A stretch of 40,077 nucleotides of DNA from Deltaproteobacteria bacterium. Lineage in GTDB: Bacteria > Desulfobacterota > Syntrophia > Syntrophales > Smithellaceae. Positions 1 through 40,077 of the stretch are shown here, in pieces (position 1 is the first letter of the stretch; each line of letters begins with the position of its first letter). The stretch covers positions 1 through 40,077 of the forward strand of contig JANYAY010000038.1 in the NCBI GenBank assembly GCA_025361065.1. Direction: 5' to 3'. Made by a program: the position numbers and the translations under genes. The notes under the pieces were generated by a model. It was not told the DNA's origin. It saw nothing but the letters and a program-made list of their open reading frames with translations, and did not search any database.

Positions 1-162
1 GCCGTACCTGCCTGGCTCTAGATGGGCCGCAGGCATGGCTATGGATAACTCTCACATGGGGGAGGGAAACTTTCTTCTGATAACAGCTTAATAATATAGA
101 TGTTTCAATGAAAATATTAAAGAAATTTTGACATTACGGACACATATGCAAGGAGGGGATCT

Positions 163-2055
163 ATGAAGAAACATCGCTTGCGCAATTTCTTTATATGGAC
201 CGGAGCTATAATTGGCAGCCTGATCGTCATATTGGGCGTCGTTTATCTATCTCTCCCTAAGGGACCGCGGGAGACGATGTCTTTTAATGACCCGCATTTA
301 GCTGACCGTCCCCCTGCCGGTTCCGCGCATTTTATGGCTGCTACCGGCACGCCCTGGGCAACGCGGGCTGCGCTCGCAACCATGGAAAAGGGCGGTAACG
401 CGGTTGATGGCGCCGTGGCCGCTCTGCTGACATTGAATGTCACGTACGGTGAAGCCGCCAGCTTTCCTGGCGTGGCACCGATACTGATTTATGATGCTAA
501 AACGGGAACAGTGGAAAGTTATACCGGAGCCGGCACGGCACCTGCTGCGGCGACTATAGAAAAGTTCCGAACCCGCGGTTGGACGACAGTTCCCAAGATG
601 GATATCTGGTCTCAATTATTACCGGCCTCCCCCGATGTAATGATCTCTATACTGAAAAAATACGGCACTAAATCATTTATGGAATTGAGCGCCCCCGCCA
701 TTAAGCTGGCGCGAGACGGGTTCCCCGTACATGATACCATGCTGAAAAACATGAACCTGAGCATAGTCCAGCGCCTGGGATTTGCCATTCTCATGCCTTA
801 TAACGCTCAGGTATACCTGGGAGGCCAATGGTGGCGTCCCCTATATCACGGTGAGATTTTTCGCCGTCCGGAACTGGCTGACACCTTTGAACTGATGGCA
901 AAGGCCGAGCAGGATGTTATCGCAAGTGGCGGCACACGGGAAGAAGGACTGCAGGCCGTGCGGGACATATTCTATAAAGGCGCTATAGCTAAAAAGATTG
1001 TAACTTTTCATGAGCAAAAGGGCGGCCTTTTTACAGCGAAAGACCTGGCGAGCTACAAGGGACATTTCGAAACGCCGCTCCAGGGAACGTACGGCCCTTA
1101 TACCATATATGCCAATGATACCTGGAACCAGGGAGCAGTGGTACCTATAGTGCTGCAGATGCTGGACGGCATCGACCTTAAATCGCTGGGGCACAACTCA
1201 CCGGAGTACATAAACACAGTGATACAGGCCATTGAGTTGGCAATGGCGGACAGGGAGGCCTATTTCGGCGACCCCAAGTTCGTCTCGGTTCCGGCTAAAG
1301 GATTGCTCGACTTGCGCTATGCGCAGCAAAGGAGAAAACTGATCTCTCCCGGCAGGGCCTTTGGCAAAATGCCTGCGGCGGGTAACCCCTGGAAATATGA
1401 AGGCCGGGCGTCTTTATATAGCCCGGTGGATATAAAGGCCATTAGTGCTGCCGGACCGGGAACACAGGTCGGCAAGGATACCAGCTATATAAGTATTATC
1501 GACGCTCAGGGTAACGCCGTATCTCTTACTCCCAGCGATTTTCCCCAGACTCCCATGGTACCGGGCACGGGCATGACACTGGGAAATCGCATGAACCAGT
1601 TCCGCTTGGACCCTCATCACCCGGATGCGCTGCAGCCGGGCAAGAGACCGCGCATCACACCCAATGCCAGCATGGTGCTGAAAGACGGCAAACTTTTCAT
1701 GAGCTTCGGCACACCGGGTGGTGATACTCAGACCCAGACCAGCGTTCAGGTATTCCTGAATGTCGTAGTTTTCGGAATGGACCCGCAGGCGGCTGTCAAT
1801 GCGCCGCGCTTCCAGTCCTTCAATTTTCCTGATTCGTTTGCCCCCAACGTTTATAAGCCCGGAACAATCGGACTGGAGGCGCCCCTTTATCAGTCAGTCG
1901 GCAAACAGCTGGAAGCCATGGGCTACAAGATTGAGGTGGGTGGCAAGTTGGACAATAAGTACGGTGCCGCCAATGTCATAATCAGGGACGCGCAAACCGC
2001 TCGCCTCACCGGCGGAGCAGACCCCAGGGAGGAGTCCTGGGCCGAGGGCAGATGA
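163..2055 (+). CDS. Membrane-anchored gamma-glutamyltranspeptidase family protein
   Basis: Ntn-hydrolase of the gamma-glutamyltranspeptidase family, which autocleaves and transfers or hydrolyses gamma-glutamyl groups. An uncleaved N-terminal membrane helix (about residues 10-31) follows a basic MKKHRLR start, so the enzyme probably sits outside the membrane. The family's GGNAVDGAVAA block is near residue 77. The probable autocleavage nucleophile is Thr440 in KDTSYISIIDAQGNAVSLT, followed by GNRMNQF and GTPGGDTQTQ. The length of 630 residues is slightly above normal. The start is well supported by AAGGAGGGG five bases upstream of ATG. Unusual: where classical enzymes have the substrate-binding Arg of an R-E-x-A-P motif, this protein reads GAGTAP (about residue 121), so the substrate may not be glutathione. 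Family assignment is firm; substrate is unknown. Confidence 0.88.
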   Translation: MKKHRLRNFFIWTGAIIGSLIVILGVVYLSLPKGPRETMSFNDPHLADRPPAGSAHFMAATGTPWATRAALATMEKGGNAVDGAVAALLTLNVTYGEAASFPGVAPILIYDAKTGTVESYTGAGTAPAAATIEKFRTRGWTTVPKMDIWSQLLPASPDVMISILKKYGTKSFMELSAPAIKLARDGFPVHDTMLKNMNLSIVQRLGFAILMPYNAQVYLGGQWWRPLYHGEIFRRPELADTFELMAKAEQDVIASGGTREEGLQAVRDIFYKGAIAKKIVTFHEQKGGLFTAKDLASYKGHFETPLQGTYGPYTIYANDTWNQGAVVPIVLQMLDGIDLKSLGHNSPEYINTVIQAIELAMADREAYFGDPKFVSVPAKGLLDLRYAQQRRKLISPGRAFGKMPAAGNPWKYEGRASLYSPVDIKAISAAGPGTQVGKDTSYISIIDAQGNAVSLTPSDFPQTPMVPGTGMTLGNRMNQFRLDPHHPDALQPGKRPRITPNASMVLKDGKLFMSFGTPGGDTQTQTSVQVFLNVVVFGMDPQAAVNAPRFQSFNFPDSFAPNVYKPGTIGLEAPLYQSVGKQLEAMGYKIEVGGKLDNKYGAANVIIRDAQTARLTGGADPREESWAEGR

Positions 2056-2213
2056 GTAAGAAAGCATTTTGATAAACCACTAAATGAATTGCCGCTATTT
2101 AGCTGTTATGCGTTGGAATAAGCCATAATTGAGTAATACTGTCGTCATAGGGTGAGGTGATACACATCTTAAAGGGACAGTTTACTTGCTTCTTACAAAA
2201 ATAATTATTTCTA

Positions 2214-2242
2214 TTGACAAATGAACCTGGAAAATTTAACAT
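2214..2242 (+). promoter_or_regulatory. Predicted sigma-70 promoter of the cimA leader
   Basis: A perfect -35 TTGACA (2214-2219), a 17-bp spacer and a -10 TAACAT (2237-2242, 4 of 6 matches). The expected start is near 2249, about 20 bases before the leader peptide ATG. It is the only good promoter seen in the gap after the transpeptidase gene. Confidence 0.6.
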
Positions 2243-2270
2243 ACAGAAAAATTAGATATTTATTGGTGCT

Positions 2271-2351
2271 ATGAAAACGATCACAATTAGACCTATTATA
2301 ATTAGCAACATTATAATTAGCTTCCCCATAGGAGGCCTGGTCGTGGAATAG
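2271..2351 (+). CDS. Isoleucine-rich leader peptide of the cimA attenuator
   Basis: A 26-codon ORF starting MKTITIRP and ending GGLVVE before TAG at 2349. Nine codons are isoleucine (residues 4, 6, 9-11, 14-16 and 20), including two ATT-ATA-ATT triplets; three of the nine are the usually rare ATA. The repeated codons create a direct repeat of ATTATAATTAGC at 2295 and 2310. Such a composition is characteristic of amino-acid leader peptides (ilvL and similar). The next gene, cimA, belongs to isoleucine synthesis. The ribosome site is weak (GGTG four bases before ATG). The peptide itself likely has no function; translation through its Ile codons would be the sensor. Confidence 0.82.
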   Translation: MKTITIRPIIISNIIISFPIGGLVVE

Positions 2352-2414
2352 CCACAATGCAAATCATAGGAACTTTTAAACCGCTGCCAGGAAATCCCGG
2401 GCAGCGGTTTTTTT
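2336..2414 (+). terminator. Attenuator: intrinsic terminator with competing antiterminator
   Basis: The terminator stem AAACCGCTGCC (2378-2388) pairs perfectly with GGCAGCGGTTT (2400-2410), with a T run continuing to 2414. An upstream arm, CCTGGTCGTGG (2336-2346), can instead pair with CCGCTGCCAGG (2381-2391) in 10 of 11 positions, two of them G-U. That arm overlaps the last codons of the leader peptide. A ribosome stalled at the Ile codons would leave it free, favouring readthrough into cimA. A ribosome reaching the stop codon would cover it, favouring termination. The terminator is clear; the switching is inferred. Confidence 0.75.
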
Positions 2415-2416
2415 AT

Positions 2417-2560
2417 GAAACTCCAATTTTAGAAGCGTAGCACTGAAATTGGTAAGTTTCATTATCCCGCCATAGGCGGAGGGTATTGCAAATACCCGTG
2501 GTTGTGAAACTCCAATTCCGTAAGCAAAGCTTACGGTGGAATTATCCCGCAAAGCGGCGG
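2417..2560 (+). repeat. Two-unit hairpin array in the cimA 5' untranslated region
   Basis: Two units share GAAACTCCAATT and, about 45 then 30 bases later, ATTATCCCGC followed by a short GC hairpin. Unit 1 folds as GAAAC-CCAATTT (2417-2429) with AAATTGG-GTTTC (2446-2460). Between the units is GGGTATT/AATACCC (2481-2497). Unit 2 has CCGTAAGC/GCTTACGG (2518-2536) and CCGC/GCGG (2547-2557). The array lies between the attenuator terminator and the cimA start codon at 2580. It may be a small mobile palindromic repeat or an mRNA stability element. Confidence 0.6.
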
Positions 2561-2579
2561 TTTTGAAAGCGAGGACAAA

Positions 2580-4178
2580 ATGACAAAAAATCAAGTTTTA
2601 ATTTACGACACAACTCTGAGAGACGGTTCGCAAGGCGAGCAGATAAATTTTTCGGCAGAAGAAAAATTACGGATTGCTCAGCGCTTCGATGAAGCTCATT
2701 TCCATTACATTGAAGGCGGCTGGCCCGGCTCCAATCCTAAAGATCTCCGTTTCTTCGAAATGGCAAAAGACATCAACTTTAAAAATTCCCGGCTGACGGC
2801 ATTCGGCAGCACCCGCAAGCCGCATATTAAGCCCTCGGCATGCGCGAACCTGAAAGCTCTGGTAAAAGCCGGAACTCCTGCGGTGGCTATAGTCGGTAAA
2901 GCCTGGGATCTGCATGTTCACGAAATCCTCAAAATCGATTTAGCGGAAAATTTGCAAATGATCAGTGATTCCATCCGCTATCTTAAAGATATGGGCAAAG
3001 AAGTGTTCTTCGATGCCGAACATTTTTTCGATGGTTATAAGAATAATCCTCATTATACCATCAAAGCAATCGAGACCGCGCTCACGGCAGGTGCCGATAT
3101 GATCGTCCTTTGTGACACCAACGGCGGATCAATGCCCTATGAAGTCAGTTCCATCGTAAAAAAAATTTCCTCGTCCATGCCTCTAAACAGGGCCGGTATC
3201 CACGCTCACAATGACTGCGGCCTGGCCGCAGCCAACTCTATAGCGGCTGTGCTGGAGGGTGTAGGAATGGTTCAAGGCACCATCAATGGTTACGGCGAAA
3301 GATGCGGCAATGCCGATCTGATTCTGCTTGTCGCTAATCTGCAACTGAAGATGGGGAAAAATTGCCTGCCTGCAGAATCAATCCGGCAACTTACCAATCT
3401 CTCCCACTATATCAGTGACACGGCTAATGTTCCGCCATTAAACGCACGACCTTTTGTCGGACGCAGTGCCTTCGCTCACAAAGGCGGCATGCATGTCAGC
3501 GCGGTGGCAAAAAATTCCTCGGCTTACGAACATATCCAACCGGAACTGGTCGGCAATCATCGTCGTGTCCTTGTTTCCGAGCTGGCCGGTCGGAGCAATG
3601 TTGAATATAAAGCCAGGGAACTGGGCATCGATTTGGAGAAAAATGCTTCCCTGAGTAAGAAAATCGTCCATGAAGTTAAATTAATGGAAGATCGGGGATT
3701 TCAGTTTGATGCTGCCGATGGTTCTCTCTCCTTATTGATTAAAAAAGCAATCGGCGAATTCGTCGATCCATTTACATTGGAGTGTTTCAGCGTGGTTACT
3801 TCGCGCACTGAAAACAATCCCTGTCTTTCCCAGGCGACAATTAAAATATCCGTAGGTGGCGAGGAAGAATTGACTGCCGCGGAAGGAAACGGCCCGGTAA
3901 ATGCGCTCGATCACGCCTTACGCAAGGCATTAACCAAATTTTACCCCCAGATCAAGGAAATGCATCTGGTTGATTTTAAAGTGCGCACATTGGAGGGCTC
4001 GGAAGGTACTGCCGCAGGCGTCCGTGTTCTGCTGGACTCCACTGACGGCAAAGAAATATGGAGCACGATCGGTGTCTCGGAAAATATTATTGAAGCCAGC
4101 TGGCAGGCCCTTGTTGACAGTATCGAATACAAACTCAGCAAAGATAAAAGCAATAAAAACGGATTAAAGCAGAAATGA
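2580..4178 (+). CDS. cimA: (R)-citramalate synthase
   Basis: Condenses pyruvate and acetyl-CoA to citramalate, the first step of the threonine-independent isoleucine route. The N-terminal HMGL-like TIM barrel opens with YDTTLRDGSQGEQINFS, and the metal-binding HAHNDCGLAAANS lies near residue 207. The C-terminal LeuA allosteric/dimerisation domain covers roughly residues 390-520. The long 532-residue form and the motif spacing (EGGWPGSNPKD) match the citramalate synthase group rather than 2-isopropylmalate or homocitrate synthase. Start ATG follows GAGGA by four bases. An isoleucine-codon attenuator lies upstream, which supports an isoleucine role and predicts transcriptional control by Ile-tRNA charging. 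It is followed 96 bp later by the YciO-family gene. Confidence 0.92.
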   Translation: MTKNQVLIYDTTLRDGSQGEQINFSAEEKLRIAQRFDEAHFHYIEGGWPGSNPKDLRFFEMAKDINFKNSRLTAFGSTRKPHIKPSACANLKALVKAGTPAVAIVGKAWDLHVHEILKIDLAENLQMISDSIRYLKDMGKEVFFDAEHFFDGYKNNPHYTIKAIETALTAGADMIVLCDTNGGSMPYEVSSIVKKISSSMPLNRAGIHAHNDCGLAAANSIAAVLEGVGMVQGTINGYGERCGNADLILLVANLQLKMGKNCLPAESIRQLTNLSHYISDTANVPPLNARPFVGRSAFAHKGGMHVSAVAKNSSAYEHIQPELVGNHRRVLVSELAGRSNVEYKARELGIDLEKNASLSKKIVHEVKLMEDRGFQFDAADGSLSLLIKKAIGEFVDPFTLECFSVVTSRTENNPCLSQATIKISVGGEEELTAAEGNGPVNALDHALRKALTKFYPQIKEMHLVDFKVRTLEGSEGTAAGVRVLLDSTDGKEIWSTIGVSENIIEASWQALVDSIEYKLSKDKSNKNGLKQK

Positions 4179-4274
4179 TTAATTGAGTTGCCACGAAGCT
4201 TCGATTGCCAAATCCTATAATTCCTGATATGTAGTTACGTTAAAAAAATGTATAGCAAATCAGGAATTAAACAC

Positions 4275-4880
4275 ATGTTGTCAATTAACAGCCAAAACCC
4301 GCAAATGCGGTTAATTAAAAAGGCCGTTGACGTATTGCGTGACGGTGGTATTATAATCTACCCGACAGATACGGTTTATGGATTGGGCTGTGATTTATCC
4401 AATAAGAAAGGTATTGAAAAGATTTACGAAATCAAAAGACGAAACAAGAAACAGCCGCTTAGCTTCATCTGCTCAGATTTGAAACATATCAGCCAGTATG
4501 CAAAAGTTACCGATTATGCTTACAAAACAATGAAGCGTCTTTTACCCGGTTCTTATACATTCATTCTGGAAGCATCACGCCTGGTTCCAAAAATAATTTT
4601 GCCGAAAAGACCGACAACAGGAATTAGAGTACCTGATAATAATATTTGTATGGCCATGGTCAGAGAACTTGGACAGCCTATCATCAGCACAAGCGTAAAA
4701 ACAGCGGGCGGTGAGGATTTGGGTAATCCTTATATAATCGAAGAATACTGGGGCAAATTAGTCGATTTGATAATCGACGGTGGCAATATTATTCCCGAAC
4801 CTTCGAGCGTAATCAGTCTTGTTGACGACAACATTGAAATTTTAAGAATTGGCAAAGGCGATGTCAGCGCTTTTATATAA
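4275..4880 (+). CDS. YciO/Sua5/YrdC-family threonylcarbamoyl-AMP synthase-like protein
   Basis: A single YrdC-like domain filling the 201-residue protein. KKAVDVLRDGGIIIYPTDTVYGLGC at the N-terminus contains the family's ATP/threonine-binding core; TTGIRVPDN and the ending IGKGDVSAFI resemble E. coli YciO more than TsaC. Sua5/TsaC makes threonylcarbamoyl-AMP for tRNA t6A37; the role of YciO is less certain, so no symbol is given. I chose ATG 4275 over 4248 because MLSINSQNPQ aligns with the usual YciO start and the extra nine residues carry no conserved motif. It lies between cimA and the RNase gene with gaps of about 95 bp, possibly one transcript. Confidence 0.82.
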   Translation: MLSINSQNPQMRLIKKAVDVLRDGGIIIYPTDTVYGLGCDLSNKKGIEKIYEIKRRNKKQPLSFICSDLKHISQYAKVTDYAYKTMKRLLPGSYTFILEASRLVPKIILPKRPTTGIRVPDNNICMAMVRELGQPIISTSVKTAGGEDLGNPYIIEEYWGKLVDLIIDGGNIIPEPSSVISLVDDNIEILRIGKGDVSAFI

Positions 4881-4978
4881 AAATACAGGCCTGCCGCGAA
4901 TCGGGATAACGGAAACCGTATAAGGAGTCTGAGCGTGAAAAACGCAACTGATTGCAGCTGGCTGACAAAGGACATTTT

Positions 4979-6865
4979 ATGAAACATACTATGCTTATTA
5001 ACGCTGTTCACAAGGAACAGAAGCGGATGGCCACCGTTGATGAAAAAGGCAAACTCATCGAATTCAATATTGAAATGTCGATGAAAGATCACATCACCGG
5101 AAACATATACAAAGGCAAGGTACTGAAAGTTGAACGCGGACTGCAGGCTGCCTTTGTTGACTATGGCGGAGGCAAAGATGGTTTTCTGCCTCTGCGTGAT
5201 GCCTGCCCAGAATTTTTAACCGACCAGGAAAACGGACAAAGCAACAACCGACCAATGCTTAAAGCCGGACAGGAAATAATCGTCCAGGCTGTTCGAGAAG
5301 CAACCGGTAACAAGGGAGCGCTTCTAACCTCCTATATTTCTCTGCCCGGACGGTATCTTGTTTTGCTGCCCAACAAGCCGGGAACAGGCATATCACGCAA
5401 GATTGACGACGAAGAAGACCGGCAAAAAATCAAAAACCTGATGGGACAAATTAGAATCCCGGAAAACATGGGATTTATTGTGCGGACAGCCGGTATAAAC
5501 CGGACCAAACAGGAAATCTTCCGCGATTATCAGCATCTGATGCGCCTCTGGAAAGAAATTAAAAAGAAAACTGATAATATCAGTGCACCTCTCATCATAT
5601 ATCAGGAAACCGATTTTGGTGTGCGCTCTTTGCGTGACTACCTGACTCCGGAAATTGAAGAAATTTTTATTGACGACATCGACACTTTCCGCAAGATGCG
5701 TGCTTATTTAAAGGCAATCGCTCCCCGCAATGTAAAAATAATTGTCAGCTATAAGGAAAAAATGCCTATTTTTGAGCGTTTCCAACTGGAGGAGCAAATA
5801 AGGATAATTTATCAGGAGCGCGTAGAACTAAAATCCGGCGGCTATATCATCATCAACCCGACAGAAGCGATGATAACAATTGACGTGAACTCCGGACGCG
5901 GCTCGAACAAACGGAACATCGAGGAAACAGCCTTTAAAACCAACACCGAAGCTTGTGAAGAAATTGCCCGCCAGTTGCGGCTGCGTGATCTGGGCGGATT
6001 AATCGTGATCGACTTTATCGACATGATGGAAAAGAAAAATGTTGCCGAGGTGGAAAAATCCTTCAAGAAAGCGTTGAGTCTGGACCGGGCAAGAATCCAA
6101 CTGTCACGCATTTCGAAGTTCGGCATTCTCGAATTATCGCGGCAAAAAAAACAACCTACAATCCAGGAAATAAGCTATATAACCTGCCCCTATTGTAAGG
6201 GCAGCGGGTTACGGCCTTCTCTGGAATATGCGGCTTTGGGAGCATTCCGTAAAATTGAATCGGAAGCAGTTAGAGGAATTTATTCCGCGCTTAAAGTTAG
6301 TCTACCGCATGAAATAGCCAGCTATATTCTCAACCAGAAAAGAGCTGAACTTTTAAGTTTGGAATCTTCCTTCGGCCTGGTTCTGCATATTTCCGGCAGC
6401 GGGGAAATGCCTTGGGATAAAATAGAAATTCAGCAAACTATCAAAGAAAAGGATTTAACTGAACCGGCAACTGAGACTGAACCGGTTCTCCAGGAAGAAG
6501 AAGCACCGGTAGCGCTGGCAGAGACTCCGGCACAGGAAAATCCTGCCGGCGGGGAAATCCCGGTGAAGAAAAAGCGGCATCGCCACCGCACCCGCCGCCG
6601 GAAACCTTCAGACGCAAGGCCGGAGAGCGTTGCTGCCGCTGTGCCGGCACCGGAAGTTCCGGTTAAACTGGAAAATATCTTGCCGGAAAACAATCCGGTG
6701 GCAACAACACCGGAAACGGTTGCCGAAGTACCGTTAATACAAGATCCGCCGGCACACTCGGCTCCATTGCTTATATCACCACCGGAATCGAAAGAATCGC
6801 CCCAACCGGAATCAGCCGAACCGATTATTCTCGACTCTGACAAGCCGGATAACCCGGAAAATTAA
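4979..6865 (+). CDS. Ribonuclease E/G family endoribonuclease
   Basis: Single-strand-specific 5'-sensing endoribonuclease for mRNA decay and rRNA/tRNA maturation. An S1 RNA-binding domain covers roughly residues 30-120 (GNIYKGKVLKVERGLQAAFVDYG). The DNase I-like catalytic domain contains the two metal aspartates in MITIDVNSGRG and LIVIDFIDMM. The zinc-link CPYCKGSG follows. The catalytic part is RNase G-sized, but about 120 extra residues form a Pro/Glu-rich tail containing an Arg/Lys cluster (KKKRHRHRTRRRKP), as in RNase E RNA-binding scaffolds. The tail is low complexity and probably disordered. ATG 4979 was chosen because AAAGGA lies seven bases upstream. RNase E versus G cannot be settled from sequence alone. 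Confidence 0.93.
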   Translation: MKHTMLINAVHKEQKRMATVDEKGKLIEFNIEMSMKDHITGNIYKGKVLKVERGLQAAFVDYGGGKDGFLPLRDACPEFLTDQENGQSNNRPMLKAGQEIIVQAVREATGNKGALLTSYISLPGRYLVLLPNKPGTGISRKIDDEEDRQKIKNLMGQIRIPENMGFIVRTAGINRTKQEIFRDYQHLMRLWKEIKKKTDNISAPLIIYQETDFGVRSLRDYLTPEIEEIFIDDIDTFRKMRAYLKAIAPRNVKIIVSYKEKMPIFERFQLEEQIRIIYQERVELKSGGYIIINPTEAMITIDVNSGRGSNKRNIEETAFKTNTEACEEIARQLRLRDLGGLIVIDFIDMMEKKNVAEVEKSFKKALSLDRARIQLSRISKFGILELSRQKKQPTIQEISYITCPYCKGSGLRPSLEYAALGAFRKIESEAVRGIYSALKVSLPHEIASYILNQKRAELLSLESSFGLVLHISGSGEMPWDKIEIQQTIKEKDLTEPATETEPVLQEEEAPVALAETPAQENPAGGEIPVKKKRHRHRTRRRKPSDARPESVAAAVPAPEVPVKLENILPENNPVATTPETVAEVPLIQDPPAHSAPLLISPPESKESPQPESAEPIILDSDKPDNPEN

Positions 6866-7005
6866 AGCTTTACCGCAAGCGTGCTCAGCCATAATGATTA
6901 ATATTATGCGTCTTATGCGGATGGAGAGAGGTAGATACTGAAACCATATAATCAGCTAATAAGGTGCTCAAACCAATCGATGGAAAAGGGCATCAGGAGA
7001 ATTTC

Positions 7006-7347
7006 ATGTTCTACAAAAGGGTTGATTGTTCCGGCTACCGGCAAGCGGTACCCGGCGTGTGGATGAAAACACTGGTTTACGGAGAAAAATCCCTCCTTAC
7101 ACAGTTCCAACTGGAGGCTGGCCATACATTACCGCGACACTCCCATGAACACGAGCAGACAGGCTATCTGGTATCCGGGGAAATTAAGCTGACCATTGGC
7201 GAAACAACCTATGATGTTGAACCAGGCGATAGTTGGTCTATTCCCGGCAATGTTGAGCATTGCGCCAAAATAATCTCTGATTCCGTTGCCATAGAAGTCT
7301 TCTCTCCGGTACGGCAGGATTATTTGCCGGATTATAAAACACTGTAA
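7006..7347 (+). CDS. Small cupin-domain protein
   Basis: A single conserved beta-barrel cupin of 113 residues. Motif 1 is visible as HTLPRHSHEHEQTGYLVSGE, with metal-binding His and Glu. Motif 2 is PGDSWSIPGNVEH, giving the last His. Proteins of this type are small metal-dependent enzymes or ligand-binding proteins; the substrate cannot be named. I chose ATG 7006, with AGGAGA six bases upstream, over the longer open frame from 6964. Its last 16 bases overlap the convergent acetyltransferase gene. Confidence 0.78.
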   Translation: MFYKRVDCSGYRQAVPGVWMKTLVYGEKSLLTQFQLEAGHTLPRHSHEHEQTGYLVSGEIKLTIGETTYDVEPGDSWSIPGNVEHCAKIISDSVAIEVFSPVRQDYLPDYKTL

Positions 7348-8108
7348 ATATCTGCCCGGCAATATTCTTTAAATCCCGCCTGTTTATAAACTCTCAACCC
7401 TGCTTTGGAAGATTGCAATATAATATATTTAGATCCTGCCCTTTGAGCATACTGCATAGTGGCTTGAGTTAAACTCAGTCCAATACCCCGGCGGCGATAA
7501 GCGGACAGCGTGGAAACAAAATAAATACCGGCTGTGTCCTGGTGAAAAAACAAGAGAGCAGTAGCTACCGGTTGTCCCGCAAAACAAGCCAGAAAAAGCT
7601 TTAGCGGCGATGCGCCGCTGTAGTCAAAAGAAGCAACAAAATCATGGTATTGCTTGCTGGTAGTAACATCCATGGCAAATCCGGCAAAAGAAATTTCTTC
7701 CCAGCGGGTTAAATCTTCATTATTCTCAACTAAAGAAATAGTCATTGCTGAAGATATGACTGCATCAACCATACGCCCGGATAAATCCGCCGCCAGACAG
7801 GGAATCTCCGTTTCCCGATGAAAGCCTGCTCCTTCCAGCATCGTTTTAGTCAACAATGATTGCCCGGAAGGGTAAACCCACCACCAGAATGGTAATGCTG
7901 ATTGTTCATAATGATTTTTTATCTGAGCTATTTCTCCGGCATTCTCAAGCGTTAAGGGTCTTTCATTCCAGACCCAATTAAGATCGGCGGACAAAATGCC
8001 CGAACTCATTGCATAAATCGACTGTGTCGCGTTAATGGAGGAATCCAGGTTTCCCCAGTAACGGCCGCAAGCAAAAAAGTTTCCCTGAAGTGCATTAATA
8101 AAAATCAT
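7332..8108 (-). CDS. GNAT-family N-acetyltransferase
   Basis: A 258-residue protein whose C-terminal third is a GNAT fold. The acetyl-CoA pyrophosphate loop is YRRRGIGLSLT (about residue 205), followed by the typical LQSSKAGLRVYKQAGFKEY block, where family members close the acceptor pocket. The N-terminal half lacks recognised motifs and is Trp-rich (FWWWVYP). The substrate is unknown. No clear ribosome site precedes ATG 8108; the gene begins 19 bases after the CheX-like gene ends, so translation may be coupled. A later start at 8012 is possible. Confidence 0.82.
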   Translation of the reverse strand: MIFINALQGNFFACGRYWGNLDSSINATQSIYAMSSGILSADLNWVWNERPLTLENAGEIAQIKNHYEQSALPFWWWVYPSGQSLLTKTMLEGAGFHRETEIPCLAADLSGRMVDAVISSAMTISLVENNEDLTRWEEISFAGFAMDVTTSKQYHDFVASFDYSGASPLKLFLACFAGQPVATALLFFHQDTAGIYFVSTLSAYRRRGIGLSLTQATMQYAQRAGSKYIILQSSKAGLRVYKQAGFKEYCRADIYSVL

Positions 8109-8127
8109 TTAAAATTAATAGATAATA

Positions 8128-9057
8128 TTATTTTTTTTCCGGTTTAGTGGGCGTGGTCGGATAAGTCTGAAAATCAGGCTTGATTGTTGGATTATCAAAG
8201 TCATCCTTGGACATCATGGCAATGGTTTCCGCGGCTGTAATATCCAGCTTTAATCTTTTAATTTTAGCATCATAAGCAGGCAGTGCTTTCTTATACCGTT
8301 GCCTTTGCGTCCCCTCCATAAAAGGCTGTTCCTTGAGTTGCTTCATCAGGATATCTCTTGTAGCAATGGATTCAGCCAATATTTGCTTTAATTGAACAAT
8401 CCTCGCGCCCATATCTTTCTGTTCAATGATCTTCGGCTTAACTAAATCCTGGTCCATTTTGGCCTGCGATATCTCCGGCCCTAATTTCGGCGCCGTCGGC
8501 TTACCAAAGACAGCAGGATTGAATGCTTTGGGATTAAAAGACGTATTGGCTGAAGGCTTCTGCGTAACCGGTGGCCGAGCGTCTTCCTGCTTTACCCGGG
8601 ATTTGAGGCATATATCGATGACAAATGTGCCTTTTTCCGTCTGCAAGGGAATGACAATGCTGGGGCCTTTAATTATATGGCGGACAGTGTGTCCACTGCC
8701 GAAAACAATCGTTGGAATGGCGGCAAAGACCTTCAGATTTTCTTTCTCCATCATTTTCCTGGCAGCACCGGAAATTATATTGGTAAGTTCGCCGACTGTA
8801 TCTAAAACCTCTCTATTGAGGTCGGTATGATTTTCACTGAGCACTTTGTTGGCAATATAGATAATGCATTCTTCATTAAAAGTGAGAGCAAGAGAACCAA
8901 TGACATCTCCAGTCATACCAATAATTCCGGAGACATCGCCGCAAGCAGTATCATCTGTTTTCACATATGGCTTACCGGCAACAGGCTTGATCATAGCCAT
9001 TTTTTCCAATACATCGATCGTACTATACAGAAAAGGGTTAATGAATTTAACATCCAT
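8128..9057 (-). CDS. CheX/CheC-family phosphatase-like protein with C-terminal extension
   Basis: Residues 1-160 form a CheX-like domain, the family that dephosphorylates CheY-P. The active-site pattern is intact: D86-x3-E90-x2-N93, then Pro115, as in D/S-x3-E-x2-N-x22-P. The remaining 150 residues are Lys/Pro-rich, then a probable coiled coil (about residues 215-285), which is not part of typical CheX. No chemotaxis or flagellar gene lies in the window, so it may act on another response regulator. I prefer ATG 9057 to GTG 9081; the latter lies within a family A repeat that abuts the gene. Domain identity is good; the target is unknown. Confidence 0.8.
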   Translation of the reverse strand: MDVKFINPFLYSTIDVLEKMAMIKPVAGKPYVKTDDTACGDVSGIIGMTGDVIGSLALTFNEECIIYIANKVLSENHTDLNREVLDTVGELTNIISGAARKMMEKENLKVFAAIPTIVFGSGHTVRHIIKGPSIVIPLQTEKGTFVIDICLKSRVKQEDARPPVTQKPSANTSFNPKAFNPAVFGKPTAPKLGPEISQAKMDQDLVKPKIIEQKDMGARIVQLKQILAESIATRDILMKQLKEQPFMEGTQRQRYKKALPAYDAKIKRLKLDITAAETIAMMSKDDFDNPTIKPDFQTYPTTPTKPEKK

Positions 9058-9071
9058 AACAATATGTTCCC

Positions 9072-9133
9072 AATCAACCACCTCGCGAGCTCGCTGCGGA
9101 CAATTAACGCTCGTCCCGCGTGAGCGGAATTAA
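9072..9133 (-). repeat. Family A palindromic element, internally deleted copy
   Basis: Read on the minus strand it starts AATTCCGCTCACGCGGGACG and ends GTGGTTGATT, matching the two ends of the roughly 100-bp family A elements at 19481, 25758, 30832 and 31160. About 40 internal bases are missing, including the conserved block ATAATGACGTTCATTTCAT. Its end runs directly into the 5' end of the CheX-like gene. Confidence 0.8.
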
Positions 9134-9169
9134 AGCATGCTCACTATTTTTAAAACCATCAGGCCGCAT

Positions 9170-9844
9170 TCATGCACTGCGGGCAAGTCTTGTCCAGCTG
9201 CAATAATTCCATTGCCGGTCACTGCAACTTTTGATATTTACCGTCGGATTTAATCCGCATTTAACCGCAAAGTATCGATGAAACTCCAAGGAACCGGTTA
9301 ATTCGGGATGAAATACAGTCACCAGAATATTTTCACTTTCCGCCGCTGCAATGTAATCGTCAACTTTCAGTAACACTTTAACATCTTTGCCGACATTCAC
9401 TATTTTAGGTGCACGAATAAATGTCAGAGGAATTGGCTGTTCTGCCACCTGTGGAATTCGAGCTTCACTCTTAAAGCTGTCCAATTGACTGCCAAAACTG
9501 TTGCGTGATATTTCAATATCAATCAACCCCAGACAGGGAGTTTCACCTACGACCTTCGTGGCCAGTAATATGGCTCCGGCACACGTACCCCAAATTTTCA
9601 TTCCCCGCCCGTAGGCATTCAACAATGGTTCCTTGATTTCGAAAATATTGAGTAATCGGGAAATACAGGAGCTTTCACCGCCGGGAATAATCAGACCGGC
9701 TAAATTATTAAATTCAACTCCCCGTTTGACTTTTCTGCCGGCAATTCCTAAGCGTTGCAGATGATCCAAATGCTCATAAACTCCACCCTGTAAATCCAGA
9801 ACACCAATAATGTCAGGATTGTTTTTCTTCCGCGTGGCAACCAT
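9170..9844 (-). CDS. pdxT: Pyridoxal 5'-phosphate synthase glutaminase subunit PdxT
   Basis: Class I glutamine amidotransferase that hydrolyses glutamine and channels ammonia to PdxS. IIGVLDLQGGVYEHLDHL opens the domain; PGGESS forms the glutamine pocket, GTCAGAI carries the nucleophile Cys, and FHPELTG holds the catalytic His and Glu. The 224-residue length is slightly above the usual 190-200 because of an unconserved tail after KCGLNP, rich in Ser, Arg and Trp. It begins 25 bases after pdxS and forms one transcription unit with it. ATG 9844 follows GAGAA. Confidence 0.93.
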   Translation of the reverse strand: MVATRKKNNPDIIGVLDLQGGVYEHLDHLQRLGIAGRKVKRGVEFNNLAGLIIPGGESSCISRLLNIFEIKEPLLNAYGRGMKIWGTCAGAILLATKVVGETPCLGLIDIEISRNSFGSQLDSFKSEARIPQVAEQPIPLTFIRAPKIVNVGKDVKVLLKVDDYIAAAESENILVTVFHPELTGSLEFHRYFAVKCGLNPTVNIKSCSDRQWNYCSWTRLARSA

Positions 9845-9869
9845 AATTACATTCTCATAGAGCCGATTA

Positions 9870-10751
9870 TTACCAGCCTCGTCCCGCCAGGATTTGATCG
9901 GCCGGAATTTGCGATATTTCCAAGCCGGGCATAGCTTCTCCCAACCCCATTGATGCCTTCAATACTTTCTTGGGATCATCAAAATAAGCAGTCGCTTTGA
10001 CAATAGCGGCGGCGCGTAACTTGGGATCTGTCGATTTGAAAATACCGGACCCTACAAAAACCCCGTCGCAGCCTAGTTGCATCATCAGAGCAGCATCAGC
10101 AGGAGTGGCGATGCCACCGGCCGCAAAATTTACCACAGGCAATCTCCCCAATTTCTTCACTCTAAGAGCCAGTTCATAAGGCAGACCGTTGGTTTTGGCA
10201 AAGCCGGTTACTTCTTCCACCGGCATTTGGATCAGTTGCCGGATTTCGCGGTTCATGGTTCTCATATGGCGGACAGCTTCGACAACATTACCGGTTCCGG
10301 CCTCACCTTTGGTGCGGATCATGGCTGCACCTTCAGCGATCCTGCGCAACGCTTCTCCTAAATTGCGGGCGCCGCAAACAAAAGGTATGGAAAATTTTGT
10401 CTTGTCAATATGGCATTCTTCATCCGCCGGTGTCAGCACTTCGCTCTCATCAATGTAATCAATTCGCAGTGCTTCCAAAAGCTGCGCTTCGACAAAATGA
10501 CCAATGCGGGCCTTGGCCATAACCGGAATCGATACGGCCTTTTTGATCTTGGCAATCATTGCCGGGTCAGACATCCGGGCAACCCCACCCTGCTTGCGGA
10601 TATCGGCAGGCACACGCTCGAGAGCCATGACCGCCACAGCTCCGGCTTCTTCGGCAATCCTTGCCTGTTCCACGTTGGTTACATCCATAATGACGCCACC
10701 CTTTAACATTTGCGCCAGCTGTATATTTAATTCATATCTTTTTGCGTCCAC
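9870..10751 (-). CDS. pdxS: Pyridoxal 5'-phosphate synthase lyase subunit PdxS
   Basis: Builds PLP from ribose 5-phosphate, glyceraldehyde 3-phosphate and PdxT-derived ammonia, in a dodecamer of TIM barrels. The highly conserved [20 protein letters not shown] start is present. Lys80 in MAKARIGH and Lys148 in [10 protein letters not shown] are the two lysines that carry the covalent intermediates. The length of 293 residues is normal. The start codon is GTG at 10751, with AGGAGG nine bases upstream. A good promoter lies immediately upstream. The presence of pdxST indicates the DXP-independent vitamin B6 route. Confidence 0.96.
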
Positions 10752-10829
10752 TTAAATCGCCTCCTAGCTTATTGAAGAATTTTTATATTCTATTCCGATT
10801 ACGGAAAATATTATCTCCGGTTGAGGGTA

Positions 10830-10858
10830 CTTATGCAATGCTTGGCTATATTCGTCAA
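10830..10858 (-). promoter_or_regulatory. Predicted sigma-70 promoter of pdxS-pdxT
   Basis: On the minus strand, TTGACG (10858-10853), a 17-bp spacer and CATAAG (10835-10830). It sits just downstream of the hisF stop and about 80 bases ahead of pdxS, so pdxST can be transcribed separately from hisHF. Confidence 0.5.
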
Positions 10859-10873
10859 GTACAATTAATAGTA

Positions 10874-11653
10874 TCACCAGAGCATCCTCGTCTTGATCTC
10901 CCGTTGATGCAGGTACTGTTTTATCTCGGCAATTGTATATGTCCGGTAATGAACCATTGAGGCAATAAGAGCCGCATCGGCTTTGCCGGTTGTGAGCACA
11001 TCCGCCAGATGGGAAGGCAAGCCCGCACCGCCGGAAGCAATAACCGGTATATGCACATTCTCCGAAATCATCGCCGTTAAATTCAGCTCATACCCTTCCT
11101 GTGTACCATCGGCGTCTATCGAGTTCAGACAAATTTCACCGGCTCCCAGTTTTTCCGCCTCCAGGGCCCACCATAAAGCATCAATACCGGTAAAAATCCT
11201 CCCGCCGTGAATGACTATTTCATAACCGGAAGGAATCTTTTCGGATATTGCCACTTTTTTCACATCCATGCCTAAAACTATACACTGACTGCCGAAGGCC
11301 TGAGCGCCTTGAGTGATGATCTCGGGATTGGTCACGGCGGTGGAATTAACACTGACCTTTTCCGCCCCGGCCATAATGACTCGGCGCATATCTTCCAGAT
11401 TGCGAATGCCTCCGCCGACGGAAAACGGGATGAAAATTGTTTTAGCTACACGGTCAACAACATCAATCATGATATCACGTCCATCGGAGGAAGCTGTAAT
11501 ATCATAAAACACAATCTCGTCAGCACCCTGTTCGTAATATTCACGGGCTGCCTCCACCGGATCGCCAATATCGACATTGCCTTGAAATTTAATGCCTTTT
11601 GTTAATTTGCCGCCACGGACGTCGAGGCAGGGAATTATTCTTTTAGAGATCAT
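10874..11653 (-). CDS. hisF: Imidazole glycerol phosphate synthase cyclase subunit HisF
   Basis: The cyclase half of IGP synthase; it closes the imidazole ring in histidine synthesis and releases AICAR. It begins [15 protein letters not shown], with catalytic Asp11 there and Asp130 in VLGMD, exactly the canonical numbering. Phosphate-binding VGGGIR and ASGGAG are present. It has a normal length of about 259 residues. ATG 11653 was chosen over the upstream in-frame codon because GGAGGGG sits just before it. It overlaps hisH by 11 bases, indicating translational coupling. The other his genes are not in the window. Confidence 0.94.
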
Positions 11654-12275
11654 TGCCCCTCCAGGCACAAAAATTCCGCAGGATTTGCAGACCGGGTTTT
11701 CCGCTTTTTTCCGGGTGAAACTGCATAGCCACCAGATTTTTTACTGCCAGCACTGAACAAAATTCAATCCCATAGTCCGTTACGCCCAGGACGACCGAAT
11801 CCTGGGCCGGTGCAGGATAATAGGAGTGCACAAAATAAAATTCAGCTCCGGCGGAAATGTTCTGAAAAACGGGATGCTCGCGTTGAAATTTCACGGAATT
11901 CCAGCCCATATGCGGGATTTTCAGGGTGCGCCCATCAGAAAGCATATTATCCGGAAAACGCTTTGTTGATCCTCTCACAAGTCCAATGCACCGCGTGTCA
12001 TTTTCTTCACTGAAATCAAAAATTATTTGCGTACCCAGGCAAATGCCCATTAACGGTTTGCCAAGTTTTATCCAGTCATTTAACCAGTTATCCAATTTCT
12101 TTTGCTGCAGATAGGCCATCGCCTCGCCTGCAGCACCTACGCCCGGAAAAATAACGTGCGATGCCGCGTCCAGCGTTTTGGTATCGTCCGTAATGATAAA
12201 ATCCTGCCCGATATTTTGCAGCGCCCGCGCCACACTGGTGATATTCCCGGCATTGTAATTAATAATTGCGATCAT
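11643..12275 (-). CDS. hisH: Imidazole glycerol phosphate synthase glutaminase subunit HisH
   Basis: Glutaminase partner of HisF; it supplies ammonia through the HisF barrel. Nucleophile Cys79 lies in GICLGTQ and the catalytic His187/Glu189 in FHPEKSG; FPGVGA and the oxyanion region are conserved. It has 210 residues, a normal length. Its 3' end overlaps hisF. The start at 12275 has only a weak ribosome site (AAAAGAAA). It lies 71 bases after the radical SAM gene in the same direction, so it may be cotranscribed. Confidence 0.94.
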
Positions 12276-12346
12276 AAATTTCTTTTCAAAAATCCTTAAT
12301 TTGACAAAATACTAGCAATTTTTATGCTCAATGTACATTAACAAAT

Positions 12347-13285
12347 TTATTCGTTTTTATTATAGAATATCCCCTGGTAGGAGTCCCGTCTTTCCAGTTC
12401 GCGATTAATTGAATTTAAGACATCCAGCTTATTACCTGCCCAGGCGGGAGCGAGAAAGATATCCCGATAGCCGTCGGCGGTCAACCGCTGAATCACCATC
12501 CCGGGCGGCAGAACCTCCAATACATCAGCCGTCAGGGACACATATTTTTCCTTGCTGATCAGCGGAATCGATCCATTTTTGTACATATCACCCATAATTG
12601 TGCCGTCGAGGGCCAGCAATGAATGTATTTTAATGCCGTTAATCGGTAAAACGGCCAGAGTCTTCGCCGTTTTTAAAACATCCTCGTCACTTTCCCCCGG
12701 CAATCCGATAATAATATGCACACAAATGTTCAATTTGCTTCCGGCAAGTTTATTTACCGCATCCAGAAATTGCTGAAAATTATGTCCCCGGTTAATGTGC
12801 TGCAAGGTTTTGTCATGGACCGATTGCAGACCCAGTTCCAACCAGATGTGATAATCATCCGCATATTGCTTTAACAGGGATATCGTCTCCGATGGAAGGC
12901 AATCCGGACGAGTGCCGATGGAAAGGCCAATTACATCTTGCTCGGCCAAGGCTTCCTCGTAGAGCGCCCGCAATTTCTCCACCGGCGCGTAGGTATTGGT
13001 AAATGTTTGAAAATAAGCAATAAACTTATCCGCATGGCCTGCATAATATTTTTTGCCGCTTTGAATTTGCGTCGTTATGGAGGGCAGTGCTCCCATCTGT
13101 CGCAGCTTGGAGCCACGCCCGTCACAATAGATGCAGCCGCCGGCAGCTACATGTCCATCGCGGTTGGGGCAGGTAAATCCCGCGTCTATGGATAGCTTAT
13201 GAACATTGCAGCCGAACAAATTACGCCAGTAGCTTTTCAGGTCATAATATCTTTTGTTGTTTTTCCAGAAATCCGGTTTAGCCAA
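12347..13285 (-). CDS. YhcC-type radical SAM protein (TIGR01212 family)
   Basis: Radical SAM enzyme with the unusual cluster motif CPNRDG-x5-GGCIYC: Cys39, Cys51 and Cys54 bind the 4Fe-4S cluster. GTRPDCL, LELGLQSVHD and HIIIGLPGE are the expected later elements of the family. It has 312 residues, typical of YhcC-like proteins. The biochemical role of the family is not established; an RNA modification role has been suggested. The start codon is TTG at 13285, with AGAGG seven bases upstream. Confidence 0.87.
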   Translation of the reverse strand: MAKPDFWKNNKRYYDLKSYWRNLFGCNVHKLSIDAGFTCPNRDGHVAAGGCIYCDGRGSKLRQMGALPSITTQIQSGKKYYAGHADKFIAYFQTFTNTYAPVEKLRALYEEALAEQDVIGLSIGTRPDCLPSETISLLKQYADDYHIWLELGLQSVHDKTLQHINRGHNFQQFLDAVNKLAGSKLNICVHIIIGLPGESDEDVLKTAKTLAVLPINGIKIHSLLALDGTIMGDMYKNGSIPLISKEKYVSLTADVLEVLPPGMVIQRLTADGYRDIFLAPAWAGNKLDVLNSINRELERRDSYQGIFYNKNE

Positions 13286-13400
13286 GTTTGCCTCTTTCTT
13301 GTTGTGTTTTTACCAGCTATGCCGTAAAAAAGCCATTGATTGATACGTTTCTCATTCCCTCTTGCGACCTCTCGTGACCTTTAGGTTATCAGGTTACGCA

Positions 13401-13461
13401 GGCGGGAATCCAGAAAATAATTGTTAAAATACTGGATGCCGGATCCAGTCCGGCATGACAA
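13401..13461 (+). repeat. Family B element, core fragment
   Basis: Contains the GGCGGGAATCCAG ... AATACTGGATGCCGG ... CCGGCATGAC core shared with the longer elements at 22557, 27672 and 38833, but lacks the terminal ACTGTGTCGC repeats. Just upstream (13366-13400) is a CGTGACCT ... AGGTTATCAGG segment that also occurs at about 18582-18620. Confidence 0.6.
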
Positions 13462-13474
13462 AAAGGCTAAGCTA

Positions 13475-13503
13475 TTGACGGCTTTTTACTATTGATTTAA
13501 TAC
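13475..13503 (+). promoter_or_regulatory. Possible promoter of mnmG
   Basis: TTGACG at 13475 is followed by TTTAAT (13496, 15-bp spacer) or TAATAC (13498, 17-bp spacer). It lies about 30 bases ahead of the mnmG start, right after a family B fragment. Confidence 0.35.
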
Positions 13504-13534
13504 AAGCGCAAGCTTTTGGTTTTTGGAGGCAAAA

Positions 13535-15397
13535 TTGATTAGTAGTTACGATATTATAGTTGTGGGCGGCGGTCATGCCGGTTGTGAAGCCGCTCTAGCC
13601 GCTGCACGCATGGGCTGTCAGACGCTTCTTTTTAATATTAATCTCGATGCGATTGCGCTCATGTCCTGCAATCCGGCAATCGGGGGCTTAGCCAAGGGGC
13701 AATTAGTCAAAGAAATTGATGCCTTGGGCGGCGAAATGGGCAAAATAGCCGATAAAACGGCGCTGCATTTCCGGATGCTCAATGCCTCCAAAGGCCCCGC
13801 TGTTCACTCTTCCCGGGTGCAATGCGATAAGCAAGAATACCGCTTAGCCATGAAAACGGTGGTGGAAAAGCAAAAGAATCTGCATATCCGGCAAGGCATG
13901 GTGGAGCGGCTGGTGATTGAAGGAAAAGAAATTAAAGGCGTAGTGGATCAAACCGGTCATTTTTATGCCGCGAAAAAAGTGATAATAACAACCGGAACAT
14001 TTTTGAACGGCCTTGTCCATATCGGCACTTCTCATTTTGCTTCCGGCCGGGCCGGGGAACTGGCGTCCATTACCCTTGCCGCCTGCCTGAAAGATCTGGG
14101 CTTGGAAATCGGACGGATGAAAACGGGCACGCCGCCAAGACTGCGGGCCTCAACTATCGATTTTTCCTGTTTGCAGCGCCAGGATAGCGATCCGGAACCG
14201 CAGCCCTTTTCTTTTACCACAAAACAATTGCGCTCCGCGCGACTGCCCTCTTACTTTGCAGCGACATCCACGGAAACGCATCGAATTATCCGCGAAAATA
14301 TTAGTAATTCTCCGCTCTATTCCGGTGTGATCAAAGGAATCGGCGCCCGTTACTGCCCTTCGCTGGAAGACAAGGTTATGAGGTTTAGCGAGCGCGAATC
14401 TCATCCTGTAGTGCTGGAACATGAAGGGTTGGAAACAGAAGAGATATATGCCAAGGGATTAGGCAACAGCCTGCCTCTGGAGTTACAGCAAAAAATCGTC
14501 AATAGTGTTCGCGGGCTGGAACAGGCGGAAATCATGCGCCCGGCTTACGCTGTTGAATACGATTTTGTCCAGCCGACACAATTAAAACAAACTCTGGAGA
14601 CTAAACTCATTTCCGGTTTATATCTGGCCGGGCAAATCAACGGCACTTCCGGTTACGAAGAAGCGGCGGCTCAGGGCCTGTGGGCGGGAATTAACGCCGT
14701 GCGGGCAATCCAGGGTGCCCCGCCGTTTATACTCGACCGCTCCGAGGCCTATATAGCTGTTCTCATCGATGATCTTGTTACGCGAGGTGTTGATGAACCG
14801 TATCGTATGTTTACTTCCAGGGCCGAATACCGGCTGATTCTGCGCGAAGACAATGCCACTATCCGCCTGATGGGCAAAGGCTGTGAATTGGGTCTGATTG
14901 ACCGCGCACATTATCTGGATCTTCAGAATAAAATAAACCGCATCGAACAGGGCATTGCCCATCTGAAAACAACTCCGGTCAAACCTTCACCGGAAATAAA
15001 TGAAATATTGGCGGGGTTCAACTCTCCGCCATTGAGCAACCACTCCACACTTTATGCTCTGCTCAAACGCTATGAAATTGCTTATGACAATCTGGCCGGA
15101 TTTCCCGGCTGGGAGCCTGAAGCCGACCCCTTTGTTAAAAAACAAATGGAAATAGAAATCAAATATGAGGGCTATATCAAGCGCCAGTTCGAAGCGACGA
15201 AAAAATTAAAAGACCAGGAAAAAAAGAAAATCCCCGCGGACTTTGATTATTCCTGTGTTCCCGGCCTCTCCAACGAGCTTCAAACCAAGCTCACCCGCAT
15301 CGCGCCCGCCACCATCGGCCAGATGGAGCGCATCCCCGGCATGACCGAAGGCGCCATTTCCGCCGTGCTGATTATGATGAAGAAACAGGAATCATAA
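13535..15397 (+). CDS. mnmG: tRNA uridine-5-carboxymethylaminomethyl modification enzyme MnmG (GidA)
   Basis: FAD-dependent partner of MnmE, which modifies U34 in wobble positions of several tRNAs. The FAD site is [19 protein letters not shown] at the N-terminus; [21 protein letters not shown] and the [12 protein letters not shown] signature follow, with a helical C-terminal domain ending [16 protein letters not shown]. About 620 residues, normal. TTG 13535 is the preferred start: GGAGG lies five bases upstream, and [13 protein letters not shown] fits the family N-terminus, whereas the upstream in-frame TTG at 13523 overlaps that ribosome site. The usual rsmG/parAB neighbours are absent; a toxin-antitoxin pair follows. 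Confidence 0.96.
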
Positions 15398-15478
15398 CAA
15401 AAATAATATTTCCAGCATCATCGTTTTTGTGGTATAAAATAAATACTAAATTTAATATCAGAAAGGATGTGAAATATA

Positions 15479-15763
15479 ATGTCTCTAAGCATATCCGAAG
15501 ACATCAAATCAGTTTCCGATTTAAAAAAGAACACAAGCGAAATTTTCAAACAAATGCACCATACGGGACGGCCCATTGTCGTTACTGTGAACGGCAAGCC
15601 TGACGCTATTTTAATGGATGTCGATGTTTTTGAAAAAAAGATGAAGGTGCTTAATCTGGGCGTTTTATTAGCCGCCGCGGAAAATGATGTAAAAAATAGC
15701 CGCACTAAAGATGCACGGGTTTTCTTAAAGGAGATTAAGAAAAGTGCAAAAATTTCGCGTTGA
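15479..15763 (+). CDS. Phd/YefM-family antitoxin
   Basis: A 94-residue antitoxin. The N-terminal Phd/YefM DNA-binding fold is visible as IKSVSDLKKNTSEIFKQM ... GRPIVVTVNGKPDAILMDV, and the C-terminal charged helix is the expected toxin-binding part. The family neutralises a RelE/ParE toxin and represses its own operon. AAGGA lies upstream of ATG 15479. Its last 20 bases overlap the toxin start, which is typical of coupled toxin-antitoxin genes. Confidence 0.9.
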   Translation: MSLSISEDIKSVSDLKKNTSEIFKQMHHTGRPIVVTVNGKPDAILMDVDVFEKKMKVLNLGVLLAAAENDVKNSRTKDARVFLKEIKKSAKISR

Positions 15764-16055
15764 AATTACCGAGTCGGCCCAATCCGATATTAAGGAAATA
15801 TTCCAACATATCGTAGCAGAAAATCAAACAGCGGCCATCAATCTCGTTTTGGAAATAGAAAAACAAATCGATTCTCTGGAAAATTTTCCCGCAAGATGTC
15901 CTATCATTTCTGAATCCTTTGAGTTAGGCATCGAATATCGCCATATCATTTATGGTCATTATAGAACCATCTTCAGAGTTGAAGCCTCCAAAGTCATTAT
16001 CCTCCGTGTCATTCACGGCGCTCGCCTGCTGGATTTGGAGATATTTGAAAAATAA
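15744..16055 (+). CDS. RelE/ParE-superfamily toxin
   Basis: A 103-residue protein with the RelE/ParE fold: VEITESAQSDIKEIFQHI, then FPARCPIISESFELGIEYRHIIYGHYRTIFRV and VIILRVIHGARL. The HGxR ending resembles ParE/YoeB-type plasmid stabilisation proteins. RelE members cleave mRNA at the ribosome, whereas ParE members poison gyrase; the sequence does not decide which. The start is GTG at 15744, inside the antitoxin gene. Confidence 0.88.
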   Translation: MQKFRVEITESAQSDIKEIFQHIVAENQTAAINLVLEIEKQIDSLENFPARCPIISESFELGIEYRHIIYGHYRTIFRVEASKVIILRVIHGARLLDLEIFEK

Positions 16056-16117
16056 TCCGGAATGAACGAATGTTTTACAAAGCACGGCTGAGTTCAAAAT
16101 TAAATTACCAGGAAAAA

Positions 16118-16474
16118 ATGAAAACAGAGACATCTTTCGTTGGTCAAGAAATAAATCTCGATAATTTAAAAGCATATCTTGACAAAAAATATCCAAATCT
16201 CCAAAAAGCAAGAGTCGCAGATATTTCTGAATTGCTCAAAGAGCTTCATAAATGCGGCTATTCTACTCTTGACAAGCTTGATAATGATATCAACCGAACT
16301 AAGAAAGCTTTTGAAAAGTACGAGGAAAAACACCCACCTTCTAATGCTAAATCCTATGTTCCTATTGGCATTGTTAGAGGTAGCTTGGCAATAATAAATA
16401 AGGAATTCAGGGAAATGAAATATTCCGGTTCAGAAAGCACATATCGTAATTACGAAAAATACATAACCATGTAA
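16118..16474 (+). CDS. Hypothetical protein, 118 residues
   Basis: I do not recognise this protein. It starts MKTETSFVGQEINLDNLKA, is Lys/Glu-rich and predicted mostly helical, and has no membrane segment or metal motif. ATG 16118 is supported by AGGAAAAA directly upstream; an earlier ATG at 16070 lacks one. It follows the toxin gene by about 60 bases on the same strand and may be accessory to that island, but nothing in the sequence links it to toxin function. Confidence 0.55.
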   Translation: MKTETSFVGQEINLDNLKAYLDKKYPNLQKARVADISELLKELHKCGYSTLDKLDNDINRTKKAFEKYEEKHPPSNAKSYVPIGIVRGSLAIINKEFREMKYSGSESTYRNYEKYITM

Positions 16475-16642
16475 GATGTTAAGGCACTTCCTTGGGCCGG
16501 AGCAATCATCCGGCCTGCGCCGGACAAGTGCTGATTGCACAGCAGTATTAACAAACGCACCCGCATTTAAGAATTAATCCTATGGCTCAATTGAAGGACG
16601 ATTGAACCAGCCTGAGAATCCATTCAGTTTGGAGATAAAAAA

Positions 16643-16864
16643 ATGAGCGAAAAACAAAAAAGAGACGTCGAGAAGGAATATTCCAAGGAAGAATTTATCG
16701 CCAAACTGCGCCGTCTGGCTGACGCGATTGAAAACAACAAACGCTTTGCCATCCAAATCGCCGGTTCGCGAATCTACGTCCCGGCACGCACCACATTTAC
16801 GGTTGAGCATGAGAAATCGGCCAAAGAAGAGGAAATCGAGTTTCAAATCAAGTGGAAGAATTAG
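16643..16864 (+). CDS. Amphi-Trp domain protein
   Basis: A 73-residue protein matching the amphi-Trp family: an N-terminal charged helix (KEEFIAKLRRLADAIENNKRF) and a short beta sheet ending EIEFQIKWKN, where the late Trp names the family. Its function is unknown. GGAG is well placed before ATG 16643. The 168-bp gap before it (16475-16642) holds only weak GC-rich inverted segments. Confidence 0.72.
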   Translation: MSEKQKRDVEKEYSKEEFIAKLRRLADAIENNKRFAIQIAGSRIYVPARTTFTVEHEKSAKEEEIEFQIKWKN

Positions 16865-16914
16865 AAAACATTATTCTATTGAAAAAGAGCAATAAGTAAT
16901 ATAATATCAAAACC

Positions 16915-17155
16915 ATGAGTCCTTCAATTTTCAGGGAAAAGGATATAGATTTTATTTTCTCTCCAACGAAGAGGAAAGAATGCATGTCCATGTAACGTCT
17001 GAAGATGGCGAGGCTAAATTTTGGCTGGAACCTATTTTGTCATTATCCGTATATCATGGATTGAATTCGAAGAAATTGAAGGAAATTCAGACAATCATAG
17101 AGGCACGTAAAAAGAAATCGTTAAAGCATGGCAAAAGCATTTTGGTAAGCGTTGA
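16915..17155 (+). pseudogene. DUF4160-family gene with two apparent -1 frameshifts
   Basis: The start MSPSIFRE (ATG 16915) fits the family, but the frame then reads out of register. In the next frame from about 16943 the expected GYRFYFLSNEEERMHVHV and GEAKFWLEP appear. The C-terminus KAWQKHFGKR with stop TGA (17153-17155) needs a second shift near 17109-17113. Both shifts are explained by a single missing A in an A run (four instead of five near 16938, five instead of six near 17109). Either a decaying gene or two sequence errors. DUF4160 proteins are often paired with DUF2442 proteins in toxin-antitoxin-like modules; the DUF2442 gene follows. Confidence 0.7.
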
Positions 17156-17420
17156 AAATATTACACCTCACGGCATTTGGCTTTTCGTTCGAGAAAAGGA
17201 ATATTTCCTGAGCTACCAGGATTATCCTTATTTTCAAGATCAAACTTTCAATTCCATCCAGAACGTTCAATTGCTGCATGGCTATCAGCTATACTGGCCG
17301 GAACCCGACGTTGATTTGGAAATTGACAACGTCGAAAATCCAACGAAATATCCTCTAAAATCAAAAAGCATCTCTCATCCGGCAAGCCAATCAGGCAGAA
17401 GAACTGCCACTCACCACTGA
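17142..17420 (+). CDS. DUF2442-family protein
   Basis: About 92 residues beginning MVSVENITPHGIWLF (TTG 17142), with the family pattern EYFLSYQDYPYF, a run of Ile/Val beta strands and LYWPEPDVDLEI. The reading frame is also open upstream into the frameshifted DUF4160 gene, so a naive call would give one 146-residue fusion starting at 16980. The separate start overlaps the DUF4160 stop by 14 bases, as expected for a coupled pair. No convincing ribosome site is seen. The tail after about residue 70 is Ser-rich and unconserved. Confidence 0.65.
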   Translation: MVSVENITPHGIWLFVREKEYFLSYQDYPYFQDQTFNSIQNVQLLHGYQLYWPEPDVDLEIDNVENPTKYPLKSKSISHPASQSGRRTATHH

Positions 17421-17457
17421 TAATTTGATTGTTATCATTGCTGCCGCAGTCGACAAC

Positions 17458-17502
17458 TTGTATACAACTTTTAAAATGAATTTTCACAAAAGTTGTATAC
17501 AA
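17458..17502. promoter_or_regulatory. Paired GntR-like operators in a perfect 15-bp inverted repeat
   Basis: TTGTATACAACTTTT (17458-17472) is repeated exactly, inverted, at 17488-17502. Each arm contains TTGTATACAA, itself a perfect 10-bp palindrome resembling operators of FadR-type GntR regulators. The centres are 35 bp apart. It lies 43 bp ahead of the pseudouridine synthase gene. No T run follows, so it is not a normal terminator. Confidence 0.5.
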
Positions 17503-17544
17503 AAGAACGAAGTTAATTCTCATCAACGCTAAGGACCGCATTTC

Positions 17545-18534
17545 ATGCCTATGACTAGAGTACGCATCATCACTTCCAGAATTCCGCCGTTGCGATCGGT
17601 GGAACTTCTGGACCACTATTTGGCCTATCGGTTTTCCTATCTGACGCGGGACCAGTGGAGACAAGAAATTCTTGATGGAAAGCTGACGCTGGACGGCGTG
17701 ATTGCCCGCGATCCCTTAACAACGCTGACAGGCGGTGGAATGCTCGCCTGGGACGGAAGCGGCATCGTTGAGCCGGAAGTCGATGACAGGATCACTATAC
17801 TCTACGAGGATGAATGTTTTATTGCCGTCAACAAAACGGGGAATTTGCCGGTTCATCCCTCGGGAAGGTATTTCAACAATACGCTTGTCGCCTTGATGGA
17901 AGATCGTCACGGGCGCAAGGTCTATCCGGTGCACCGCATCGACCGCGAAACATCGGGGGTCATACTGCTGGCCTTCGACGGGAAAAGCGCCGGGGAACTA
18001 TCCGCAGCGCTGGCGCAGGGATCAAAAGAGTATCTCGCCCTGGTGCACGGAAATTTCCCTGATGAGGAGTTGATCGTCGAGTTGCCCCTCGGACGCGACA
18101 GCGAATCTGCGGTGAGCAAAAAACGCAAGGCGTGGCCCGGTGGAACGCAAAAGGCATTAACGCGCTTGCAAAAAGTCCTTACAGCCGGTGACATTTCCCT
18201 GGTCCGCTGTTTCCCCGAAACGGGGAGGCTTCATCAGATACGCGCCCACCTGCTCGCCACCGGTTATCCGATCGTCGGCGACAAGCTCTATGGCCGGGAC
18301 GAAACTGCTTTTCTCGCCTTTATTGAACATGGCCTCACCGCCGAACTGGCGGCACGCCTTATCCTGCCGCACTCTGCTTTGCACGCCGCCCGCCTGGTTT
18401 TTTTACACCCCCGGACCAAAAAAGAGATGATCCTCCGGGCGCCCCTTCCCCGGATGTTTTCCGAATTCATTCGTTCCAGAAGAGCCAATGAAATCACCTC
18501 GTTTTGTAAAAGATGTACCCGGTCTAAAATATAA
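17545..18534 (+). CDS. RluA-family pseudouridine synthase
   Basis: Converts specific uridines in rRNA or tRNA to pseudouridine. An S4-like N-terminal region (about residues 20-80) precedes the catalytic domain; the nucleophile is Asp133 in HRIDRETSG, followed by KEYLALVHG and the ETGRLHQIRAHL and GDKLYG motifs. It has 329 residues, a normal size. AAGGA precedes ATG 17545 by ten bases. The target base (RluA, C or D type) cannot be assigned. An inverted repeat that may be an operator lies upstream. Confidence 0.9.
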   Translation: MPMTRVRIITSRIPPLRSVELLDHYLAYRFSYLTRDQWRQEILDGKLTLDGVIARDPLTTLTGGGMLAWDGSGIVEPEVDDRITILYEDECFIAVNKTGNLPVHPSGRYFNNTLVALMEDRHGRKVYPVHRIDRETSGVILLAFDGKSAGELSAALAQGSKEYLALVHGNFPDEELIVELPLGRDSESAVSKKRKAWPGGTQKALTRLQKVLTAGDISLVRCFPETGRLHQIRAHLLATGYPIVGDKLYGRDETAFLAFIEHGLTAELAARLILPHSALHAARLVFLHPRTKKEMILRAPLPRMFSEFIRSRRANEITSFCKRCTRSKI

Positions 18535-18838
18535 AAGATGTTTCAGTTGTACAGGACTTGACAAACACTCCAAAATCCCCCTCGCGTGACCTCGCGCCTG
18601 GGTGACCTTCAGGTTATCAGGCAGTTATCAAAGGGAGAAAAAAGATAGGAACCATTAGTAATCCCCTCCTTTTGTAAAGGAGGGTTAGGGAGAATTTTAC
18701 AAACATTCCAAAATCCCCCCGAATCCGCCTTTTACTAAGGGGGACGGGAAATTGCCGGGACAATAAATCAAGACGATGTCTTACGGATAATAGACTGTAA
18801 AACGTTATCTGATACCATATCGTCTTCCCAGAATAACG
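18535..18838. other. Repeat-rich intergenic stretch
   Basis: No credible gene. It holds CGTGACCTCG ... AGGTTATCAGG (18574-18620), which resembles 13366-13400. At 18660-18750 is a pair of palindromes, CCCTCCTTTTGTAAAGGAGGG and CCGCCTTTTACTAAGGGGG, each with AGAATTTTACAAACATTCC-like flanks; this type of repeat is common in bacterial genomes. The stretch ends at a family C core. Confidence 0.6.
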
Positions 18839-18926
18839 AGATGGCAAAGAGGAAGCAACGAGGCGTATTAATAATACGTTGAGGAAACCGACGCCGAGCC
18901 TACAAGGCGGCGCGAGACAAGGAATT
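18839..18926 (+). repeat. Family C element core
   Basis: AGGCGTATTAATAATACGTTGAGGAA (split as AGGCGTATT and AATACGTTGAGGAA), with GGCAAAGAGGAAG before it and CCGACGCC after it, aligns with the element at 29716. The palindromic core CGTATT-AATACG is kept while the loop differs. The GCATTC ends are not recognisable here. Confidence 0.6.
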
Positions 18927-18930
18927 GGAA

Positions 18931-19464
18931 CTAGCCAGCGGTCTTCAGTCTCTTGTTGATGTCCAGCATCGTACCGCGGCAGCTGGGAGCGCCGCAAAAG
19001 CAGGCGTGTTCCTTCCTGACCTTGGCGGTCTTGCGGCCGTCGATCATCAGACTGTAATCGTAAAAGAGCTCCTCGCTGATGTCGATGTCGCGCAGTGCTT
19101 CCAGAAATACGCGGTTGCCTTCCTGCCGCGCTTCCAGATTGGGTTCGCAGGAGTGATTGATCCAGCGGGCGGAGTTGCCGTCGTACTTGGCGTCAATGAC
19201 ATGACCGTCGTCCAGATGGAAATAGAAGGTGTGATTAGGCTGGCTGGGGTCGTGGGGGTGGAGAGTCAAAGCTTTGCGCCAGGTGATGATCCTGCCCTTG
19301 TACTCCAATACCTTTTCACCGGCCTTGATGGGACGGATGGCGTAAACGCCCTTGCCGTGGATATTCGATTCGCGCACCTGCGTGCGCCGGCCGCAGGCTT
19401 TCGAGCCCGGACGGGCAATTGGTTTCCGGGCTGCCGGCTCTGATTTTTTCCTGGCTTGCGTCAT
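18931..19464 (-). CDS. SET-domain protein lysine methyltransferase-like
   Basis: A 177-residue stand-alone SET domain. The hallmarks are GKGVYA (37-42), the SAM-binding WINHSCEPN (101-109), FYDY with the catalytic Tyr (134-137) and a post-SET zinc motif, C-x-C-x4-C (CFCGAPSC, 155-162). A basic tail (KKSEPAARKPIARPG) precedes it. SET enzymes methylate protein lysines; bacterial targets are mostly unknown. Start ATG 19464 was chosen because the 21 codons upstream come from a family A repeat. No partner gene is adjacent. Acquisition from a eukaryote is possible, but the domain is also scattered through bacteria. Confidence 0.88.
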   Translation of the reverse strand: MTQARKKSEPAARKPIARPGSKACGRRTQVRESNIHGKGVYAIRPIKAGEKVLEYKGRIITWRKALTLHPHDPSQPNHTFYFHLDDGHVIDAKYDGNSARWINHSCEPNLEARQEGNRVFLEALRDIDISEELFYDYSLMIDGRKTAKVRKEHACFCGAPSCRGTMLDINKRLKTAG

Positions 19465-19480
19465 TGGATAAGAAGTTCCT

Positions 19481-19583
19481 ATTAACCACCTCGCGAGCGA
19501 GCTCACGAGGTATGAAATAAACGTCATTATATGGCGAGCGAGCTCACGAGAATTAACGCTCGTCCCGCGTGAGCGGGATTAAA
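19481..19583 (-). repeat. Family A palindromic element, full copy
   Basis: Read on the minus strand: AATCCCGCTCACGCGGGACG, spacer AGCGTTAATTCT, arm CGTGAGCTCGCTCGC, conserved block ATAATGACGTTTATTTCAT, a second CGTGAGCTCGCTCGC arm, end GGTGGTTAAT. It points toward, and ends 17 bp before, the SET gene. It is the TCAC-loop type. Confidence 0.85.
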
Positions 19584-19948
19584 TTGGTGGGCGTATATAC
19601 AAAGAAGGAGCTTGCGGGTCAAGAGGATTTTGACAGGTAAATTTGAGCTCTAAAGCTGAGTATCTTTCCGGCAACAGACTGTAGAAACAATTTCCTCTAC
19701 CGGCAAACAGATTTTCCCGTTGCCGCCAATGCCTTGCTGATCGTATCTTGTTTATCTAAGGCCTTGAAATAATATTTAAAGGCATATATACACACCGGAG
19801 ACTGACAGGATCAATGAGTTAAAGGCATAATAACCATTAACAGATTAGTGTCCGGAACTGTTTACATATTCAAATCCTGGAATATCTTTTTTTATCATCA
19901 GGACACCGAAAAACAAACTGACGTTTCCATGCGCAAACAGGACAATTC
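19584..19948. other. Intergenic region ahead of the diguanylate cyclase gene
   Basis: No gene recognised. It contains a small hairpin GCCTT ... AAGGC near 19763-19784 and the separated inverted pair GTGTCC (19850s) and GGACAC (19900s). I saw no recognisable riboswitch and no convincing promoter. Confidence 0.4.
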
Positions 19949-21073
19949 ATGCCATTTGAGCGACACGTAACGAATAAGAGGGTGGTACATGATCTGAAAA
20001 AACGTTCCAGTTTAGGTATTGTATTCTATATCCTTTTATCCCTCATCGTGGTCTTCGCTGATGATTTTTATTCAAGACACGCTTCTTTTTCTCTGATTTT
20101 TATTCTATCCAATGTGGGCATTTGTCTGTTCCGTCTGATACACCTGACGGTCTCACGAAAAATGGGAGAACGTTACGAAACATTAAATAAAGGCATCTTT
20201 TTTTCCAGTGTCATCGTTACTGCCCTGGTCTGGGGACTCATGGTTGCACTGATTACGTCCTTAAACGGAGAATATGTCACCCAGCTGCTCATTAATGTAT
20301 GCATCTGCGGTCTGTGTGCCGGAGGTGTGGTCGCTTTCATTCCCTACCGGCGGCTTGCCGTTTTATTTAATATCGCCATGCTGATGCCGGTCATTATCAC
20401 CCTGCTGGTGAGTGGATTAAATCGACCTCTTTTCATGATGTTTTGTTTGTTTTCAGCATATATGGTTATGATCGCCTACAGAGGAAACAGAGAATACTGG
20501 GACGCTCTGGAAAATGAATATCTGCTGGAAATAAAATCCAGTGAAATGACGCATCTGAGCAATACGGATGTATTGACCGGTCTTTATAATCGGCGGTATT
20601 TTAATGATGCCCTGGACAGGGAATGGAAACGGTCGGGACGTAACAACAGTCTGCTTTCCCTCATAATCCTGGATATTGATCATTTTAAAAAAATTAACGA
20701 TACCTATGGCCATCAGGTTGGCGATGAATACTTAAAGAAAATAGCTGAAAGACTGACTTCTGTTTTCAAAAGAGACTCTGATATTGTGGCCCGGTTCGGG
20801 GGGGAAGAGTTCATCGTACTGCTCCAGGGCGTTGATAATGACCACGCTTTACAACTGGCGAAAAATGCTATTCATGATATCGCATCAATGACAATCGATC
20901 ATCAGGGGGAGAAGATCGGAACAACAATGAGCGCTGGTGTCAACTGCTGCATTCCTGACTTCCAATCCATAGCGGATTCCCTTATCTCCGGTGCTGATAA
21001 AGCTCTGTATCTGGCCAAACAAAGAGGGAGAAATCAGGTTGTTGTTTTTCAGCCCATAGCTGATCGGGTATGA
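19949..21073 (+). CDS. Membrane-bound diguanylate cyclase (GGDEF domain)
   Basis: Makes cyclic di-GMP from two GTP. Residues 1-180 hold about six hydrophobic helices forming a membrane sensor of no named type. The GGDEF domain starts with SNTDVLTGLYNRRYF (about 208). The signature is GGEEF at 284-288, an active variant, and the inhibitory I-site RxxD (Arg275-Asp278) lies exactly five residues before it, so product inhibition is expected. No EAL domain is present. AGGA lies seven bases before ATG 19949. The sensed signal is unknown. Confidence 0.92.
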   Translation: MPFERHVTNKRVVHDLKKRSSLGIVFYILLSLIVVFADDFYSRHASFSLIFILSNVGICLFRLIHLTVSRKMGERYETLNKGIFFSSVIVTALVWGLMVALITSLNGEYVTQLLINVCICGLCAGGVVAFIPYRRLAVLFNIAMLMPVIITLLVSGLNRPLFMMFCLFSAYMVMIAYRGNREYWDALENEYLLEIKSSEMTHLSNTDVLTGLYNRRYFNDALDREWKRSGRNNSLLSLIILDIDHFKKINDTYGHQVGDEYLKKIAERLTSVFKRDSDIVARFGGEEFIVLLQGVDNDHALQLAKNAIHDIASMTIDHQGEKIGTTMSAGVNCCIPDFQSIADSLISGADKALYLAKQRGRNQVVVFQPIADRV

Positions 21074-21205
21074 CTGTCCCGATGAAAATTGATGCCGGAA
21101 GCTGAGAACAGTCTCTTAATTGTCCAGAGTCAGGATACGCCTCGTTTCATTCCTTTTTTAGCGACCGTGCGGATACGTGCTGGGATATTGAGCCCCGGTA
21201 GCGGA

Positions 21206-22477
21206 TCATACCAGGGGAACTCCCGACCGGCGAGCCATTCGCGCCCAAAACCAGGAGGGCACAATGGCGGCAGTCTTTTTCATCTCCTTCATCCGTTCCA
21301 TCATGGTTTTTTCCCAGCTTTGAGACTCACTGAATGCTTCCTGTGAAATATCAATTAATGAAGGCGCCGCATTATCCCAGAAATGTGCGGGAAGGCGGGC
21401 AGTCCATCGAGATTCTCCATCTCGAATGTATTTTCGAACCAGCGGCGAGACGTCTGCATAGCGTAAGATCGCATTGATGTGGTAAGCCTCGTGCCGCCAC
21501 CAAAATGATTGATCGGAATATAAGCCCGCCCCGACACCAAGATCGGGGAGGGGCGCGGCAGGTATAAATGGCTTAAATGCGGTCAGGCACGGCGCGGACC
21601 CGCCGGTAATGAATACCCGGAATTTTTCATCCGGGTGCAATTCCACAACCAGGGAACCGGTCGTCTGCGACTTTCTGATCAGCGGGTCGGACGCATGCAT
21701 GCATACGTCGCGATTGAAGCCTTTTGCCGGAGACTGGACATAATGATCCCGCAACATGTCAAAGACATCTGTTGCGCTGATAGCACCTTTTGCCTTGATG
21801 ATGGAAGACTGATTGCGCTCCCTTCGAAAAGCGCTTCCTGCAAAATACGTGATCAGGGGATCGCTGAATTTACCGAAATCAGCGCCCGCGTTAAGTGACG
21901 ATGCGTCCCAGTCTTTGGCTATGGTGATTCCGTTGGAGATTGCGGCGTAACTTTTCAGGCGCTGCAGCGCATAGTCTCTGCCCGCCGTTTCCAGTTTGAT
22001 GATGCCTTGCCTATCCATGATGATAAACGAGTTCATGTAGTTGAACTTTTTGTCGCGATAGCCGCACGGGCCCGCCTGTCCATATCTCTTCAGCAGTTCG
22101 ATGATGATCTGTGCCGCTTCTTCGGCATTGCCTCCCCGCTCGAGGGCCAGCCGTAAAAGATCCATGCCGATGAGTCCCGGAGTTTTCTCCGGTTTGACCC
22201 TGGTAAATAAGGCTTCGTTGCCAATGACCACGCCTTTCTCATTGGCGCCCATCTCCCCGCCCCAGAGCCAGAAAGGCTTGGATATAATCAGGGCATAAGT
22301 CGCACCAACCTGAGGAATGGTAATATAGGTGCATTGCAGATCATCTCCTGCCGGATATTTTTTGGACGGCACGGACAGGACCAACTGGGTTTCGTCGGCC
22401 TCCCGGTCGGAGTTCTTGCCAAAGATACTGATGCCGGAGCCGGTGAGTTCCGGACCAATTCCGCAGGTATCACACAT
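21206..22477 (-). CDS. Peptidase C69 / secernin-like Ntn-hydrolase
   Basis: A 423-residue protein that starts MCDTCGIG, so a Cys near the N-terminus can serve as Ntn nucleophile after processing. FGKNSDREADETQ, GEMGANEKGVVIGNEAL and the later NSFIIMDRQG are typical of the C69 dipeptidase/secernin group. The exact substrate (dipeptide or acyl-amide) is unknown. AGGAGG five bases before ATG 22477 gives a secure start. It lies downstream of, and in the same direction as, the glycerate kinase and M24 genes, but a 310-bp repeat-filled gap separates them. Confidence 0.82.
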   Translation of the reverse strand: MCDTCGIGPELTGSGISIFGKNSDREADETQLVLSVPSKKYPAGDDLQCTYITIPQVGATYALIISKPFWLWGGEMGANEKGVVIGNEALFTRVKPEKTPGLIGMDLLRLALERGGNAEEAAQIIIELLKRYGQAGPCGYRDKKFNYMNSFIIMDRQGIIKLETAGRDYALQRLKSYAAISNGITIAKDWDASSLNAGADFGKFSDPLITYFAGSAFRRERNQSSIIKAKGAISATDVFDMLRDHYVQSPAKGFNRDVCMHASDPLIRKSQTTGSLVVELHPDEKFRVFITGGSAPCLTAFKPFIPAAPLPDLGVGAGLYSDQSFWWRHEAYHINAILRYADVSPLVRKYIRDGESRWTARLPAHFWDNAAPSLIDISQEAFSESQSWEKTMMERMKEMKKTAAIVPSWFWARMARRSGVPLV

Positions 22478-22496
22478 AAAAACCTCCTATCAATTA

Positions 22497-22775
22497 GCTT
22501 TGCCGCACTGCATTCAAAGGAGGGGACGGCGGCAAGGAGAAGTCTCCCCGTTATTCGAAACTGTGTCTCAATAGCAAGAAGCGCTATAAAACAGTCATAC
22601 CGGCGAAAGCCGGTATCCAGAACTTAATGAAAATACTGGATTCCCCCGTATCGAGTACGGGGCAGGCTCCTCGTCGCGCTTCGCTTGTACGGAATGACGA
22701 AATGGTTATCGCGACACAGTCTCATTCGCCGGTCAAAGAGCCGCGACAACGCCAACAAATTTAGCCAAAGAAGGC
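22497..22775. repeat. Family C element split by a family B insertion
   Basis: The left end CTTTGCCGCACTGCATTCAAAG plus GGCGGCAAGGAGAAGTCTCC (22497-22548) and the right end GCCAACAAATTTAGCCAAAGAAGGC (about 22749-22773) align with the left and right parts of the element at 29716. The middle is replaced by a family B element (22557-22734), with GAAACTGTGTCTCAAT on the left and GCGACACAGTCTC on the right. This fills the gap between the glycerate kinase and C69 genes. Confidence 0.7.
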
Positions 22776-22787
22776 AACGTTGCATAT

Positions 22788-24176
22788 TCATATCACAACA
22801 ACAATCTGTATATCACACACATTCGTATAGGTCGGACCCGTCTTAAAAAGACAGCCTTTATCCTCGAAGAAATTATACGCGTCGTTTTCGGCAAGCGAAG
22901 CGGCAGCCTTTGCGGCAATCTCTTTCATCTTTTCCATAAGCCCCGGGGTAACAAAAGCGCCTGCCGCGTCTGTGGGTCCATCGCTGCCGTCGGTACCCGC
23001 GGACAGGAAGAAGATATTCCGGGCTCCCGGCGATATCCGATGAAGTTCACTGACAAACGCCAGAGCCATCTCCTGGTTCCTGCCACCCTTCCCTTTCCCC
23101 TTGATGGTCACTGTCGTCTCACCTCCGGTAATCATGACGGCCGGTTTTGTAGGTCCCGATCTGCCGGAGTCGATTTCGCAGGCAAGCGCCGCAAAACATG
23201 CTCCGGCCTCCGCCGCCTCGCCGGACAGAGTCGTGCTGAGGATGCGGGCGTCATATCCCAACCTCTCCGCGGTTGCGCGCGCTGCGCTTAAAGCCAGCGT
23301 GTTGTTCCCCAGGATGATATTGACGGTTTTACTGAATACCTGACCTCCAGCTTTTGGCGTCTCGGGAATATTCCCCTGCGCCCCCAGAGTAAGATGGTCT
23401 CTCACGGCTTGCGGCAGTTTGTCTTCCAGAGAGTATTTATGAACGATCGAGAGGGCATCGTTAAACGTCGTGGGGTCCGGGGCGGTGATGCCTGACGCGA
23501 TGGTGTCGATTCTGTCGCCAATCACATCCGACAAAATAAGGTTAAGAAGTCTTGCCGGCCAGGCAATCCGGGCCAGGCCGCCACCCTTTACCTGCGAAAG
23601 ATGCTTCCGAATGCAGTTCATCTCATCAATGTTCGCACCGCAGCCGAGCAGAACTCGGGTCGTCTCCCGCTTGTCTTCAAGACTTATTCCGTCCGCGGGC
23701 AGACAGAACAGGGACGATCCCCCGCCGGAGATGAGGTTGATAAGAAGTGTGTTTTCGTCAGCCGCACCCGCCATCTGAGCTATGATGCGAGCAGCATCTG
23801 CGCTGTTTTCATCGGGTATGGGGTGGCCTGCTTCCATAACTTGAGTTTTCCGCAGGTGGAGGCCGTGGCCGTATTTCGTGACGACGAATCCCGACGAGAG
23901 TTCGTCTGCCAGGATGCTCTCCATGGCGGAGGCCATGCGGGCTGATGCCTTACCGATGCCCAGGATGATAACCTGTTGGTAGCTCGAAAGGTCTGCGGAT
24001 ATTTTTGTGTCCGGACCGTTTATCACCAGAGTGCGACCGTCTTTTTTAACCCGGGACAAAATGAGGCCGGCCGGATCAACCTCCCGAACAGCATCCCAAT
24101 AAATATTTTCCAGATCTTTAACAGGATTCAATAGTGCCACCTGCCTAGTAATCGAACGCTCTGTATTTTCCCACAA
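22788..24176 (-). CDS. Glycerate 2-kinase (MOFRL family)
   Basis: Phosphorylates D-glycerate to 2-phosphoglycerate, feeding serine or glyoxylate carbon into glycolysis. The N-terminal domain has GIGKASARMASAME and NLISGGGSSLFCLPADG; the C-terminal MOFRL domain has GGETTVTIKGKGKGGRNQE and LSAGTDGSDGPTDAAGA. It has 462 residues, normal. The start is uncertain: TTG 24176 lies almost on top of GGAG, and a GTG twelve codons on is also possible. It begins about 15 bases after the M24 peptidase stop, so the two are probably one transcript. Confidence 0.9.
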   Translation of the reverse strand: MWENTERSITRQVALLNPVKDLENIYWDAVREVDPAGLILSRVKKDGRTLVINGPDTKISADLSSYQQVIILGIGKASARMASAMESILADELSSGFVVTKYGHGLHLRKTQVMEAGHPIPDENSADAARIIAQMAGAADENTLLINLISGGGSSLFCLPADGISLEDKRETTRVLLGCGANIDEMNCIRKHLSQVKGGGLARIAWPARLLNLILSDVIGDRIDTIASGITAPDPTTFNDALSIVHKYSLEDKLPQAVRDHLTLGAQGNIPETPKAGGQVFSKTVNIILGNNTLALSAARATAERLGYDARILSTTLSGEAAEAGACFAALACEIDSGRSGPTKPAVMITGGETTVTIKGKGKGGRNQEMALAFVSELHRISPGARNIFFLSAGTDGSDGPTDAAGAFVTPGLMEKMKEIAAKAAASLAENDAYNFFEDKGCLFKTGPTYTNVCDIQIVVVI

Positions 24177-24191
24177 CTCCGCTAATAGTCC

Positions 24192-25361
24192 TTAAACATC
24201 AATCACCGTGAGCTCCAAGGGCGTTTTGCAGAGCATCTCGCCGCCATCGCGCGTAACCAAAACCGGGCATTCCAGTCTCATGCCGCATACGCCCGGGACA
24301 CTCATGGCCAGGAATGCCACTTCGACAACGTTTTCTTCCAGAACAACATCGCGGAATTCATCATTGCTGATAATTGCCGGATACCATTCATGACCGAATA
24401 CTCCAAGTCCATGGCCAAAGGAGGGGATAGTATACTGGGCATACCCAAGCTCAGCTAATTTATCCATTACAGCCTTATGCACATCACCTACTTTGTTCCC
24501 CGCCTTAAAATTGCGGACAATTGTTTCCGCTGTTGCCAGATAGGCGTCGGCCAGTTTCTTTTGCTGTGCAGTGGGCTTCCCTAAAATGAAATTGTGGGCC
24601 AGATCCGAGGCATACAGCTGATAAAGCGGATGCAGGTCGACGATGATATTTTCACCCCTCTGCACTATTTTCCCGGTGGGCTGGGTCGTCCCGTTCATGG
24701 AGTATGTTGCCCTGTAGCCGGATGCTATTTCCGACGATCCGGTAACCGCCCAGTGATATTCACTGCCGAGACGGCGCAGTTCCATTTCACCGATACCGGC
24801 TATTTGAGTTTCCGTGATGCCGATGTCCAGGGAACCCCGGACACAATTGATGGCGGAGTCCGCCATGGCGGCTGCCTGACGCATGAGCTTGATTTCACGC
24901 GGTTCTTTTATATAGGAGGCACGGTCAACAACGCCTGCGGCATTGACAAATTTAGCTTGCGGCAATGCATTTTTCAACAATTCGTATTCCGTTGCAAATA
25001 GATATCCCGTATTCCCGCGGGGGGAATGGCCAAGTTCGACACCAATCCTTCCATTTTCCGCGCCATTCTGTTTGATGGAGTGGACGATGAGGTCCATGAG
25101 ATCCATACCCGCAAGAGGTGCATAGGGTGAAATATTAGTTAACCAGGACTCATTTTTCAATCGTTCACAGTCGATCAGCATGGTAATAAGACCCGCATAC
25201 CCGTCTTTCGCTACGACGACTGCGCTTCTCCAAGGAATGAAAGCACCGGCCACATAGCTCAGGCTGACAGTTCTTGTGCCGACGAAGATATCGAGGTCGG
25301 CCTTCTTCATCTCTTCGAGTATCTTTCTGATGCGCTTGTCATAATCAATGTAGGTATTCAT
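24192..25361 (-). CDS. M24-family aminopeptidase/creatinase-like protein
   Basis: Creatinase-type N-terminal domain, then a pita-bread M24 domain; 389 residues. Metal-ligand positions seen: Asp in IIVDLHP, Asp in YASDLAH, His in FGHGLGVFGHEW and the last Glu in MRLECPVL. The fourth ligand, normally Glu in an EPG motif, aligns to Phe in EVAFLAMSVPG, so dimetal peptidase activity is doubtful. Creatinase-like hydrolases also lack the full set. Start ATG 25361 follows GGGGG closely. It is cotranscribed with glycerate kinase, which suggests work on a small compound rather than general proline peptides; that is inference. Confidence 0.82.
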   Translation of the reverse strand: MNTYIDYDKRIRKILEEMKKADLDIFVGTRTVSLSYVAGAFIPWRSAVVVAKDGYAGLITMLIDCERLKNESWLTNISPYAPLAGMDLMDLIVHSIKQNGAENGRIGVELGHSPRGNTGYLFATEYELLKNALPQAKFVNAAGVVDRASYIKEPREIKLMRQAAAMADSAINCVRGSLDIGITETQIAGIGEMELRRLGSEYHWAVTGSSEIASGYRATYSMNGTTQPTGKIVQRGENIIVDLHPLYQLYASDLAHNFILGKPTAQQKKLADAYLATAETIVRNFKAGNKVGDVHKAVMDKLAELGYAQYTIPSFGHGLGVFGHEWYPAIISNDEFRDVVLEENVVEVAFLAMSVPGVCGMRLECPVLVTRDGGEMLCKTPLELTVIDV

Positions 25362-25504
25362 ATGTCCCCCGGTTTTTTGATATTTGATAGAAAGTTGCCT
25401 TCCCGGCAAGGAAGTATAGGTTTGTTGCCGTTGTATGTCAAGCTGGCCGATTGCGGCTTGCGCACTGCAAATTGAATGCTTCGTTAGAGTCTTTGTAGTT
25501 TATT

Positions 25505-25756
25505 TCATTCGTCTAAGTTATCGAGCTTTTTTAAGATCGGGTCGTCATGCCGGAATATATTGGTCGTTTCCAGTTCATCGTCATAAAGAAGAACGGCCAA
25601 TCCTTTTTCCAGTTTTTGTTTTACCTGCCGGAATTTTTTTTCCGCGGAAGCCTCAATTTCACCATAGTCGGTTCCGTTGCGCGAAATGAATTCCTGAATA
25701 ACGCCGTTTAAGGCTTCAGGACTGAGCTTATCAAAGGGAATTATGTGGATCGGCAT
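25505..25756 (-). CDS. YheU/UPF0270-family protein
   Basis: An 83-residue protein closely resembling E. coli YheU: IIPFDKLSPEALNGVIQEFI, RNGTDYGE, then VKQKLEKGLAVLLYDDELETTNI. Its function is unknown. The C-terminus is about ten residues longer than in E. coli. A family A repeat ends two bases upstream of ATG 25756, so the ribosome site would lie inside the repeat (GGGG). Confidence 0.87.
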   Translation of the reverse strand: MPIHIIPFDKLSPEALNGVIQEFISRNGTDYGEIEASAEKKFRQVKQKLEKGLAVLLYDDELETTNIFRHDDPILKKLDNLDE

Positions 25757-25757
25757 T

Positions 25758-25858
25758 TTAACCCCGCTGCTGCGGGACGAGCGTTAATTCTCCGCAGCTT
25801 TTTGTTATATAATGATGTTCATTTCATACCTCGACAGCTTGCTGCGAGATGGTTGATT
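25758..25858 (+). repeat. Family A palindromic element, full copy
   Basis: Reads AACCCCGCTGCTGCGGGACG, spacer AGCGTTAATTCT, arm CCGCAGC, block ATAATGATGTTCATTTCAT, arm CAGCTTGCTGCGAG, end ATGGTTGATT. It is the GCTGCGG/CCGCAGC type. Its second arm is partly degraded (CTTTTTGTT). It abuts the yheU-type gene in the opposite orientation to transcription. Confidence 0.85.
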
Positions 25859-25942
25859 CTGCTCTTGACGATAATTTAGAATTTGGACAACAGTTCTCAT
25901 AAATTGCCGGATAAGGCCATTTATATTTTGGCGCTTCCCAGT

Positions 25943-26113
25943 CTACATTTTTAAATACTCTAACAGTTTGTACATCAAAAATGCCGGCCAAAAAATGGCC
26001 TTGATGAAACCAATAACCCCCAACCAGAACGTGGTTGCATGTTGGATAAAATAAATTGCCGCACCGATGAAAGCCATTCCATAGACACCGCCAAAAAATC
26101 CATGCTCTTTCAT
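25943..26113 (-). CDS. Small membrane protein, 56 residues
   Basis: A complete short ORF. It begins MKEHGFFGGVYGMAFIGAA and ends LLEYLKM before TAG. Two hydrophobic stretches (about residues 10-23 and 29-48) separated by a His/Gln turn suggest a helical hairpin in the membrane. GGA lies about eight bases before ATG 26113. Aromatic and Gly-rich composition and clean codon use argue that it is real. Its function is unknown. It lies just downstream of the lipoprotein hydrolase gene on the same strand (gap 41 bases), so it may be cotranscribed. Confidence 0.65.
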   Translation of the reverse strand: MKEHGFFGGVYGMAFIGAAIYFIQHATTFWLGVIGFIKAIFWPAFLMYKLLEYLKM

Positions 26114-26154
26114 TTCCTTAATCCTTTCTTGTTGCTCAATCGATTAATCATCCT

Positions 26155-26955
26155 TCAATTTCTTAATTTAGCATCGTTGGCCAGAAAAATTTTCCACAGG
26201 GCTTTGAACGTTGGATAGTCATGCCCGCCGTCAATTGCATAAATGCGGTCAGGCGGGAGCAGGGCGGCGAGCAATCGCGGGCCGCTCTTATAAAAATCGT
26301 CGGTTCCATAACCCAGATAAACTATTTTGTCCGGATGGTCGGCAATTGCTGTTTTCATCCAGTGCCACAGCATTCTCTGCCAATCTTCTTCGGCGATATA
26401 GGGCCCCGGATCCCACTGTCGCACGCCGCCGGCCGCTTCAATTTCCGCAAGGATTGATTGCGAGCCGAGAAATGGAGCAATCAGGTAAACGCCCGCTATG
26501 TCTTGGGGCCGTTCCATGAAATAAAGCAGCGCTCCCAACCCTCCCATGGAAACGCCGACCAGCCAGATCTTTTCGCTGCCCCTGGCCCGGGCGGGGTCTA
26601 TCACGTCCTCTTTCAGCCGGGCAATCAGGTTGCGGTCGCCGTAGTAGCCAATATGGGCGTTGGGAACGGCTATATCAAAGGGCAAACCGTGCGCCCAGAC
26701 GTCGGCGACCAACCCCTCTTCTTCAAAACTTCGATGACTGCCTCCGAAGCCACGCAGGAAGACTATCAATCGCTGATTTGCTGCCTCCTTGTCGGGGTTC
26801 TTATAGATAAGCACATCCATCGGGGCGGGGGCAAACAGGGCGCAACCCGATAAAAAGGCAACCAGAATTATGGCCGCCAAAGAAGAGCACATCGTTTGCC
26901 TTCTACCGCTTGAGCCTTGCGTGCCGAATTGCCCTTGCCTGCGCGCTGTCGTCAT
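26155..26955 (-). CDS. Lipoprotein alpha/beta hydrolase
   Basis: Serine hydrolase fold with a type II signal: basic N-region, hydrophobic LAAIILVAF, then lipobox LSGC (Cys38). The nucleophile elbow is GVSMGG (Ser136), Asp219 or Asp220 is a candidate acid, and the catalytic His is His245 in GGHDYPTF. RGFGGSHRSFEEEG supplies the oxyanion region. It has 266 residues. The substrate is not deducible; an esterase acting in the periplasm or outer envelope is likely. GAGG lies seven bases before ATG 26955; Met22 is an alternative start but lacks the Arg-rich N-region. Confidence 0.8.
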   Translation of the reverse strand: MTTARRQGQFGTQGSSGRRQTMCSSLAAIILVAFLSGCALFAPAPMDVLIYKNPDKEAANQRLIVFLRGFGGSHRSFEEEGLVADVWAHGLPFDIAVPNAHIGYYGDRNLIARLKEDVIDPARARGSEKIWLVGVSMGGLGALLYFMERPQDIAGVYLIAPFLGSQSILAEIEAAGGVRQWDPGPYIAEEDWQRMLWHWMKTAIADHPDKIVYLGYGTDDFYKSGPRLLAALLPPDRIYAIDGGHDYPTFKALWKIFLANDAKLRN

Positions 26956-27015
26956 CGTGTTGCCTCATATCATCGAAGATTGAGAAAGTGAATAACTCCC
27001 CCGGAGATAGAATAA

Positions 27016-27609
27016 TCAGAGACCAATAATCTCTTTTCTGCGGAAACAATCAAGGGAGTGGTCGTTGACCATGCCTGTCGCCTGCATATGCGCATAACAA
27101 ATGGTTGAGCCCATAAACTTAAAACCTCTTTTTTTGAGGTCTTTGCTCAGGGCGTCCGATTCCGGGCTTGTCGCGGGATAGTCCGAGAATTTTTGGATGT
27201 TGTTGACTATGGGTTTGCCGCCGACAAAACCCCAGATATATTTTGCAAAGCTGCCAAAGGCTTTTTGCACTTCCAGAAACCGGTATGCATTATTGATGGT
27301 TGATTCAATTTTCAGTCTGTTTCTGATGATCCCGGGATTGAGCAATAGTTTTTCAATCCTGGCCTGATCAAATTTAGCAACCTTTTTCGGTTCAAAATTT
27401 TCGAAGGCGATCCGGTAATTCTCTCTCTTTTTTAAAACGGTATACCAGCTCAAACCGGCCTGGGCTGATTCCAGAGACAGAAATTCAAATATCAACCGGT
27501 CGTCATAAACCGGAACACCCCATTCTTTATCGTGATATTCAACGTAATCGGGTTTCGTCCAATCAACCCAGGGGCAACGGCATATTTCATCTTTCTGTTT
27601 TGCTGTCAT
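27016..27609 (-). CDS. tag: DNA-3-methyladenine glycosylase I
   Basis: Base-excision repair glycosylase removing 3-methyladenine. The zinc-binding residues are all visible: Cys12 (RCPWVDW), His26 (YHDKEWG), and His184 and Cys188 (NDHSLDC). FEFLSLESAQAGLSW and IWGFVGG are family blocks. It has 197 residues, normal. GAGG lies upstream of ATG 27609. It appears to be a single-gene unit: a short repeat-free gap precedes it and a family B element with heptamer repeats flanks it. Confidence 0.94.
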   Translation of the reverse strand: MTAKQKDEICRCPWVDWTKPDYVEYHDKEWGVPVYDDRLIFEFLSLESAQAGLSWYTVLKKRENYRIAFENFEPKKVAKFDQARIEKLLLNPGIIRNRLKIESTINNAYRFLEVQKAFGSFAKYIWGFVGGKPIVNNIQKFSDYPATSPESDALSKDLKKRGFKFMGSTICYAHMQATGMVNDHSLDCFRRKEIIGL

Positions 27610-27645
27610 TGATTAATAGCCTCGCGTTATCCCTTTCGCCTTTAT

Positions 27646-27671
27646 CCTTGCGCCTTTAGTTTTTAGCCTTC
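27646..27671. repeat. Degenerate heptamer repeats
   Basis: Tandem CCTTTAGC/CCTTCAC-like units. The same motif is richer at 28738 and recurs at 27856 and 34317. Confidence 0.45.
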
Positions 27672-27850
27672 ACCGGCATACGAGACTGTGTCGCAATAGA
27701 AATAGTTCTATCAACAGCGTCATTCCGATTAATACCCTAAATGGCACGCGAATCGGCATCCAGAACATACTGATAATACTGGATTCCGGGTCGCGCTTCG
27801 CTTGCCCGGAATGACCATAAAGTAATTGCGACACAGTCTCATACGCCGGT
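27672..27850. repeat. Family B MITE-like element, complete copy
   Basis: The 26-bp terminal inverted repeats match at 24 positions. Left (27672-27697): ACCGGC, four bases, then GAGACTGTGTCGCAAT. Right (27825-27850): ATTGCGACACAGTCTC, four bases, then GCCGGT. The inside holds GTCATTCCGATT ... AATCGGCATCCAG and ATACTGGATTCCGGG ... CCCGGAATGAC hairpins. About 179 bp with no ORF. Partial copies lie at 13401, 22557, 34223 and 38833. Confidence 0.8.
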
Positions 27851-27860
27851 CTTCGAGTCC

Positions 27861-28703
27861 TCAGCCCTCAGTCTTCAGCCTTCCCGGGCATGATTCGATA
27901 TCGGGGAAAACGGGCTTTTGTTTGGAGAGAAAAGCCTTAATGCCGTGTATGCATTCACCCGAAACAATAAGCGATACCGCCTGCTCGCGCTCCAGGTCGA
28001 GGGCGGCGTGCATGGGCAGTTCCGCGGCTTTTCTGATCACCGCCAGGGCATGGCGCACGGCACGGGGACCATTTTGGGCGATGGTCTTTGCAATTTCCAG
28101 AGCCTCCGCCAGAGCCATGTCCGGTGCGCTGACCCGGTTGGTAAGACCAAGGTCGAGAGCCTCTTCGGCACCGACCTTGCGGCCCGTTAAGATCATGTCC
28201 GCCGCCCGCGAGGCGCCAATGAGCCTGGTGAGACCGGGACCACCGCCCCAGTCAGGTATGAGTCCCAGCCGCACTTCAGAAAAGCAGAAAGCAGCCGCCG
28301 GATCCATTACGCGCAAGTCGCAGCGCGAGGCCAGTTCCGCCCCGCCGCCATAGGCATCGCCGTTGACGGCTGCAATTACCGGCACAGGCAGGCTGACCAG
28401 ACTATCGACTGCTTCCTGCAGGCGGCGGATCAACGCCTCGACCGGCGTGCGCTCCCGCCTCTCCACCGCACCAATCAGGCCGCCGACCAGGGGATTGTCG
28501 GGATTGACGTCAAACCCCGCGCAGAAAGCGTTCCCTGCGCCGGTGACCACTACAACACGCGGGGTTTGCGCTTGCAGTTCTCCGACAACCCGCTCCAGCC
28601 CTGCCCACATGTTTTCATCGAAGGCGTTTTTGCGCCCGGGCCTGTTAAATGTGACGATGGCTATATGATCTTTCCGTTCAAGAAAGACGTCATTTTCCTG
28701 CAT
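27861..28703 (-). CDS. Enoyl-CoA hydratase/isomerase family protein
   Basis: Crotonase fold acting on acyl-CoA thioesters. The oxyanion hole and first catalytic Glu are in GDAYGGGAELASRCDL; the second acidic position is in FSEVRLGLIPDWGGG. Hydratase, isomerase and other activities share these residues, so the exact reaction is open. It has 280 residues. GGAG eight bases before ATG 28703 supports the start. The next gene upstream (right) is the flavodoxin, separated by heptamer repeats, so cotranscription is uncertain. Confidence 0.88.
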   Translation of the reverse strand: MQENDVFLERKDHIAIVTFNRPGRKNAFDENMWAGLERVVGELQAQTPRVVVVTGAGNAFCAGFDVNPDNPLVGGLIGAVERRERTPVEALIRRLQEAVDSLVSLPVPVIAAVNGDAYGGGAELASRCDLRVMDPAAAFCFSEVRLGLIPDWGGGPGLTRLIGASRAADMILTGRKVGAEEALDLGLTNRVSAPDMALAEALEIAKTIAQNGPRAVRHALAVIRKAAELPMHAALDLEREQAVSLIVSGECIHGIKAFLSKQKPVFPDIESCPGRLKTEG

Positions 28704-28737
28704 AATTTATTCTCCTGCCGGCAATCTTTCGTAAGCC

Positions 28738-28792
28738 TTGTGCCTTTAGCCTTGATCCTTGACCCTTCAGCCTTCAGTCTTCAGCCTTTATA
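28738..28792. repeat. Tandem heptamer repeat tract
   Basis: About seven imperfect units of GCCTTTA / CCTTGAT / CCTTCAG. It lies between the flavodoxin and enoyl-CoA hydratase genes. Such tracts are length-variable in bacterial genomes. Confidence 0.65.
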
Positions 28793-29248
28793 TTAATATA
28801 TTCCCATCTCGCACCCTCCGGCCAATGTTCCGCCCAGTTCACGGCACTGTTCGAGGATTTCTGCGGTGATTTTGCCTTTGGCGATGACAGGGGTGAAAAC
28901 ATTTTTGAATTTGTAGCCCAGGGCGATGCGCTCGATCGCGCGCAGTGCACCTGTGCCGTCATTGCCCGCGCTGATGAAGACGACGTAAGGCTTGCGAAAG
29001 ACTTTATCCTGCGCGTCATTGTAAGTACGGTCAAAAAAATCCTTGATCATCCCGGACATGTAGCCGAAATTCTCCGGCGTGCCGATGGCCAGACCGTTGC
29101 AGTCGAGCAGATCATCGAGTGTTGCCTCACAGGCTTTCTTCAAAATGACTTCCGTGTGTTCAATGGTCTTCGCGCCTGCGGCGACGGCCTGGGCCATTTG
29201 CTGCGTGTGGCCGGTCTGGGAATGATAGATGATAAGTATTTTTGTCAT
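28793..29248 (-). CDS. Flavodoxin/NADPH-dependent FMN reductase-like protein
   Basis: A 151-residue flavodoxin fold. The FMN phosphate loop is IIYHSQTGHTQQMA (residues 6-19), followed by GTPENFGYMSGMIKDFFDR and FISAGNDGTGALRAI. It is probably an electron carrier or quinone/FMN reductase. ATG 29248 has a weak ribosome site. A decayed copy of its first codons plus about 130 bp of leader lies at 34035-34192, next to a ferredoxin-like gene, suggesting the two once stood together. Confidence 0.85.
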   Translation of the reverse strand: MTKILIIYHSQTGHTQQMAQAVAAGAKTIEHTEVILKKACEATLDDLLDCNGLAIGTPENFGYMSGMIKDFFDRTYNDAQDKVFRKPYVVFISAGNDGTGALRAIERIALGYKFKNVFTPVIAKGKITAEILEQCRELGGTLAGGCEMGIY

Positions 29249-29380
29249 ATAATTACCGGCGGTTTTTTATCGGGGCCTTTTTCTAAAAAGCTTTTCCTGG
29301 TAATAATGCCATGAAAAAGATGCCCGAATATACTCTCAATTTACCCTGTATGCAACACTCTTTCGTCAGCCGTCAAATAT
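29249..29380 (-). repeat. Flavodoxin leader, duplicated at 34062
   Basis: The segment from the flavodoxin start to about 29380 is about 80-90% alike to 34062-34192 (shared GATGCCCGAATATACTCTCA, TTTCGTCAGCCGTCAAATA). An inverted repeat, TGTATGCAA (29347-29355) and TTGCATACA (29380-29388), brackets the conserved TTTCGTCAGCCG; it could be an operator. The right arm is missing in the other copy. Confidence 0.65.
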
Positions 29381-29479
29381 TGCATACAGTATTCAGGCCG
29401 AAGTTATGTGAAGCAGAAATAATCAGTGGCCGGCAATTGCCGGTAATTCTTCCGGCAATAAAACATCAGCAAAAACGGA

Positions 29480-29508
29480 TTGACAGGAAATAAAGCTTGT
29501 GCTTTTAT
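29480..29508 (+). promoter_or_regulatory. Strong predicted sigma-70 promoter
   Basis: Perfect TTGACA (29480-29485), exactly 17-bp spacer, TGC extended -10 element and TTTTAT (29503-29508). Expected start is about 29515. It drives the short unit ending at the terminator at 29688. Confidence 0.7.
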
Positions 29509-29538
29509 GGCACCAGTAGAGTAGTAAAAGGAAAGTTG

Positions 29539-29634
29539 ATGAACGTCCTCCCGGATACTAAAAAGACAGTTGGTAAGAAACAGGGGATAAAGCGGTTGGG
29601 GCTACCCATTGCTTTGAGGACGTTCGTTTTGTGA
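29539..29634 (+). CDS. Candidate 31-residue leader peptide or small protein ahead of dapA
   Basis: ATG at 29539 with AAAGGAAA seven bases upstream; the ORF starts MNVLPDTKKTVGKKQGIKR and ends TFVL before TGA. It carries five lysines, two pairs among them. It sits between a strong promoter and an intrinsic terminator. The RNA also folds: GAACGTCCTC (29541-29550) pairs perfectly with GAGGACGTTC (29616-29625), so the region could equally be a structured RNA of about 175 nt with an incidental ORF. I know of no family it matches. Confidence 0.5.
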   Translation: MNVLPDTKKTVGKKQGIKRLGLPIALRTFVL

Positions 29635-29688
29635 TCACCGACATATAGTTTTCTTCAAAGCCATGGGTAAACCCCATGGCTTTTTTTT
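29602..29688 (+). terminator. Intrinsic terminator with possible antiterminator
   Basis: Perfect 11-bp stem AAAGCCATGGG (29657-29667) with CCCATGGCTTT (29673-29683) and eight T from 29681. The upstream segment TACCCATTGCTTTG (29602-29615) matches the complement of CAAAGCCATGGGTA (29656-29669) at 13 of 14 positions and would abolish the terminator. Terminator certain; switching inferred. Confidence 0.8.
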
Positions 29689-29715
29689 GCCCGGAGAGGA
29701 CATTTATCGGGATTA

Positions 29716-29852
29716 TTACCAAATTGCATTCAAAAGATAACGCGGCGGCAAGGAGGAGGCTCCGCAGGCGTATTTTACATACGTTGAGGAAGCCGACGAC
29801 GCAGCTAACAAAGTTAGCTAAAGAATGCGACTTGGTACAACAACGATTCAGC
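29716..29852 (+). repeat. Family C element between terminator and dapA
   Basis: The left end TTACCAAATTGCATTC and right end GAATGCGACTTGGTA are near-perfect inverted repeats. Inside: GGCGGCAAGGAGGAGGC, the palindrome CGTATTTTACATACG, and AGCTAACAAAGTTAGCT near the right end. The dapA ribosome site follows about 10 bases after the element. No ORF. Confidence 0.75.
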
Positions 29853-29876
29853 TAACAGCAACAGTAAGGAGAACCT

Positions 29877-30794
29877 ATGCAAACACAATCCTGGGCCGGA
29901 TGTCATGTGCCCATTATAACCCCATTTAAAGACGATTATTCCATAGACGAGGCGGGACTTCGTCAGCTGGTCAATTATTATATCGAAGACGTGAAGTGCG
30001 ACGGCATTATCCCCTGCGGGACGACGGGGGAATCCCCGACCCTGGATCATGCTGAGCATACCAGGGTCATTAAAATCGTGATCGACGAAGTCGGAGGCCG
30101 TGTGCCGGTGATGGCCGGCACAGGCTCGAACAGCACCAAAGAGGCAATCGAGCTGACCAAACAGGCTGCGGATATGGGCGTTGCGGCAAGCCTGCAAGTC
30201 TGCCCCTATTATAACAGACCTTCACAGGACGGTCTCATGAAACATTTCGCAACGATTGCCGAAGCGACAAAGCTGCCGCTTTTCATCTATAATATTCCCT
30301 CGCGAACAGGAAGGCTCATTGAGGCCAAAACGATGATTGCCCTCTCCAAAATAGACTCTATCATCGGAATGAAAGATGCCTGCGGGGATTTGATGGTCAC
30401 GATGGAGATCATCCGGGCCACCCGGGATAGCGCAAAGAAGTTTTATGTCCTCTGCGGAGAAGATGCTTTAACTTTCCCGATGATGGCTTTAGGCGCCGAC
30501 GGCGGGATATTGGCCGTGTCCCATGTTGTCGGAAAACAATACCGGGAGATGGTTCATCTTTATCTTACCGGGGAAATTAACGCCGCCCGGGAAATTCATT
30601 TTAAGACACTGCCCTTGGTGCAGGCGCTGTTTATCGAAACCAATCCCGTTCCGGTCAAGGAAGCCATGGCGATGATGGGGTTGCCTGCGGGGAAGGTGCG
30701 GCTGCCCCTGGTCCCCTTAAGGCCGGAGAACCGCGAGGTGTTGCACAAGGCTTTGCAGCAGTTCGGTCTGCTTAGCAGTCAGAAACTTTGCTGA
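29877..30794 (+). CDS. dapA: Dihydrodipicolinate synthase family protein (DapA-like)
   Basis: Class I aldolase condensing pyruvate with aspartate semialdehyde in lysine/diaminopimelate synthesis. Schiff-base Lys166 in IGMKDACGD, Tyr112 in PYYNRPS, Arg143 in NIPSRTG and the Thr49-Thr50 pair in GTTGES are the standard DapA set; Arg143 favours DapA over sialate or KDG aldolase relatives. It has 305 residues, slightly longer than normal. AAGGAGA lies five bases before ATG 29877. No dapB neighbour is present. A promoter, short Lys-containing ORF and terminator unit lies about 190 bp upstream. Confidence 0.87.
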   Translation: MQTQSWAGCHVPIITPFKDDYSIDEAGLRQLVNYYIEDVKCDGIIPCGTTGESPTLDHAEHTRVIKIVIDEVGGRVPVMAGTGSNSTKEAIELTKQAADMGVAASLQVCPYYNRPSQDGLMKHFATIAEATKLPLFIYNIPSRTGRLIEAKTMIALSKIDSIIGMKDACGDLMVTMEIIRATRDSAKKFYVLCGEDALTFPMMALGADGGILAVSHVVGKQYREMVHLYLTGEINAAREIHFKTLPLVQALFIETNPVPVKEAMAMMGLPAGKVRLPLVPLRPENREVLHKALQQFGLLSSQKLC

Positions 30795-30831
30795 TCTGGT
30801 GAGCCGCCTTGTTTGAAGACGGTGAGGGGGC

Positions 30832-30932
30832 TTAATCCCGCTGCTGCGGGACGAGCGTTAATTCTCCGCAGCTTGCTGCGATATAATGACGTTCATTTCA
30901 TACCTCGACAGCTTGCTGCGTTGTGGTTGATT
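30832..30932 (+). repeat. Family A palindromic element, full copy
   Basis: AATCCCGCTGCTGCGGGACG, AGCGTTAATTCT, arm CCGCAGCTTGCTGCG, block ATAATGACGTTCATTTCAT, arm CAGCTTGCTGCG, end GTGGTTGATT. GCTGCGG/CCGCAGC type; the best-preserved copy of that type. Confidence 0.85.
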
Positions 30933-31017
30933 ATGCTCTTTCCCCAAAGAATCAAACCGGGCGACCATATCATAAGTCGTCGTGGAAAGAGATGCTGTCC
31001 CCGTTATTCCATATCTA

Positions 31018-31053
31018 CGGCGGTTGAGGAATTGATCTTCAATCGCCGTTTTT
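31018..31053 (+). terminator. Intrinsic terminator, probably for dapA
   Basis: CGGCGGTTGA (31018-31027) pairs with TCAATCGCCG (31039-31048), one G-U pair, followed by TTTTT. It lies about 225 bases after the dapA stop, past a family A element. Confidence 0.6.
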
Positions 31054-31067
31054 CCAATTACCTGCCT

Positions 31068-31094
31068 TTTATGATCCCAGCAGTATTCCGGTTG
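31068..31094 (-). pseudogene. Fragment of the ferredoxin-like gene 3' end
   Basis: TTTATGATCCCAGCAGTATT plus CCGGTTG is identical to the last 27 bases at the end of the ferredoxin-like gene (33127-33153): the final codons for TGILLGS and the stop. Similarity stops abruptly on both sides. A remnant of a duplicated or deleted gene. Confidence 0.55.
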
Positions 31095-31159
31095 CGCTTT
31101 TTGTTCTTTCCCGTTGCTCGTCAACGGCAAACTGTGAATTGCAAGCCGTAAAGCGTTTT

Positions 31160-31262
31160 TTAATCCCGCTCACGCGGGACGAGCGTTAATTCTCGTGAGC
31201 TCGCTCGCGATATAATGACGTTCATTTCATACCTCGACAGCGAGCCCGCGAGATGGTTGATT
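31160..31262 (+). repeat. Family A palindromic element, full copy
   Basis: AATCCCGCTCACGCGGGACG, AGCGTTAATTCT, arm CGTGAGCTCGCTCGCG, block ATAATGACGTTCATTTCAT, arm CAGCGAGCCCGCGAG, end ATGGTTGATT. TCAC-loop type. It points toward the oxidoreductase gene and ends about 100 bp before it. Confidence 0.85.
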
Positions 31263-31363
31263 AAGGCAAATTGGCATCGATCCCGGAAACTGCCTGCCAC
31301 TACCTTGACAAACAGTCCCGATTTGTGCAATTATTCGTCCAAACTTTTCGAGGGAGGTACCTG

Positions 31364-32995
31364 ATGAATCGCAAGCATACACCGATAAAATACTTTGTGC
31401 TGATTCTCCTCATGGCCTTTCTGGCCTTCAGTATCGGCGGCTGCACGACAAAAAATCTGCCAACTCAGAAAACAGATTATGATGTTATTATTATCGGCGC
31501 CGGAATGGGCGGGCTTTCTGCAGCAGCGCATCTGGCCCTGAAAGGTCAAAAGGTGCTGGTTCTGGAAAAACACGACCGCGTAGGCGGCAGCACGTCGAGC
31601 TTCCAGCGCGGAGAGTTCACATTCGATACAGCCCTCCATGAAATGGCCGGCGGCGGTCCCGGCAAGCTTGACCGCGGCCTGTTCCAGCTCCTCAAGGCCA
31701 CCGGTGTGGACAAGAAGATAGAACTTTACGAAGTCCCGGATTTTTACCGCGCAGTTTTCCCCGGTGTGGACATTACCCTGCCTCCAAACTGGGAGGGATT
31801 TAAAAAAGAACTGAAGAAAAAATGGCCCGAAGAAGCAGAAGGCATAGACAATCTCCATAAACTCTGCGCTGCTCTGTTCGGAGATCTGATGGAGCTCAAA
31901 GACCTCTTCCGCTACGGTGCTGTGCGCGGGACATTCACGAAGATTATGGTGCCGCTGAGGCAGAACACTTTTTATACATGGAAGGACCGGACGGTAAAAG
32001 ACCTCCTGGATCTTTGTTTTAAAAACGAGGATCTTAAAGCGGTGGTTTCCCAGCTCTGGGTATATTACGGTGTACCCGTCGAAAAACAATCAGCGCTGAT
32101 CTTCATGGCGGCAACAGAGAGCTATTTGAGCGACGGCGCCTGGCACGTGAAGGGCACATCGCAGGCGCTTGCCGAGGGCTATGCCACACGCATCCGGGAA
32201 CTGGGCGGAACTGTAAAAACCCATACGCTCGTCACAAAAATCATTATGGAAAACGGCATGGCGACCGGTGTCCGGACGGCAACCGGCCAGAAATATACCG
32301 CCCGTTATATCGTTGCCAATACTGACCCCTACCAGTTGGCCTATAAACTGATCGGCAAGGATAACATGCCCGAGGCCTATATCAAAAAACTGGAATCCAT
32401 GAAGCCGGGCAATTCCCTGTTCGGGGTCTATCTTGGTCTGGGTGTTGACCTCAAAGCGCGCGGTTTTCGCGATACCGAAATTTTCTTCAATACTTACCGC
32501 GACAGTACAAAGAATTACAAAGCCATGATGACAGGCGACTTCGGGAAGGGTGCTGTATCCATCACCGTCTACTCCAACCTGGTCGACCCCATTTACGCAC
32601 CCAAAGGCAAATCAGTAGTTAAACTCGATGCCTACTCCGACATCTCCGTCTGGCCCAAGGATCGCGCGGCCTATCTCAAACTGAAGGAACAAAAAATGGA
32701 CGAACTCATCGCCCTCGCGTCCAATGTAATCCCCGAGCTCAAGGACCCGAAGAACATAATTGTTAAGGAGGGCTACACACCGAAGACGATCCAGGACTAT
32801 ACCCTGAATAAGGGTGGCATCGTTTACGGCTTCGAGATTACACCGGATCAATGGGAAAAAATGCCCAACACGACGCCCATTGACAACGTATTCATCACCA
32901 GCAACTGGACACAGGCCTGGCACGGCGTAGGATCATGCCAGGTCAACGGCTGGCGCGCCGCCCGCCTTATCCTCGACAAAGAAGAGATCGAATGA
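31364..32995 (+). CDS. Lipoprotein FAD-dependent oxidoreductase (phytoene desaturase/CRTISO family)
   Basis: A 543-residue flavoprotein. A signal peptide (NRKHTPIKYFVLILLMAFLAF) ends at lipobox IGGC (Cys27), implying export and lipid anchoring. The FAD fold follows: DVIIIGAGMGGLSAAAHLA, LEKHDRVGGSTSSF, and the late VFITSNWTQAWHGVGSC region. The family includes carotenoid desaturases, isomerases and retinol saturases; the substrate is unknown, and no carotenoid gene is nearby. GGAGG six bases before ATG 31364 sets the start rather than the longer open frame. An exported member of this family is unusual, since FAD must be loaded before or after export. Confidence 0.84.
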   Translation: MNRKHTPIKYFVLILLMAFLAFSIGGCTTKNLPTQKTDYDVIIIGAGMGGLSAAAHLALKGQKVLVLEKHDRVGGSTSSFQRGEFTFDTALHEMAGGGPGKLDRGLFQLLKATGVDKKIELYEVPDFYRAVFPGVDITLPPNWEGFKKELKKKWPEEAEGIDNLHKLCAALFGDLMELKDLFRYGAVRGTFTKIMVPLRQNTFYTWKDRTVKDLLDLCFKNEDLKAVVSQLWVYYGVPVEKQSALIFMAATESYLSDGAWHVKGTSQALAEGYATRIRELGGTVKTHTLVTKIIMENGMATGVRTATGQKYTARYIVANTDPYQLAYKLIGKDNMPEAYIKKLESMKPGNSLFGVYLGLGVDLKARGFRDTEIFFNTYRDSTKNYKAMMTGDFGKGAVSITVYSNLVDPIYAPKGKSVVKLDAYSDISVWPKDRAAYLKLKEQKMDELIALASNVIPELKDPKNIIVKEGYTPKTIQDYTLNKGGIVYGFEITPDQWEKMPNTTPIDNVFITSNWTQAWHGVGSCQVNGWRAARLILDKEEIE

Positions 32996-33004
32996 TACCG
33001 GGCA

Positions 33005-33060
33005 GAATTCTTTGGCTAACTTTGTTGGCTGTGTTATCCTTTGAATGCAACCTGGTATAA
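33005..33060 (-). repeat. Family C solo-end copy
   Basis: The minus strand reads GCATTCAAAGGATAACACAG then CCAACAAAGTTAGCCAAAGAATTC: left and right ends of the 29716 element joined with the middle deleted. It lies just after the oxidoreductase stop. Confidence 0.7.
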
Positions 33061-33068
33061 CAAAGATC

Positions 33069-33122
33069 ACAGCGGGGCCGATGCTATTCGACTCCGCTGT
33101 TCCTATTTATTTCTATTTATTT
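33069..33122. terminator. Possible terminator between convergent genes
   Basis: ACAGCGG (33069-33075) pairs with CCGCTGT (33094-33100), followed by a T-rich but interrupted tract. It separates the oxidoreductase and the convergent ferredoxin-like gene. Confidence 0.4.
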
Positions 33123-33127
33123 TTCCT

Positions 33128-33967
33128 TTATGATCCCAGCAGTATTCCGGTTGTGAGAATGTCTTCGTGTTTATAATCTTTCCGTGGCACCAGCGTGCGC
33201 GCCCCGCCCCGGCAGGTGGAGGTGCACAGGCCGCAGCCCAGGCATTTATCATAGGCGACCATGCTTTTCCCCTGCTGTGCACTACAGGCTTTCAGCACAC
33301 AGCGCTTCAGGCAGTTGCCACATTCCTCAATGCCCAGGCATTTGTGCTCATCGTGGGCTACAATCTCCGGCCCGGCGCCGAACTCTTCTGTGCGGCCGGC
33401 CATGTAAGCCCGGTAGGGCACGCAGATCTGATCGTCGCAGTTGCATATCACGAACGTCCATTTCCCGGACCCGTTGCAGTAAAGCACATTGTGCAGCAGA
33501 CCCGCCGTGTGGAACTCCCGCACCATATTCTTGGCCTGTTCGGCCGTGGGGATGGGCTCGAAGATGTTCTTTACGCCGGTATGTTGCATAGTCGTATACA
33601 TCTCCGCCGTATAGAGCAGCGCCATATCCTTTTTGCGGGGCTCCCGGGTTTTGTTCAAAGAGGTCTGGCACACACAGTCGGTTACGGCTATGCGCGCAGC
33701 CCCTTTCGGGCCGGCAAGCGCATAGATGTGATCAATAAAGCGGCACACCGCAGCGGTGGACAGGATCACTCCGCTGGGCAGCGCTTTGGGCTTGCTCATC
33801 TTGATCAGTTGCGCCCGGCGCTTTTCGGTTTGCAGCATGAAATCGGTGAACCGGAGAATCCAGGGCTCGGAGAAGCCATACAACCACTGCATTATGACTT
33901 GCATCCTGCCTACTTTGGTAGCGCCTGCGCCGTTCAATCCCAATCGATCATCGTGATGTTCTTTCAT
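33128..33967 (-). CDS. 4Fe-4S ferredoxin-domain protein
   Basis: A 279-residue protein. The N-terminal two thirds is a conserved-looking domain with scattered Cys (TDCVCQTSLN, VICNCDDQIC), possibly binding another metal or cluster. The C-terminal part holds ferredoxin-type clusters: CLGIEECGNCLKRCVLKAC and CLGCGLCTSTC. The second lacks the standard trailing C-P, so cluster type is uncertain. Likely an electron-transfer protein or reductase subunit. The ATG 33967 context is AGGATTGAAAT. A flavodoxin 5' remnant lies just upstream, suggesting former partnership with a flavodoxin. The antisense frame is long but GC-driven. Confidence 0.78.
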   Translation of the reverse strand: MKEHHDDRLGLNGAGATKVGRMQVIMQWLYGFSEPWILRFTDFMLQTEKRRAQLIKMSKPKALPSGVILSTAAVCRFIDHIYALAGPKGAARIAVTDCVCQTSLNKTREPRKKDMALLYTAEMYTTMQHTGVKNIFEPIPTAEQAKNMVREFHTAGLLHNVLYCNGSGKWTFVICNCDDQICVPYRAYMAGRTEEFGAGPEIVAHDEHKCLGIEECGNCLKRCVLKACSAQQGKSMVAYDKCLGCGLCTSTCRGGARTLVPRKDYKHEDILTTGILLGS

Positions 33968-34034
33968 ATTTCAATCCTCATAAAAGCCTTTTCCTCTCCT
34001 CACTTTGGCACTATTTTTTGCCTGAAGCGGTCCT

Positions 34035-34061
34035 GGAATAGATGATCAATATTTTTGTCAT
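34035..34061 (-). pseudogene. Flavodoxin gene remnant (5' end only)
   Basis: The minus strand from 34061 reads MTKILIIYS, matching the flavodoxin at 29248 (MTKILIIYHS), then degenerates and stops after about 16 codons. The adjoining leader (34062-34192) is also shared with the leader at 29249-29380. It sits directly upstream of the ferredoxin-like gene. Confidence 0.7.
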
Positions 34062-34531
34062 ATAATTACAGGAATTTTATTACCGAATGCCTGTTCCTAA
34101 AAATCTTTTCCTAGTGACAATGTATTAAAAAGATGCCCGAATATACTCTCAATTTACCTTGTGTGCAATATTCTTTCGTCAGCCGTCAAATAAGGACCAA
34201 AGGCAAAACACAGACTGCGCAGACCGGCGAAGGAGACTGTGTTACAATAGCAGATAAAATCATCAACCCCGTTATGCCGGTGATAGATGTAATATCGGTT
34301 GCCGTGTGCCTGCAACTTTGACCTTGATCCTTTGGCCTTTGTTCTTTCCCCTTGATCGCCGGCGGCTGCCGCCTGTGATGCCATATCCCCGGAATTTCGC
34401 ATTGCTGTTTCCCGAATAAAATAATCATAATTACAAATTTGGATCAATAATTGCAATCTATAGGCCGGAGAGGCAAATTTAGATAGCTATTGGAACAATT
34501 TTGTTATATTAAAAGAAAGGTTGCTGGATCG
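34062..34531. other. Intergenic region ahead of the NifA-like gene
   Basis: Contains the duplicated flavodoxin leader (to 34192), a truncated family B left end (34223-34320; ACCGGCGAAGGAGACTGTGT then ACAAT) and a short heptamer tract CCTTGATCCTTTGGCC (34317-34345). The last 130 bases are AT-rich; no convincing promoter was identified. Confidence 0.55.
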
Positions 34532-36124
34532 ATGAAGAAAGCAATGAAAGACATTTCTACCGGGGAAGGGTACGAAGCTTTGAGTATCCATAGTTATGAA
34601 GAACTGGCCGTTTTGCATTCGATTGCGAAAATTTTGGCCCAACCTGAGGATCTGCGTGATCAGTTGGATAAGGTGCTGCAGGAAATGAGCAGGCACCTGG
34701 GCATGCAGCGCGGCATGATTTCGCTTTTGGATCGTGAAAAAAAGGAAGCCTGGCTGGATATTGCCCATGACATAAATATTGAAGGAATGGACGTTATTTA
34801 TAAACCGGGTGAAGGCATTACCGGTAAGGTAGCCGCAACAGGCCGTCCGATGGCGATTGCCAACCTGGGCCAGGCCACGCATTTTTTAGATCGCACCGGA
34901 GCCCGGAAACATTTAAACAGGTCGGAGCTTGCTTTTCTTTGTGTTCCTATTATTTACGATGACGGCGTCGTCGGAGTTTTATCAGCCGATAAAGTTGCCC
35001 GGGACGTAGAAGACCTGGACAAAGAACTGGCGATGCTTTCCTCTGTGGCTGAACTTATGGCCAAGGCCGTGCATATTCGAGCCCTGGAGGAAGAAAACAG
35101 GCGGCTGCGAAAAATTGTCGGCTCTACCCGCGCACCGTCGCTGGATATTATCGGCCATTCCAAACCAATGCAGGAAGTATTCGGTTTAGTCGCACAGGTG
35201 GCCGATTCCAATACCACCGTTTTAATTACCGGACAGACGGGAACTGGTAAGGAGCTGATTGCACAGGCAATTCATATGAATAGCCAGCGGCGTAATGGTC
35301 CGTTGGTCCAGGTAAACTGCGCGGCAATTCCCGATACGCTCATTGAGAGCGAGCTCTTTGGCCATGAAAAAGGTGCTTTCACCGGAGCGCTGCAGCAGCG
35401 CCGTGGCCGTTTCGAGGAAGCCAATGGCGGCACTATCTTTTTGGATGAAGTGGGTGAACTCTCGGCTGCCGCCCAGGTAAAACTATTGCGTGTTTTACAG
35501 GAAAAGAAATTCCAGCCGCTGGGTTCTTCGAGGGTAATTAAGGTAAATGTGCGTATTATTGCGGCAACCAACAGAAATTTAGAACAGGACATCCTGGCGG
35601 AACGTTTTCGTGCCGATTTGTTTTACCGCTTGAATGTTTTTCCTATCTATTTGCCCGCTCTGCGCGAACGGGGCAGCGATATCATTTTGCTGGCTGACTA
35701 TTTCATTCTTAAATACAGTAAAGAAATGGGTAAAAATGTTAAAAAGATATCCACGGCGGCAGTCGAGGCGTTTTTGTCTCATAAATGGCCGGGCAATGTC
35801 CGGGAACTGGAGAACTGCATAGAGCGCGCCGTATTGATGTCCAATAGTGACACAATCGAATGCTCACATTTGCCACCCTCACTGCAGGCCAAGGAAAAAG
35901 AATTAGACCATAAGGAGCCCAGTAAGCTGTCTTATGTGGTCGAAGCACAGGAGCGGACTTTGATTCTTGATGCCCTGGAAGAAACCGGTGGTAATCAAAC
36001 GAAAGCTGCAAAAATTCTGGGAACAACCAAGCGGATTATTCAGTACAAAATTTCCAAGCTGGAAATTAACCCGAAGATATTTCGTAAAAAAAACAAGGGC
36101 TCTGATGAAGCTGCCCGGCCGTAA
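34532..36124 (+). CDS. Sigma-54-dependent NifA-like transcriptional regulator
   Basis: Activates sigma-54 promoters. An N-terminal GAF sensor (about residues 20-180) is followed by the AAA+ domain: Walker A GQTGTGKE (about 234), sigma-54-contacting GAFTGA (about 281), Walker [13 protein letters not shown] and [14 protein letters not shown]. The C-terminal Fis-type helix-turn-helix is [21 protein letters not shown], where the QYKI ending is NifA-like. The ligand of the GAF domain is unknown. ATG 34532 is preferred; a TTG at 34490 would add 14 unconserved residues. It converges on the PPDK-N gene with only nine bases between stops. Confidence 0.9.
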
Positions 36125-36133
36125 GAACACCTG

Positions 36134-38722
36134 TTAAGACTGAGCAAAACAAATCACCTTCCGGCTCACAATATCCGCAGCCAGCAGCACTTCTTTAATC
36201 TGAACATTGCAGACCCGGATGACGTCCGCATACTTTTTATCCTCCGGGACCAGATCCTGCAGAATGTTTGGTTGTTTTTCCAGCCATAATTTATTGAAAA
36301 TTACATTTTCTTTATCCGGATATACGGCCATATAGAAAATATCCATTTCCACCAGATCCTGGAAAAAATGTGTACCGAAGGACAGGTCGGGAATTAAACT
36401 GCCTTCCGTATTCGCGATTTCGGCAATGGCTACAATATTGTTGATTTCCGAGAATGTCACCGGCACTCCCATTGCGGGGGTAGTCGTACCCCAGCGACCT
36501 GGTCCGAGAAGAATCGTCGGCATTTCATCGGGCGAATTTATCGTCTTATTTATTTTTCCTATCACCCTGGCAATATTGTATTTTTCCGCCGGCGGCAATT
36601 TTGCATAGCCGCGAGGGTCAACATAAATAATTTGCGCAATATTCCGGTAAACACTGCCTCCCATGAAGTTGCCTTCCTGCCGCAGCAATACTTTTCTTTC
36701 GTCAACCAGGCTGGGAATTTCCACACGGATATAGTGGCCCTTCGTTTGAAAAGGCCGGCATTGCAGGAGATTTATTGCAATTTTTCCTTCGGCATTAAAG
36801 TTGGCCGCAAATTCAATATCCACCGGATAATCATATATCTCTTCCAATCTTTTCAGCATCCGGGACATCAGATCAGAAAATTCCGTGGAGGAAAGGAGCT
36901 CGTCGAAGGTAAGGATCCATATTTCTTCCGGCTTGCCCAAAGCTTTCATCTGTTCACGAGCCGCAATATCGGGACTGCCGATCAGGTTTAAATGTTCTAT
37001 CAAATCATCCTTTATCAACTCGGCGACCGGCAAAGATTGAAAACAATTTTCCTCCAAATTTATAACATCGATGCCATGTTGGGAAAAACGCCCGGCATCT
37101 TCGGGCTTTGCGTAAGGCTTGACCAATGGTGCGTCCAGAGCAACGATACGGGGATAATCATTTTCGACACGGTTTACGGCCCTGGTGCCCAATCCCAGGA
37201 CAAGCCGCAGCATTCCGGCTTGAGGATCCATCCTCTTTTGCCAGACAAAAGGGTTATAAGACAAACCGACTCCGGCTAATTCCGGGAAGAAATAAGATTT
37301 TCGGTACGAACCCGAAACACGTTGCACCAGCAGGGCCATCTGCTCGTCTTGCTGATCCAAACCTTTCTGCAAACGATAGGTGAGGGCATCAATATTCATT
37401 GTGCTGGCATAGATTTTCCTCACAACATCTGCAAATTTCTCAAAACGCTCTTCCGGCGTTCCCTGGTTGGCGCAAAAATAACTTTCGTATTTCCCGGCAA
37501 AAGCATTACCGAAAGCATCTTCCAGGAGACTGCTGGAACGCACTATAATGGGTGCCTGCCCGTAATATTCCAGCATCAATTGAAAACGTTCCCGTATTTC
37601 TTTGGAGAAAACACCCTTCAGCATTTTGTTTTTCAATTCCACGGCGCTCTCAAAATAGCCTTCTTTGGTTTTGTGGGACATGAGGGCTTTCCACAAATCG
37701 TTTTGCACCAGATAGGAATAAAAAACATCGGAACCGATATAAAACGAATCATGGAATTCCAGATGCTCCGACCATTTTACGGAGGTGTCACTTCGCAATA
37801 TATTGCGTGCCAGCAGCATCCCGGAAGATTTGCCGCCAATAAATCCTGTTCCAATAAGCCGTTCTTTAATGTCAATCAGATCCTGCAGGGTGAAATATTT
37901 TTTTACCAGGGCAAGCATTCTGGTTTCCCTGCCGATAAGCAGTTGGGAAAGCTGCTCTATCATTGCACAATTTTCCTCGGAGTTGGCCTTGCCCTCCAGC
38001 AGTTCATGCGCTCGGATGAACAGACGGTCCCAATGATCGAGATTTCTTTCGGCATTGGTCGAACTTACCGGAGCTAGACGGTAAAACAAATTTGCGGCGT
38101 CGCTACTATTGGTAATCGGGATTAATTCATCTTTTTCCATAATGTGGGGAAGAAACATCGCCGGTGAATAGCGCTGCCAGGCTTTGAGAGGGTGGACACA
38201 AATTTTCCCCTGATAGTTGTAAATATCCAACAGCACCTGAGTGGTTTCTCTGATCCGGGCGATTGTCTCATAAGAATGATGTCTGCGGAGGATGGAAAAG
38301 TAAGCAACTGTATTTAATTCGAAAAGAAAGGGGCAGGTAATCAAAAAAAAGTTGCCGATCATCCAGTCTGTCGCCCAGGACAGCAGAAGATCGGACAGGC
38401 AGTCGAATACATAAAAAACACTCCGGCCTTCTTTCCGGATAATTTTATGAATCTGGGTGGAAAAAGATTCAAAACCGCTGTCGGCGTTGAGTTTGTAAAC
38501 AGCAACTTTCCCCGCTGATTCTATAAGCGGGGGATGCTGGGCAAAGCGTATATAGACAATGCGCTGACCTTTTGCTAATGCGGTTTTAATGAAAGGATGG
38601 ACGAATATTTTGTAGTCGGTAATATTGTCAACTTGAAAAACAACGTTATCGCCCATTTGCAGGTAATTAAGAGTATCGTCTAACCCTTTAATTCCTGTAC
38701 TGACGCAGGATATGGGGATCAT
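36134..38722 (-). CDS. PEP/pyruvate-binding (PPDK N-terminal) protein with KaiC-like N-terminus
   Basis: An 862-residue protein. Residues 1-200 resemble a KaiC/RecA-like domain (CVSTGIKGLDDTLNYLQMGD) that lacks a Walker A loop. A linker is followed by an ATP-grasp-like PPDK N-terminal domain: GTGFIGGKSSGMLLARNIL (about 300), APIIVRSSSLLEDAFGNAFAGKYES and GLGTRAVNRVENDYPRIVALD. The phosphohistidine domain and the C-terminal PEP barrel of true PEP synthase/PPDK are absent, so full PEP chemistry is not possible by this chain alone. The role is unknown, perhaps ATP-dependent phosphotransfer or sensing. ATG 38722 is supported by GAAGGTGG upstream. Long length, no signal peptide; cytoplasmic. Confidence 0.8.
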   Translation of the reverse strand: MIPISCVSTGIKGLDDTLNYLQMGDNVVFQVDNITDYKIFVHPFIKTALAKGQRIVYIRFAQHPPLIESAGKVAVYKLNADSGFESFSTQIHKIIRKEGRSVFYVFDCLSDLLLSWATDWMIGNFFLITCPFLFELNTVAYFSILRRHHSYETIARIRETTQVLLDIYNYQGKICVHPLKAWQRYSPAMFLPHIMEKDELIPITNSSDAANLFYRLAPVSSTNAERNLDHWDRLFIRAHELLEGKANSEENCAMIEQLSQLLIGRETRMLALVKKYFTLQDLIDIKERLIGTGFIGGKSSGMLLARNILRSDTSVKWSEHLEFHDSFYIGSDVFYSYLVQNDLWKALMSHKTKEGYFESAVELKNKMLKGVFSKEIRERFQLMLEYYGQAPIIVRSSSLLEDAFGNAFAGKYESYFCANQGTPEERFEKFADVVRKIYASTMNIDALTYRLQKGLDQQDEQMALLVQRVSGSYRKSYFFPELAGVGLSYNPFVWQKRMDPQAGMLRLVLGLGTRAVNRVENDYPRIVALDAPLVKPYAKPEDAGRFSQHGIDVINLEENCFQSLPVAELIKDDLIEHLNLIGSPDIAAREQMKALGKPEEIWILTFDELLSSTEFSDLMSRMLKRLEEIYDYPVDIEFAANFNAEGKIAINLLQCRPFQTKGHYIRVEIPSLVDERKVLLRQEGNFMGGSVYRNIAQIIYVDPRGYAKLPPAEKYNIARVIGKINKTINSPDEMPTILLGPGRWGTTTPAMGVPVTFSEINNIVAIAEIANTEGSLIPDLSFGTHFFQDLVEMDIFYMAVYPDKENVIFNKLWLEKQPNILQDLVPEDKKYADVIRVCNVQIKEVLLAADIVSRKVICFAQS

Positions 38723-39190
38723 AAAACCACCTTCAATATTCGTTTCACCGCACACCCCTACTCCAATTTGACCATAATTGGCGGGAATCTAGTGTGGTGC
38801 GTCAGAAATACCTTTCTGTCATTCCGGGCTTGGAAACTGTGTCGTAACAGCAAAAGGGCTATCAATAGTGTCATGCCGATGAAAATCGGCATCCAGACGT
38901 CGTCCCGACGAAAGTCGGGAACCAGCTATAATGATAATACTGGATTCCCGCCTTCTTACCCTGAAGGGCACAAGCGGGAATGACAAAATTCTGGTCTTAC
39001 GTAGTTCTGCACAGTTTTCTTTATGTAAAGAAGCATTAAACGCATTACACTAGCCCCGGATAATTTAGATTCTATAACAAATTATCTTCCTTCGTCTACC
39101 TTTATTGATATCAAGGTAAGCAGGCCTTTATTTTCCTGATAAGATACTTTGTTTATCCTGCCCAATGGGGCGCCGTTCATATCGTACCCG
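38723..39190. other. Intergenic region with family B copy and a short minus-strand frame
   Basis: Apart from the family B copy at 38833, positions 39082-39190 contain a minus-strand reading frame of about 35 codons ending IKVDEGR, with protein-like composition, right after the immunophilin gene and out of frame with it. It lacks a convincing ribosome site. It could be the tail of a decayed gene; otherwise nothing recognised. Confidence 0.35.
38833..38990. repeat. Family B element, partial copy
   Basis: Left end GAAACTGTGTCGTAACAG, then GTCATGCCGATG ... ATCGGCATCCAG, a GTCCCGACGAAAGTCGGGA hairpin not in the other copies, and AATACTGGATTCCCGCC ... GGCACAAGCGGGAATGAC. The right terminal repeat is absent. 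Confidence 0.7.
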
Positions 39191-40077
39191 TCAGAAATCC
39201 AGCAGTTCGACTTCAAAAACCAGCAGCGAATTGGGCGGAATCGGTCCGATGCGCATCTCGCCGTAACCCAGATGCGGGGGGATGATGAGGATACGTTTCT
39301 CTCCCTTTTTCATGGACAGAAACGCCTCATCCCAGCCCTTGATCACCCGGCCGACCCCGACGGGAAACTGCAAAGGTTTTCCACGATCCAGGGAGCTGTC
39401 AAATTTTTTCCCATTGAGCAAGCGGCCCGAATAATGAACGCTGACGGTTGTTCCGGGCTGTGGTGTTTTGTCGCCCGCGCCTTCCACCAAAACAACATAC
39501 ATCAAACCGGAAGGAAGACTAATGGCCTGGGGATATTTTTCTTTGATCAGGGCCAGGTCCCGGGAATTTATTTTTTTCCTCCCTTGTGCCTTGTCTTGTA
39601 AAAGCTGGGCAAGCAGTGCGTTAAAAGAAGCTTGATCGGCCTTGAAGGCCTGGGCTTTGTCGCCGATGCGGATGATTTCTATCGTTTTAATGATATCGCC
39701 TGCCCCAATGGCATTGACGACGGCCTGACCTTCGACAGTGCGACCAAAGACCGTATGCTTTCCGTCCAGCCAGGGGGTTTTTGTATGGGTAATAAAGAAT
39801 TGGCTCCCGTTGGTGTCCGGACCGGCATTGGCCATAGATAACACGCCGGGGCCATCATGGGTAAGTGTGTCATCAATCTCGTCGGGGAATTTATAGCCGG
39901 GCCCGCCGCTCCCGTTTCCCAGCGGATCACCCCCTTGAATCATGAAATCGGCAAGGACACGATGGAAGGTCAGTCCGTCATAAAAGCGAACACCTTGGCC
40001 GCGGTTTGATTCCTTTGCTCCCTCGGCCAGACCAACAAAGTTTGCCACCGTAAGGGGTGTTTTTGCAAATTCCAGCG
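39191..40077 (-). CDS. Cyclophilin-FKBP fusion peptidyl-prolyl isomerase (5' end beyond window)
   Basis: A dual immunophilin catalysing Xaa-Pro isomerisation. The cyclophilin domain is [40 protein letters not shown]; after a linker of about 60 charged residues comes a FKBP domain, [18 protein letters not shown] ... [18 protein letters not shown] ... [10 protein letters not shown]. The frame stays open to the window end, reading [19 protein letters not shown], so GTG 40048 is not the start and the true N-terminus lies outside. No signal peptide is visible in what remains. Fusions of the two PPIase families in one chain are uncommon. Confidence 0.9.

Follow-up and report, generated by a model that had tools for sequence, protein, structure and literature searches.

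Immediately upstream of a dapA gene, a contig of a Smithellaceae bacterium (JANYAY010000038.1) carries a promoter, a small ORF and a terminator in close succession, which raises the question of what this compact unit does for the gene behind it. A reading made from the letters of the window alone (the whole 40,077-nt stretch of DNA analyzed here) had offered three answers: a lysine-responsive leader, a new structured RNA or an independent small gene.

The leader unit and the gene behind it

The unit is present where this sequence-only reading had placed it, and the parts it described are found in the letters of the sequence (Table 1). The ribosome site sits 3 nt ahead of the leader ATG, the lysine-containing ORF comprises 31 codons plus TGA, and the stem joining the ends of the ORF is perfect. 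Other parts had been described less exactly. The promoter, called almost ideal, has a perfect -35 element, but its -10 element matches at just four of six positions and the promoter is missing from the list of a consensus scan. The antiterminator, claimed as a 13-of-14 pairing of 29604-29617 with 29655-29668, exists, although the real pairing is longer; GGGG at 29598-29601 can also pair with CCCC at 29672-29675, in the 3' arm of the terminator. That terminator is present, with a T-run to 29688, but is unremarkable by itself (one found vs 0.5 expected). Folding of 29515-29690 gives a z-score of -3.2, with 1 of 200 shuffles equally good. The unit can be regarded as real because it is conserved in 15 genomes, which is the decisive evidence. 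TTGACA lies 56-63 nt upstream of the leader ATG in 13 of these, with a -10 element matching at 2-5 of six positions, and was not found within 90 nt upstream of the ATG in G003 and G014.

Table 1. Features of the leader and of its putative target gene, in window coordinates
Feature	Position	Strand	Basis
Promoter: -35 TTGACA (29480-29485), 17-nt spacer, -10 TTTTAT (29503-29508)	29480-29508	+	Sequence
Ribosome-binding site AGGAAAG	29529-29535	+	Sequence
Leader ORF MNVLPDTKKTVGKKQGIKRLGLPIALRTFVL, then stop	29539-29634	+	Open in 15/15 genomes, 29-32 residues
Regulatory lysine codons K13 (29575-29577), K14 (29578-29580), K18 (29590-29592)	29575-29592	+	G-K-K-x-x-x-K in 15/15
Stem P1, 29541-29550 with 29616-29625	29541-29625	+	10 bp in window
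Hairpin P3, proposed protector hiding the antiterminator arm	29589-29615	+	-11.9 kcal/mol in window
Antiterminator 5' arm GGGGCTACCCATTGCTTTGAGGA	29598-29620	+	Pairs with 29652-29675
Antiterminator 3' arm, overlapping the terminator	29652-29675	+	Pairing
Intrinsic terminator, stem-loop (29657-29683) plus T-run	29657-29688	+	100% of cells paired, 11 sequences
dapA2, 4-hydroxy-tetrahydrodipicolinate synthase paralog, putative controlled gene	29877-30794	+	TIGR00674, 334 bits (cut-off 206)

The downstream product is a clear DapA by its NCBIfam match (Table 1), and the unit does precede a lysine-pathway gene as had been claimed; this gene, however, is a second, solitary dapA, which we call dapA2, and not the housekeeping copy. 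DapA2 of the window is 46.3% identical to the other DapA of its own genome, and each of the 11 leader-bearing genomes of the window's order likewise has another dapA, 44-48% identical, in a compact gene cluster elsewhere. DapA2 retains GTTGES, PYYN and the arginine of PSRTG, which we take to be active-site motifs. Around the presumably catalytic lysine, its sequence is KDACGD, and that of the other DapA is KEASG.

Between the terminator and dapA2, positions 29715-29845 are a dispersed repeat, matched 45 times in the own genome (itself counted), and, though inside the interval first described, are no part of the leader unit. The gap from T-run to dapA is 188 nt in the window vs 64 nt in the near relative G001; it measures 52-65 nt in four of the five relatives measured and 184 nt in the fifth. 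A similar element was seen by eye downstream of a trp-type leader (L054).

Conservation of the leader across genomes

A leader of this family lies ahead of dapA2 in 15 genomes, 11 of the window's order and four of another class. When 99 genomes chosen as relatives (own included) were searched at the DNA level, 29 places were listed: the window, five relatives of the leader, each ahead of dapA, and 23 others. The latter mostly match the terminator core alone (about query 149-188), with L022 and L024 covering 24 bases elsewhere, and where inspected are largely different attenuators or bare terminators. A covariance model of six sequences, searched against 155 genomes of the order, found 11 leaders that score more than 128 bits, followed by a match at 41 bits. 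Eight of the 19 matching genomes, at 32-41 bits, were set aside, holding tryptophan, leucine and other leaders where inspected; opposite-strand matches (L050-L052) reflect palindromic stems. A second model, of 11 sequences, matched nine of 395 genomes of the phylum, of which four were retained, the window and three new leaders from one family of another class (G274, 57 bits; G370, 49.4; G210, 35.8). G210 was retained on its sequence, though unrelated attenuators score 46.4 and 39.9 bits in that search. A third model, built from 14 sequences of relatives, added a fourth other-class leader (G348, 49.8 bits). Among 84,980 species genomes, nine records matched a degenerate pattern whose letters cannot fit G100 or the other class. 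Every match accepted in the leader-model searches adjoins dapA2 on its upstream side. A covariance search had been proposed as a check, with stems or ORF lost in relatives, or a known Rfam family over the region, as grounds for refutation; the ORF and the stems proved conserved, P1 within the order alone, and no Rfam family covers the region.

The gene itself occurs at 74% identity or more in 12 of 154 genomes of the order, own included; in the twelfth (G069), covariance search and upstream inspection found the whole leader missing. Across the 32 rows of a gene tree, one clade (support 100/99) unites the 15 leader-bearing genes with a single leaderless one. The leader label requires two changes on the tree (mean of 10.9 when shuffled, 0 of 500 shuffles as low), which we read as a single gain and a single loss. 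Thirteen other dapA2-like genes from the phylum, at 60-68% identity, lack the leader in the inspected upstream region of up to 420 nt; eleven of them are in the tree (G260 and G314 were left out). Gene order around dapA2 in the 12 order genomes is common to the window and G001 only, yet the leader keeps to the gene. Some gene families recur here and there, among them the one to which the window's tag-like gene belongs (G010) and the one of its enoyl-CoA-hydratase-like gene (G002 and G014). In the tree, genes from different families are intermingled, which suggests that leader and dapA2 travel together. Upstream of one of the dapA2-like genes (G180, locus L137, within 420 nt) we observed a different small ORF beginning MAHIKRGKHNSGKPD and a hairpin formed by AAAGCCACGGG and CCGTGGCTTTTT, possibly another lysine leader.

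Within the ORF, conservation is concentrated around the lysines. Across the 11 leaders of the order, the eight codons 12-19 have one, two and seven variable columns at codon positions 1, 2 and 3, respectively, and their pairwise codon differences are 147 synonymous vs 56 nonsynonymous, a synonymous fraction reached by none of 2000 column shuffles. The corresponding counts in the flanks are 75/312 for codons 2-11 and 29/282 for codons 20-31. Since codons 12-19 vary mostly at third positions whereas the flanks do not, the lysine core is, on this pattern of substitutions, selected as a peptide, and any constraint on the rest acts on the RNA. K13, K14 and K18 each occur as both AAA and AAG among these leaders, K18 being AAA in two. 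The four other-class leaders have 6-7 lysines each in 29-30 residues; three leaders have just three lysines, with arginine pairs at codons 8-9.

The RNA pairings are also conserved. In the alignment of 11 sequences, P1, P3 and the terminator together have 97.9% of cells paired and four pairs changed on both sides, a result equaled by none of 500 shuffles. The 7-bp core of P1 has 94.8% of cells paired; by eye, the stem is not evident in the aligned leaders of the other class. P3 ranges in stability from -7.0 to -11.9 kcal/mol, with 95.5% and 100% of cells paired in its outer and inner helix, and its outer half is weaker in the other class. The terminator includes two pairs changed on both sides and is present in 14 of the 15 leaders, three of the four from the other class among them. 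The exception is G348 (L141, from position 1926), which keeps the ORF (MRVLSQEEGKKSGKKPEYKKLGPPIAFGMP) and has other sequence in place of the 3' arm of the terminator, so that control there has probably been lost or changed. Its leader contig stops inside the gene, and the whole gene used in the tree comes from a second contig and was taken to be the same gene.

For the antiterminator, 91.5% of cells are paired vs at most 65.3% when the arms are slid against each other. Its pairing and covariation are not above those of column shuffles in the 11-sequence alignment; every base of the antiterminator has a second role, in the ORF, P3 or the terminator. The terminator and the antiterminator core are kept in the three other-class leaders that were aligned. 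Antiterminator and terminator are mutually exclusive, the former being a pairing of terminator sequence with the 3' half of the ORF.

Proposed attenuation mechanism and its alternatives

The sequence makes it probable that the leader is a ribosome-mediated transcription attenuator of dapA2 that senses the supply of lysyl-tRNA and is predicted to respond to lysine. The lysine-responsive leader is thus the one of the three earlier options that gains support, from conserved lysine codons under selection, an antiterminator, a terminator and a position always upstream of dapA2; translation, stalling, their timing and the lysine response are what we infer. RNA polymerase would start near 29515, and a ribosome would then translate the 31-codon leader. 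If charged lysyl-tRNA is scarce, the ribosome would stall at K13 or K14, perhaps K18, where it would hinder P3 and leave 29598-29620 free to pair with the emerging 5' arm of the terminator, so that under lysine shortage the antiterminator would win and dapA2 would be transcribed. If lysine is plentiful, the ribosome would proceed; over roughly codons 18-29 it would mask the antiterminator arm, the terminator would form, and transcription would end 188 nt upstream of dapA2. P3, formed behind the ribosome, would then keep the arm hidden.

Folding with the ribosome at defined positions is consistent with much of this scheme. When only the RNA 3' of a ribosome at codons 8-24 was folded, for the 11 leaders of the order and four footprints, codon 13 or 14 in the A site gave an antiterminator probability above 0.5 in all 11 leaders at all four footprints. 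Codons 21-24 (24 being the last tested) gave the terminator in all 11, again at every footprint. With K18 in the A site, the antiterminator formed in 9, 9, 8 and 2 of the 11 at the four footprints. On the basis of these downstream-only folds, a ribosome starved at the paired lysines would lead to read-through and a moving one to termination. In the other class, G210 fits the switch, G274 does so just around codons 17-19, where its K18 and K19 lie, and the fit of G370 is poor.

The equilibrium folds are less uniform. With the ribosome at codons 18-29, the terminator averages 0.98 or more. With no ribosome, the antiterminator exceeds 0.5 in 9 of the 11 leaders; the window is an exception, with the terminator at 0.99. 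Once bases on the two sides of the ribosome may pair, codon 18 yields a mean terminator probability of 0.99, and the window keeps P1, P3 and the terminator at codons 13-16 (antiterminator 0.00-0.01), as do G003 and, in part, G151; the window's own leader thus fits the switch in these models only if pairing across the ribosome is excluded. The sequence-only reading had cautioned that a ribosome at the stop codon would not clearly cover the antiterminator arm. It was right: the arm is then open, and the antiterminator can re-form at equilibrium, with a mean probability of 0.81. The likely remedy, we infer, is P3 forming behind that ribosome. Because equilibrium folding with a stop-codon, absent or bridged ribosome does not fit, the model needs kinetics, in which P1 would not form around a stalled ribosome, the terminator would form during codons 18-29 and P3 would close behind.

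Selection at the codon level also bears on the alternatives. Instead of slow decoding at the lysine codons, sensing could rest on the core G-K-K-(Q/R)-G-(I/V)-K-(R/Q) as a nascent arrest peptide for free lysine or another ligand, which we consider unlikely. Q15, G16 and I/V17 are conserved as amino acids within the order, as residues beside the sensed one would be in a regulatory arrest peptide of the TnaC or SpeFL type, and codon counting alone needs none of them, but the other class has Q/R/P, E and V/F/Y at these positions, leaving G12 and the lysines as the only invariant residues of codons 12-18 across the 15 leaders. Selection on the peptide moreover lies in the middle of the ORF, with change in codons 20-31 mostly nonsynonymous (29 vs 282), a pattern unlike that of peptides that arrest at the stop codon. 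With similarly little likelihood, a lysine-sensing nascent peptide, its G-K-K-Q-G-I-K core arresting or pacing the ribosome, may operate within a self-contained leader-dapA2 cassette that moves horizontally; if so, the cassette would give its host a second, lysine-tuned entry to the diaminopimelate pathway. The earlier option of an independent small gene, encoding a basic 31-residue protein with its own terminator and lying beside dapA2 for an unrelated reason, is the least probable of all. The unit does have its own promoter, ribosome site, ORF and terminator, and the peptide core is under selection. Against this, dapA2 adjoins in 15 of 15 genomes though the surrounding gene order is mostly not common among the order genomes, a strict link that disfavors such a gene; the codons of the ORF also build the antiterminator, and codons 12-19 alone are kept as peptide, the N- and C-terminal thirds not.

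Direct binding of lysine or a related metabolite by a P1 and P3 fold, the form in which a new structured RNA would act as a ligand-binding riboswitch, is very unlikely. The fold is stable by its z-score, and P1, P3 and the terminator covary above shuffles, but codon-level selection runs through the supposed aptamer and disfavors this option, P1 is not evident in the other class, and neither an Rfam match nor a LYS riboswitch was found. No Rfam family matched anywhere in the window at the gathering score, a T-box leader included (its model presumably belongs to the library searched). A permissive Rfam search of 29400-29900 gave chance-level matches to TLS-PK6 and MS2. The LYS riboswitch (RF00168) was not found in the own genome or, with stricter filters, in 51 genomes of the family including the own; that search was positive in 4 of 14 control genomes. 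No plasmid match was found.

Relation to other amino-acid leaders

The trp, his, thr, leu and ilv operons are controlled by leader-peptide, ribosome-mediated transcription attenuators, and such classical attenuators generally terminate when untranslated. The proposed lysine-codon attenuator resembles them in its short ORF, its cluster of codons for the end product, an antiterminator over an intrinsic terminator and a biosynthetic gene downstream. It differs in having lysine codons and a dapA paralog, and in that a stop-codon ribosome leaves the arm open, so that a hairpin within the ORF would have to hide it. The lysine (aminoadipate) genes of Thermus thermophilus were reportedly found, about 2005, to be under leader-peptide transcription attenuation. 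That system reportedly resembles the proposed dapA2 attenuator in subjecting lysine biosynthesis to a leader peptide that acts by attenuation, but it belongs to another phylum and another lysine pathway. We found no trace of that report in the literature searched, and a term search of PMC3356886 gave no match.

Lysine genes of other bacteria are also controlled by RNA through the LYS (L-box) riboswitch, RF00168, and PMC1262725 assigns the L-box to lysine and attenuators to histidine, threonine and phenylalanine, in other species. The dapA2 leader differs from this riboswitch in having an ORF, predicted to be translated, in place of an aptamer. Among the matches listed in a literature without most subscription journals, there was no description of a lysine leader-peptide attenuator, nor of any lysine leader peptide before dapA. 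Leader-peptide attenuation is thus a known kind of control, and the lysine/dapA family seems undescribed.

Several other leaders came to light in these searches. The window has at 2271-2416 an isoleucine-rich small ORF, MKTITIRPIIISNIIISFPIGGLVVE followed by a stop, and then, by eye, a GC-rich hairpin and T-run; this is likely another attenuator by its sequence. The ORF that starts at 2580, downstream of it, is probably the cimA of the sequence-only reading. Leaders with TGG runs and a CCATGGG...CCCATGG core occur near 1480-1660 of L043, L044, L047, L048 and L054, in several families of the order, ahead of genes that we take to be trpB-like. These tryptophan-codon leaders share the terminator core and the layout with the dapA2 leader and differ from it in their TGG codon runs, ORF and antiterminator arm. 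Leucine-rich leaders lie at L042 (1501-1644), L046 (1507-1673) and L053 (near 1500-1660); one starts with MNELLTLLGLTLLGL and precedes a presumably leuA-like gene, and the others, including that of L046, which contains RPSPVVF, precede genes that we assume to be 2-oxoacid:ferredoxin oxidoreductase-like. Elsewhere in the phylum, units of leader or terminator type whose core is CCATGGG or resembles it, some of them containing Trp or Phe/Tyr codons, are found near 1480-1660 of L119, L121, L124 and L125, ahead of what we take to be DAHP-synthase-like, aminotransferase-like and oxidoreductase-like genes.

RNA control of lysine genes is usually credited to the LYS riboswitch. The organisms considered here, mostly metagenome-assembled anaerobes, appear to control a second dapA gene through a lysine-codon attenuator, and the window's order holds further amino-acid leaders with a common terminator core. 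The 15 leaders would form a test series for an attenuator in which a hairpin behind the ribosome, and not a ribosome at the stop codon, hides the antiterminator arm. Leader and second dapA seem to have been transferred jointly across families.
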